This document shows positions 1 to 64,000 of a stretch of 64,000 bases of DNA, piece by piece. A program made the translations under genes and the position numbers. Source of the stretch: Loxodes magnus (taxonomy: Eukaryota; Ciliophora; Karyorelictea; Loxodida; Loxodidae); assembly GCA_946699065.1 (NCBI GenBank), contig CAMPDV010001228.1, positions 62,001 to 126,000 on the forward strand, given 5' to 3'. The notes under the pieces are model-generated. The model made no database searches and was not told the origin of the DNA. It saw only the letters and a program-made list of their open reading frames with translations. Position 1 is the first letter of the stretch. Every line of letters begins with the position of its first letter.

Positions 1-215
1 TAAGGATGGTAATAAATTGATAATTATATTAAATGAGATAAGAAGTAAGGAGAAATTTATATTGCATCTAAAAAAAGATAGGAAAAATTAATTAAATATT
101 TTCTTAGATGAAACTAATTAAGGAAACTTAAGCAAAACTTTAAAAGGAATATAAAAACGATTAAAGTAGAGAAAATATGCACCATGGATATTAATAAACG
201 AAAAGAATATGCAGA
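1..215 (+). pseudogene. LINE ORF2 fragment, linker between endonuclease and RT
   Basis: This stretch is a diverged copy of 61005-61190, sharing blocks such as AATTGATAATTATATTAAA and GAGAAAATATGCACCATGG. There it follows an AP-endonuclease domain, so this is the region between endonuclease and reverse transcriptase of a non-LTR retrotransposon. Unlike the second copy it continues a little past the CACCATGG block, but no RT motif is visible before similarity is lost. Frames are broken. It enters from the left edge of the window, so the rest of the element may lie outside. Confidence 0.6.
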
Positions 216-934
216 ATTTTAAGGAAAGTAGAGAGGAAAGTTTACCTGCTATATAAAAGCATTAAATCTCTTATAATCTCAAGTAGAATGTTACTATAAA
301 GAAAGATAGAGATTAGGATTTAAAGGCTGAGTTCTAAGACTATTTCCATTCCTTGTCTCCTCTTATCTGTTTTTTATTTTAAATTACTAAAAGCTCTCAA
401 ATATCTTTCTTACTACTCCATCTCAATTAAGAAAATACAATAGTTAAATATCTCTTCTAACTTATCCTCTTGATATATGGAGTATACATTATAAAATGAA
501 GCATTAATTCTAGGTTAGAAAGTACTTGGTAATAAATTTGATAGGTTAGTCTAATTGGATATTTGTAATGTTGAGGTTATTAAATACTTAGCTTCTAAAA
601 TCTGTAAGATATAGTTAAAGCATTTAAGGATTTATTATAATTCTAAGCATATGGTACTATTTTTAAATAATGTTGCTCTTCTCTTTATCAGTTTCTATGT
701 ACATGTTTGCAAACTAAGTTTGTATAAGTAAATAACAAATTAGAGGGAAATTTCTTGCATTAATGGTATAATTTTAAAAGTAACTATTAATTATATCTTA
801 ACTAATAAATAGCCTATTATAGTTAATTAAGCTACTTTTATTTCCTTCAGTTTAAATAGTAGTTATCTATGTGAATAATATTAAACTTATTTTTACTAGA
901 TTCAAATAAAATCTCAATCTGCTAAGTCTTAATT
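216..934. other. AT-rich stretch, no gene recognised
   Basis: AT-rich DNA between the LINE fragment and the next possible frame. I see no motif, tRNA or repeat shared with the rest of the window. Confidence 0.4.
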
Positions 935-1130
935 ATGTCAACAACTGTTTCATCAAGAGCTCAAAGGCCTAACAAGATAGAATGCCAATCAATTGTAAGA
1001 GATGTTTGAAAGATATTTATAAGCTTTAATAAAAGTTAAAATGTAGAAACCATAGCATCATTACACTAAAGCCTAATAATTGCAAAGCGTTCCTTCATAA
1101 AATAACCAGAGAATATTAAAAACTATTTAG
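935..1130 (+). CDS. possible short coding segment, unknown
   Basis: Reading TAR as Gln and TGA as Trp gives an ATG-started frame beginning MSTTVSSRAQRPNKIECQS. Composition is more protein-like than the surroundings, but there is no recognised domain, no clear end and no conserved neighbour. With no obligatory stop codons an open frame is weak evidence, so this may be chance. Confidence 0.2.
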
Positions 1131-1289
1131 TATAAGTAAAGATAATTATCAGTCTCTAACTTTATATTGCATTTAGGATAAGGGATATGTGAAGTATCTC
1201 AATAAGATTATCATTAAAATCATTAAAGTGATAGATAAAAAGAGATAATTCCTATTATGTAAGTGCAGAACTATTAAATTAATTTCAAC

Positions 1290-1447
1290 TAAAAGAGTTT
1301 TTGGACATCAAACTCTTTCCGATTGTACGACCCGACACTCTCTTTTTATGGAATAACGGGGATATCCTGTTGTGCTCCAGGCACAGCTGCTAGGGATTTC
1401 CATCGCTATGAGCAGCCAGGTTTCAAGCTTCTACCAAGAGCGGATAC
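1290..1447 (-). repeat. dispersed repeat family B, partial copy
   Basis: Reverse complement of the 3' half of the family B repeat seen complete at 34019-34299 and 47316-47605. Shared features include the segment CATCGCTATGAGCAGCCAGG and the GGGATAATGGGGATATCC-type segment. Similarity stops at about 1447, directly before the LSU rRNA-like sequence, so either the repeat is truncated or the rRNA piece was joined here. Confidence 0.75.
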
Positions 1448-1470
1448 AGAAATTTTCTAGCCATATAAAT

Positions 1471-2220
1471 GGATGGGAGAAACCGCCAGGTAAGGAGTTT
1501 GACTGGAGCGGCACATCTGTTAAAAGATAACACATGTGTCCTACAGCCAGCTCAGAGCGGACAGAAACCGCTCACAGACCAAAAGGAGAAAAGTTGACTT
1601 CATTCAACCTCTCATTGTCAGGATGAACTGGGAAATCATGGCATATCGATCCTTTATATTTTATGAGTTTTAAGCCAGAGGTGTCAGAAAAATTACCACA
1701 GGGATAACTGGCTTATGGTAGCCAAGCGTTCATAGCGACGTTGCCTTTTGATTCATCGATATCGGTTCTTCCTATCATTGTGAAGCTGAATTCACCAAGT
1801 GTTCTATTGCTCATCCGTCAAAAGAGAACGTAAGCTGGGTTTAGACCGTAGTGAACCAGTTTAATTTTACTGTATTGATCACTGCATCGCCATAATAATC
1901 CAACTCAGTACTAGAGGAACCGTTGGTCCAGATCACTGGTATCGCCATTGGTTGAACAGCCTTTTGGTTACGCTACCATCACCATAGATTATGACTGAAC
2001 GTTTCTAAGTCAGAATCTAATCTGGGAGCGATATCTTCTATCTACTTATGAAAGCAATATTTTTTATAACCCCAGGCTCTCCTCATTTCTGCTAACATAA
2101 TAAGGACGACTAATCACATACAAGCAGAAAGGATAGATCCTTTGTAGACCAATAAATATTGGCTTGGGGTTGTACGAATGAGAGTAAGCTTACCTTATGA
2201 TCTGCTAAGACTTTTCCATG
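1471..2220 (+). rRNA. 3' fragment of large-subunit (28S-type) rRNA
   Basis: The sequence follows the last 700 or so bases of eukaryotic nuclear LSU rRNA in order: GGAGTTTGACTGGAGCGGCA with CATCTGTTAAA, then the sarcin-ricin region, the TTACCACAGGGATAACTGGC block, GCGTTCATAGCGACGTTG, the CCTATCATTGTGAAGC block, GCTGGGTTTAGACCGT, TCAGTACTAGAGGAACCG, and GATTATGACTGAACG near the 3' end. No 5' LSU, 5.8S or SSU sequence is present. Several universally conserved positions are altered (for example CTACAG for CTAAGG before CAGCTCA, and AGTACTAGAGG for AGTACGAGAGG). It is therefore most likely a degenerate dispersed fragment, not a working rDNA unit. Confidence 0.85.
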
Positions 2221-2884
2221 ATCACCCTATCTATCTCTCTACAGGGCTCTTACTCTCCTTATTTGCTTTACTTACTTTTAGTAAGATACTTTAGTTATTT
2301 TAGTTACTCTAGCACCTTTAGTTAATATACTTGTATCAGCTGGTTCTGCTGGGGAATAAATACGTTATAAGAAAATGATAGGTAAAAATTAGGAATTGGA
2401 TTGTTTGATCTAGAAATGTATAAAATAATAATATGCATAAAAGTGATAGACTAAAATTAAAAGCTATGATTGAATAAACTAGAGACAGGTAGGATTGTAT
2501 ATTGAAAATAAGATATTAAACTAAGGATAATATTTGAATATTTGATTAGTATTAACAACTTAAATTATTGCTTTTTATATTTAAATAAAAAAATATTTAT
2601 ATACAATAATTTATTAAATAAAATATAGCTTTACAATTATAAATTTATTCTACATTTTCTTATTATTAATACTTTTAATGTATATAGTAAACATCCATAT
2701 ACTTGCTAAAATAGCTTAAATACAAATTTATATTCATTTTTATTATTTTACAACTGGGAAATTTAATTATCATCATTTTGCAAATATTAACCTTGCTTTT
2801 ATAAAAATGGCTGTATTTAATGAAAAGGAAATTTAAATAAATATTTTTAAAATAAATCCTTTATAATAATCATATTTCTTACTC
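2221..2884. other. AT-rich spacer
   Basis: Follows the LSU fragment. Low-complexity AT-rich sequence with no recognised motif, tRNA or repeat. Confidence 0.4.
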
Positions 2885-3397
2885 GTTCCTACCTTAATAT
2901 TTGTTCCTTTGTTGCTCTATCTATCTAGGCTTCATATTTTAAGGATTGATTGAACAAATTAGAATTTCTTTACTTCTTCTTATATATGTTTCCGAACGAT
3001 ATTGAATAAATGGAGATCATCATATTTCATTACTTATCTTTCAGTTTTTTTCTCTTTCCTTCAGTCTTCTCAATAGAGTCCTATCTTATTGCAAATTCTA
3101 CATTCTTAATCTTTTTATGGTTCAAATTTTTTTAGGTTTTGATTGTTGACTATTTAATTTCTATTAATATAGCATCGCTTGGAATAGTCTAACTTATTAT
3201 GCTTTTCTATTAGATTCTTTAGATTTTTTTTCTTAATTTTCTAAATGGATAATTTAATTTTCGTATAGGCAAAATTCTCGTTATTAAATTTGTAGAAAAT
3301 CTGTTTATCTCCTGTTTTCGCTTATCTATCCATTATGTGGATTTCATTATCGTCCTCGTGCTGTATGAGATCCTTTTTTATTGTGTTTACTTTTCAT
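2885..3397 (-). pseudogene. retroelement ORF1 (gag-like) remnant
   Basis: With the reassigned code the minus strand from the ATG at 3397 reads MKSKHNKKGSHTARGRQW and goes into a Gln-rich coiled-coil segment. After a frame change come a degenerate zinc knuckle near 3090-3104 (CRICNKIGLYWEDW, where the His and last Cys of CX2CX4HX4C are lost) and a basic tail. The order coiled coil, CCHC knuckle, basic tail is shared with the better copies at 14135-14830 and 44318-45144. The frame change and lost ligands suggest decay. The 5' flank (3490-3715) is strikingly G/T-rich on the plus strand. Confidence 0.5.
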
Positions 3398-3399
3398 GG

Positions 3400-4243
3400 T
3401 CCCAGCAAGAGCATATATTTATTTTTCCAGATCCTAAATTTAGTCGATAAGGGCTAAAATGTTTTAGCGATTTCTCTAAGGATTTGGGTGTTGTTTAAGT
3501 TTGGTGTAAAAATGTTTAATTTAGGTAATGAATTAAGGAATTGAGTGTAGATTTGTGTATGTTAATTTTGGATGGTTATGTGTTTGTAGGTTTGTGTGTA
3601 CTATTGTTAGTTTTTGAATATGAGATGAGTAATTTTGGTAATTGAATGTAGTTTTGAATTTGAGATAGTTATGTTAAAATAGTATTGTTTAAGGTATTTA
3701 TAAAGTATTAAAGGTATAATCTTAAATGCAATATATTGATTATTAATTAATAAATAAAGATTTAACTAAATTTAATAGAAAAACGTACTATAGGAAACTT
3801 ATAGCTATTAAATTACTATTTTGCAAATTTAAAAAACTGTCAATCAGCAAAAATGATGAAAATATTAAAATTATAATTTCATCAATTTGAAAGACTATTT
3901 ATTTAATAAATTACAAAATGATCAGATTAATAGTCTGCTAATCTTAAAAAATATGATGGAAACATAAAAAATGCAGTAATAAAAGTTTAGTAAGATAAAA
4001 GTAAAATAATTTAAGGTATTATAAGGTAATTAAGAACTTAAAATTATTTAGACAAATTTAGAATATTTGTTTCTAAATACATTCAATATCACCATTATTT
4101 TTCACTAGAAAATTACATAGAAATAGGTAAAAATGGAATAAAAATTATAAAATTAAAATAAAAAATATAAAGAAAAAATTAATTAATATGATTATTTTAA
4201 TAACTAATAATGCTTATAGATTCCCTATATTTTAGTTACCAAT
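3400..4243. other. G/T-rich then AT-rich spacer
   Basis: 3490-3715 is C-poor and G/T-rich on the plus strand; the rest is plain AT-rich. No gene recognised. It separates the ORF1 remnant from the 3' end of the unknown gene at 4244-5206, both on the minus strand. Confidence 0.35.
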
Positions 4244-5206
4244 TCAATTTTACACTATAAAAACAATAAAATAACACTAATCAATTTCATTAACAACAAA
4301 AAGGAGTTATATATCTAATTAATTAAGCAATTCATTTAATGCAGCTATATCATTCTCTTCATTTTTAAAATCAGCAACTTAATACAAATTATTTAAATCA
4401 AACTAAATCCAATTATTTATATCTAGTTCGGAACTAACTAACTAAATCAAATCTATTTCAAGGCAAAAGTCATCATAGTTTTCAAATCTATTTGTTTTGC
4501 ATATTCTTATTAACTACCTTTATAAATTAAATAGTAGAGCTAAATATTTATATGCAGACTCAGATTACAGTGTTGAACGATAAGGATGCAAGAACGAACC
4601 AATAAATAATAACAAACTAGCTAATAGTTTATCATTATTTAATCTTTAAGGCTTATAATCTAACAATACTTATTGTATATCTATTTCATTAATTTTTCAA
4701 ACGAACTTTAATAAACCTCAGATTATATCACAGTACTGTTATTACCCTTATAACAATAAAGAATTACATCTCTAATCAAATTTGACTATTATATCTCGAA
4801 TGCTAATCTTATACTTTCTCTTCAATTTTAGAACTGAGATTACATAATTTTCTCCTTTTTATTTTTACTCTAATACTATTATTACAAGCTAATAGATTAT
4901 AGGCTCTTAATAATTAATAACCTTAACTCATAAATAAATACTTAAAGATTGATTTTAGTTATACTTAAGTATGGCTCTAAATAGTTTTTAATACCTTCTT
5001 TTGATTATAGAAGCTGCTTTTCTTATTTAAAATTCCTTTTATACTGCTAATAGCTTTTCTCTTATTTCTTTATTACTAAATAGCTCTTAAAATATTAAAT
5101 ATTCAACCTTACGAATTTTTATTTCTTAGTAACTTTTAAATGCTTTTACCAAAAACAAAGTTTTAAGAATAGATTCAAAAATTTCTATATGTATTATTTA
5201 TTTCAT
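4244..5206 (-). CDS. unknown protein, intact 320-codon frame
   Basis: Translated with TAR as Gln and TGA as Trp, the minus strand is one uninterrupted frame from the ATG at 5206 to TGA at 4244-4246 (963 nt). It starts MKQIIHIEIFESILKTLFL. A basic segment, KEFQIRKAASIIKRRYQKLF near residue 80, looks like an IQ-type helix. The C-terminal third is acidic (for example ENYDDFCLEIDLIQLVSSEL). Asp plus Glu is roughly 10 percent, well above what random DNA of this composition gives. Three internal TGA codons (contexts LWV, IWG, VWK) must be Trp if the terminal TGA is the stop. I do not recognise the family. The 5' end lies just below the family A repeat at 5232. No intron is needed. Confidence 0.6.
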
Positions 5207-5231
5207 TTTAAATAGGAAGGAACAATCCGCC

Positions 5232-5450
5232 AACTGAGTTTATTTAAACTCTGGTACCAGGAAGTACCCCATGGGCGAAGAACAGAGCAAGAATCTTGAT
5301 AGGAGCCAAGAGAAGACAAGACTGAAGAGGTATCAAGTAGCATTAATGAAGAAAGATTCCAGATACTAAGGTCTCTTATGGAGTATTCAGATAATGGCCC
5401 TATAGAAGATAAGATTCGCAAATGAATGCTAGCACTATGGAAGACTTTAG
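5232..5450 (+). repeat. dispersed repeat family A, copy 1
   Basis: About 200 bp shared with 17915-18115 and 39775-39970, with blocks TACCAGGAAGTACCCCATGG, AAGAATCTTG, AGGAGCCAAGAG, CCTATAGAAGA and GAATGCTAGCAC. It is markedly richer in GC than its surroundings and contains self-complementary segments, which suggests a structured RNA or a SINE derived from one. I do not recognise the parent RNA. A hairpin element follows 25 bp downstream. Confidence 0.75.
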
Positions 5451-5474
5451 AAAATAATCTATTTTATTTTAAAA

Positions 5475-5718
5475 CCTTTTTTAAAGAGCTGAACATAATT
5501 GAGGTGCTGCTTCAAATCTTATCTATTTATTATTTATTTTAAAGATATTTATTTCTTCTAAATTTAAATAAAAACTAAAATTAGACTATAAATTTGTAAA
5601 TAGTAATTTGAAGCTTCTTAATAGAAGTAGTTAACATAGTAAAGCTTATAAATAATAAATAAATAAATAAATTGGATTATAGAACGAGTAGCACTCTCGT
5701 TGGTAAGCAGATCTTTAA
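5475..5718. repeat. pair of inverted hairpin elements
   Basis: Two copies of a roughly 45-bp hairpin-forming sequence face each other: a degenerate plus-strand copy at 5475-5520 (TTTTTTAAAGAGCTG) and a minus-strand copy at 5681-5718 with a perfect stem AACGAG/CTCGTT around AGTGCTA. Both are followed by TTATTTATTATTTATAA-type sequence toward the centre. Related hairpins are at 18148-18182 (after family A) and 51225-51262 (before a retroelement ORF1). The minus copy abuts exactly the point where the WD40 gene at 5732 is cut off. Confidence 0.6.
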
Positions 5719-5731
5719 ATTAATTTTATTT

Positions 5732-6154
5732 AACAAGCTGACCAGTCTAGAAATCCCAAATATTTATAGTTTCATCGTAAGATCCCGATATAATATATCT
5801 AGAGTCATAGGAGATTACTATCGATCTAACTATATCAGTATGTCCTGTTATAGTTCTTATGAGAGAACCAGTCTATGAATTTCAGATCTTTATGGTTGAA
5901 TCTCCAGATCCTGATACTATATAGCTAGAATCAGGGGAGATTACTACCTAGTAAACTTATGAAGTATGTCCCGTTAAAGTTCTTTGGAGAGCACCTGTCT
6001 GGAAATTCCAGATCTTTATCGAATATTCAGGAGTTCCTGAACCTGATACAATTCAATTCAGGTCACTTGATATGGATACCGATCAAACACGTTAAGTGTG
6101 ACCAGTAAGGATTTAGTCTATAAAATATTAAAGAAATACCTTTACTTTAGTCAT
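5732..6154 (-). pseudogene. WD40-repeat protein, truncated copy A
   Basis: The minus-strand frame is intact for 141 codons from the ATG at 6154. It encodes three WD40 units with LTGH, SPDSSYIVSGSGDSTIKIW and ISGSYDETINIW motifs. The blade-ending Trp is TGA in one unit and TGG in others, and several Gln are TAA or TAG. The gene stops mid-blade (DFQTGQLV) where a hairpin element begins, so it is truncated relative to copy B at 49315-50233. WD40 propellers are protein-interaction scaffolds and give no pathway. The copy has fewer blades than B but no frameshift, so it may be the younger or better preserved member. Confidence 0.75.
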
Positions 6155-7390
6155 AAATAATCTTTTTTATAAGTTTTTAATAACATAAGTTGGGCAGAAT
6201 TTCATACTTAAAATGAAGTAGAGATATTTTCCCTAAAATGTGGTTTCTCCCTCTTAAGAGTTTTCTTAAAAAAATACTTTTAGTAAATTTTTTTTCTTTT
6301 TTCTCCATTTTAATTTTTATAACTTACTTTAATAAATATTTAAATAAAATAACTCAATAAATTTTACTTACTTAATTTCAATACAATTAAACAATTAAAT
6401 TATTTATTAAGCATACTTATAAATATCTTATTTCTTAAACATTGATTTTTCTATTTTTGTCTTAAAACAAGACAAGATATTAAACTAATAGTACATGCTT
6501 TTACAATTTTAATTATTATATATCTTTTTACTTTTAAATGAAAGGATAAATTATTATATCAAAAGTTTTATAATGAAGAATTATAATAACTTTAATATCC
6601 ATCCATTAATTACAACTTATTCGTGCTTTAAATAAAAGACTCTTAATAAGAAAACTTTATTTCGTTGTAGACCCTTTTAAATGATAAATAAAATATTACA
6701 ATTCTTTTAAAAACTATTGCTATTAATTATTGCTTTTCTCTAACATTTAATCAAAAAAATTATTTATTTAAGCTTTTTAATAATTAAAAAAATGAAATAA
6801 AATAAGTTTCCTATTAACTAGCTTAAAAAGATATTAAAAAAAATAATTATTTAAAATAAAGCATTTTTAGAATTTAAAAGGTAGATCCTTTTAATTGGTC
6901 ACTTTCTTACTACTATTTCATTCAAACTTTTTATTTATAAAGGTCTCTCTTATAATAATAATCTAATATAATTTATTTTAATGCTGATTCTAAGTAAAAT
7001 AGGTTATATAAATGTAATAAATAGATTTAGATAACTTTCTCTTTTTATAGCAAACTAATATTATATTTATTATTTATGTTATTTTTGTAATTATCATTTC
7101 AATCTAATAATACCTAAATTATTCTAGATTATTTAAAGATAAAAACTTAATTCTATTATTCTATACTTATCAAAAAAACATAGTTACCACTATTAATATT
7201 CTCTTTCTTAAAATAAGTTGTTTGCTATTAAGAAAATTCTAAGTTTTTAAGAAAGAAAGCATATTTTTACTATCTTCTATTATTATTTTCTAAATTAATA
7301 GAAGAGTAAATTTAAAATAATATTTTTCTTTGTAATAAGCATGAGATAATATAAGTATTAGATTAGTTAATATAAGCTATTTAAAACTAA
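5732..7390 (-). repeat. segmental duplication, inverted relative to 47851-49861
   Basis: The whole segment, WD40 5' part plus about 1.2 kb of AT-rich upstream DNA, is repeated on the opposite strand at 47851-49861. Landmarks match in order on both: CTTATTACAAA near the far end, TGCTTTCTTTCTTAA, AATAATTTATCCTTTTA, GAAATTCTGCCCAACTTATG and the WD40 start. The copy here lacks two WD40 units found in the other. Between about 6250 and 7390 I see no other gene. Confidence 0.85.
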
Positions 7391-7439
7391 TCTAATAGAT
7401 TATTATTTACTCTTGATAAATTTTATTAGTATACTATTA

Positions 7440-8015
7440 TTCTATATCTTATTGTTCCTAATCAACAATTCTCTATGTTTTGCTTCATAGCCCATCATAA
7501 TTTGTAAATTCTGCAATACTGGAGTATAAGACGAAAATCCCATCATAAGTACATGAGAATAATATATGGAAGAAAGAGAAAGATGCAAATTTTAATTGTA
7601 CAACATTTACCTCAATAACAGATTAGAACTAATAAATCTACCAAACTTTGAACTAATACACATATATGAGGCAGCTACAAATTTGATTACTGAATACGTA
7701 ATCAATAAGAAAAACTGAAGTAATAAATAGACTTTATAGTAAAAGATTACATTAAAGAAATATTAAAAAAAGGAAGAAAAGATACATCGAAAGAATTTTA
7801 TCATAATAAAAAGTAATCGGCAAATATTTTTTTTGGGATCTAATGAACATACATGATTATATAATGAATTAACTAAAAAAGGAAATAGAAACTAAGCAAG
7901 GAAGAGCAAGAGTAATTTTAGAGAAAGTTGAATATAATCTAAGATAAGTGAAAAAAAGATTAACGGATAGTGAAAATGAATTAAGAACTAAAATTTAGAG
8001 TAAAATGTTTTTTTA
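7440..8015 (+). CDS. coding-like stretch, unknown
   Basis: The plus strand gives a frame containing CKFCNTG near 7500 (a possible zinc-binding CX2C), then MEERERCKFQLYNIYLNNRL from an ATG at 7566. A shift of one base near 7920 leads to LRQVKKRLTDSENELRTKI, a charged helix. Charged-residue content is clearly above the local background. The family is not recognised. It could be part of a retroelement protein, as many coding remnants in this window are, or a decayed cellular gene. Confidence 0.35.
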
Positions 8016-8429
8016 ATTAATTCATTATATTATGCTTAATTAAAAGCCAAGCATAAGCTAAAATTATATCTTATTTTAACCACTTATCTTTATTTAAATT
8101 GTATTAGATTGCATTATCTCATTTATATTACTCAGATACTCACATTAATTACCATTATAAAATCAATCAACTAAAATTAAGTTTCTAATTATTTAAATCA
8201 ATTTATTTAAAACTAAAATTAAGTCTCTAACAACTAAAAACGAGCTACCTTATATAATAGCTATGGATTAAACCTTTAAAAATTACTTATTTATACTAAA
8301 TTTACTATCTCTCTTAATATTAAGCCTTTAGCTTTAACTCACTTTACATCTCTTTAACTAAGACTAACAATTTATTCTATTAATAAGCTATTTTACTATA
8401 TAATTAAGGATCTCATTTTTAATCATTCT

Positions 8430-9120
8430 AGGTGTTGCTGTTTAACGATAAAATTAAAGCTAGTTAAACATTATTCAAGAAAAGGATAACAAGACTAATA
8501 TGATTAAAAGCTAATGAAAATCTATAATCTAAGAAAATTAGAACTTCATTAAATCAACCAAAATAAATTACACCTAGAAAATTTATAACTAAGTAAGTTA
8601 TATTTAAGTTAAAGCTGGAATTTTATATTGCAATTTTGATGAAAATTACCTTCAAAAGCTGAAAAATTGTAAAAATAGCTATTGCATAAAACAATTTTAG
8701 TAAAGATAAATAAAATAAAACAAAAGATAAAATGAGAGAAATAGCAATAATAAAAAGAAAATATTAAGAAAAAAACTAAGATGCCATAAAATTAAAAGAA
8801 GGCCTAAATCTATTGATAAAGTTATTTTGTGTAATTTTTCTGCTAGATATCAGCGCTAAAAGAAAAAGAAATATAATGAATGGTGAATATAAACATAACT
8901 ATGAAAAGAAAACTAGAAAAAAAGTTGAATAACCATAAATTCAAGCAATACTTGTTTAATGAGTAGAACTTACATTCGATATATCACTATAGAAATTCGA
9001 ACAAAAATTAAAAGAACAAGAAATAGATCTCTAATTGAGATTTATAAAGATGTTATTATAATTTTGAGTGCGTGTTTTGGCTTATTTAAGCCTTTAGAGT
9101 TTTTTCAAACCTAAATTTTA
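8430..9120 (+). CDS. coding-like stretch, unknown
   Basis: One plus-strand frame stays protein-like for about 230 codons, including KAGILYCNFDENYLQKLKN and the basic segment KRRPKSIDKVILCNFSARYQ. The latter recalls the nucleic-acid-binding part of some LINE ORF1 proteins, but the resemblance is too slight to name. No start or end could be fixed. 8016-8429 between this and the previous stretch shows nothing I recognise. Confidence 0.3.
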
Positions 9121-9889
9121 ATTTATTTTTTTGCCTTTAATTATTCTAGCAAAATTAATTGCATATTTTTTTATTTCTTAAGTGTTTCTCAATTATTTTG
9201 TACATTTTCATAGCTCTTCTATTTCTTGACTTTATAATTTTTGCATTAAAAAATTCCAACAGCTGAGAAATATAATATCTAAGAATAAATCTTAGGATAT
9301 TAATTTGAAGATCAATGAAGACTAATTTATATAAGCAGGTTATTATCTTTTAGTACCTATAGGTATTAGCTTATTTTCTTAAATTTCCTTAATAATTAAT
9401 ATTCCTCTGATTTATTATAAATTTTACTTTCTTTATTAAAAGTTTCTTCAATTGATGAACTAATTAGTCTTATTATCTTACTAATTAAGATTCTAATTAG
9501 CTTTATGCTTCTAATTTTTTCTAAATTTATAAAAACTTACTCTTTTATTATTTATGCATCTTGCAATATAGATTGTTTTTCATATTATTACACTTTTTAT
9601 ACAGTTCCGTCTTTTATAAATTTTACTTCTCATCTAATCTCCAATGAGATATATAGGAATGTTTAGCTGTATAGGTAAATATTCAGGCTAATTTTTTTTT
9701 ATAATTGTAGTCTTGGACTATCTATTTTCTGTTCACTTAAAAAGCTTAAATTACTTTATTAATTTTTAATAATTTAAGACTTCACTGTAATAAAAGGTTA
9801 TTAATTAACTCTTTTCTTGGCTCTATTTTAATAAAAAGACACTTATATTTTATTAATTTTTAAATTAAATTTATAAAAAAAAGAAGAAA

Positions 9890-11300
9890 AGCTAATCCTT
9901 AATTTATTGAAGCAAGTAAATCATTATCAACTTAATAAAACTTACTAAGCGATTGTATTAGCTGTAGAGACTAAATTTTATTATAGATTAGTTATAGAAT
10001 CAGCTAAACCTTCTATTTTGTGATAATATTCATAAGTAAGTAGTGAACAGTTAACTTACAAGATTGAGGAAGAGATTTAATTCTTAATAGAATAATATAA
10101 ACATTAGAAGTTACAAATGAAGACTAAGATGAGAACACTTTAATATCACTAATATGTATAATTATAACCTAATTTAAATAAAACTTAAAGGTGTAAATTT
10201 CAAGTTCCACTGAAAATTCTTAAATGGTATCATGCTGAGATGTCGATCCTTAAAAATACATAGATTTATTTGAAAGAAAAATTTTTAAACAGAAAAGAAT
10301 ATTCCAAATAAGATGTTTAAAAGCATTGAATTTAATTAAAGAGATTAGCTGAAAGTTGTATCGAAGTAAATTCTCAATTGGCTGGAACATCAAGAACTCC
10401 AAAAAGCAAAAATAACTAAAAGAGAATAGAAGAGGAAAAAGGAAGAACTTAGGAACACGTTATAGATATGAAATAATGATTTAAGCCTTCAAATAAACTT
10501 GATTTATCTAATACCTTTAACATTCATTGAATTATTTAGAATAAGAACATTAGTTTGCTTGGTTATCTTTTAATGATACTTAAATCCCAATCTTTTTGCT
10601 ATAAAGCATTAGAGCAAAATCATAATATCATCTTATTTAAAAATAAGGAATGGATTAAAATAATAATAATAAGACTCAATTTTAGATAAAGGGAATTAGT
10701 ATAATTTTAAGAAAAAGAAAAATAATAAAAGTAGAAGACTTCTTAGATAAAAGTATTTCTATTAATAAATATATTAATTGAATATCTTCAATTTAATATA
10801 AATCTTTATTAAATAAAAGAAAGCTTCCTATTTCATTTAAATTAAAGAAATAAAAGACTTAACTGGGAACAATAAATGTTTTAATACCTTCTAAGTAAAA
10901 TCTAAGAAATATAAAATAAACAAATAGGAAATATTAAAATCAGTTTGAATTCTGAATTTGAGAATTCAGAAAAATCTTCGTAAAACAAAAGAAATGTCTC
11001 ATTAAATAATTAAAAAAGTGGCAAAAATAACGAAGCAAGATAATTTTAGACCATATAATGAGCTACAGCCTTTAGTTCAATTAATGGGAAGTGAAAAAAT
11101 AGAATTTAGAGGAAGTTCTTTAATGATAGAATAAGAAAAAATTTAGGAAATAAGACTCAAATAAAAGCATCTAAAAATCAAAATCAACCTAGAAAGCCAA
11201 TTTTATTTCTTCTAATAAAATTTTGTTATCATATACTAATAGAAAGGAACTTAGGAATTTTTAACAATGATTTCACAAAATTATTAAAGATATCTTAAGC
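9890..11300 (+). CDS. coding-like region with frame changes, unknown
   Basis: Two separated frames look protein-like. At 9900-10490 the frame includes LQDWGRDLILNRIIQTLEVT and WDVDPQKYIDLFERKIFKQ, with TGA needed as Trp in both. At 10985-11290 another frame reads KEMSHQIIKKVAKITKQDNF and later GSEKIEFRGSSLMIEQEKIQ. Acidic content is 10-12 percent in both. No domain is recognised. The frame change between them has no obvious GT-AG intron, so I favour a decayed gene, though undetected short introns or assembly indels could also explain it. 9121-9889 and 11301-12276 show nothing definite. Confidence 0.35.
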
Positions 11301-12276
11301 TAAATTAGGAGATTATAAAACTAGCCTTTGAATTTTGCAGAGAGATAGAGAATTAAAAATAAATGACATAATACAAGTCTTTAAGTTAACTATATTTAAA
11401 TTATTATTCTTAGCATTATTTAAAATATAAACTATATTAATAATAGATAAAGAAGTACTAACTAATATATAGATATTAATGGTTTTAATTATAAGGAAAT
11501 GTCTATAGCTAAAATAATAAAGTATTATAAACTAAATAAAGGAAATTATAATAATAGCATTAGTAAGCTTATATAAGTAATTTAACTAAGGCTAGATAAC
11601 TAATATTAAGAAGCTTAGTATTTTAAAAGTAACTAATAAATTAATTATTCCTTTCTTAAGTTAATCTTAATCAATAGGTATCTTATACTATTACTATATA
11701 TTTATTAGCTTTCTATTTATTTTTATTATTAAGCAATATTTCCACTTAAATAATTAAATGAACTACATTAGCTGAAAATTATCTTAAAATATTAGAAAAA
11801 TGCAAAAGATTTAAATAAAACAAGCAAACTACTTAGCTTGATACACAGCTAGAATAAACGAATAAAAGAAATATAGATCTAATCACTAATATAGCAAACT
11901 ATGGTAAATTTATTTACCTCAAGTATTTAAATAGCGTCTTTATTTTGGATATAAGATTGAATAATAGAATCTACAAGTTAAAACTTAATTATTTATAGTT
12001 CACATAACTAATAATTAAAATACAATTAAGTTAGACTTATAAGCTTAGAATAGCAAAAAGAAACTTAGAATATTAAAACTAGAGAAGGTTATTATTTATA
12101 AAGAGTTAAAGTTTTTCTTTAATTTAAGATTATTTTTGATATTAAATATAGTAGCTTAACTAAATCACTTTAATTATCCTTTAACTTTAACTTTAACTCT
12201 TTAAATGCTTTAGATGTAATCTAGCTTAATAACTTTTTTAATTTTAGTTAATCTTAAAATTTTAAAGAAAAATAAA

Positions 12277-13900
12277 ATGGAAAATATTCAGCCACAACTA
12301 AAAAACACTTATCTATACCAAAAAAAGACTAGCAAATATTTAGAAAATAAAGAAGAGATGAAAGATGAATCTTTCTATTTAAAATAATTAAATTGATAGA
12401 AGATTCTTATTCTATAGCACATTTGATTTTTTCGCTCGGAAAAAAACTAGAAGGGTTTTATCTGTGTAAAATGATCTATAGCTAAAATAGAAAGAAGAAA
12501 TCAAGAGATGTCTTTATCGTATCTACTTCTGATTAATCAAGAATGAAATTACCTTTTAATCCTAAAAAGAATATTCTTAAAAGCACGACATTTACAGTAT
12601 TCAGTGCGTGAAAAGAAATGGATTCTGAACTATCTTTAAATCAAAAATAAGTATGGAAAAAAGATGATAAGGTCCAAATATTCTAATCCGAGCAGAACTA
12701 TTTCAGTGACTTTAAGTATCTATAAATAGACATTAGAAAATAAGATTTTCTTTTTAACAAGTTCGATTTCAAGTGTTCTTAATTCCTCACTAGTGATTCA
12801 GCTTAAATAGATTATTTTAACATAAAAATTTTAAATTTTGTTATATCGAATATCTCCCTATTGATTATTGTTCTAAGTTGTTCTATTTTACTAGCTTTTA
12901 TTTATTTTTTATTTTTTATGCTGTTGCTCAGCTTGTACTGGTAGAAATAGGATTTTAGATAAGTTTTTTAAGTATTCCAAATATTTCTTTTAAAAATAGA
13001 ATATTTTATTTGTTTATTAAATAAGAATCTTTTTAATTAAAATTAAATTTATTAATAATCTTCAAAGTATTAAATGATATAAGCAATATAGTTAACTATG
13101 TTTAATTTAGCATTATTTTACTTGTTATTATTTTACTTTATTTATAGTTCTTTGAACAATCTCTTTATTAATTATTATTATAGCTACTTCTTACATTAGC
13201 TTCTTTTCATCACTATTTTAATAATCATACTACCATTTTGCTTTTAAGATTTTAAATTAAAAGAGTCAATAAACTAGCAAGAATATTTATAATTAAGGCT
13301 TTTAATGTGAAGAATGTTAAGATAAAGGCTATCTAAATACACGTAAAGCCAAAAAATTGTTGTTTAATCTATAACTTGTTCCGATATATTTGCCTTTCTT
13401 TGCTTCTTTTTATTTTTTATTTTTTATTTCTTTAATTGGAATTAATTCTATTTCATTGAAACTGGTTATAAATTACAGAAAGCTCTTCATGTTTAACTAA
13501 AAATTTCAAATTATATTCTTAATTTGATTTCAAACTTCTAATTATTATCTAATGATTTAGGTCAGAAAAATGTAAAACTTTAATTTGTTTTTATATGATC
13601 TAAAAAATGTTTCCCTAGTTTAAGGTTTATATCTTATATTTCTTATTAATAATTTTAATAACTGGACAGATGGCTTTAATCTTTTTTAGCTTAGTTGTAC
13701 TTTAATTTGGACATAGATACCCAAAAAAGCCTCATCACTAACACTATTACATTTATATCTTTGATAAGCCAATTTTTTAATTCATACTCAAAGTCTCTAA
13801 TATTTACACTAAAAAGATAGTAAAATTAAAAACTTTTCGAAAATATATAAATTAGAATATTTAAATCCTATACAGAACTTTCCTTTAGAAATTCTTTATA
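12277..13900 (+). CDS. coding-like region, possible membrane protein
   Basis: From the ATG at 12277 the plus strand begins MENIQPQLKNTYLYQKKTSK with high charge. Other frames become more convincing further on, for example VLSVQNDLQLKQKEEIKR and later a hydrophobic run YFTSFYLFFIFYAVAQLVLV. This mix suggests one gene with several indels, perhaps a membrane protein, but AT-rich DNA produces hydrophobic runs by chance. No family is recognised and the end is undefined. Confidence 0.25.
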
Positions 13901-14134
13901 TGAGCTAAATACAAAGAAAAATTTACCAAAAGCAGAGCTTTTACAATATAAAAGTTTGACAAACTTAATAGTTAACAAAAGATAAAAATAATAAGAAACT
14001 ATTTACTAAATTAAAAAATTGAAAAACTAAATCTTAATAGAAGTTTAGATACTTTAGTAACTAAGAAAGTTTAAAAGCATGATAATAAAAAAATCACCTA
14101 TAATAATAATAATTAATTATAGTGATCCCACCTA

Positions 14135-14830
14135 TCAATAAGGTTCGTCACTTTTTAAAGTTTAATAGTTTTGTTGAAATTTCCATTTCCAGTCTTCTTC
14201 TTGAAGCACATATCTATCTGTGCTTTGTTCTCCATTTTTTATTTTCGTAATCTTGTTTCAATCAATCTTCATTCCAAGCATTTGTTCATTTCTTCTTTGT
14301 CCTGGTATAATCACGTCTTCTAGAATTTCATGCCCTGCGTACATCTTTCTTCTATAAATTCTTCCTTCCGCAGTGCAATATAGTTTACTTATGGTTCTTC
14401 ATAGCTTTAAATTTTCTGCTTTCTGTTTTTATTGGAATTAGAAGCAGTTTCTAACTTTGTGTCCTGGTCTCTTGCAGTATCAGCATCGCAGTATTTTCCT
14501 ATAGGGAATATCTTTTATTGCAGGCTGTTTCTCCACATCCATAAGATCATTCCCCTGTATATTTTGCTAAAATATGCTTTCAGTTAGTTCTGCGAATTAG
14601 TCGAATTTTTTCTCTAGCTCTTCTATTTTGTTGTTTCCTGTCTATTTATTTTCATTTTTCATTTATTCTTATTAATTGTACATCAGGTGCTCTATTTTTC
14701 TTTCTAGTTCTTGAACTGTTCTTAGGATGTTGAAATTTTCTTATTACAGCAATTGGAGTGCTTAAAATATATTTTATTGCTCGTAAGATGAATCCTTTTG
14801 AGAAGAGGTTTTTTACAAGAAGTTTTTCAT
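14135..14830 (-). CDS. retroelement ORF1 (gag-like, CCHC zinc knuckle), intact
   Basis: An uninterrupted 231-residue minus-strand frame runs from the ATG at 14830 to TGA at 14135-14137. Order: a coiled-coil N-terminal half (heptad-like ILRTVQELERKIEHLMYNQQ, ELEKKFDQFAELTESIFQQ), the family signature NDLMDVEK, a zinc knuckle CWYCKRPGHKVRNC (CX2CX4HX4C, ligands all present, its Trp written TGA), then a basic tail ending DWKWKFQQNY. Such proteins bind element RNA in LINE or gag-type particles. Coiled coil, (D/N)xMDxE motif and knuckle recur in at least five other places in the window. It is the best preserved copy and is useful for fixing the code. No ORF2 follows it. Confidence 0.75.
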
Positions 14831-15071
14831 TTTTTCTATAATAAAGAGAATAAAAATTCTAAAAATCATACAAAAATGAATTAAAAAAAAATTAAGTTAG
14901 TAAATATAAACTTATAAGAGTAAAATTTCAAACCTATTTTATAGACTTAATTATTATAATTTTAGAAAAAAATCTGTCTCGTTCTCATATCCATTCCTTT
15001 TCTTAATAAAACCTTTAAAATTAATTTATCTTTTATATATAAAGAATGAAAAAAAGATAGAGGTTTTAATT

Positions 15072-15800
15072 ATGATAGATAAGAGAAAATAATTTAAAAT
15101 AAAGGCCGTTTTGAAAAAAGAATTTTTGGAAGAAAAAAAAAGTATGACTTGAGAAAAATATAAAAAACCATAGAAATCTAAAAGTGCCATAACATAAAGA
15201 AAACGAATTATTTATTATTTATTTTTTATTTCATTTTAATTTTTATATGACCTATATTCAAAAAGATAGATTAAATAAAACCTTTTTTGAATTACTAATA
15301 AAAAAGTAGCTTAAACAATTTTTTAATTTTAGCTGATGCGTATTAATTCGAAAATTCCTTAATTAAAGATTATAAAATCCAACAAATCTACTTGAAATAA
15401 TATTTAAATCTAAGTCAAACATAAAAAAAGGGAAATCTAAAAAAAATTAACGTTTCTTAAAAAAATTGTATACAATGTAAAATAATTGTACATGAAAAAT
15501 TAAAAAATCCAAAAAGAAGAAAATAAGAAAAAATAAAGGATAAAAAAAACTAATAAAAAAATAGTAATAAATAAATATCAAAAATGAATAAAATTCTATA
15601 TAACAAAATTCCTTATTAAAAAAATAAATAAAAATATTAAAAAAAAAAGGAAATGAAAACAAATTGATTTACAAAAAATAGATGAAAGTATAAAAGAGAT
15701 AAGCAAAACTAACAAAAGAAGTAAAAAAAATACAAAAAACACGAAACATTAGCAAAAATAAAAAAACAATAAAAAATTATTTTTAAAATCATATTAAAAC
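15072..15800 (+). CDS. possible Lys-rich coding stretch
   Basis: The plus strand is extremely A-rich, and from an ATG at 15072 reads MIDKRKQFKIKAVLKKEFLE, continuing Lys-, Ile- and Gln-rich for over 200 codons. The strand asymmetry is strong, but the product would be low-complexity and no motif is recognised. It may simply be an A-rich tract. Confidence 0.2.
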
Positions 15801-15875
15801 GTACATTATATATACATTTAAAAATATTGAGAATAAAACAAATAAAAATTATTTAAGATGAGTTATAAAAAATAA

Positions 15876-15931
15876 GCCCGGCTAGCTCAGTCAGACTCTT
15901 AATTTGGTGGGTTCGAGCTCCACGTTGGGCG
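15876..15931 (+). pseudogene. tRNA-Lys(CTT) pseudogene
   Basis: Matches the intact tRNA-Lys at 37376-37448 at both ends, including GCCCGGCTAGCTCA, the CTCTTAA anticodon loop and GGGTTCGAGC, but is only 56 nt. About 10 nt of the D arm and about 7 nt around the variable loop are missing, so it cannot fold normally. With the adjacent tRNA-Glu remnant it is a decayed inverted copy of the pair at 37.3-37.4 kb. Confidence 0.85.
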
Positions 15932-15957
15932 TTTTTATTTTTATTAGTTAATAAAAA

Positions 15958-16028
15958 GATAATATCAGGACTTGAACTCGGGACTTTCAAGCTATAGTAG
16001 AATATTCTAACCACTGGACATTTGAATC
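15958..16028 (-). pseudogene. tRNA-Glu-like pseudogene
   Basis: On the minus strand GTCCAGTGGTTAGAATATTC and GAGTTCAAGTCCTGA align with the D arm and T arm of the tRNA-Glu-like gene at 37266-37336, but the acceptor and anticodon stems no longer pair and the anticodon is not TTC. Its position and opposite orientation relative to the tRNA-Lys remnant mirror the pair at 37.3-37.4 kb. Confidence 0.65.
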
Positions 16029-16141
16029 TTTTTAGTGCAAAATTATTTCATATGAGTATCTATAAGGATGTTATTTTTTAAAACAGCAGACTTAGTCATT
16101 TTAGTAGTTGCTATAAACTTGAAATCATAAACTCGAAAGAA

Positions 16142-17880
16142 AAATTGAATACCTGATGATTAATTCATAAGATAAAAAATTGAAAATAAATAGCTAGGAA
16201 TTATCAGAATAGAATAATTAGAAACGAACTTCTAATAGCTCTAAAATATCAATCCTTAGAATCAACTCAAGAGACAGCAATTAATTCAGCAAAGATAAGA
16301 GTATTTAAATGGGATCTTGAGAGAGATAAATGAGTTAAAGAACCGTTAAGAGTTAGATTTGAATGTTTAAAGCTTAAGAGTAAATATTTAAGAATATTCT
16401 TCAATATAATGATATAACTAGGGATAACTTATAATCAGTTATTGACTTAGCAAAAAGTAAAATAGTTAACATAAGCTTATTTCAATTAGGATAGTATGAT
16501 AAGAGGTTTATGCAATAGTAAAAGATAATAGAATCTATAAATAGCACAAGTGTAAGATCACCCTTAAAATTAATTAAACTAATAATATTAAATCTCTTAG
16601 TAATAATAATAAATTATAAATCGTTCTTATTAAGATAGAGCCATAGGCCAAGAATATCCTCTTAGTTAGAATCAAATTTAAGAAAATTTTTTTTAAGTAT
16701 TATTTAAATTAAATCTGAATAATTTGTTTAATGGTAAAAGTAAAATTATTTAAATGAAAAAAGAACTTTTATTTAATTACAAGAATATCCAAATTTAATA
16801 AATATAATATCAGCAATTACTAATAACCTAACATTTTACTAATTACAGCAAATATTGAATCAATTACTACAATAAAATATCGATATCTAATAATTGAGGT
16901 AAAATCCATTGAATCAATCTAATTTATCAGAGAAAGCTTCAGTATTATTATAATTATCCTCATCGAAAGACTATAATATCGGGCAAATATTATTTTAGTT
17001 AATAGAGTTATCTAAATAATCGTAAAAGTTGTCGTAAGAATTATCCAATGTTATAACTATACTCATTTACATGAAAGTTCAAATAAATCAATAGAATTTT
17101 GCAAACTTAAATTGAATTCAAGCTGGTCTATCAGATGCGATATTTACTAACTGCAATTTCGGCAACACTATCTTCTAGCAATGCAATTTACAAAATACTA
17201 AATTTGTTAAATGTAGCCTTTCTAATACTAACCTTACTAACATCATTACTGAGTAGCCTTATATCATAACTGGTCATTCCAACTACATTACCTCCCTAGC
17301 TATCTCCCCAAAATTTTTTTGTGTTGTATCAGCATCTGGTGACGAAACCAAAAAATCTGGAATTTCCACAATCGTACTCTCCTAAGAACTTTAACTGGAC
17401 ATACTTCTGACATTAACTCGTAGTTATCTCCCTAGACTCTAACTATATTGAATCAGCATCCTTTGACTACTCCATAAAGATCTGGAATTTCTACAATGGT
17501 ACTCTCCTAAGAACTTTGACTGATCAATCATCTTTAGTTTTCTCGGTTGGTATCTCCCTAGACTCTGACTATATTGTATCAGCATCTGGTGACTCTTCTA
17601 TAAAGATCTGCTCTTTCTTAACTGGTTAGCTAATTCGTACTCTTAAGGTCACAAAGGATATGTAGAATCGGTAATTCTATCATCGGACAATAAGTATTTA
17701 ATATCGGGTTCTGAAGATGAAACAATTAAGATATGAAGCTCTCAACTGGGGAATGTATCTTAGCTTTACAGGATTATACGGATTCTGTAGGTAGTTTGTC
17801 ATTAAGTGTTGACAATTGTTGGTTGATATCAGGAATTGGAAGTAAATTATATAATAATAAAATTGAAAATTACCATATGA
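16142..17880 (+). pseudogene. pentapeptide-repeat plus WD40 protein, copy C
   Basis: A helical N-terminal region (for example AINSAKIRVFKWDLERDKWV near 16290) is followed in the same frame by pentapeptide repeats at about 17095-17270: FANLN, DAIFT, GNTIF, LQNTKF and SNTNLTN with the A(N/D)LXX pattern. WD40 units then begin with ITGHSNYITSLAIS. The WD40 part needs several single-base frame corrections (near 17352, 17412 and 17645) to keep motifs such as ASFDYSIKIW and ISGSEDETIKIW, so the copy is probably dead. Pentapeptide plus WD40 suggests a scaffold or a signalling-type protein. Copies A and B show only the propeller. No start codon was settled. Confidence 0.65.
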
Positions 17881-17914
17881 GAAGATAGAATATATAGAGG
17901 GTGCTTCATTAAGA

Positions 17915-18115
17915 CATTGGGTACCAGGAAGTACCCGTGTAAAAAACCTGAAAAAGAATCTTGGCAGGAGTCAAGGATTTCAAGACCGAGGCATCAAGTA
18001 ACAATATGTTGAACGATGCCTAAGAATAAGGTCTCTTTAGGGAAGTACTCCGACATTGATTCTATAGGAGACAAGAATTTCCAAGGAATGCTAGCACAGG
18101 GAAGAATGTAATATA
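17915..18115 (+). repeat. dispersed repeat family A, copy 2
   Basis: Same family as 5232-5450 and 39775-39970. Here the internal pairing GGCATC/GATGCC is perfect around a short loop, and GGTACC/GGTACC-like pairing is present near the start. It begins 35 bp after copy C of the WD40 gene ends and is followed by a hairpin element. Confidence 0.75.
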
Positions 18116-18147
18116 ATACGTTTTTAAACTTTTAAGAACTTTAATTA

Positions 18148-18182
18148 AAGAGCTGCGCGTTATTGTAGTGCTACGCGCTCTA
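18148..18182 (+). repeat. hairpin element downstream of family A
   Basis: AAAGAGCTGCGCG and CGCGCTCT pair around a short loop, making a GC-rich stem in AT-rich DNA. The same element lies at 5475-5520, 5681-5718 and 51225-51262. Its recurrence next to family A repeats and before an ORF1 suggests it is the end or start of a retroelement or SINE. Confidence 0.6.
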
Positions 18183-18499
18183 TAATATTTTTAAAAAAAT
18201 ATTATTATTATTTTTATTATCTTTTTGCATGTTTAATTTATAAGATTTATTTCTGATAAGTTCAAAAATATTATCTTATTTTTAAGCATACTTTTTTAAA
18301 ATTTTCGAGATTTTTCTTATTTTTTTATAAATTAAAAATAAAATAATAGACGTCATAAATTTATTAGATAAGAAAAAATTAATATTTAAAATATATTTTA
18401 ATATAAAAATACAAAATTAAATGTTTGGCGCTCTTATAGGTATTTCAACCTCTTTCCCACCAACCTCTAGACTGCTCTAGAGGCTAAATATAAAAGTTT

Positions 18500-19330
18500 A
18501 TATGTCTCTACAAATATTTATCTTGTTATTCATACTGTCACTGAGGTATTCTTTCGTCTAGATAATGATTGGTAACTTAAGTCTTTTATATTTTTTCAAA
18601 TTTGATGCAATGTAATCTTTCTCTTTCTCTTTCTCTTTCTTTTTATCTTTTTAATTTTAGTTTTTGTTGTATCTTCTTTTTATTTCCAACTTCTTCTTGT
18701 AGTTTCAATATTCTTATTTAAAGTTTTGAAATTTCTAGCATATTTTCCATAGATACGTTCAAGAGTTATAATAATAGTATCTTTTTGATTCTCTTTTAGG
18801 TTTAAACCTTGAGTTCTTTTCTCTTTCAATTATTATTTAGTCATTTCCTTATTCTTTTAGGTCAATTTAACGCTGTAATTTTTGCTGGCTATCTTCGATT
18901 TTTTCTATTTTGTTGATAAATTCTTTCTGTTTCTATTATTAGTGTTATGATTAATTGTCCCGGTCTTGTGAAACATTGCAAAATGCATTAAGGCCTCTTT
19001 TTTAGATCATGAGTCTCAATTATATTTTGTCTACAATTATAATTTTTTCCATTTTTCTCTTTTTATCTTTCTTCAGTTTTTTACCTCTTCTGGAGGTCTA
19101 ACACCACTTTTATCGACTAATCGTGTCTTATTTACTATTCTGTGATGGGATTGGAGACTTCCGAGTGCATATACCTTTTAGTATATTTCCTAGGATTTTC
19201 CTCAAAAATGGGTGGTTCGATTTAATGTTGACCTTTTTGGTTCCCATTTTTTGGTCCAAACTTCTCTAGGATGTCGTTAACTCCTACCTTTTTGGAACCG
19301 CGAAAATTCCTGATTTGAATCCTGACATAT
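18500..19330 (-). pseudogene. coding remnant with coiled coil, probably mobile-element derived
   Basis: On the minus strand a frame reads NKTRLVDKSGVRPPEEVKNW and KKEALMHFAMFHKTGTINHN. After a shift it becomes a coiled coil, ENMLEISKLQIRILKLQEEV, followed by a run of ERERER-type repeats at about 18620-18645. Asp, Glu, Lys and Trp (as TGA) are placed as in real protein. I do not recognise the N-terminal part. The coiled coil and the low-complexity repeat resemble the ORF1-like remnant at 52440-53070. At least one frame change makes it non-functional as it stands. Confidence 0.4.
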
Positions 19331-19817
19331 TATAGCATCTTTATAATTAACTATTTTTGGGTTTAGAGTATTTTACTTAAAATAAGAAAAAGAATTATGA
19401 TAAAAATTTTTAATTATTAAATAGTTAAAAACTTAGTACTTTTTATAAAAAATCTTATCATTCGTTTCAATAATTCTAAATCTTTTTCTATAAAATATTA
19501 AAATTTTGTTCCAAACTATAAAACTTTAATCAAAAACATTAATTAAATAATCAAAATATTTAAATATTTTAAATAAAGGATTTCTTTTAGAAATTTTTGA
19601 TTCAAATATTAAAAAAGGAAATAATTTTATTGATTATGTATCACTTAAAAAGATTTTTGAATTTTCACATAAAATATCTGAAATATATTTTTTTAATCAA
19701 TTATACATCTTTAAAATATTCAGAAAAAAAATTGTTTCTATCCAGATAATTAAATATAAATTAAAGTTATCTCAAAAAGAATAAATAATAGAAAAGTTAT
19801 TTGTAATTGATAATAAA

Positions 19818-20185
19818 TAATAAATTAACTAAAATAAATGCAACAAAAATGAGATAGAAAAAAGAATGTAAGTAAAATTAAATGTAAAAAAAACTTTAAA
19901 GAAAAAATTTTTCAAACCAAAATTAAAATAAAATATTTCCAAATTTTTTCATATTTTATCTTTCTTTGTTTTTTTTCATATATTTCTATTTTATTTTGAT
20001 TCTCTTTTTATCTCATTTTCTTTTTATTAGTTAAAGTTTTTTGGCGTGCTCTTTACTTTACTTTCAGATTTTTTTATTTCAAACCGTATTTTTATAATTT
20101 ATTTTATTCTTTTGAAAAATGTTAATTTTAGTTCTTTATAATTTACTTTTATTAAGATTTTTATCTTAATAATTTAAAAGCTTTG
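19818..20185. repeat. 380-bp direct repeat, copy 1
   Basis: Nearly the same sequence occurs at 45155-45540 in the same orientation, from TAATAAATTAACTAAAATAA to TCTTAATAATTTAAAAG, with few substitutions (shared TTTTTTGGCGTG block). The second copy lies immediately upstream of a minus-strand ORF1, so it may be the 5' leader of that retroelement family. Confidence 0.85.
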
Positions 20186-20699
20186 CATAAATTAATATTT
20201 TAATTTTTTTTTATAATGTGTAGTATTTCTTTGATAAATTAAAGGAATTTTTGATTTTTATAACCAAAATTTTAATTTTATATTTCAGATTATCTGTATT
20301 TACATTTTACCCTCAAATTTTTTGCTTATAATTTTTTTATTTTTGGATCAATGTTGCAATTTTTTTCTTTTCGTATTTCCTTTTAATTATTTTTTAATTT
20401 TTTATGTATTTTTAATTTGCTCTTAATTAAAAACATGATATATTTTTTTCTGTTTATCTATATCTTTTTTTGCTTTTTTATAATTATTTTTGATAAAATA
20501 ATTTCTGATATAAACTTTTTTATTTTAATAATATTCAACTATTATTTATTACTAAATATTATTTTTTAAATAACTTGAGGTTAAGAAAATTATATTTTTT
20601 TTTATATATTATAAGTATACGAAAATTTATCTATATTTTTTAATTTTAAATATTTTTGTTAATAAAATAATAACAAAAAATAAATAATAGTGGCACTAC

Positions 20700-21330
20700 G
20701 CTTCTAAGGTTAACCTCTTTAAGTTCACTTGTACTCGCTCTTATAAAAGTTCTGCTTTTCCTTGCGAATTCGCTCGAAGATTTCTTGTTCTTCTTTTTTT
20801 CTTCGGTTCAATTTTCATCTTGAAAATCATTTCTTTTTTCCTCTTCTAGTTCTATATATTCTATAGCTCCTTTAAATATTTTCCTCATTATTTTATTGCT
20901 CATTTCCATTATTGATTCATTAATTCCATTCCTTGATAGCTTTATCATAAAAAAATTTAATCATCTTGCGTATAATATTTTAACTAAGTTTTCTTCAAAT
21001 TTTTTTACTTATAGTATTTACTTAATTTTAAACTGTTAACATATCCTTATTAGATACTCTTTTTTCCTGTAGAATCATCATCATAATATTCTTATCTGCT
21101 AAATAATTTATTTATTTTTAGATTTTTCTCAATATCCATAGGATCTGCATTATTTTAATTTTTCTAGATTATTAATTGCTAATATAATTTAATTATTTAG
21201 TCTATCTTCTATTTACTTTTGCTAGAAGTTTACCTTTTGAATTTCCGATTTTTAGTTGATTTACTTTTTTAATTGCTTATTTTCTTACTTTATCTTCACA
21301 ACAATTTATAAAAATGTTATAATTTTTTCG
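20700..21330 (-). pseudogene. retroelement ORF1 (gag-like) remnant
   Basis: The minus strand carries a coiled-coil segment (EIQKVNFQQKQIEDRLNNQ), then the family signature NNADPMDIEKN at about 21150, then Lys/Glu-rich sequence including FKGAIEYIELEEEKRNDFQ and a Ser/Arg-rich end ASTSELKEVNLRSVV near 20720. The zinc knuckle of related copies is not visible, so it has been lost or the copy is recombinant. The 5' flank at 21400-21650 is G/T-rich on the plus strand, as at 3490-3715 and 53230-53480. Confidence 0.45.
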
Positions 21331-21399
21331 TTTAAATCCGAACTTAAAATTTTAGGGTTTGATTTTTGTTATTTTTTATATATATATCTTTTTCGTAAT

Positions 21400-22576
21400 T
21401 GATAGTTAAAATAGTTAGTCTTTTGCTTGATAAGAGGTTTATTGGATAATATAAATAATGTTTAGGTTGATAATAAGTTTTTGATCTATGACTGACTAGT
21501 TGAGTTTGAAAAATAAGATTTTGATGAATTGAATAGTAATATAAAATTGAGTCTATTAGATAGTTTTTGAGTGATAATGTTGTTAGGATATATTAAGGAA
21601 ATGATAGTGTTTTGAATTGAATTAAGGATATGTTTTGTTATTATATTTATAAAGGGTTAGCTAGATTATTAGTTATTTATATTGTTTATAATGTTTACTT
21701 TTATATTATGCTATATTATACTTTTAAAATCAAAATACCATTTTCTAGTTTTCCTTATCAATTACACTTGTTGGTAACTGATTTGATTGATGTCTAGTAA
21801 TAATTTAGTATATAATATAATTTTAGAGTGTACTTAAGATTTGAAATGATAATAGAAATAAATAACTCTGATTATAGACATAAATTAGAAGTTAATAATA
21901 AAATATGTAAATAAAGTAGTTTAAGAGTACACTACATCTTAATAGTATTAAACTAGAGAAATCTTACTAATAATATTAGTAGATTAAATAAAATAGAAGA
22001 TATAGATAGAGGATATTAATAAATAGGTAAAAATAAGTAGTTAATATATTAATTAGAATATAAAATAGGGTTATAAAGTATAGACTGTGTGTTATAATAT
22101 TAGTAATTCAAATTAATCATATCCAAGTAGTAGTTTATAATAACAATCATTATATAAGCTAAATTCTTACATCTGCTTTAATCATATTATTACATAGATT
22201 ATAAATTAAATACTTATCTATTCCAAATTTTTAAAATACCAGCAGCAATATCTCAGTAACACTTTAACATTTTATTACACAGCCATAACTAGATCAAACT
22301 AACTAACTACATGCTTATTTACTATTATTTAAACTAACTATTTTATAATTCATAAACACACATTTTGTAGAGACTATATTAGATCATTACATATTATCTT
22401 TAAAAATTACTAAATCTATTTTAAAAATTAATAGAAAGGATATCAAATTAACACTTCTAGACATTATTTCAAAATCAAACAACTACTATCAAGAAATTTA
22501 ATACATCAGCTAAAAAACTATAGCTATTATCAAAATATTACCTTAATTACTAATTCCAACATCTCCTTAATAGGAA
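21400..22576. other. G/T-rich then AT-rich spacer
   Basis: 21400-21650 is C-poor on the plus strand. 21700-22576 is AT-rich and lies beyond the proposed TGA end of the RING-UBL gene. More exons of that gene could lie here if the TGA at 22577-22579 is Trp, but I could not define any. Confidence 0.3.
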
Positions 22577-25283
22577 TCAATTTTTCATCAATAAAGTGAA
22601 AAAAGCAAGAAAGTTAGCAAAGATCTTAAAATATAATGCTAATGTGTTTAGTAACTTTAAAATAACTAAAGTATCTAAATTAGAAATTAATTAATAATTA
22701 AGCATTAATTTAAGATAAATATTTAAAGCTGTTAAATGTTTTTCCATCTCTGTTTATATCAAAAATTACCCTCTATAATCAAAAACTTACTTATCATTAA
22801 ATTATTTACATCCTAAAATAGAAAAATAACTACCTAGTATAAATAATCTAATATTAATCATTACTATAACATTCTTTAATCAATTATATTAGGCATTACT
22901 TTCTTTTCAAATAAATCATTACCCCCTATAAATATTAATAATATTACATTCTATATCATTTTATTACTAACTTAGGTTAAATAATACAAGCTCATATAAG
23001 CAAATACTAGCTTCAATAAAATCAAAACCATCTTATAATTATTTCTTACAATCAAAAATTAAAAAGGTACCTGAAGTAGATTCTTACCGCCTGAGGTAAT
23101 TTAATACCCTCTTATAATAATAAAAAATACTAGCTATAATAGTTTTTAAATACAAACTGTCTATAAAAAATATTTTACATTCTATAAATATTTAAAATAT
23201 CTTACATTCTATAAATATTTAAAATATCTTACTCACTATAAATATTTAAAATATCTTACCATCTATAAATATTTAAAATATCTTACTCACTATAAATATT
23301 TAAAATATCTTACATTCTATAAATATTTAAAATATCTTACTCACTATAAATATTTAAAATATCTTACTCACTATAAATATTTAAAATATCTTACATTCTA
23401 TAAATATTTAAAATATCTTACTCACTATAAATATTTAAAATATCTTACTCACTATAAATATTTAAAATATCTTACATTCTATAAATATTTAAAATATCTT
23501 ACATTCTATAAATATTTAAAATATCTTACTCACTATAAATATTTAAAATATCTTACCATCTATAAATATTTAAAATATCTTACTCACTATAAATATTTAA
23601 AATATCTTACCATCTATAAATATTTAAAATATCTTACTCACTATAAATATTTAAAATATCTTACTCACTATAAATATTTAAAATATCTTACATTCTATAA
23701 ATATTTAAAATATCTTACAATCTATAAATATTTAAAATATCTTACTCACTATAAATATTTAAAATATCTTACCATCTATAAATATTTAAAATATCTTACA
23801 TTCTATAAATATTTAAAATATCTTACAATCTATAAATATTTAAAATATCTTACATTCTATAAATATTTAAAATATCTTACAATCTATAAATATTTAAAAT
23901 ATCTTACTCACTATAAATATTTAAAATATCTTACCATCTATAAATATTTAAAATATCTTACATTCTATAAATATTTAAAATATCTTACTCACTATAAATA
24001 TTTAAAATATCTTACATTCTATAAATATTTAAAATATTTACCATCTATAAATATTTAAAATATCTTACAATCTATAAATATTTAAAATATCTTACCCGCT
24101 ATAAATATTTAAAATATCTTACCCGCTATAAATATTTAAAATATCTTACCATCTATAAATATTTAAAATATCTTACTCCCTTTAAATATTTAAAATATCT
24201 TACAATCTATAAATAATTAAAATATCTTACATTCTATTTTAAATAGAAATACCATCTTATTTTAATTTTTACCTCCTTTATTTGTTTTTTTTTACTTGCT
24301 ATATATTAAATAATTTACTTTCTGGATTTGTTAAATTACCATCTTAACATAATTATTTTACAATCTTTTTTATTTTTTACATTCTATATTTAATTATTAC
24401 TCCCTTTCTTAGTATTCTTACAATCTTATTTATTTTATTACATTCTTAAATTTTATTTATTACTTTCTAGTTTTTAAAGTATTACTCACTTTTGTTAAAT
24501 ATATTACACGCTTTTTTAAAATTTACCTCCTATACATTTATTTCTAACTTTTTTCGAAGTCATTTTAGCCTTTTTTAAATTTTCTTACTTTCTCCTATTT
24601 TTGATTATTTAATACTTTCTAATTTTTATTATTATTTACATTCTATTATTATATTATTTACCATATTATTTTCTCATTATCTCGAAAACTAATTTTTTAT
24701 TAATTACTTTCTATCTTTATTTTTTACCTTCTAAATCTTATTTTCTCACCTCCTTAAATTTATATTAATTACAAGCCTTCAATTTTAATTCTAGCTAAAC
24801 CTCATCTCTATTCTCCATTTTATTTATTTTATGCTAACTATCTAATTTTTCTTATCCTCTATAAAGTTCATAAAAATCAGCGTCAATTCCTTCTAGTCTT
24901 TCTACTTTTTATTTCAGTTATTCAATTGTTTCTCCTTCCTCTACTGTTAAGTTTATCTCTTCTTCATTTTCACTTAAAATCTTGACTTTTATTAGTTTCG
25001 GTTTCTGCTAATAAGATAGTTCAATTTTAGTTTCTTCAAGATGAAGTTATTTATATTCTTATTTACTTTCACTTGATTAGCCCTTTTAGTTTATTAAACT
25101 TTTTGGATCATTAAATGAAACTTTTCTACAGTTTCTTTTTGGGCACTGATAAGAACCCTCTCTTAAGTATTCTTCAAGAATACAAATTTGGCATACTTGA
25201 TGTCCACAAGGAAGGGTTACTGGAATTCGTATTTAAGAGTCGAAATGAACTAAGCATGAGCTGCACCTGTTAGATTCAGCCAT
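22577..25283 (-). CDS. RING finger plus ubiquitin-like protein with about 75 single-codon exons
   Basis: Exon 1 (25283-24773, 511 nt) starts MAESNRCSSCLVHF. It has a RING finger (CSSC, then PCGHQVCQIC, then CPKRNC; last pair CX4C) at about residues 7-52 and a ubiquitin-like domain (IKVKILSENEEEINLTVEE, ELYRGQEKLDSQHKINKM) at about residues 95-165. A RING with a UBL suggests an E3 ubiquitin ligase or regulator. From 24772 on the gene is cut by about 80 GT-AG introns, mostly 14-24 nt, all phase 1. Most internal exons are exactly one codon; longer ones have 27, about 6, 21 and 21 nt. Joined, they read WEEIFEIMRKQYEQRESQ, then NDFEKRALKKYWKYYETR, and reach a 173-nt last exon (EMEKHLTALNIYLKLML) whose TGA at 22577-22579 is in frame: about 327 residues. 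The 3' end and one 37-nt intron near 22850 are less certain. Confidence 0.8.
22750..23174 (-). other. single-codon exon array, 3' diverged part
   Basis: The pattern continues beyond the repeat with unique introns of 17-26 nt: exons TTT, CTA, AGG, GCG, a 21-nt exon, ATG, CTA, CTT, TTA, AAT, GGG, AAA, AAT, probably GTA (after a 37-nt intron), GAT, TAA, AGG. In frame this gives QFLRAGTFLIFDYATFKWEK and leads into the last exon at 22749. The longer-than-usual intron may hide a different exon choice. Confidence 0.6.
23175..24233 (-). repeat. 27-bp tandem array: 24-nt intron plus one codon, about 40 units
   Basis: Forty units share a nearly invariant 24-nt block (minus strand: starts GTAAGATATT, ends ATATTTATAG) separated by a variable triplet, AAT, TGA, ATG, ATT, CGG or GGA. 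The block has the form of a complete minimal intron, and the triplets read on in phase 1 as codons (for example YWNAADYELKYVNQYQYVNQ). One block, next to the triplet at 24042-24044, lost a base and is 23 nt. That would break an unspliced frame but not a spliced one. The introns are more conserved than the codons between them, which points to recent amplification of intron-codon units. Confidence 0.85.
24234..24772 (-). other. single-codon exon array, 5' diverged part
   Basis: Introns begin GTAA, GTGA, GTAT or GTTA and end AAG, TAG or CAG, with lengths 16-24 nt that are mostly not multiples of three. Interiors differ from one another. Between AG and the next GT lie triplets GAG, AAG, AAA, a 27-nt exon (24688-24662), AAT, AAA, an exon of 3 or 6 nt, a 21-nt exon, then GAG, CGT, TGA, AAA, AAT, ATT, GGA, AAT, ATT, ATG, AAA, CAA, GAG, ATG. 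Removing the introns keeps the UBL frame through the two longer exons, which is the main evidence that splicing is real. Confidence 0.75.
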
Positions 25284-25969
25284 ATTGATTATAATGAAAG
25301 TGAATTAAATAGTTTAAATCTATTTATGTTTAATTCTAAAGCTTAAGAAAATAATAAGTTATTAATAATTAGATAGTTACTATACTAGTCTAAAGCTAAG
25401 AAGCTTTTCTAAATTAAGAATTCATATATTAACTTAATTAAACATTTAGCTATTAGTTAATTCATTTTAATCCATATCATATTAACACTATCTATCTATA
25501 CTCATGTAGTCTATCATTTAGAACTTTAATGCAATCAATATTGCTACTATCATAGCTTTTGTATACTAATAATAGTTATCTATTTATAATGCTTTTACTT
25601 ATAATAGGAAGGATATACTTTTAGTATAATTAGTAGCTTTCTAAAGGATTATTTTGCTACTTAATTATTTTATTAAGTCTACTAAGCTAGCCTTTTTAAT
25701 TTCTTTTTCTATTTACAACATTTATATATAATGTCCAAACCTATACCTCAGAGATGAGAGACCAAATGAAAAGATAAGATAATTTAAAGTTAATAGATTA
25801 AAGAGAGAGGTTGATTTATTTAGAAGCTGATATAAAAAGTTAGCTCATTATTCTAACTAGAAGAAAGACTTTTAGGAATAATAAATGGCACATCTTATAT
25901 CTTAAGATAATTAATAGTAGATAATTTAAGCAGAAGTAAGTGTAGAATCTATTTTATATTTTTATTTAT
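25284..25969. other. upstream region of the RING-UBL gene
   Basis: AT-rich, about 690 bp between the ATG at 25283 and the coding-like stretch that ends near 25970, both minus strand. No promoter motif is recognised; the RING-UBL promoter should lie here. Confidence 0.4.
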
Positions 25970-26800
25970 TTCTTTAAAATAAAAGCCATTATGCATCAAT
26001 CTGGAAACAACCATGCAAGGTAATGTCGAAACTTCACCTATTAGCATACAAAGCATCGTTCTTCTTCTTGCAATTCGAAGCTTGCCTCATTAGTTTGTCA
26101 ATTCTTATTATCAAGCGTGAAGCAGATCTTTTTGCTTTATTTTTGCTACCTCAGCTTTGTATTATACCTCAAAGCGTTATGGAATTGAAGCCTTCCTAAT
26201 TAAGAATAAATTTTGCTGAAGGAAAAAAATCGAATAATCTATTCTAAAGCCAATAATTTAGCTGAAGCTTCCGAAGGTAGAAATCTTTCCAAAAATATTT
26301 TGGAAGGATTTACTTCTTCCTACTACAGGAGGAGAAGGAAGAGATTGCTTTTGCTTTTTATTTACCCTACTACTATCTAGCACTTGATGAAAATGTTGTC
26401 ATGCTAGTCTTTATCCTTAATGCTATTATCGTTAACTTCCATGCTTCTAACCAAATTTTCTAATTCTCTCGACTTTAACTCTTCAATAATTTCAGATCCA
26501 CATTAACATATCTAAACTGATCTCATATTTTAAATGATATCAAACTTCAAAGACATTACAAAAATATATCTCAGAGGCAAAATTAGTAGACTTTAATGAC
26601 ACTGGTATTTCTATTAAGGATCTACTTAAAAGCTTTAGAAAAACAGAATATTACTAACTAATAGAATCTCTAACTCATCAAAAAGACATTAAGTAAAATA
26701 GTTTTAGACTTAAAGATTCAAATTAAGATACTTAGATAGCATTATGAAGGTCTAATTTGTAATTTTCTTATTTTAAATTTCTGGTAAAATGAAAATTTTA
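25970..26800 (-). CDS. coding-like stretch, unknown, one frame change
   Basis: The minus strand reads VRDSISQQYSVFLKLLSRSL, then NFASEIYFCNVFEVWYHLKY. After a one-base shift near 26500 it reads GSEIIEELKSRELENLVRSM with VNDNSIKDKDQHDNIFI, and later NEASFELQEEERCFVC. Charged residues and Trp written TGA look natural. No domain is recognised. It lies upstream of and co-oriented with the RING-UBL gene. The lack of a plausible GT-AG intron at the shift suggests a damaged gene or a sequence error. Confidence 0.4.
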
Positions 26801-26879
26801 ATCTTCTTATACTTTAGTTTAACTAAGACGATGAAGGTTTATATATCTGGTATTGAGTATAGAGTGATGATTTGTAGGA

Positions 26880-29800
26880 TAACTGCACATTGTTTATAAT
26901 AGCGATTGATAGTCCTAGTGAAGAATTAAGATTTGAATGAAATTGTTAAGCTATAAACTAAAAATAGACTTCATATAATGAGGCAATCAAAAAAGAAGTA
27001 GAAGATAAGTATAATTTCTTTACATCTTCCATTACGTTATAAGGATAGTAATTTCTAGTATGAGCATTCTTAGAACTTGATGTACGCGTCTATTTCAACA
27101 AACAAAGATAAACCTCTGATAAAGTGTAATTAAATATAACCAATAATAAGGTATCTCCAGTGGCTATAATGATACAGAATAATGAATATAGCAAAATAAA
27201 TCCATCTAATTTTTTATAATGTATAGAGTTGCTTCTAATTCAAGTGTAGATATAAAGACAGTTTCTTGATACCAAAGTTCTGGTAGATTTTGATAATCTG
27301 CTACCTTCTTTGTCACTAAATTGTTTATATAAATTAAGGCATAAGAACTTGAGTAAGGAAATTACCATACATTTATTTTTGAAGTATAAGGAGTGATCAA
27401 GTGTACTAACCAAAAATAATCTATATTTACAGAGCTCCTCAAGTTGAAAATTTTATAGTGAGCTCTCAAAAAGGAAAAGCATGAGATACCTTATTTAGTC
27501 TAAAGTGTGATGATGCTATTGATTTAGATGAAGATTATTCCTTAAGATGCCAGTTCTTTTGCATGGGATCATTCTATAATGAATTTCCTTTAAATTAGAC
27601 GAAGAAATTAGCACTAAAAGCTTTAAGTTATTTAAATACTCTTAGTTTTTCTCCTCTAGATATGAAACAGTTCTTATGATATCTATCCTAAAAAATAGAG
27701 AAGCAAGAATAGATGGCAATAGCAGTTTCAAGTTACTAAGAAGTAAAACTAAACGTAGCATCTGAAAGCCTGCAGAGTTATATAAACAGTATCTACCAAT
27801 GTCTTAACTAGCAAACAAAGTACCAGATATCCTTAAATTAGACGTCTTTGCTTACGTAGATAATTAAACAGTTCTAATATATAAAATTTAACATTGAACA
27901 AGAAGTATAACCTAGTCTAATAACTAGGTGAAGTACCTTTAACTATATAAATAATCATACTTTTACATATAAAACTTCTAAAATCTAAATTTGATAAATC
28001 TTGTAAATAATTCTTCTATTCTATGAAAGGAGAAAGAAATTCCTACTAAAGAAAAGAGTTACGAGACTAGAGTCTTTTCTTTTTTATGATCTCAACCGTT
28101 GAAACTCTAAAGGAGAAATAATGATAGTAATGGGAATTTCTCTGCCTAATTCCTAAGCTATTCAATGTTATTAAAGGATGCTTTGTTGTAATCTTTTTAT
28201 TTGAAGAAGCAATTAATGTGAAATGGATGATTTTAGTTATATCCATCATTTAAATCTTCTGTTTACTAAATATCTGAAATGATAGATTCTATATAAGAAG
28301 GATAATTTGAAGAAATTTAAAATCTAAGTCGAATATGTTCTAAGCTATAACCAAACTTAAACACCTTCAAATTTAGTGTGCCAATCGTGAGATATCAACG
28401 AAAAAAATGAGAAAATGGAACTTCATGCTCAATAGAAAAAATCCAACTAGCTAACTATTATAGGTGTAAATTGTAGTTAGTCAGGACTTTTTATACTCAC
28501 TTCACTTGTATAAGAGGCAGAAGAATAAGAAAATGAGGATAAAATGAAGAAAAGCAAGGGTAAGAGAATCAAATTTAAGAAGAGAGAAACAAAGAAATGT
28601 AAAATTATGAAGAATCAAACTTAGGACTGGACTTAAATGAAAAAGAGAGGATAATGGAAATTAATCAAGTTATAAGCATCCAATTCCTGCTTAATCATTA
28701 GTAATTTTATGTTTAATATTTTTCAATTTATATATTTATAACTCTGCATGTAACGTCAAAGAAAAAGGAAAATTTAGATAGAGCTTTATATTTAGTTCTT
28801 TAAATCTGCCAAAATTATCCCAATGAACAATTAATCTTTTCATGACAGTTCCTTGATTAAAGATTCAATTCTAAGCTCTAAAAAAAATTTCATTTTGTAT
28901 ATAGATTTTGCTATTGCTTCATGATGCTTTCTGGTAAACCTTATAATTGCTACTTAATAGAAAAGTTTAGGCTAAGATTTTGGATTTACGGTTTTAGTAG
29001 GTTTAGGAATGTCTATAAGGAAGTATTTTGCATAAAGATCCTAATATAATTTAAGAAAATCTAGTAGGTCATTATTTTAACTTCTGTATTTTATTCTTAA
29101 ATTTCATTTCATACATTTTCACGTTTTTTAGCACTGAAGAAACTATTCTTGACTATCTTGTCTCTTTATCAGCTACATTTCTATTATCTCTATTTGATCC
29201 ATTATAGTCTTTTATTGCAATATAATGCTCAAAAAGATGCTTAGACTGCAAATGAATAAAACTATATCCTAAATATCATAAGCAGTTCATCCTCCTTAAG
29301 ATGGTAATTAGATGAAGGAAGGTTAAAATGAGAAAAGGAATTGACTTAGCTAACCTAAAAGTAACTTCTAGATCTATGTTATGGTTGAAGATAGCCCAAC
29401 TTACTTTAATAAAGATACTTTATAGCATAAATAATACATAACGTGATGTTTATGAATCTTATATGCATCAGAAAACTAAAGACCAATATATGAGTAATGA
29501 CTATATATCTCTTACCTTTGATTTATTAACTAATCAGACTCTTTCAAATAATCAAATCAAACCATGCTTTGAAATAAGGCAGATTAGGAGAACTTCTACT
29601 CTCTTTGATTAAGAGATAAAAAGACTTTAGAACTTAAACCTTCTAATAAAGCTTCAAAGCTTAGTTTTTTTATAAGTCTAAATATCTTATAGTAATTAAA
29701 ATCTCGAAGCATGAAAAGCAGTTCTCCACCCTTCATTGGCAGTAAAAGTACAAAATATCTCATTTAATGGTATGAAATTGATCTTCATAGATCTCTATAG

Positions 29801-31900
29801 AAACGCTAAACATCTACATTACTTTAAATAGTCAAAGGTAATCTAGATTTCAGTTAATAATAGTAATATAGAGAAGATCAAGAAGATTAGGCATAAGTTG
29901 TAATTTAAGCATGAAAGTGAAAGAATAAAAAGAGGCTGAAAGAAGATTTAGCCTAAGTTTGTAGCTTAAAGAATGAAATAGACTGCAAAAGTAATTTAAG
30001 CCAAACTATATTATACTGATTAAGCCTTAAAGTGCTAAACTTCACTAATATAACTGCAAAATCTAAATGCAGGAAGGTATAAAATGTACTCAGCTGATAC
30101 TTAAAGAAATAAGTAAAGCGCTAAGGATCAAGCAAAGGTGATAAACCTCTTTGAAGATAGAACTATAAGCTTAAAGTACCCAAGTGAAGCAAAATATTCT
30201 GGACTTGCATCAAAAACACTAAAGAAGGTAAGTTTTATCTTTACCCAAGACTAAAGTAGATAAAATAAATTTTATAAGGATATTAATTTACTAACTAAGC
30301 TAAGCTTCAAATATTCTAAGGAATGAAGACAAAGTTGTCTCTTTTAAGGCAAATAATCATTTAGAGTCTAACTTCAGTCCTAGAATTAATAGGATAAAGC
30401 AAACTCTTCAGCTAGTATATAAGACAAGCTAATTTTAGATAAAGCTTGCCAGTCACAGATAAAAGCTGATCTACTGAAATGCTATAAGATGAACTACTTA
30501 TCTACAGTAAAAGTTTAAAATTAAGAGTTGTTTTTTGATTGAAATCATATAAGGATAACCCGTGGGTTTACAAGGCTCAATTTCAGTTTTCTAAGAAGTT
30601 TTGACTCACTAAACTTCAAACTATCAGCTCTTCATTACTCAGTCAAATGGATTTAAGATTCACTTGATCTAATATCGTCAGAAAATTAATTTAAATATGA
30701 AAATACAAGCATAAGGTTGATAATTAAAAAGGAGCAAACCCAATTAAATGTAGCTTATCTATTAAGTTAATTTAGCTTCAGCAGAAAACTTCAAGTGTCT
30801 TTTTCTCTTTTAGCTAAAATCTAGAGCACATTAATAAATAGTTAAAGCAAGCCAAAGCTAAAAATCTTGATTACTCTTTCTTGCCAAGTAACTAAATGAA
30901 AAGCTAAAAGAGCAACTTGTGTGTGATTAAAATAGTAGAAATACTTGAAGCTAAGAAAGTGAGTGAGTATGATAGAGGAATAGAAAGTGAGATTGGAAGT
31001 GATAATCAAGAAGATCAAGCAGTTAGAATAAGATGCCAGTAGATCAACATTATTACTTTAATTAAAGGGTGCAAAGAAAGGATTGGGCATTTAATTAGAC
31101 ATACTTAAAGTTTAGATATTTAGTTACAAGTTATCAAATAGCTTTAGATAAGAGTTTTGGATATGTCCAAGAGTAATTAATCAAGAAAAAAAATCTTTAG
31201 ATACCTCCATACCTATTTTATTAGATTGAGAGAGCAAAGAAACCTTTTTTAAAGGCTATCATATTTAGTTTCAGTGATATTCATCATTAAGTATCATTAA
31301 GAAATTTTAAATATCTTCTTGTTATTTGCTAAAATTTATGCCACTGCTATATTAAGCTTTAGATATAAATAGTAATCCTATGAATATAGTATCCATTCAA
31401 AGGGCTAGTCTTATGATAAACGATTATAGAACAAAAATGATTTAATATATTAAAAAAATTCACTTTTATTTGGCTGTTCGTGTAAAGAAATAAGAAAAAT
31501 GCAAGTTCTGGAATTTGCTCAGTAGATTATAAGAAGAATTTAAACGAAACTCATTTATAAAATACATTACAGACTTTCTCTTAGAGTAAGATTACATATC
31601 TCTCACTATATAAAAGGGAGTAAATTCATAATTCTGATATTTTAGTTTAAACTATTACTTATGCAGCTTTTGCTGGATCATTATTAACCGCGATTTTTTT
31701 ATTTACTTCTGTTAGTTTTATTCTGGTGGCTAAGCTCACATCCTTCTATTATTCTTACTAAAAATTTCATTTTATTCAAGGCTTTTGCAAAAGTTAAAAC
31801 ACAGAAAAAATGGTTAAATTATATGAACTTTTGAAGAAAATTTGTATTAAATTAGAAAAAATACTATTAGTATACTAATTAAACTTAATAGCTTTAAAAA
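26880..31900 (+). pseudogene. large membrane/surface protein, possibly REJ-like, frame-broken
   Basis: Several plus-strand segments are clearly protein-like and in order: VQLNITNNKVSPVAIMIQNN near 27150; SVDIKTVSWYQSSGRFWQS near 27260; GKAWDTLFSLKCDDAIDLDE then DYSLRCQFFCMGSFYNEF near 27475-27600; a long frame to about 29000. Near 31640-31760 a transmembrane helix, AAFAGSLLTAIFLFTSVSFI, is followed by a charged cytoplasmic-like tail. The GKAxxTLFxLxC...DxDxxLxCxF pattern resembles the REJ module of polycystin-type and ciliate surface proteins; this is a tentative family call. At least three frame changes occur without convincing introns, so it is probably decayed. Boundaries are approximate. 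Confidence 0.45.
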
Positions 31901-32018
31901 TTGTTTAAGTGGAATAAATGATAAGAATATCAAAATTAAGATAAAAAAATTAATAGAAAATAAGTATAAAATAATTATTAATTAATTATCTAAAATTATA
32001 TAAAAAAATGGATAACAG

Positions 32019-32205
32019 ATGGAAATTGAATGTGGACCCCGTTGTTCGCAATTGAGTAAGCGCAGATGTGTAGTTAATACTGAACATCAGCACTGTTTGG
32101 AAGCTTTCAGCTTTAAGGGTGAAATATTATATTCTGATCTCATCCTTACTTGCCTTTTTTGAGGAAAGGTAAGTATAGTTTAGGTAGAGAGAAACAAGAA
32201 ATTAA
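32019..32205. other. GC-richer block, possible structured RNA
   Basis: This block stands out from AT-rich DNA on both sides. It contains TTACTTGCC and GGTAAGTA pairing around TTTTTTGAGGAAA near 32147-32178, and AACATCAGCACTG inside another possible stem. Read on the minus strand it begins ATACTTACC like U1 snRNA, but nothing after that matches U1. I cannot assign it. Confidence 0.3.
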
Positions 32206-33004
32206 ACCATTTTTTAGATATAATAAAGCAGAAAGGAGAATCTAATTAAATTTAAATTAATTTAATTTAATTTAATTTAAAACTTTTCTAAAAAAATAAA
32301 TTATAAGTATAAAAAGAAGCAAAAATATAAAAGGCTCAAACTCAAAAAAAAGAATTTAAATAATTAAATTTATTAATTTATATTAAATACTAAGAAATTA
32401 AAAAATCTTGTAGACCTTATAAAAAAATTAAGTTTTAAATTATTAATATCTCTTAAGTTAATTTTAATAATAGAAGTAAGAGAGTGAAAAATGTTAGATC
32501 ATTATACAATTTTGATATTTAATGATAAATTAAAATTTATAAATTTGAATACTCTTTTTCATAATCTTTATGAAATGATGATTATTTTATGATTAAAAAA
32601 TATTTAGTTATACTAATTATATTAGCATAATAATATATTCTAATTTAAATTTTTTTTGTTAACATTTGAGCATAAATTTATCAACTTAAATTTTTTAATT
32701 TTGTTTAAATCACCATAAAGATCCAAATCGTAAGAAAAACCAAAGATAGTCAAAATTTTGTATGCAATATTAATAAAATAAATATTGTATAAAATTTTAG
32801 TTCTTAAGGAGGTAATTTCTTAAATCACTAATATAAAAAATAAATTCTGAGACTTTCTCTGATTTATATATAAATATAAGGACTTATTTAAGATAATTAG
32901 TTTTACACGTTAGATTTGTATTTTTTTAATAATAATTTAATCTCAAAAAACTAACTTTAATAGAATAATTTAGTATAATATCATAATGTTATAATTAAAT
33001 ATTG

Positions 33005-33330
33005 CAAAAAAGGGAATGGTACAAGCAGTTAAATTCAACTAATTATTTTGGTTAATTGTAACCTTTAATTGGTGTATGAGGTGAGGTGGTGTGCTTTCTT
33101 AACTATTTTGGGAATATGAGATTTAGATAAGGAGGATTGGAGTCTAATATTCTGCAATGTTTACAATGGATTGCAGATTCGATGATGACTTGGCATTATC
33201 TACAAATTAGGCGTAGAAGTTCAATTCTCAAACATCGATTCTAGTGAGGTTATTATATGCTGTATTTAATGCTTTCTTGATTCCGAAATTGGACTCTTAA
33301 GCAAAATTAAAATTTTTATATTAATTTTAA
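33005..33330 (+). CDS. membrane-protein fragment, unknown
   Basis: A plus-strand frame reads GMVQAVKFNQLFWLIVTFNW and CMRWGGVLSQLFWEYEIQIR, then FTMDCRFDDDLALSTNQAQK and LVRLLYAVFNAFLIPKLDSQ. Alternating hydrophobic helices and a DDD cluster suggest a polytopic membrane protein. Trp codons include TGG and TGA. Neither end is clear, and I see no continuation into 33350-34000, so it is probably a fragment. Confidence 0.35.
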
Positions 33331-34018
33331 TATAAAATCTATAAAAATTATATTAAATTTAAATAAAATTTTATTAAAATTATTTTCTAATGCTTCAAGG
33401 GTAATTTCATTAATTATATTCGCTTCAAGACCGAAAACCTTTCATAAGCATTCCCTCTAAGATCTTTAATCCTACTAATGACCTCTCTTAGATTAGAAAT
33501 AAAATCAGATAATTCAAAATCTTACTCTCGCTGTTCTTTAATCGTACAAAAATATTATATTTTAGTAATTATATAATCAACTTTAGATTTTGATTAAATT
33601 TTTTGTTTTTTCTTAGCTTTAATAGACATTTTATTCAATAAATATTAAGATAGAATGCTGGATTTCAGATTTTTTTTATTGACTAAAAACAAAAAATATT
33701 TATAATTTTTATTTAAGTAACATGAAATATAATCTTTTTGCTTTTAACAAAAATAATAAAATTATAAAAAAGCTATAATTTTTGCTCCTTTCAATTATAA
33801 ACAGTTTAGTTTTATTATTTTCCAGTTCGCCATTCGTAATTTTTTAGTATACTTTGCTTATTTTTACTTCAGTTAAAGCAGTTATTTTATTTATGACTAC
33901 ATAAAAAGTTTAGCAATCTTTCTTTCAGATTTCAAAATTTACCATAACTACCACACCAAAAAAATTCAAAATAAGAAAGAAAGCTTAAGAGAATTATTTA
34001 ATTATATAATATAATTTA

Positions 34019-34299
34019 AAAGATGGTGGGAGCTGAGATTGACCTTCTTGACTAAACTTTTCTTGCTTGGAAAAATTCCTACCCTATCGCTGAGAAAGTC
34101 CCTGTTCATAGTCATTTTCTCGAGGGAACTCCGCCTTCTAGGTTATCCGCTCTTGGTATGGGCTTGAAGCCTTGCCGCTCATAGCGATGGAATTTCCTGG
34201 CGGCTATTTTTGGACACAATAAGATATTCCCAGTATTCCTAAAAAAAGAGCATCGGGTCGTATAACTGGAAAGGAGTTTCAGTTCCCAAAATTCTTTAG
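34019..34299 (+). repeat. dispersed repeat family B, full copy
   Basis: About 280 bp matching 47316-47605 end to end (AGATGGTGG.AGCTGAGATT, TCGCTGAGAAAG, CATAGCGATGGA, CAGTCC..AAA). GC-rich relative to its flanks, with paired segments. On the plus strand GGCTTGAA.CC resembles a pol III B box, suggesting a SINE or an RNA gene. The parent RNA is not recognised. Confidence 0.8.
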
Positions 34300-35009
34300 T
34301 TAAAATTATTAATTTAATTATTTAGTATAAAGTTTATCACAACACTTCAGAGTTTTCCGTTAGATGATCAATATATCTCAAGCATATTATGCAAAAACTT
34401 TTTCCTATCTACGCTTTTTTTTAGAGAAATTAAAAGCATTATCTTACCATATGGCCTTTATATTTGCAGTATCAACACCTCATTATATTTTTACTAAATT
34501 TTAAAATTACGATGAAAAGATATTAATCAATTATCTTGGATTATTTTCTTCACTTAGTTAGGTTTACTATAATTCAAAATATCTTTAAATTTGCATCATA
34601 TTTAGGCTATTTTAAATTGCATTAATTTACAGCAATATTTATTAAGATAGAGTAATCCAGTTTATTTATTGTCTTATAATTTTATTTTCATTTATAAATA
34701 GATTAATGGATGTCATCAATTTCTCAGTTTATTGGCTTAGATCACTTACTGTTTTTTGTAAGTTTTTTGTTCTCTAACTACAAAAAGTATAGTTCATCTG
34801 TAGTATCTAGCTAAGATATTCTGAACTTTATGGAAGAAATCTAATTCTTAGGTGCCATTTTTAAATTATCATAATATTTTTGTATTTAATCAAAATATTA
34901 TTTTTAACGTTAATTGTTGCTTTGTTAAATTATATCGTGGTTAAAGTCCTAAAGCTATTAAACATAAAATTAATACTTTTATAGTTCTAATCTAATACTC
35001 TTAATTAAA

Positions 35010-36030
35010 GATTATTAGTCACTCCATTTTGAGAATTTAGCGATATTTTATCGAAAAAATTTAAAAAGAAGAAGAAAATTAGAAATTTAATTGATTGATA
35101 AAAGATTAAGATTCTCATAAATTGACGTAGATATAATTATTAATTATAATAATTCGAAAATAAGTTTCATTTCTAAAATCTCAAGCGAATAAAATTACAA
35201 GTTGTGTTGAACTGATAATAATACACAAGAGTTTCTTATTCTTTGAATTTTAAGACTAGAATTAATCAAGAGAAACAGTTTGAATACCCATGCTTTTTTC
35301 CTTGTCATCTTTAAACTTCTCTCTTAAGCTAAGGTTTAAAGTCATATCTTTAATTATTCAAATCTTCTGAATTTCGATGAAAAAATTCATTTTTTACTTA
35401 GATATTCATATTTTTGATCTACTTCTTACTTCTTAAATATCTTTAAACTAAGGTCTATCCTTCAAATCTTTTAGTTTCTTTCTGTAATCAAATGAATCCA
35501 GTTTGGCTTATCTATACTTTTCCATATCTTGTTAAAACTTCTCTCTAAAGCGCTTCTGAAAAGTCACATCTTCCAATATTCAAATCTTCTTTCCTTCAAT
35601 GAAAAAATTCAATTTTTACTTAATTATGTTTTTTCTCTGTCTTGCTTCAAATTTCTTTCTTAAGCATTTTTTAAGTAATACATTCGCTTATTCTAATTTC
35701 TATCTGTTGATTTATTCATCCAGTTTTACTTAGTTAAATCTGATCTCTTTTTTATTTCAGAATTCACTCTTAAGCTTATTATTAAAGCCACATCTTAAAG
35801 TATTTGAAAATTCTGTCTTTCGATATTTTCATTCAGTTTTTCTTAATTATGCTTTTTTTTTGTCTATTTCTTACTTCTCTCATAAACTTATTATTATAAT
35901 CTGATATTCAAGAATTCTGTTTGAAATACTTGAATCATAAGTGATTCATTTCTAGATTATTTTTTACTTAATTTTCTTCTTTTTATTGCTTGCTTTTAAT
36001 TTTACAAGTTTTCTATCTAGATTTTTCAAT
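35010..36030 (-). CDS. repetitive coiled-coil protein, about 75-residue repeats
   Basis: The minus strand encodes at least three tandem repeats of about 225 nt with shared cores at 35763-35850, 35542-35630 and 35315-35406: ILQDVALIISLRVNSEIKKR, ILEDVTFQKRFREKFQQDME and IIKDMTLNLSLREKFKDDKE. Between cores lies sequence such as DYRKKLKDLKDRPQFKDIQE. Charge is very high (over a quarter acidic or basic), typical of a cytoskeletal-type helical protein. One frame change separates the first and second repeats. Start and stop are not fixed and the family is not recognised. Confidence 0.5.
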
Positions 36031-36039
36031 TCCTTTTTA

Positions 36040-37265
36040 CATGTTTTTTTATTAAAATTTTAAAGTTTTGTTGGCATTTTAATTTTAAAATTAGATTGTT
36101 TAATATTTAATATTTTTGGCTATTATTATTTAATAATTTTTTTAATTTTTTTAAATTAAAACATAATATTTTTATGCTTGGCTATTACTTAAAATTTACT
36201 TTTTTCTATGTGCTTTTTTTAATTTATTTTAAAACTCTTGTCTAAAATTTAAAACTTAATATTTTTAGATTGTTTTTTTTTAATTTATTTAATTTATTTT
36301 CTTTATTAAATTATAATATAAAAAGGCTTTGCGTTTTAAGCTCAGCGTTTAACAGTTTTAATATTTTGAAAGGCTTTTTAGCGAAATATGATTTTAGAGT
36401 TGGCTATATTAGTTTTGGTTTAATTAAATATAAGTAATATTTAATCCCTTATTGCTTTAAACTCTTATCTTCAATTTAATTTGAATATAATAATCCTTTT
36501 TTATCTATTTGAATATAACTTTGATATTAAAATAAATGATTTGAAGAATGTCTATAATTCTGAAGAAGTGATATATAAATAATAGTTAAAGTAAATGGGT
36601 ATTTAAGGATGTATAAGTTATATAATAACTATAGATTAAAAAGAATAAATATAATAAATTAATTTCCTATTAAATACTTATAAATCTATCATAAAGTGTT
36701 TATCATACTCTTAATTGTCTATTAATTAAGTGAGTATCAAATTATTTATATCAATAAACCTCTAGTTTCATAATCAAAAAGTAAAGAATCATCAAATTTT
36801 ATGTTTTAATCAAAAAGTTTACTTAATCAATTTATTAGCCTTGCTACGTATCTAGTTATCTCTAAAATGAGGTTTAAAGTATTACTGTTACAAATTAAAA
36901 AAATTATATATAAAGCTTAGGATTTATATATATAGAGAAACTAAGATAAAATGCTTTAAATAATTTATTTAAATTTACAATATTTCCTATATATCTAGAA
37001 TATTATTTCTTCATAAACTTTAATAATAATTATTATTATTTAAATCCTAAGTTTACTTACTATATCATATATAAGTAAGAAATACAGAGAATATATTTAT
37101 AAGCTTTTTTATATTTTAATCTCCCACTTTTAATTATAATCCATAAATTTTGTAGTTGTATTTATGATTTTTATATTTTTTTAGTTCTGTAGATTAAACA
37201 TCAAATATGAAAGCCTTTTATTCATATTTAGCCTATTCAATCATTTTCGTTCCTCTTAAATTAAA
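36040..37265. other. AT-rich region, nothing recognised
   Basis: Strongly AT-rich with long T runs. No motif, tRNA or window repeat found before the tRNA pair. Confidence 0.4.
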
Positions 37266-37336
37266 TCCCCTTTAGTCTAGTGCTTAGGATATTCGGCTTT
37301 CACCCGAAAGATCGGGGTTCAAGCCCCGGATGCGAA
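37266..37336 (+). tRNA. tRNA-Glu(TTC)-like gene, possibly degenerate
   Basis: D arm TAGTCTAGTGCTTAGGATA, anticodon arm TTCGG-CTTTCAC-CCGAA with anticodon TTC, and T arm CGGGG-TTCAAG-CCCCG are recognisable. The T loop is one base short and the acceptor stem has two mismatches when TCCCCTT is paired with GATGCGA. It may be a weak or dead gene. It decodes GAA in the standard way and is not one of the UAR-decoding tRNA-Gln expected with this code; none of those was found in the window. It is paired tail to tail with tRNA-Lys, 39 bp away. Confidence 0.6.
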
Positions 37337-37375
37337 ACTATTTTGTTACACCTACTAAGTATATAAAATTAAAAA

Positions 37376-37448
37376 CGCCCAACGTGGGGCTCGAACCCAC
37401 GACCACCAGATTAAGAGTCTGACGCTCTACCGAATGAGCTAGCCGGGC
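37376..37448 (-). tRNA. tRNA-Lys(CTT)
   Basis: A 73-nt cloverleaf: acceptor GCCCGGC/GTTGGGC (one G-T pair), D arm GCTCATTCGGTAGAGC, anticodon arm CAGAC-TCTTAAT-CTG around CTT, T arm CGTGGGTTCGAGCCCCACG. It has consensus A and B boxes and a run of T on the minus strand just downstream. It looks intact. A shortened inverted copy of this gene and its tRNA-Glu neighbour lies at 15876-16028. Confidence 0.93.
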
Positions 37449-39774
37449 TTATTTTTATAAAACTGAAGTTGTTTAAATATTAGAAATCCTATCTTAGCTT
37501 TAATAATTATAAGTTAACTAAGCTTTTTGCTTAAACTCCCAAAAGTTATTTTATTAGACTAACAAAATTTTAACTAATATTTAGGTACTTAAATCAATTT
37601 TATTTAAGCCTTAGCTATTACTCTGAATTTATATTTCATTTTAGGATTTTTTGATTTAAAATATTAAAAAACTTGATAATTCAAAATTGATTAAAAGTCA
37701 CTTTTATTATTTCCATTTATACTTAAAATTAATTTTAGATTAATAAGACAAGATACTTGGTAAACACATTTTTACAAAATTCCATTTATTAAATATTTCT
37801 AAGAGCTTTTTTATGTAGTCGAATATGAAATTTAAAACTGTTGTAATCAGCATTTTGCAACTGTTTGCTTTAAGATTAAAAATAAATTATTAAGCTCTAC
37901 CTTTGTTCAGTCTTCATTTTTTGCTAGTTAGTTTAGCAAGAAATTCTGAGATATCTATATTTGGATATTAGACGTAACTACATGGTCCTGAAATTGACTT
38001 GGTAATTAAATTTCAGTATGATAAATAATGCTTAATTCTGAATTGATTGGTAAAGGTAAATTTTTAAAATCTACTAAGCAAGGAGTAATTTTCAAGTTTC
38101 TTATTATAAACCTCATTAGATCTGATAACTTCTTCTTTAATTAACTAACTAAGATTTTATCATCAAATATAGTTCCTGATCATTTCTATTAAATTTGGTA
38201 ATAAGATCCTGAACTTAAAGCAAATCAGAAGCTCATTGAAGTATATTTAATCTGTTTAAAGGTTAATGTTCCCCTGCAGATAAAATTGAGATGCTATCTC
38301 TTATTTATGTGAGTATTGTGAAAGTTTGTACTGTAAATATTTGAAACTGTTGTATTTACTAATTGATATTTGAAGATAAAATACTTTAGTCTAATAATAT
38401 GGTTGAGGACAGTTAGAGTTATCAGAAATAGTAAAAAATTTCATACTTGTTAATCGTAAAAGGATTTATAATATAGAATTTTCCAGTTTAATTACTTTTG
38501 TTCTAATACTCACTAATTTTCCTAAGAATTAGCAACTTTATTATTAATTCTTATCTTCAGCATATTCCCATTTTAGTTTAAAAAAGAAGGAAGTAAGGAT
38601 ATAACAAAAGAGGAAAAAGAAATAAAAATTACTACCTAGGACTAAGATATTAAGAAATTAAGAAAAAACTGACACAAGTTAGGATACCTAACTGCTTAAT
38701 TTACTTAGGAGTAATTGATGGAGCAAGGGCTGATATAAACAAAATTTGGAGATTAAAAGAACATTTTTTAATGAGATTCAGGATATGAGGAATTCATTAA
38801 CTTGTTTTTAAGTATGTATAAAAGCAAAAATATCTAAACTATAACAGATATAAAAGATAAGGATTAACTAATAAAAAGAAAACTATAAACAATAATATCT
38901 ATAAAATTTCAAAAAGTGAGCTTCAAAATTAGATTTTATTAAATTGTATAGCTTAGAAAGAGGTAACAAATTGAAAACTAAAAACTACTTTTAATGACAT
39001 AAGCACATCTTGGTAAACTATTTAGCATATTTAAAAAACGTTAATCAATTAATTAATAACAATAAGAAATTGTTATAATAGAAGTAAGTTTTAAACAAAT
39101 TGAAGGAGATAAAGATAAAAATTATGCTGAATTAAAAATTAAAAAAAGGTTTTAATTTGAAATAAAATAATAAATAAAATCTAAAATTTCTATAAAAATG
39201 ATTGAAAAATTAAAAAGTATAGCTTGATAAATGTATTTCATTTTTTAATTAAATATACATTAGAACTATGAAAAGCTTTAAAACTAATTTCTTTTTTAAT
39301 ATTCCTATAATTTTTTATAATGTATATATATTAAAATTTCTTTAAAACCTATTTTTTAACTACTTTCATAAATTAAGTTTGAGAATAATTTAGATCCTTA
39401 CAAATAATGACATTTCATTTAATAAGCTGCATGTAAAAATTTAAGTTTCTCAGCTAGTTCCAAATATCTATTAACAACTTAATGCTATCAAGTAAAATCG
39501 ATTTAATCTAATTTACATCTATGAAATTAAATTCCTTTTTTAACATTAATCACAAACATACTAGATTTAAAGAATGAGCACATATAGCAAATAATATTAG
39601 GAAATTTAAAATTATTAAGTTACTACAAAAAGTAAAAAACAAGTATAAGCTAAATAGCTAAAATTATTTATTTTCAATTAATAAAAAAGATTAATTTACC
39701 TCTAAGATTAAAGTATACAACATTTTCCATATTTTCATATTTTTATAAATAAATACGAGAAATCCTTCAACTCA
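37449..39774. other. AT-rich region, nothing recognised
   Basis: About 2.3 kb of AT-rich sequence. Short protein-like runs occur in several frames, but none carries a motif or stays coherent. No repeat shared with the window. Confidence 0.35.
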
Positions 39775-39970
39775 CATTGACTTAAGATCTCCTACCAGCA
39801 AGTACTCCATGGACGAAGAACTGAACAAGAATCTTGGTAGGAGCCAAGAGAGAAGACAAAAACTAAAGAGGCATCAATTAACGTTATTGATGAAAGATGT
39901 CAGATACTAAGATGGGAGCTATCCGATCAAGCCCTATAGAAGACGAGACTCACATTCTAACAACGGAATT
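39775..39970 (+). repeat. dispersed repeat family A, copy 3
   Basis: Same family as 5232-5450 and 17915-18115. Here CTCCTACCA and TGGTAGGAG form a perfect 9-bp stem around a 37-nt loop, and CATCAA/TTGATG a second stem. The other copies change bases in the same arms, so a conserved fold can be tested. The tail TATTACTTTTGAGGTGC resembles a decayed form of the hairpin element that follows the other copies. Confidence 0.75.
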
Positions 39971-41473
39971 TCTTATTACTTTTGAGGTGCGGACATTCTC
40001 TTCCTCGGTTTTGATGTTTCTGCTTTTTCTCTTTAGATTCTTATTAATTTTTACTTTGTAATTTAATTTGGTAAAAATGGCGGGCTTAATTTTGAACTGA
40101 GGTATAATGATGAGTATAATAAATTAGATTTGAATGTTATAATTTTGGCAATAATGTTCAAGATGGTTATAAATATATTAATGATTTCTTTTGTAAGAAA
40201 TTTTAAATATTGAAGATAAATAAAAATGCATATAATATTCTAATATTAGACTATTGCATTTCCACAATTTTTACATATGACTTAAGATGTCTAATACTAT
40301 ATTACAGACATTATATGAACTAACTGTAATATTTAGAATTATACAAATTACTTCTCCAAATATGTATATTAAGAGAAATTGAGAGGTTTATAATTAGAAA
40401 GGCGTAAAAGAAGAGTTAAAAATAAGGAGGAAAGAATAATGAAGAACTCTTCATAATATTTAAAAAAGTTTTTGTCATTAAAGGAAATAATTCCGATAAT
40501 TAGCAAAGTTAAAGGTATGTAGTTTAAATATAATTTAAGCTTATATGGTATTCTAATTTTAATTAATCTTTTCAATTAATTTATTAAAACTAAAATATTT
40601 TTTTTAATAATTCTATAATGAAAATAATGGTTAACTTTGAGTATTTAAAGCAGCATAACTTCACTTTCTGTTTATTCTTAAGTGAGTGTCAATGTACATA
40701 ACAGTGATATTCTGCTGATTATTTTCTACAATAAGGGACTAAATACTCCATATCATAAGATTTAAGCTTTACAGATAGGCACTGAGATACTTTCTCTTAA
40801 AGATCTCGAATCCAACTAGCAATCTCCGAAAGTTGATTGATATATTAAGATCTAAATGTTACTGATGGCATTTTTGATTAAGTAAAGAATAGTAAAATAT
40901 ATATGGTTGTAAAAAAAGTAGGATGATTTGCTTAAATAAAATAGTTTTGTTAATATCTGACTATGAATATTATTTAATTTTGATATCCAAAAACATCACT
41001 AAAATAATTATAAAATGAATCTAAAAATATTTCTAATTTTCTGAGTTAATCAATTAAAAAGATTATTTTTGTACCTTAAAATGTGAAAACTATTAGTATA
41101 TTTTAAAATGATTTTAATTAATAATGATGATATCACTTTAATTATCTTATCTTTATCTTATATATTTTTAAACAAAATCTTTCTCAATCTATTTAAAACG
41201 GAATAGATTAAAAAATATTTTCTATTTCATTATAAATTTCAAAGGCAGTTTATATTAAATCAGAAAAATAAAGACTTAAATAAACTTATTTAGGTTAACA
41301 ACAAATATTAGCTTCATTTATTTAAATAGAAAATTACTGAGAATCATGTCAGATTTTACTAATTTAACTGATAGTATCATAATCAAATAAATATCTAAGC
41401 AAAAAGATCTAGTCAAATCATAAATTAAAGCCCAAAAGGTGATACAAAGATTTATATATACAAAATGTCTAAA
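39971..41473. other. AT-rich region, nothing recognised
   Basis: Mostly AT-rich, with a G/T-rich patch at 40080-40180. No gene, tRNA or repeat recognised before the ARF pseudogene. Confidence 0.35.
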
Positions 41474-42005
41474 ATGGGATAATCTTTTGGTAAGATATGG
41501 AAAAGATTAATTGGGAAGATAGAATAGAAAATATCATAGGCTTAGATGCAGCTCATTACACTACAATTTTATATAATCTGAAATTAGGTGAAGTAAAAGC
41601 CAATATTCCAATAATAGGGTTTAATTTGAAACAGTCGAATATAAAAATATAATAATGAGATGTAGGTGGAGCTGATAGAATAGATGCTTTAATATATTAA
41701 CAAATGGATTAATTTTTGTAGTAGATTCTAATGATAGAGAAAGGAAAATGCTAAAGAAGAATTATTTAAAATATTAAAAGAAGATGAATTAAGAAACACT
41801 TGCATTTTAGTATTTACAAATAAATAAGACTACACTAATGCAATGGATATTGAAGAGTTAAAGGAAAAATTACAATTGAATGCAATAATGAAAATTACAT
41901 ATTCCAGGATTATGTGCAATAAATGGTGATGGTTTGTATGAAGGATTTGACTGGTTGACAAAAGCAATGTGTGGAAATGAAGATAATTTTAAAATATTTG
42001 ATTAA
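41474..42005 (+). pseudogene. ARF-type small GTPase pseudogene
   Basis: The protein is unmistakably ADP-ribosylation factor: [15 protein letters not shown] at the start (Gly2 for myristoylation), [47 protein letters not shown] and DGLYEGFDWL at the end. ARFs recruit vesicle coats on membranes. Here the P-loop GKTT is changed (GLDAAHYTT), several codons are deleted before WDVGG, and at least four frame shifts are needed, so it is dead. Diagnostic for the code: the Gln of NKQD is TAA and the Trp of WDVGG is TGA, both invariant in the family. No poly-A tail marks it clearly as processed. Confidence 0.9.
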
Positions 42006-43315
42006 TGTAAGGTTATAAATTAATAAATATAAAGGCTAAAATTTTAATATTTAAATCCATTGCTACTTAAATTATTTTAGTCTAAAAACATTTTACTAAT
42101 AAAATTTCTATTTAAAGTCATAAATATAACTATTAAAAATTGATTTTTTATCTATATTTTTCCAAATATTGAAACAAATGAATGTTAGAAAAAATAAAAT
42201 TATACTATCTATCTTTGATATTTATTAAGATTAATAAGATATCAAAATTAGGAAATGTTCTAAAGTTAACTCTTTTATTCATCCTAATAAACATGTATGC
42301 TAAACTATAGCTGTAATAAAAATTATAAATTTAGAGTAAGTAATTTAAACATAGCAAAGATATTCTAGATAATAGAATATTAATAGATAAAACATTAAAC
42401 TTTTCCTAATAAAATTATTATTTACTATAGGAAAAATAGCTATTATGAGCATAAGAATAAACATTTGGTAAACTTAAATATAATCAATAAATTAATAAAG
42501 TGATACCATACTTTTATTTAAGATTAAATTAAATCAAAATTAAACATATTTTAACATCAAAATAAACGCTTAATTTGAAAAATTAACAATTACTGATAAG
42601 TTATAGTAAATAAATAATCTTGCTAAGTTTTAGATATGAAACTTAATAATAGTATCGAAGTTAGAAAAACGTTTCAAATGCTCATAAATTAATAATATGT
42701 CATTTATATAATTCTCTTAGCATAGTAAAGTATCATACATTGATTCTCATTTATGTATAAAAAATAAGAATATAAAAACTCATAAAGAAGGAGATTGTTT
42801 ATAAATTACTTCAAAACAAGTAAAAATTTAGAATGCTTTGAAAGGGTTATCTAGATAATTGAAAATCGAAAAACTTAAACCAATTAAGTGTTTTATTTGA
42901 AATCTTTGAAATATCCGAAAAAAACAATGAAAATTAAAGGCAATAATTAAGTTTTAATTTTATATCAAGTTAGAAAGGAAAAATTGTTTCTATAATTTAA
43001 AAATAAAGAGAAAAATGAATGTACTACTGAAGTTTCTTATTTAGAAATCATAAGGATGAAAAAGCCTTAATAATTTAAGAAGGGTTATTATAACTAAGAT
43101 AATTCGCTAAGTAGCTGAAAGATTTATCAAGTGAATAAATATTTTAATTAAATGACTGATTGTTGATTTAACTATGCTTGAATATCTTAAAGTTAAATTA
43201 TAATTATTTATTATTTGATAAATCTTAATCCTCTTAAGGTATCTATTTTAACTATATGGTTTTTAAGTAAAATATTATATTACATGGTTTATTATTAGGA
43301 TAATTAAGTGAATAT
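42006..43315. other. AT-rich region, nothing recognised
   Basis: AT-rich sequence downstream of the ARF pseudogene. No motif, tRNA or repeat recognised. Confidence 0.35.
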
Positions 43316-44310
43316 ATGAGAATACTATTATTTCTCTTTTTTATAATTATTTTAGCTAAGATATTATAAACTCTAATGTTAATAGCTTACTTTATAAAGT
43401 GTTAAATTAATTTTATAGACTTTAGTATATATTGTTTTGATAATTTCCTATTTAGAACTAATTATCTAGTCCCAAAAAGTTATTCTTGATGCCTTAATTT
43501 AAGCCTGGCTTATTATTATATTGGTTCAACTTATGTAAGATTAATGGTAATAGAAAATAAATGAAAAGTATGATAGATTGAGTATAATTATATGGTTTAC
43601 TAATAATAACTACAAGTATTATTATTATATCATACAGTTACTTATTATAATCTATTTAGCATTAATTTTAATTATTATATCCTTTTATAAACTAAATACT
43701 ATTTATATTTTTAATTCCTATATCATTTAACATTTGTAACAGCATTCTAAAATTATTTAGTTAAAAGTATTAGGGATTTCAATAGCTCTAAGTTTCATTA
43801 AAACTTAGATTATTAAAAAGAATATTCAATTACAAAGAAAATTAAAAAAAGTGCTTAAGTATAAAATAAAAAGTCTGTAGGAGTATTATTATGTGCTCTA
43901 AGAGAGATTCTTAATATGATTTTCTTGAGGTATGTAGCTATGTTTACTTTATGCTTTAATGAAACTTACTCAAAGCTAATATAGTAACTTAAGGCAAGAC
44001 TTATATTGGAATATTTCTTGTACTGTGGATACTAATGAGATTGGCAATTATCTTTTCGAATTAAATTTATTTGGCAATAAATTAAAAATTAATCCTTATA
44101 TCTAATCTATTATATCCTTAATAGGTTATTTCCTTTCTTATCTAGCAAAGTTTAAGGTTTTAAAGTATTGTAATTTAATAATAGTTTAAAGGAATAAATT
44201 ATAGAAGCTATTCTATTAATTTTAGCTTTAGTAAATGAGATTTATTTTATTTTAAGTTATTTAGTTTAAAAATAACTAAAAATAGATGAAAAAAAAAGGA
44301 TAAAATTAAG
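43316..44310 (+). CDS. possible secreted or membrane protein, low support
   Basis: From the ATG at 43316 one frame runs about 330 codons. It begins with a signal-peptide-like MRILLFLFFIIILAKILQ and later has CALREILNMIFLRYVAMFTL and EILLILA-type hydrophobic runs. Acidic content is only near background and no domain is recognised, so this could be chance in AT-rich DNA. No TGA stop occurs before it meets the oppositely oriented ORF1 at 44318, so the 3' end is unknown. Confidence 0.25.
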
Positions 44311-44317
44311 TTTATAG

Positions 44318-45144
44318 TTTTAGAAAAGAGCTCCAGGGTTCACTTGTTTTTGTTCCTGCTCTTTCCTGAACTAAAGGACTGCGTAGAACTACATTAGTCC
44401 GCCATCCTTGTCTCTCCCTCATCCACTAATTATCGTTATAGTTTCTTCTTCCATTTATATAAAACTCGTTGTTTCTTGAGTTGTAGAATTTCTTTCTGTA
44501 TACTTATCCTGTTCTTGTTGGTCATATTCTGAAAAGTTAGTCTAATATTTATTACTTGTTAATTTTTTCAATTTCTTGTTTCTTCCAGCATTTCTTCCGG
44601 CAATGATTTTTCTAGCATAAATAGCACCGAATCTTTTTGCGATAATAATTGATCTTATTTATTTCTTATTATTAGAATTCCGATTCGATTTCCATTGAAA
44701 TATTTGATTATTAATCTTATTAATCTTATAATTTTTAAATTATTACTTGTTATTATTCTTGTTTTTCTTAAAGTTGCTTTATTTGATATTCAATTTAAGA
44801 AAAATGAAATTGGAACATTTGAGGGACTTCGTTAAATTATTTATCAATTTATTCCAATTTAATTACTATTTACGATTAGATTTTATTTAATGATTCATCT
44901 ATGGATGGGAATTATAGGTTTAATTATTCCATTAATTTTTCTAGTAAGTTTTCTAAATTTTCTATTTTTTATCTTTGCTTTTTCAAGTCATATTGGATAT
45001 TTGATATCCTTTGCTGAACTGATTATGCAAAGGATTCCTTAGATTATTAATCTTTATCTTATTAAGGCTATTCTTCAATTAAATTAGGTTATTCTTATTT
45101 TTCAAGTATTCGTTAATAGAGGTCTATTATTTCTTAGGTGCAAT
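44318..45144 (-). pseudogene. retroelement ORF1 (gag-like, zinc knuckle), start codon lost
   Basis: The minus strand encodes a long Gln-rich coiled coil (KIENLENLLEKLMEQLNLQ, EYQIKQLQEKQEQQQVIIQK), the signature SMEIESE, a zinc knuckle CYLCQKNHCRKKC (CX2CX3HX4C, one residue shorter than usual), and a basic tail with GRRNYNDNQWMRERQGWR. The N terminus at 45144 reads IAPKKQQT and aligns with MAPKKQLT of the copy at 51298, so its ATG has become ATT; a frame change follows soon after. The body of the protein is otherwise continuous. The 380-bp repeat at 45155-45540 lies directly upstream and may be its leader. Confidence 0.65.
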
Positions 45145-45154
45145 TTTTCTTTAT

Positions 45155-45540
45155 ATAATAAATTAACTAAAATAAATGCAACAAAAATGAGATAGAAAAA
45201 AGAATGTAAGTAAAATTAAATGTAAAAAAAAAATTTAAAGAAAAAATTTTTCAAATCAAAATTAAAATAAAATACTCAAATTTTTTCATATTTTATCTTT
45301 CTTTGTCTTTTTTCATATGTTTCAATTTTATTTTGATTCTCTTTTTTTCTTATTTTCTTTTTATTAGATAAAGTTTTTTGGCGTGTTCTTTACTTTACTT
45401 TCAGATTTGTTTATATTTATCTATTTTTTTCTATTTATTTAAAAAAAAATTAATTTATTTTATTTTTTTGAAAAATGTTAATTTTAGTTCTTTATAATTT
45501 ACTTTTATTAAAGATTTTTATCTTAATAATTTAAAAGTTT
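45155..45540. repeat. 380-bp direct repeat, copy 2
   Basis: Matches 19818-20185 in the same orientation with few changes. It lies directly upstream of the minus-strand ORF1, so a 5' leader or promoter of that element is the simplest reading. The copy at 19.8 kb would then be an orphan leader. Confidence 0.85.
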
Positions 45541-45628
45541 TTGGATATAAACTGGTAGATTTTAAAAGAAGCTAAATATAATTTAAAGATTAACTGATAA
45601 AACCATCAGGCTTAGAAGAATTATTACT

Positions 45629-46340
45629 ATGAAAGAATAGTTTGAGCTAAAGGAATTAAAAAAAAGAAAAAAGTATAGGAATATATCCCATCAGCGCAAG
45701 ATTTTAAAAATTAAAGAATCTCAATGAGTCTCCTATTGCTTTTAACATGCTGAATATAACTGCCAAGTAAAGCTGACTAGTAAAAAATGCTTAACCTGCC
45801 TGCTTTCAATTTTTTAAATTGCAAGTTTAGTCTCGGAGCTACGCTACAATGAGAAGTTTAATCTAGCAGTAAAAAGACACTAAGCAACTTTCTTTAAAAG
45901 GGAAGAAAAAAGAAAAAAAAATCTAAGCTATAAGATTTAAGGATTAAGAAACATGCATATCATTTACTTACCTAATAAGTAGAATCTAGAGTTTAAAACA
46001 AAAAACATTTGATAGATTTATTTTTAAGATTTTCGTAAAATAAAATAGACAACTTCATATTATTCTTTTTTTAAAGATTTATAATATTGAGGCTAGAAAG
46101 TAGATTTACCTTCAAAGTAGCTGCTTCCTTACATGAATAAATTAAGATAGTTTAGTTGTTGGTTCAATTTTTTTCAGCTTATCTAATTAAAAAATTTATG
46201 TTAAAGAAAGACAAACTAAGTGTAAGAACGAGGAACTACATATCAATGAGCAGTAAATAGAAATGATTAGAGAAGAAAGCAAGCTCAAGCTGTCCAAAAA
46301 ACAACTTTAAAGTACTAGCCTCAGAGTTAATAAATTAATT
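45629..46340 (+). CDS. coding-like stretch, unknown
   Basis: From the ATG at 45629 the frame reads MKEQFELKELKKRKKYRNIS, then a Cys-containing part AEYNCQVKLTSKKCLTC, and FKREEKRKKNLSYKIQGLRN. It stays charged for over 200 codons. No family is recognised and no TGA stop was settled. It may be a fragment. 46341-47315 after it shows nothing definite. Confidence 0.3.
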
Positions 46341-47315
46341 AAAGTATTTAATTAATTATTTATTATATTGGAGCATTACTAGTTAAACAATAAATTATTA
46401 AAATTACTAGACTCAGTATCTTTAATTAAAGATAATCTAATTTTTGTATAATACTTCTTATTTATGTATCTTAATAAACTAACAAGATACATTAAACCTT
46501 TAAATATACGATATATTTCATTCTAAGCTTTTATTTGCAAGAGATTTGTTAATAAGTATATTAAACTAATTTAAAAATAAAATTAAGCTTTAAAGTTTTT
46601 TTATGGTAGTTAATATTTTAGGTTTATTTTAGCTTAGAAATATAAGGAAAATCAAAATAGAGTAGTATGATCTAAATTAAGTAAAGGGAAGTTAAGCAGA
46701 TAGAGTTTTAAAGGATTAAACTGATAATGTTTTTAAGAGACTAAAGTATGAATGCTTTTGTAATTTTGGGGTTTAAATTTATGCCTATTGAATAGTGTAG
46801 TGAATGAAGCAGCAAACTCAATCTAAGATATTGCAAAGTTGGAGAAAAAGACAGCAATTTTTCATATTCCTAAGAAAAATTTAAATCTCAAACTATTGCA
46901 TGAATATTTCAATCTAAATTTTATAAAAGCCATTGAATACTTGTAGTTCTAGAAGGATTTACATGTTTTTGTTTTTTTCAAAGGGAAAATTCTTAGATTT
47001 ATAAGTTCAAAGTAGACATTTTGGCAATCACTTTGGACATGTACATTTCTAATTTAATCGCAGCTTTTTATTTAAGACTTCGATTAATTAAATTTTAGTG
47101 ACTTCTTTTTTCTATTTAGAAACACTGGAATTATATAATATTTAGTTCTTCTATAAAACTTTTGTTATTCTATTTAATCTATAGAAAACAATTGTTAAAC
47201 CAAGCTCAATATCCAATCTGTAACTACTTGCAAACTTTAATATTTTTTAAATATCAAGCATGCCTTTTTGTTGCAATTTATTATTTTATTTATTAAGAAA
47301 AATTGTTGATAATTA

Positions 47316-47605
47316 AAAAGATGGTGGAAGCTGAGATTGACCTTCTGAATTATACTTTCTGGCTTTATGGCTAGGAACAAGTTCCACTCCTGTCGCTGAG
47401 AAAGCCCCTGGTCAAAGTCAACCTTTGCAAGGGAACGCCTTCCTCTTGATTATCCACTCCTGGTAGGGGCTTGAATCCTGGCTGCCCATAGCGATGGAGC
47501 TCCCTGGCAGCTGCTTTTTGAAAGTAACAGGATATCCCCATTATCCCATGAAGGGAGTGTTGGGGTCGTTAAACTGCAAAAAGTTGCAGTCCAAAAACTC
47601 TTTGA
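47316..47605 (+). repeat. dispersed repeat family B, full copy
   Basis: The best preserved copy, about 290 bp, homologous to 34019-34299 and, inverted, to 1290-1447. It contains GGCTTGAATCC, nine of eleven bases of a pol III B box, and TGGCTTTATGG as a possible A box about 120 bp upstream. A 3' hairpin CTGCAA/TTGCAG precedes the end. Probably a SINE or an RNA-derived repeat of unknown parent. Confidence 0.8.
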
Positions 47606-47850
47606 ATTTAAAATTAAAATTAAAAATTAAGAAAAATTGTTATTTAGCAGCTATTTCATTCTAGATTACAAATGATATTCTTGAATTTTTTAATTCAATT
47701 TAAGATTTAAAACTCTTTCTTGTAGGTTTAATTTATTTCTCACTTTCATTATGTTTATTTAAATCCTTTCTCATTATTACTAAAGACTGTATTCTTTTTA
47801 AATCTTATGACTAAAGTCAACTAGATTCAGGATTTATGTAGCATTAATTT

Positions 47851-49861
47851 TAGTTTTAAATAGCTTATATTAGCTAATCTAATAATTATATTATCTCATA
47901 CTTATTACAAATAAGTATATTATGTTAAGTTTACTCTTTCTATTAATTTAGAAAATAATAATAGAAGATATTAAAAATATGCTTTCTTTCTTAAAAAAGC
48001 TTTTAATTTTCTTAGTAACAAACAAGTTATTTTAAGAAAGAGAGTATTAATAGTAGTAGCAATATAATATAAATTTGTATAGAATAATAGAATTAAGTTT
48101 TTATCTTTTAAATAATCTAGAATAATTTAGGGTATTATTAGATTGAAATGATAATTACAAAAATAACATAAATAATAAATATAATATTAGTTTGCTATAA
48201 AAAGAGAAAGTTATCTAAATCTATTTATTATAACTAATCTAATATCTTTATTAATTAAAGAGAAATTAATTAATAACTAATAAAGCTAAAAGGATAAAAT
48301 ATTAAGTATTTAATAGACATAATTAAACATATTAAAGCTTATTTTAATAATAAAATTAAATATTACTATTTAATAATTGTAAGATAAAATTAGTGATACA
48401 CCATTTATAGTTAGTTTAAATATTTACTTTCTACTACTTCTATTTATTACATTTATATATTTTGCTTAGAATCAACATTAAAATAAATTATATTAGTTTA
48501 TTATTTTAAGAGAGACCTTTATAAATAAAAAGTTTTAATGAAATAGTAAGAAAGTGGGCAATTAAAAGAGTTTATCTTATAAATACTAAAAAATACTTTT
48601 TTTTAAGTAATTTGATGTTTTTTAATATTTATTTAAGCTAATTAATAAGAATCTTATTTTATTTCATTTCTTTTAATTAGTAAAAGCTTAAAGAGCTCAC
48701 TTTTTTTGATTAAATGTAAGTGAAAAGCAATAATTAATAACAGTAGATTTAAAAGAATTGTAATATTTTATTTATCATTTAAAAGGGTCTACAGCGAAAT
48801 AAAGTTTTCTTATTAAAAGTCTTTGATTTAAAGCCAAAATAAATTGTAATTAATAAATGCATATTAAAGTTATTATAATAAGGATATAATTCTTCTTTAT
48901 AAACTTTTTAAATAATAATTTATCCTTTTATTTAAAAGTAAAAGAAACAAAATAATTAAAATTGTAAAAGTTTGTATACTATTAGTTTAATATCTTGTCT
49001 CGTTTTAAGACAAAAATAGAAAAATAAATGTTTAAGAAATAAGATATTTATAAGTATGCTTAATAAATAATTTAATTGCCTAATTATATTGAAATTAAGT
49101 AAGTAAAATTAATTGAGTTATTATATTTAAATAGTTATTGAAATAAGTTATAAAAATTAAATGGAGAAAAAAGAAAAGCAATTTACTAAAAGTATTTTTT
49201 TAAGAAAACTCTAAGAGCGAGAAACCATATTTTAGGGAAAATATCTCTACTTCATTTTAAGTATGAAATTCTGCCCAACTTATGCTACTAAAAGTTAATA
49301 AATAAGATTCAGTTATGACCAAAGTAAAGGTATTTCTTTAATATTTTTTAGACTAAGTCCTCACTGGTCACACTTCAGTTGTTTACTCAGTAGCCATATC
49401 AAGTGACCTGAATTGAATTGTATCAGGTTTAGGATATCCTGAATATTCGATAAAGATCTGGAATTTTCAAACAGGTGCTCTCCTAAGAACTATAACGGGA
49501 CATACTGCTTCAATTTCTCGGTAGTAATATCCTCAGACTCTAGCTATATAGTATCAGGATCTTCTGACAAAACCATAAAGATCTGAAATTCATTGACTGG
49601 TTCTCTCTTAAGAACTTTAACGAGTCATACTTCATATGTTAACTCGGTAGTAATCTCCCCTGACTCTAATTATATCGTATCAGGATCTTATGACAAAACC
49701 ATAAAGATCTGAAATTTCCTCAATGGTGATCTCCTAAGAACTATAAGCGGACATACTTCTTTCATTTACTCGGTAGTACCCTCCTATGACTCTAGATATA
49801 TTATATCGGGATCTTCTGATACAACTATAAAGATCTGGGATTTCTAGACTGGTCAGCTTGT
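47851..49861 (+). repeat. segmental duplication, inverted relative to 5732-7390
   Basis: Copy of the 5732-7390 segment in the opposite orientation, including about 1.3 kb of AT-rich upstream DNA and the 5' part of the WD40 gene. Upstream sequence is conserved nearly as well as the coding part, implying recent duplication. Nothing but the WD40 gene is recognised inside it. Confidence 0.85.
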
Positions 49862-50233
49862 GCGAACTCTTACTGGGCATTCAGACTTAGTTTTATTGGT
49901 GATAGTGTCTAAGGATAATAGGTATATAATATCTGATTCTGGTGACAGTACTATTAAGATATGGGACTTCTCTTCTGGTTAGTGTATTCGTACTCTTTAA
50001 GGTCATGCAGATGTTATATCAAGTATTCAGTTAAGTGTTGATTCAAGTGTTATATTTTCTGGTTCTGGTGACAGAACAATCAAGATATGGAACTTTGATA
50101 AGGGTGAGTGTATATAGACTTTAAAGGGCATGCAGGATCAATATATTCTATAGCATTGAGTGTTGATAATAGATGGTTGGTATCGGGAGGAGGATGGGAC
50201 AATACGATAAGAAAGTGGAGAGTTTCGAGTTGA
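49315..50233 (+). pseudogene. WD40-repeat protein, copy B, nearly intact
   Basis: From the ATG at 49315 (MTKVKVFLQYF) about eight WD40 units follow, e.g. YIVSGSSDKTIKIW, YIISGSSDTTIKIW, YIISDSGDSTIKIW and VIFSGSGDRTIKIW, each preceded by LRTLTGHT-type turns. The blade-ending Trp is TGA in at least two units and TGG in others; GQ and LQGH turns use TAG and TAA for Gln. The frame ends at TGA 50231-50233 after SGGGWDNTIRKWRVSS. Two single-base losses (near 49520 and 50128) break the frame, so as read it is a pseudogene, though a sequence error is possible. It is the longest propeller of the three copies. Confidence 0.85.
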
Positions 50234-50760
50234 GTAACTTGCTATTTGACTTAATTAAATTTTAAGATTAAAGATATAAGATATTGGTTATGCATTTAAA
50301 TGAATGTTGAATGGTAATAATGTTTTTTATTATATGAAGTATTTGCTTTATTTATTAAAAGGTTGTATATTCTTAAATATTATTGGTTTAATAAAAAAGG
50401 TTGAGTAATATAGGTTATTGAAATTAGTGAGGTATGTGATTTTAAAGTGGTAATATTTAAAATATTAAAAATATAATTTTGTTAAATGAAGACGTATAAT
50501 AAATTAAAGTTTAATTTTATTCTATAAAATTTTATAGATTTATTTTTAGATTTTGTAAAAATTTCAAGTTGAGTATAAATTTTCATTTTTTTTGTGGAGT
50601 AGTTAAAATTTTATTTGTACATGCAAAGTTAGTTTATAATCTTGATTATAAATAAAAAATTTTAATTAAGTATTTTATTTATTTTTTATGATTGATATTT
50701 AATATTGATTATTATTAATTATTAATTATTAATTATTAATTATTATTATTAGATATTATT
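50234..50760. other. spacer
   Basis: AT-rich and partly G/T-rich sequence between the WD40 copy and the GC-richer retroelement leader. Includes an ATTATTAATTATT low-complexity run near 50710-50750. Confidence 0.4.
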
Positions 50761-51297
50761 TTTTAAAACCGCCATAGGTTGGTTCAAAGGTGAACAACAA
50801 AGTCATCTTCATCAGAGGTTGGGGAAGTTAAGTACCCATAATCGACTTTATGTCTTCCTCTACTTGGTTTGACCTCGAGACATATGATTCTTAGACCTTC
50901 GACACTGGCTTGGCTTGACTTGGCTTCGTTTATTTTTAATTCTGGAACGAAAAAGAAATAATATTGCGAGCTTCATCAGAGGTGGGGGAATTTAAGTACC
51001 CATAATTGACACATGTCGTCCTCTGCTTTGGTGATGCAATGAGACGCAACCCTACCATGTCCTTGAACCTCCAGCAAGTATTAAAGATTACGAGTATTCT
51101 AAAATTATATCAGTATTAAACATTTTTATCAGTACTGAATAATTATACCAGTATTGAACAAGATTTATCAGTATCTAATAATTTTATCAGTAACAAACAT
51201 TCTTGTCAGTATGAAACATTTTTTAAAGAGCTGCACACCAACGAGAGTGCTACGCGCTCTATAACCAAATTTATTTATTTATTATTTATAAAATAAA
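50761..51297 (+). promoter_or_regulatory. putative retroelement 5' leader with internal repeats
   Basis: A GC-richer block directly precedes the ORF1 at 51298. It contains two direct repeats of about 62 bp (50807-50868 and 50971-51031, sharing CTTCATCAGAGGT and TTAAGTACCCATAAT), about six 20-bp units of the type ATCAGTATTAAACATTTTT at 51108-51224, and the hairpin AAAGAGCTG...CGCGCTCT at 51225-51262. Tandem leader repeats before ORF1 are typical of 5' UTR promoters of LINEs. This is inferred from position; no transcript evidence exists here. Confidence 0.5.
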
Positions 51298-52110
51298 ATG
51301 GCTCCTAAGAAATAATTGACCAAAAACTAACAGGAAATCGAAAAATAAAACTCTCTAATCGAAATATACTCACTAGAAGCGGGAAAACAAAAAATGCAAC
51401 AATCACTTCTAGACTTGATTTAACAATTAAATTCTCTAACTTTTACTGTGCAATAATTACAAAACGAAAATTAATGGTTAAAAACAGAAATAAGCACTAA
51501 AATCTTGATGTTGCAAGGTAATTAAAAACTGGAAAAAATGGAGCAAAAAATAGTAGAAATTAATAAATCATACAATTTTAATCTTAATAATGATCCTATG
51601 GTAATAGAAGGATAAAATTTAAATTCTTTTCGGATCGGAAAAAAATTATCAATTTTTTTTAAATTCCAAAAATGCTAAAAATGCTAAAAATGCTTTAAAA
51701 ATAGGACATAATTCGAAATATCGAAAAAAAGATGTTTTTATTGCTAAAGGTTGGACACATCTTTAGAAGATGCTGATATTTTCAGAAGAAGCAAGAATCT
51801 AATACTTGAAAGATATGAAATAATATAACAAAATTATACTGTTCTCCAGAAGGAAGAAGTTTACATGAAAAATTATACGGTGGAGATTAATTACTATTGG
51901 ATATAGTAAATGTTCAAAAAAGAAGGACGAGTAAGATGTTGGGATCTAATTGAGATTGAAGAAAACTTCCTAAGATCAAGAAAGGTCAAATCTGTACAAC
52001 ACGATATGTAATAGAAGAAGCAAGCTCTGAAGAAGACCTGAACGATTCATTTACATCTTAAACTTATAAAAATAATTAGTGGCAAACCAAATAAGGTGAA
52101 GTCACTTTAA
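51298..52110 (+). pseudogene. retroelement ORF1 (gag-like) with two broken zinc knuckles
   Basis: Starts MAPKKQLTKNQQEIEKQ at the ATG 51298, then a coiled coil (LDLIQQLNSLTFTVQQLQNE), the signature NNDPMVIEGQNLNSF, and two zinc knuckles near 51680-51770. Knuckle 1 begins CQKCQKC and continues in another frame as IGHNSKYRKKD. Knuckle 2 begins CFYC and continues after a shift as KVGHIFRRC. The C-terminal part, WDLIEIEENFLRSRKVKSVQ, is basic. Both shifts fall inside the knuckles, so it is most likely a decayed copy. It is the only one with its start codon and leader in place. Confidence 0.65.
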
Positions 52111-52439
52111 TAAATTATGCTATGTTATGTTTATGAATGGTTAATTTTTAATTTATTTTTATAACATGATTGATTTATTTCCTTTTTTTATATGTTAGTA
52201 TCTGAGGATTTTTTTTGTTTGATTTTATTTAGAAACGGTATGATTTTTTTACTTTTTTCAATGATATTTTTGAATTTTTAAATTAAAATATTTTATCTCT
52301 AAACAAAACAGAATCAGAATATAAATTAAGATATTAATTACAACTTAAACTCCTAAGAATAGCCTTAAAGCAGACTAAGTAAGTTTAAATTAAGATTATA
52401 ACATCTACTATTTTTAATAATAATAATATACTAAATTAA

Positions 52440-53070
52440 AGTTTTTCCTATCTACGGAGGATTTTACCCTTCAATATATTCCTCCATAGTTCTTTCTTTG
52501 AGGTTTAAAATAAAAGTTCAAGAATCCTAGTTTTTTTGGAATTTTGACACTCCCTTGAAAAAACCTCCTTCTAAATAGTCTTCAATGTCTAAATAAATCA
52601 TTGACAGTTCTCTCCAAATCTCTTCACTGTTTCTTCGCTGTTTATCCAAATATATCTTTTATCTCTAGTATATGTGGAATCTTAATTTGCACAGGTAGTA
52701 CAGCTTGACGATCCTTCTGGGAGGAGTTATCTCTATGGGTTTTATGTAATCTAGTTTCATTTTATTTTCAGCTAAAGTTAAATTCTTTTTTCTCCCAAAA
52801 TTTTCACTTCGATTTCCTGTTTCACTAATCTTTCTTCATTTTTTTAACTTATCTATAATAATTTTTGGTTTTCTTTCTTTAATATTTCAACTTCTTCTTA
52901 TATGTTACGAATAGATTTCATAAGTTATTCTATTATTAGCTATTCATCATTTTTCTATTTCTACATTATTTTTAGTTACCACTTTTCATGTATTTGATTG
53001 ATCGTAACTATGGGAGTAAAAAGCCTCGCTTGCTTTAGTTAGTTTCTGTTGATTTAATTTCTTATTCAAT
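52440..53070 (-). pseudogene. coiled-coil coding remnant, probably mobile-element ORF1
   Basis: The minus strand reads MKSIRNIQEEVEILKKENQK, a heptad coiled coil. After a frame change comes KPIEITPPRRIVKLYYLCKL, then RRNSEEIWRELSMIYLDIED and YLEGGFFKGVSKFQKN. No zinc knuckle is visible. Its resemblance in layout to 18500-19330 suggests a second ORF1 lineage. The 5' flank (53230-53480) is G/T-rich on the plus strand, as for other minus-strand ORF1 remnants here. Confidence 0.4.
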
Positions 53071-53799
53071 TTAAGATTATCTTTATTTTTCTAAATATTG
53101 GGGTTAAAGAGCCTAAGAAAATTATTATGTTATTAAAGAAGACGTGGTAGAAGAAGAATTAGCAGTCTCTGGTTTTCTTTCCTTTTTCTATGGAGCTGGA
53201 AAAAACCCTTCTTGAGACCTTATGCCATTTTATTTGAAAAAATGGATTAGATAGGTAAATTGAAATGAATTATGAATGATATTTTGATATTAATATAATT
53301 ATATTGGAGTAAAATATTTATGACTATAGTAATAAAAACTAGTATTTAAATTTTGGATATGGCTACATATTATAGTATTTACTATTATATTCTGTTTCAA
53401 CTATGGTAATAAATAGCGTATTTATGATTTGATTGTTTTTAGTTACTAATAAAGACTAATTTAGATAATTTAAAGGAAAAATGTAAATATTATGCATTTG
53501 ATTAATAATTTATAATATATTTACTAAGTTATCAGCTTATAGTTTTAAAGTTTATTTTAAGTTTTGTAAATTTTGCTTATTAGCTAGTATTTCTTCAATA
53601 CTATCATTATAATGGATTTAATTAATTATTATATTTAATTGATTAGTTATAGAATTAAAGTCACTTTTCTTTACTCAAAAGTATTTTCTCAATAACTTAT
53701 AAAGTAAGAGTTAATCAAATAGGCTAATATAGCTAAAATATTTTCTTAAGTTTAAAGAAATTATTCATGTTCTTACCTTTTAATTAGATATTAAATAGT

Positions 53800-55600
53800 A
53801 AGATAATTACAGTTTAATGGTGAAAACATATCTGTTTGCTATTCAAATTACCTTTATTTATTTAGTCCATGAAAATGTTAAATTTTTCAATCCATTATCT
53901 CCTTTTTGTTATCTTATGTTAGTATACAATATTTTCTTTATCTCATTAAATTTATTTTTGATACTTTTTTAATTCATTTCTTAAACGTTTCTTTTAAGTA
54001 TTAGCAACATATCCACAACTTAATTTAACTTCTTATTTTTCCTATATCATTATCTACCTTAACCAGCTTCAAAGAATATGTAGCTCATTGTGAAGCTTTT
54101 CCAATATTTTTCAAATTTTCAGTTTTTAGTAATATAACCTTCTTACTTATGATCTATATCTGCTATTTTAACAATTAATAGATATCATCTAGTATTCTTT
54201 CCTAAACAATTCTTATGCTAATTATGCTATTAGTCCCTTAAAAAATAGTCTTAAACTTTCTTTTGTAGTAATCTAGGTTGGATCTTATGCTGAATTATTG
54301 CATTATAGTTTTAATTAATTCTAATAGCTACTATCCTACTGGATTTAGTTTATTTGCTACAAATTATGTATATGTGCATTAAATCTCATACTATACTTAT
54401 AAACTTAAATTGCTTTTAATTAGGCTTTCATAGAAACGGATTCATTATTCCTCAAGTAGGCTCATATACATTAAGTAAGATTCATACAAATTACAACCCT
54501 TCCAGTATTTCATTTTATTCCATTTACTTCATACTCTCTCCATATCAATTCTTCTTTAATATATAAAGCCACTCCTTTACTAAGTCTAGTTCCATTATTC
54601 CTTTATTTCAAGCGTATCTTTAATTCAATCTATAAACACTTCTTGAGTCACCATAATATATCTTTTTCAAGCATTCATTTACATAACTCTTCTTTGTTCG
54701 ACTTTATTCCTCTTATATTATCAGTTCTTATGTTAATTTCAAATATTCAAATTTTCTTTATCTTCATTGTTTGATTCTTTAGTATCATCAATTTAGCTTA
54801 GTCTTTTTCAAAACCAAATTACTCTAATGTTTGTATTTATGTTCAGGTTTTATGTATGCTATCTTTTCTCATATTATTTCTTGTTTATTATTCAAAGTAA
54901 TTGCATCTAATAATTGTGAAAATAGCTAGTTTATTATTGAACCTTATTTTTTCAAAAGGTTCAATTCCTTTTTTCTCTCATGGTGTTAAACTTTGGTTTT
55001 TCCATATATCTAAGTAGCAAAAATTATTTTATCTCAGCATTTATTCAGTTAGATGATCTTTTATTATTCTATCAATTGTTGCCTATCTTTCGTATAATTT
55101 AAATAATTATTTAAGCAATTTTATACTTTAGTATCCAAATTTTTGCATGCTACTCTTCTTTATAATTTATTTAACATTTCTTTAGTTTTTCTATTTTTAT
55201 TTATATATCTTTTATTTCAGTTTGTTATTTCTTGTTACATTTTCTACCACTTTTTTTATATTCTAATATAACTGATTATTAGCTTGATTTATTTTTATTT
55301 TCTATATTACTTAGTACTGTGTCTAATTTTTTTACAGTTTACATATCTTCATATTGCCAATTAATTTAACTTACACGTAATCTTTTTTCTTCCAGTCAAG
55401 AAGGAATATTTTCTGGATAAGTGGTTCGAATATTTCTAGGTACATAGTTGTTCTACAATCAAGTCCTATTGTTCCTTTTATTTTAAGCAAAACTGTTTTT
55501 TTTATATTTCTGAAGGCTTTTAACTATTTTTATGTTTGAGCTAATCAGTTATCTAAACCTAAAGAGTATTTTATTAGTTCATCATATTTTCCTTGCTTTT
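53800..55600 (-). pseudogene. LINE remnant: pre-endonuclease ORF and AP-endonuclease
   Basis: Reading downward from 55600, MEKKQGKYDELIKYSLGLDN begins an N-terminal part. At about 54740-54490 the sequence EINIRTDNIRGIKSNKEELC with LSKGVALYIKEELIW aligns with the AP-endonuclease segment of the plus-strand element near 60010-60240 (TNIRGIKQ, EELNKF, KGISFYIKD). Near 54390 a decayed GDFN-type motif reads GDLMHI. Catalytic residues are mostly lost and frames shift, so the element is dead. No reverse transcriptase follows. It faces head to head with the ORF1 at 55790. Confidence 0.5.
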
Positions 55601-55789
55601 TCTCCATTCTAAAAACTTGATTTGGATGTTACTGAGTAGTTCTTACTGGTTTATCATATTAATCTCGAAAATTTATTATATAAAAAAATGGTCCCGAAAA
55701 AGTAATCACCTATCTAGCAAAGCTCAAAATGATTACTTAATCGATCTGGAATTTCTCTTAAGTGAGAACCAAAAGCTATAATATTCGTT

Positions 55790-56400
55790 TTAAGAGCTAC
55801 AGAGAAATATAATAGTCCTATAGGAAAGCATCACTGGAATTCACATCAATAGCAATGAGATCAAATAGCAACTTAACCTTATTCCATCGACTGAACAAAT
55901 TAATTAGAGAATTTAAGCGTCCGAAGTAAAATTAGAGTTTTTCCGATAATATAATCAATAAATTTGTGAAAAATGGATTTCTTAGATCATGCAAAATCAA
56001 GGAAACAATCCGATGGATATAGAAGCAAAAGATCCATAGTAATTTATTATCAGAAAAGCAAAAATGCTGAAACTGTAAAAAAATGGGACACAAGATAAGA
56101 GACTGTTGGTAGTTATTAAAAAAACAAGAATACAAAATCCAAAAATAATGATATAATTTAAACAAGTTGTGAAACACGCAAGATGGCAGAATATTCAGAA
56201 AAAATGATTGTAAATCACTTAGGATACCCCTTAAATTCAAGCGACTGTTAGTAATTTCAACAGAAGTTGGTTAGGATTCGACACAGAAAAGAAACCGAGA
56301 AAGAAAAGATTCAGATTTGTCAAGAGACATGATAACGAAGATCGGATCAAATTTAAAGTAGAAGGTGAATTTTATTAAACTTAACAAAAAATTTGATTTG
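55790..56400 (+). pseudogene. retroelement ORF1 (gag-like) with CCHC zinc knuckle
   Basis: The signature NNPMDIEAKDPQQF at about 56005-56050 is followed, one frame over, by a complete zinc knuckle CWNCKKMGHKIRDCW (CX2CX4HX4C, first Trp TGA) and the basic tail QLLKKQEYKIQKQ at about 56065-56160. A second, degenerate Cys segment and a Lys/Arg-rich end, REKRNREREK-like, follow to 56400. The copy resembles 51298-52110 but lacks its start. The frame change and missing N terminus indicate decay. Confidence 0.55.
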
Positions 56401-56429
56401 CAACAAAACTAATAATGTTGAAGTCAAGA

Positions 56430-56830
56430 TAATCTATTATATTATCTTATCTTATGATTGAATTTTAAACGAGAGTATAGGTGTTATAATGGCTTTGCTT
56501 TATTATTGGTCATACAATGGACATTTTTAAGTATATAGATTTTAGTTTAAATAATTAAAGGAAATAATGTATTTAAGGGTTTAAGATGTTGACTTGATGA
56601 TAGTAGTGATGACTTAATTAGTATTTAGATATAGGTATAGCTTAATGATAATTAGATTATAGTTTTGATTTAATTAGATATATAATAGAATAATCTAAGT
56701 AGTACTTGTATAATTTTAATATAAGGATGTATTTAAAGATAGTTCTTTTGACTATGTTGAATATGCTTTGGTATGTTATAAGCTGTATGTTTGTATCTGA
56801 ATAATGATAATATTTGAATAATAGATTTTT
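56430..56830. other. C-poor, G/T-rich stretch
   Basis: Strong strand asymmetry (few C on the plus strand). It lies between the ORF1 remnant and the TGA end of the RING-Kelch gene. No coding frame recognised. Confidence 0.4.
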
Positions 56831-56996
56831 AAAGATTTTTAGATAAATTTGATTCTTTATTTATTTCAGACGCTTTAAATATTTTAATAGGTAGTAACAT
56901 ATTTAACTAATTATATATCTTTAAACTACTTCTTTACATATTAAATTATATTTATTATAAATACTATTAATAATATAGATATTATTATTATGTTTA

Positions 56997-58391
56997 TCAG
57001 TTATGACTTCTAATACTTCTATAACTCAATTTTTCTAAATCAATCCTCATTATTGAAACTTTTTCCTATTCGTAAGCAAAAACATATCCATAGTTGTTTC
57101 TTATTTTCATCTCCGTTAAAGCTTCAACATCTTTAAAAATTTAAATTTATTGTCATTATTCTTTGTTTCTTTTATATATTCTTCTTGAAAATTCTTTCAT
57201 AAATCAACTTTTCATACCTCCACATATGACAAAAGGCTCTAAACAAACTATAGGCCTAACAACAGCTTCAGGAATATTCAAATTTTACTTACTTCATCTA
57301 TCATTCTATATATTATATTTTCATATATCTTTTAAAGTTTATCCTTTCTAATTTCCACCTCCAAAAGAATAAATATTTTATTCATCTTTATCTACTACTA
57401 AAGTTAAACCTGCTATTTTAAATGGAAACTAGGAACAGTTTTATCATTTACTTTAGTTTCCTATCTTTAACTTTTCTACTGATTATTACCGTTGATAATT
57501 ATTAGTAATTCCTCCAACCACATAAACATATTTTTAAGCAGCTGCTATTCCAAATTCACCTCTTCCCTCATTTAGATCACTAAGCTTTATTCTATTACCT
57601 TCATAATCAAATTATCAAGTTTCTTTTATTCCTTTATTTTAATTTTAGTTATATCCTCCAATTAAATATAACTTATTCTAATATTCTATACTTTTACTAT
57701 TGTATGGAATTATAATTTAAACTTAGACTTATCGTAATTAGTCTGTTTAAATATTAAATAAACTTAATTTTTAAATTTATCAATTAAAATAGTGAATATA
57801 GTTAGATTATATAAAGTGTTAGCTTAGTTTATGTTAATTAGTCTAAATAATATTTGGTTACTTAGTATTGTGTTATAGTTTGTATCTTATTAGATTGTAA
57901 GTTAATTTAGACTTTAGTATTGTAGGTGGTTATTCGTTATATTAGAGTATAGTTGGTTTTAGTGATTAGTAGAATTAGATAATATTTGAGTGTTATTTTT
58001 GGTAGATAAATGTTGGTTAATGATTGATGATGATATTAGTTAGTGGTATTATGAGAGTATTACTAATGTTTGATTATTTGGTTGTAATGGTTTTAGATTT
58101 TTCCATAATTTACCTCCTTATCTCTTTTAATTTCTATCTAGCATCTTAAATCTTTTATATGTATTATTAGTTTTAAAATATCATTCTTATTAAATCACTT
58201 TCTTAAGGTAAATCATCAAATCTAAAATGGAATCCTTTTTAACAAATAGGACATTACATTATGCCTTATAATCAGTACTCAGTATTCAAACACAAACCAC
58301 AGTAAATATGTCCACAAGGTAAGACAGTTGGAAGAGCATTAGTTAAGTTGTAATCTTCTAAGCAGATTAAGCATTTTGGTAACGCTTACAT
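56997..58391 (-). CDS. RING-finger plus Kelch-repeat protein, intact
   Basis: A single frame of 464 codons runs from the ATG at 58391 to TGA at 56997-56999 with no intron. Residues 7-53 form a C3HC4 RING (CLIC, PCGHIYCGLC, CPIC), which recruits ubiquitin-charged E2. Residues 90-235 are a Gln-, Asn- and Thr-rich linker almost without Gly. From about residue 240 come Kelch blades: LYLIGGYN..ETW, KYVYVVGG, IYSFGGGNQ..DIWKYNIQNDRW and PFVICGG, then WQQIQIFKDVEALTEMKIRN. Together this fits a substrate-binding E3 ligase. At least eight Trp, including the diagnostic Kelch Trp, are TGA, and very many Gln are TAA or TAG, so the gene strongly supports the code. In a standard translation it is invisible. 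Confidence 0.88.
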
Positions 58392-58784
58392 TTTTATTAT
58401 TATTTAGACTACAAAAGCTATAAAGGTAATTTATAACAGTTACCATCAAAAATACACTCAATTATATCTATTATTACATTATTACTTTATTTACTTAAAT
58501 ACTACAATATTAAGCTATTACATCAAGTAGCAATAATATATTCCACATGCCGCCAATCTCGGATCGAAATTAGTCATTAAATTTAATGAAGATATGAAAG
58601 AGTTTTACAATTTAATCAGATCTTTGATATTATTTTTAAGTAAAACGTCTCTATCGCAAAATATTATAACTACTAGAAGTAATGCAGAAAAAAAAGGATA
58701 TAAATCTAAAATCTAAGCGACCTATCAAAAAAGTAGGTAATTTAGAACATCATATCAAATCTCAGCTCTGTGCAAATCATTATA
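58392..58784. other. spacer between RING-Kelch and LINE
   Basis: AT-rich, about 390 bp, upstream of two divergently oriented coding units (RING-Kelch on minus, LINE ORF on plus). It should contain the RING-Kelch promoter; no motif is recognised. Confidence 0.4.
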
Positions 58785-59990
58785 ATGGAAGAAGAAAAGA
58801 ACGAGCAAATACCATAAAATGAGGAGGAGAATACACAGCTCAAAACTGCTAAAAGAGTAGGAGTTACCTGTTTCAATAAATGTTTATAAGAAAATTACTA
58901 CAACCAAAGACTCAGTCCAGCAGAAATGCAAGAAAATGAAATCATTCAAGCATTTCTCAAGATATCTGAAATAAGAATATGGTAAAAATATTGAGAGTAT
59001 GAAAATCTTTCAGACACTAATAATTTTTATAGAATTCAAAAATAAGGAAACACTCACACAATTCGGAAATAATTAAACATAGAATATTAGAAATGTTGTA
59101 ATACCAACAGAACAAAGAAATAAAGAGGAATTCTACAACATTAAGAACTACCCGATTCACTGAACATTTAACATATATTCAAGTTTAAGCCAGGTAGAAA
59201 CCCATCTATATCAGTACAGAAAAATAATATGTACACAGAAATCGGAACCGTAAAAGGTATAACGTGAGCCAATGGGAAAATGAAAAATTGTTTAGGATTG
59301 AAGGAGATCAAAGATGCAGGAAGTATACCAGATAAGTTAGACGAAGGAGATATAAGCACTTACTTGAGTTATCCATCAATTTGAAAATGTATGAACTGTA
59401 ACCGAAAAAGGCTCAGCTCAAATTAATGCTTAAGAAAAAAAGCTATATGGGAAGCAATTAAAAATGCTAAGGAAGTAAAAATCAGGTTGATACATTCAGA
59501 AATCAGGAATAAAATGCCTTACTATAAAGAGAAACAGATCATGAAGGAAAAGAAGGTGAAGAAAACTGAAGAGGATTAACTTTCAAATAGAATATCACTT
59601 TTTATTTCTAGTAAAGACAACAAGTTTAAGACATACTAAAATTACTTTAAAAGTGATCGACTAAAATAGATACTTAACTTCAAAATTAAATAAATAAAAC
59701 TGAGGCAAAACTATCAATGTCACAAAAAACAGAAAGTAAAATAGGAAATATGGAAAAAAAACTGAAACAACTAGAAAACAGTGACAGAAAGGAAGTATGC
59801 ATAAATACAGCACTGTCTCAAAAATAGAAAAAAATATATAAGATGATAGTATTGAGTAAAAAAATTGAAGAAAAAAGTACAGGAAAAATAATAAACATTA
59901 GAACGATTTGGTTTTCACACTTTAAAGAAGAGGAAGCTAAAAATGCAGGGTAGGAAGATCAAGAAAAATAGGAAGTACAAGGAAATACTA
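58785..59990 (+). mobile_element. LINE N-terminal ORF with Cys cluster
   Basis: From the ATG at 58785 one frame runs about 400 codons: MEEEKNEQIPQNEEENTQLK, ENEIIQAFLKISEIRIWQKY, FKFKPGRNPSISVQKNNMYT, then the Cys cluster WKCMNCNRKRLSSNQC (CX2CX9C) near 59390, and a long Lys-rich C-terminal part. TGA is needed as Trp at several places. It lies directly before the endonuclease region in the same orientation, so it is either ORF1 or the N-terminal part of ORF2 of a non-LTR retrotransposon. The Cys cluster does not match the CCHC knuckle of the other ORF1 family, which suggests a different lineage. Confidence 0.55.
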
Positions 59991-59999
59991 AAATAATAA

Positions 60000-61190
60000 A
60001 ATAGACAGAATTAAACACAGGCACAACAAATATCAGAGGAATAAAATAAAACAGAAGAATTAAACAAGTTTATATGTGAAAAGAAGATAGAAATTATGGC
60101 GATTTAAGAAATATTTGTAGATAAACTGCTGAAATTCCTTATATATACGGATTCAGAGCTATAATAAAATTGAGCACAAAACACTACAAAGGAATATCAT
60201 TTTATATAAAAGATGGAATTACCAACAGAACCAAAGTATTAGATATAGCGAATCTCAATCAAGCAGAATTATTTTAGGGAGGAAGATTAAATGGTTTAGC
60301 ACTTGATGATCATGATCGGCTGGCATTGAAAAGCATGTATAGCACTACATCATCCGACTCTGATTAATTAATACCCTTTTAGGAAAGTCTTTAATAATAC
60401 AAAATAGCAGTAAGCAGCAAAGGATTATAAATTTTAATATTAGAAGATTTTAATATGCATATTCCCCAATTTTACCTTATGAGCAGAATAATGCAGGCTA
60501 ATAATTATTAACTTGATGAAAAATTATCTTTAGAATTTAAAGATCCAAATCAAGATTCAACATTCATCATAACATAAGAGAAAGGATAATTAAAAATATA
60601 ATACTTCTTAACGGATCAATATATCACGCCTAGCATTATCAGCACAAAATTATATCAATAGAGACCAATAGGAGATCATTAGTCAGACAAAATAAAGATA
60701 AAAATTGAGAAAGAATATCGAAAAAGTCTATAAATTAAAAGGATAAACTTTCAAAAATTAAAGCAGAAAAGGTTCAAGAAAGATTCAAAGAATTATTCTA
60801 GAGAATAGATCTTAGCGAATTCGAAAGTTTAGATAGCGAAGCATTCTATGAAAAATGATCTATCTAAATCCAAGAAGCGATCAAAGCGATGTGTGACTTT
60901 GTAACAAATTAAATGAGAAAATGCTAATATATAGCAGAAAAAAAAATAAGAAAAACATTTTTAATAGCAGGCGAAATAAGTAAATATCTAATTAGATAGG
61001 GATGCTGATAAATTGATAATTATATTAAAATGAAATAAGAATCAAGGAGAAAATTTAGACTGCATCATAAAAAGATAGGAAAAATAAATTAAGTATTTTC
61101 TTGAATGAAACTAATTATGGAAACTTGAAAAGGAATATAAAAATAATAAAAGTAGAGAAAATATGCACCATGGAAACAAATAAAAGGTAC
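60000..61190 (+). mobile_element. LINE AP-endonuclease domain, truncated before RT
   Basis: The order of motifs is that of L1-type AP endonucleases: NTGTTNIRGIK; IEIMAIQEIF (QE metal ligand); KHYKGISFYIKDG; LILEDFNMHI (GDFN motif, Gly to Glu); STFIITQEKGQLKIQYFLTD (the SxxIDYxx region); and GDHQSDKIKI (SDH motif, Ser to Gly). One frame shift lies between the first two. The linker SEAFYEKWSIQIQEAIKAMC and QIDNYIKMKQESRRKFRLHH then leads toward RT, but the element ends at about 61190 without RT motifs. The homologous fragment at 1-215 continues slightly further. Altered catalytic residues make activity unlikely. Confidence 0.7.
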
Positions 61191-64000
61191 TTCTATCAAT
61201 AATGTTTAATTTAAATATATAGCATTAAAAGAATATCTAGAGTAAAATCTTGCATCTATTAGCTTGATAGTACATTTATACTGGTAGAGGATATTTAGGT
61301 AATGTTTAGCGCTGAATATGAGGTACTAATTAGACTATATTTATTAGTTAAAGGTATAGTCTTATGAAGACTAAGTTGTTGACTTAGATTTAAGTAGTCT
61401 ATACTTGCATTTAAAATTAGAGGTAAATAATTTAGTATGTTTTTAAGTTTGGAAGATATATTGAAATAAGTATTTGATAAAATCTAAGGAGTATTAAGGT
61501 ATAGCTTAAGCATATAGGCAAATTAAAGTTAGAAAATATAGTAATAAAAGTTGATAAAGCTAAGTATAATATATACTATCTCAATTATATATTTGAAGGT
61601 ATATAAATAAGCTAGTGATATCTATTAGGTAAATAATAAAGCTCAGATTTAGTATGAAGCAAATTAAACCTAATAAATTTCAGTAAGTAATAGAACGTTA
61701 AGTTTAGAAAAGAAAATATAGATTAACTTCAAGCTAAATAGGAGTAAGATATTATTAATGAAGTCAACTCTTAATTCACTTACTAACAAAATTTGAATCA
61801 GTTTAGTTGATTTTAGTCTAAAAGTGTGTTTTGACATGCTTAGTAAGAAAGTTTGACTAGAATCTGTAGGAAATAGAAGCTGGTAAATAACTTTGATGAG
61901 CAAAATAAAGTAATGTTATTATATAAAAAGCTTAGTTAACTTGAATTAAATAGCAGAATATTTTAAGGTTATTCATGTTCTAAGAGATTTTTATAGGGAT
62001 TTGAAGATAAAGAGTATATCAATAGATAAATTATATCCCTAAACTTTGAGGGAATAAAATAAATTTATTAAAAGAACTCTAAAAATGACGAGAGTATAAC
62101 TATCTAGCTTCTTTTCATGTAAGAAGTCAGATATCTAATGGTTAGCTTGTATTATTAAGAAGTCAAGGAAAGAAGTTTGATAAAGAGGAAATTTCTTAAG
62201 AAATATTAAAAAAGATTAATGATAATTAGAATCATCCTGAGTTGAATAAAAAATGTAAGATCAAGAAATAATTTGTCTTCAGAATAAATTATCTAGACAA
62301 TATAGAGATATAAGATTTGAAAGATAAATAAAGAACTTTATTTACTTAAGAAAGAAGAGTAGATGATTTTAGTTTGAATCAAGAACGTATATATATTAGT
62401 ATATTATAGAGATTATCTTAAGTTATACTTCTAATGCTTTTAGTCATTATAGAAAAATTAAATTAATGCATAAATACGAGTACTAAGAAACGCTATACAT
62501 TCTAATTAATTTGATATATGTTTATAAGAGTTTTATTATAATTTACTTAATAAGAAATTATTAAGATTTTATTTTTAAATTTACCACAAAATATCCAATT
62601 ATTTTCATATTTCTGTCTTCCTAACTAGCAATATTAGTAAAACTTTGTTCTACAAGACATTTGACGAATCCTTCTATTTAATAACATGTCTAACAATACT
62701 TTACTATTCATTATTTTCCATATTTATACTCTTTCTAGGTTTTCATTTGGAAATCTTGCTTGATGTCTAAATAATTAGTCTAGGGGTTATTTACAATGTC
62801 AATTGGTATGACTTTTGATAGATATTTTAGATGATTAGTAAGGCACTTTTTAGAAATTTTAGATTGACAATGTAACATCCTTGTTGATCTACTTCTAGGA
62901 TACTTTTGTTTAACTGCAGGTTCTTAACTTTAATCTTGCTATTAATTCTCCTAATTGAATAGCTAAACCTAAATTTCCCTCTATTAATCATTTGAATTTC
63001 TTATATAAAAACTTTATCTATTTTCTCTTAAAAATCCCTTATAGATATTTTGCTTAAGTTCATACTTGATAGAACTCCAAGATATTGGGTCTTTATTAAT
63101 ATTCATACTAAAAGCATCTTAATAGCAAATTATTAATTTAGTGAGCTTACTAGATCATTTATCTTCAAAAGGTTATAATTAAATCTAGGTAACTGTACAA
63201 GGTATTAACTTGTACAGAATCAGAAAAACTCATAATTGATTAAAAAGTAAGTTTAAGGGTATAAAGCTATACTTTTACACTTTAGAGTACAAAGATAAAA
63301 GATCTATCTCAGTTATTAATCATATAAAGTGATTATTCAATAAGCTTCTATATTAGTCATTTAAACTCATTTTTCAAATATACAATGTATAGAGCTTCAT
63401 ATATATAGATTTAGGTAAAAACCATTCAAACAAAAAACAGACTATTATTAACTCTTTAAAACTTATATAATCCATTCTTTTACAAGGACAATCAACTTTA
63501 GCTTTATTTCACAAGGACATTCTATTTTACAATTTGCTTTATGGATCACAAAGGCACATTTTAGACTATGTATTCAATCGATTTGAATAAGAGATAGTGG
63601 CTTTTCCTATTTAGATACTTACAATGTTTCCTATTAACTTGATTCATTTTCATCTTTTTTAAAATTTTGAGCATGATATTAATCCAAAGCTTCTTACACC
63701 TTACCTAAGAAGCTATATGTTGATTCTTGATGCTTGACAGATGTCTAAATAATCTAATAATACTTGTCACTATTAATTTAAGAAGCCAACTTGCTTTCTT
63801 GTTCTAATTTTATAGCCAATATTCTAACTTCTGACTAAGAAGAACAGCTTGATTTGGCTAAAATATCTCTCTACTATCTCTTATCCGTTTGATTTGGCTT
63901 TTAATTAGGATGGATATAAGTGTATATAATTTGATTTATAGATGTCCTTTAGAGCTGAGGTTAATAAAGGCGTAGCTAATCTTGCATATAATTAGATAAT
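61191..64000. other. AT-rich region, nothing recognised
   Basis: A G/T-rich, C-poor stretch (61250-61650) is followed by AT-rich DNA to the window end. I find no domain motif, tRNA or repeat shared with the rest. Short protein-like runs appear in several frames but are within what this composition gives by chance. Confidence 0.35.

Follow-up and report, generated by a model that had tools for sequence, protein, structure and literature searches.

The nearest described counterparts of the gene analysed here are the micro-exon genes (MEGs) of schistosomes which, in excerpts of the published account, carry most of their coding region in very small symmetrical exons, a symmetry that permits alternative splicing into proteins differing by a few residues (PMC4350168). 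Extracts of other studies report an isolated 3-bp micro-exon in Drosophila homothorax (PMC7392893) and a 1-nt exon in Arabidopsis APC11 (PMC4674806). For the ciliate Loxodes magnus, parts of the species study describe a macronuclear assembly of 706 Mbp, UGA as the sole stop codon and also able to mean tryptophan, and introns that by RNA-seq average 19.3 bp with a mode of 17, 93% of them being 25 bp or shorter and lengths divisible by three being depleted (PMC11441545). In the main text of that article, the word 'exon' occurs only in the reference list, and 'microexon' or 'micro-exon' nowhere.

In the window, by which we mean the whole 64-kb stretch of L. magnus DNA that was analysed, we found a member of a RING and ubiquitin-like (RING-UBL) family whose coding region after exon 1 very probably consists of dozens of consecutive one-codon exons, split by GT-AG spliceosomal introns of about 16-24 nt. 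GT and AG ends are the general rule of spliceosomal introns. The blocks share their tiny size and length range with the L. magnus introns described in the published extracts (PMC11441545). Like the MEGs, the gene has small and, as parsed, largely symmetrical exons, 1589 of 1687 exons over 19 copies being a multiple of three (3n) in length; unlike in the MEGs, the exons are 3 nt long and stand in long unbroken runs, the introns measure about 16-24 nt, the unit is largely a tandem minisatellite and the family has at least 151 matches in the genome. The 511-nt exon 1, moreover, holds a large share of the Loxodes coding length, and, MEGs being a schistosome group, the two are likened by layout. 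The tiny exons of homothorax and APC11 were reported singly, whereas the window copy runs through 58 three-nt exons without interruption (parse favouring 3n exons). Introners are multiplied near-identical introns, and coding minisatellites are cases of repeat-number variation in coding DNA; in the Loxodes gene, by contrast, intron and codon multiply together, with one residue per 27-bp repeat. Among the titles and abstract openings listed from the open-licence literature, no description of a run of 3-nt exons was found. Dozens-long runs of such exons would be a kind of micro-exon splicing for which we found no described precedent, the known exons of 3 nt or less being isolated ones, and for a coding minisatellite of one intron plus one codon no counterpart was found.

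From position 24772 to 22750 on the minus strand, the coding region after exon 1 is a series of GT...AG blocks with spacers of 3 nt. A chain search of this strand (block length 12-39 nt, spacer exactly 3 nt) returned a longest strict chain of 59 consecutive introns. A whole-gene parse of the window copy gave 80 introns and 74 three-nt exons, with 75 or 72 under other scorings, in agreement with an earlier note on this DNA that had counted about 75 single-codon exons on this strand. The introns measure 16-24 nt in 78 of 80 cases and 14 and 26 nt in the remaining two, matching the span of about 14-26 nt first proposed. The region has three parts (Table 1): a 5' chain with diverse introns, a 27-bp tandem array and a 3' chain, again with diverse introns. 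Blocks of 24 nt make up 39 of the 80 and lie nearly all inside the array, where lengths are mostly 3n; non-3n lengths occur mainly in the 5' and 3' sections, so that the claim that intron lengths are mostly not multiples of three holds for those sections and fails for the array. Exons longer than 3 nt measure 27, 21, 21, 9, 14 and 22 nt. Three of the four longer exons originally listed (27, 21 and 21 nt) recur in this set, and those of 9, 14 and 22 nt are additional to it. Intron 6 admits two readings, 24+3 or 21+6.

Table 1. Features of the window copy, with positions in the window and the analyses on which each assignment rests.
Feature	Position	Strand	Evidence
Exon 1, 511 nt, RING finger and predicted ubiquitin-like domain	24773..25283, ATG at 25283	minus	Pfam, alignment, AlphaFold, dN/dS
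5' chain, introns 16-24 nt, exons of 3 nt and two longer ones (27 and 21 nt); no tandem repeat	24253..24772	minus	Parse and copy alignment
27-nt exon within 5' chain; 48 nt (3n kept) in copies L031 and L034	24662..24688	minus	
21-nt exon within 5' chain	24549..24569	minus	
Tandem array of about 40 units of 27 bp, each with a near-identical 24-nt intron GTAAGATATTTTAAATATTTATAG and a single variable codon	23167..24237	minus	TRF, parse
3' chain, introns 17-26 nt, 3-nt exons plus longer exons	22750..23178	minus	
21-nt exon within 3' chain	23050-23070	minus	
9-nt exon within 3' chain	22865-22873	minus	
14-nt exon within 3' chain	22834-22847	minus	
22-nt exon within 3' chain	22791-22812	minus	
Last exon as read in the window copy, ending at TGA 22577; frame private among 17 copies compared	22577..22749	minus	

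Exon 1 encodes a RING finger, with a match to PF00097 above the Pfam cut-off, eight zinc ligands (C7, C10, C26, H28, C31, C34, C47 and C52) that are invariant in an alignment of eight copies, and a last ligand pair spaced CX4C. Its match to the ubiquitin-like family PF00240 (E 7e-5, 22.9 bits) lies below the cut-off of 25.4; of the two domains initially proposed, the RING is thus confirmed and the ubiquitin-like domain is a sub-threshold match. In an AlphaFold model, the ubiquitin-like part shows the expected order of elements at pLDDT 60-83, within a model that is poor overall (mean pLDDT 53; residues 1-93 below 50). The dN/dS ratio of exon 1 is 0.45 (190 pairs among 20 copies). TAA and TAG are read as glutamine, which we take to be NCBI table 27 and which agrees with the frame of exon 1. 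In the predicted product, a RING-UBL protein, the middle would be charged and quick to change and the tail short; that it acts as an E3 or serves in recognition is a guess. When the spliced protein was searched for relatives elsewhere, none of the 325 candidates reached E<=0.001.

A search of the genome with exon 1 gave at least 151 matches including the window's own (150 of 2765 candidates were scored). Each of the matches listed has an open frame of 178-193 residues, in some cases with one or two TGA, and some lie on contigs that duplicate each other (C514 and C1404, for example). All eight array clusters examined sit behind such a RING-UBL exon, and because the array 24-mer GTAAGATATTTTAAATATTTATAG has 26,346 exact occurrences in the 705,730,643 bases searched, the copy number of RING-UBL genes may reach into the hundreds. 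Homology between copies extends kilobases past the gene, with no common ends seen; the window copy parts from six others at 26506, upstream of which those six still resemble one another, and this marks a local breakpoint. A strict 16-nt intron pair pattern matched one place in 705 Mb (control 0), a locus lacking any chain of four or more, so that by this pattern, in its exact form only, single-codon chains do not look general in the genome. A two-unit pattern was absent from viral and prokaryote collections.

With chains defined as GTA...AG blocks of 15-26 nt and spacers of 3 nt, no chain of four or more started further than 1.8 kb from the gene's own chain on either strand of the 64-kb window. 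Of the sections that are not tandem repeats, the 5' one (545 nt) contains a chain of 14, or 15 with any GT allowed, and the 3' one (440 nt) a chain of 6, or 9 with any GT allowed; in 1000 dinucleotide shuffles of each section, the maximum was 3. By a parse with no exon-length preference, the one behind the count of 3n exons given above, 1453 of the 1687 exons in the 19 copies are exactly 3 nt long, compared with 71 of 1403 in control stretches of the window, where exon lengths were near-even modulo 3 (501, 476 and 426). A strict-motif spacer test, in which 570 of 574 spacers were exactly 3 nt, was set aside, since a tandem repeat alone would yield such spacing.

Comparison of copies bears on where introns end and exons begin. 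The 5' chain was aligned over 23 copies and has 411 intron columns and 105 exon columns in the window copy. Of its 41 distinct gap runs, 39 are confined to introns, and 37 of these 39 are not multiples of three. No gap run lies inside an exon, and the remaining two span whole units, in copies L041 and L042. Exon 1 in the same alignment has five gap runs, two of them non-3n and both from the frame-broken copy L031. The 3' section (17 copies) is less clean: 22 of its 30 gap runs are intronic, 20 of these being non-3n, six fall in exons (L034, L035 and the window copy account for the three that are non-3n) and two span an exon and an intron. Copy L041, with a unit deleted and several of its splice sites non-canonical, is possibly decaying.

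Over 34 chain introns, splice dinucleotides have a pi of 0.020 versus 0.082 in intron interiors (P=5e-9), and the Gs of GT and AG a pi of about 0.02 versus 0.24 for other Gs in intron interiors and 0.17 in short exons (P=6e-12); as the copies are related to one another, these and the following P values overstate independence. Canonical GT...AG ends were found in 655 of 677 copy-by-intron cells of the chains, cells gapped at the site being set aside. Where the intron is 3n, non-canonical sites occur in 13 of 153 cells, some of which probably go back to a shared ancestor; where it is non-3n, they occur in 9 of 524 (Fisher P=1.9e-4). Copies L034 and L031 each have one intron that looks like exon sequence, and the 48-nt exon that results is again 3n. 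When the parse favoured 3n exons, 7 of 19 copies had only such exons and 12 had at least one non-3n exon. Some of these non-3n exons are the 14-nt member of a 14/22-nt pair, while others reflect a splice site that has been lost or a genuine change of frame, and some of the copies concerned may be decayed.

The same copies gave no sign of codon-level constraint in the short exons or the tail by synonymous and nonsynonymous tests that do find the true frame of exon 1, a null result that weakens a coding role for these exons. For the 3' chain, phase 2 was the best of three frames (P=0.04 on 21 changes, one of several tests) and phase 1 gave nothing. A genome search for a processed copy of the gene, run with no positive control, came back empty. 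Codon-level selection would likewise go unseen if the gene ended soon after exon 1, its unspliced frame closing at a TGA near 24486 and the remainder being untranslated or a decayed repeat. The exon 1 frame is indeed open as far as 24486, and frame changes in the 3' exons of some copies would also suit an early end. Such an end is nonetheless very unlikely, given that GT/AG sites in both chains are about fourfold more conserved than interior bases and that exon lengths in the 5' chain are constant while introns vary. Conserved GT/AG boundaries also speak against the blocks being IESs, DNA eliminated in macronuclear development, rather than introns. Ciliates do excise short DNA segments from genes, but this assembly matches in size the macronuclear one, in which excised DNA would be absent. 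As far as the extracts of the species study go, no canonical IESs were found there (PMC11441545), and we regard elimination of the blocks as DNA as barely credible.

For the favoured reading, in which the blocks are introns between one-codon exons, the phase follows from exon 1, whose length of 511 nt from the ATG, as the earlier note had it, leaves phase 1 after it. In array sequence alone (1213 triplets from 31 copies, some near-identical), phase 1 contains TGA in 6 of 1148 codons (0.5%), as against 158 of 1213 in phase 0 and 151 of 1148 in phase 2 (13%). With chain triplets included, the phase-1 figure is 9 of 1254 versus 6.7% and 9.7% in the other phases. Shuffling the order of triplets in this mixed set leads one to expect 19.1 TGA (sd 3.1) where 9 are seen; within arrays alone, avoidance by order was not significant (6 seen versus 4.4 expected). 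Phase 1 is favoured by TGA content. In amino acid composition, phase 1 resembles exon 1 for E and K but has more Y, W and D and less S and L. Among the array triplets of the 31 copies, 42 of the 64 possible triplets are present, and few bases are C: 31, 38 and 33 out of 1213 at the first, second and third position. Placement of gaps, GT/AG conservation, concentration of broken sites in 3n introns and scarcity of TGA together argue for one-codon, phase-1 exons with tiny introns, as had been proposed. The proposal that every intron is phase 1 applies to the chain and has one exception at its 3' side, where the 14/22-nt exon pair, on this interpretation of the 3' parse, puts one intron in phase 0.

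In 17 copies, the 3' end was read as exons of 9, 14, 22 and 3 nt. The pattern fixes the exons of 9, 14 and 3 nt and leaves the 22-nt exon free, and the free exon measures 22 nt in 16 of 17 copies and 16 nt in L035. Copies keeping the common 3' frame exist among the 17: in nine of them a phase-1 TGA, earlier than the one that ends the window copy, stands at one common codon, and L039 has another before that codon. The last exon of the window copy is out of the common frame and open in its own frame to TGA 22577; the 173-nt last exon described earlier is therefore present as an open frame but private to the window copy among the 17. Equal length of the spliced tail was dropped as evidence, as the pattern itself had fixed the 9-, 14- and 3-nt exons and the last exon had been cut at 78 nt; copies with other lengths had, furthermore, been left out.

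The array, as the bulk of the units, and its hypervariability, like the matches elsewhere in the genome, are features absent from the earlier note. Between copies whose 2.5-kb flanks differ by 0.1-0.5% (8 pairs), the codon strings are 29-77% different, and at a flank difference of 0.5-1% (16 pairs) they differ by 9-76%; four pairs with no flank substitutions have identical codon strings. In six close pairs, some sharing a copy, the triplets differ at 8-19 bases per 93-105, whereas the introns show 0-5 changes per 744-840; often all bases of a triplet are replaced together, for example TGA by AAT. Such hypervariability fits an exchange or conversion of units, which identical introns hide and triplets reveal. 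Across array units, intron positions deviate in 1-13% and triplet positions in about 40-65% of cases. Unit exchange leaves unexplained why the pool of units varies far more in the codon than in the intron; selection for varied codons is one possible cause. Within the array, GT positions deviate in 4-6% and AG positions in 2-3%, in no clear contrast with the interior (1-13%).

Because strict-motif array blocks are 24 nt long in 563 of 584 cases (19 copies), the 27-nt unit stays in frame with TAR as glutamine, and a retained 24-nt intron would keep the frame. The array could then be translated unspliced as a nine-residue protein repeat, with splicing confined to the 5' and 3' chains, and units without a donor in L033 and L026, which read as 30-nt exons, lend this some support. 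The other 21 of the 584 blocks are 22, 23 or 25 nt long, however, the window copy's array itself holds one 23-nt block, and the array block has the form GTAAG...ATAG with a length in the range of the published extracts (PMC11441545), all of which makes an unspliced array highly improbable. In L033 and L026 the donor-less units are present many times, as if a unit whose intron had turned into exon were being multiplied. The minisatellite-like hypervariability of the array would equally be expected if it were non-coding and removed or skipped in one piece, as a single long intron reaching from exon 1 to the last exon. Yet conservation extends beyond the outermost pair of sites to the inner GT/AG sites of the chains, and 93% of introns in the published extracts are at most 25 bp long (PMC11441545), so we hold one long intron to be extremely unlikely.

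The structure of the sequence, its conservation among copies and the hypervariability of the array are established, and the frame logic comes directly from the sequence: with phase-1 boundaries throughout the chain, a unit can be added, dropped or (putatively) skipped and the frame stays as it was. RNA splicing, its order, the protein product and its function we infer from these features. Each tiny intron would be recognised as its own unit (intron definition), and introns would be removed serially, probably 5' to 3' during transcription, each splicing step lengthening the upstream exon by one codon. In mid-gene, a unit of one 24-nt intron and one codon would have turned into a coding minisatellite of 27 bp, each repeat contributing one residue, with a turnover between copies that appears to be very fast.

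If one-codon exons are indeed spliced by the dozen, they represent a limit case for the spliceosome, as exons of 3 nt are too short for exon definition or for two complexes at once. Identical splice sites every 27 nt would give an in-frame outcome whichever pair is used, and pure intron definition, splicing order and fidelity become directly testable. The arrangement would also offer a route to a hypervariable peptide, codon by codon, with the frame kept. Tentatively, and as a possibility we hold less likely than its negation, the gene could act as a frame-proof generator of diversity: a coding minisatellite with a unit of one intron and one codon, in which recombination of arrays would alter the central peptide of a large E3-ligase-like family one codon after another, possibly helped by skipping from one identical splice site to the next with the frame kept, perhaps varying what the protein recognises.

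Elsewhere in the window, 19 other open frames were compared with Pfam; the only matches were to PF02402 and PF19745, both below their cut-offs, and none was to a transposase. A partial eukaryotic large-subunit rRNA lies on the plus strand at 1350-2232 (model positions 2391-3399 of 3401, E 9e-126) and is the only rRNA match of the 64 kb. About 40 bp separate two tRNA genes that face opposite ways, at 37266-37336 (plus) and 37376-37448 (minus).
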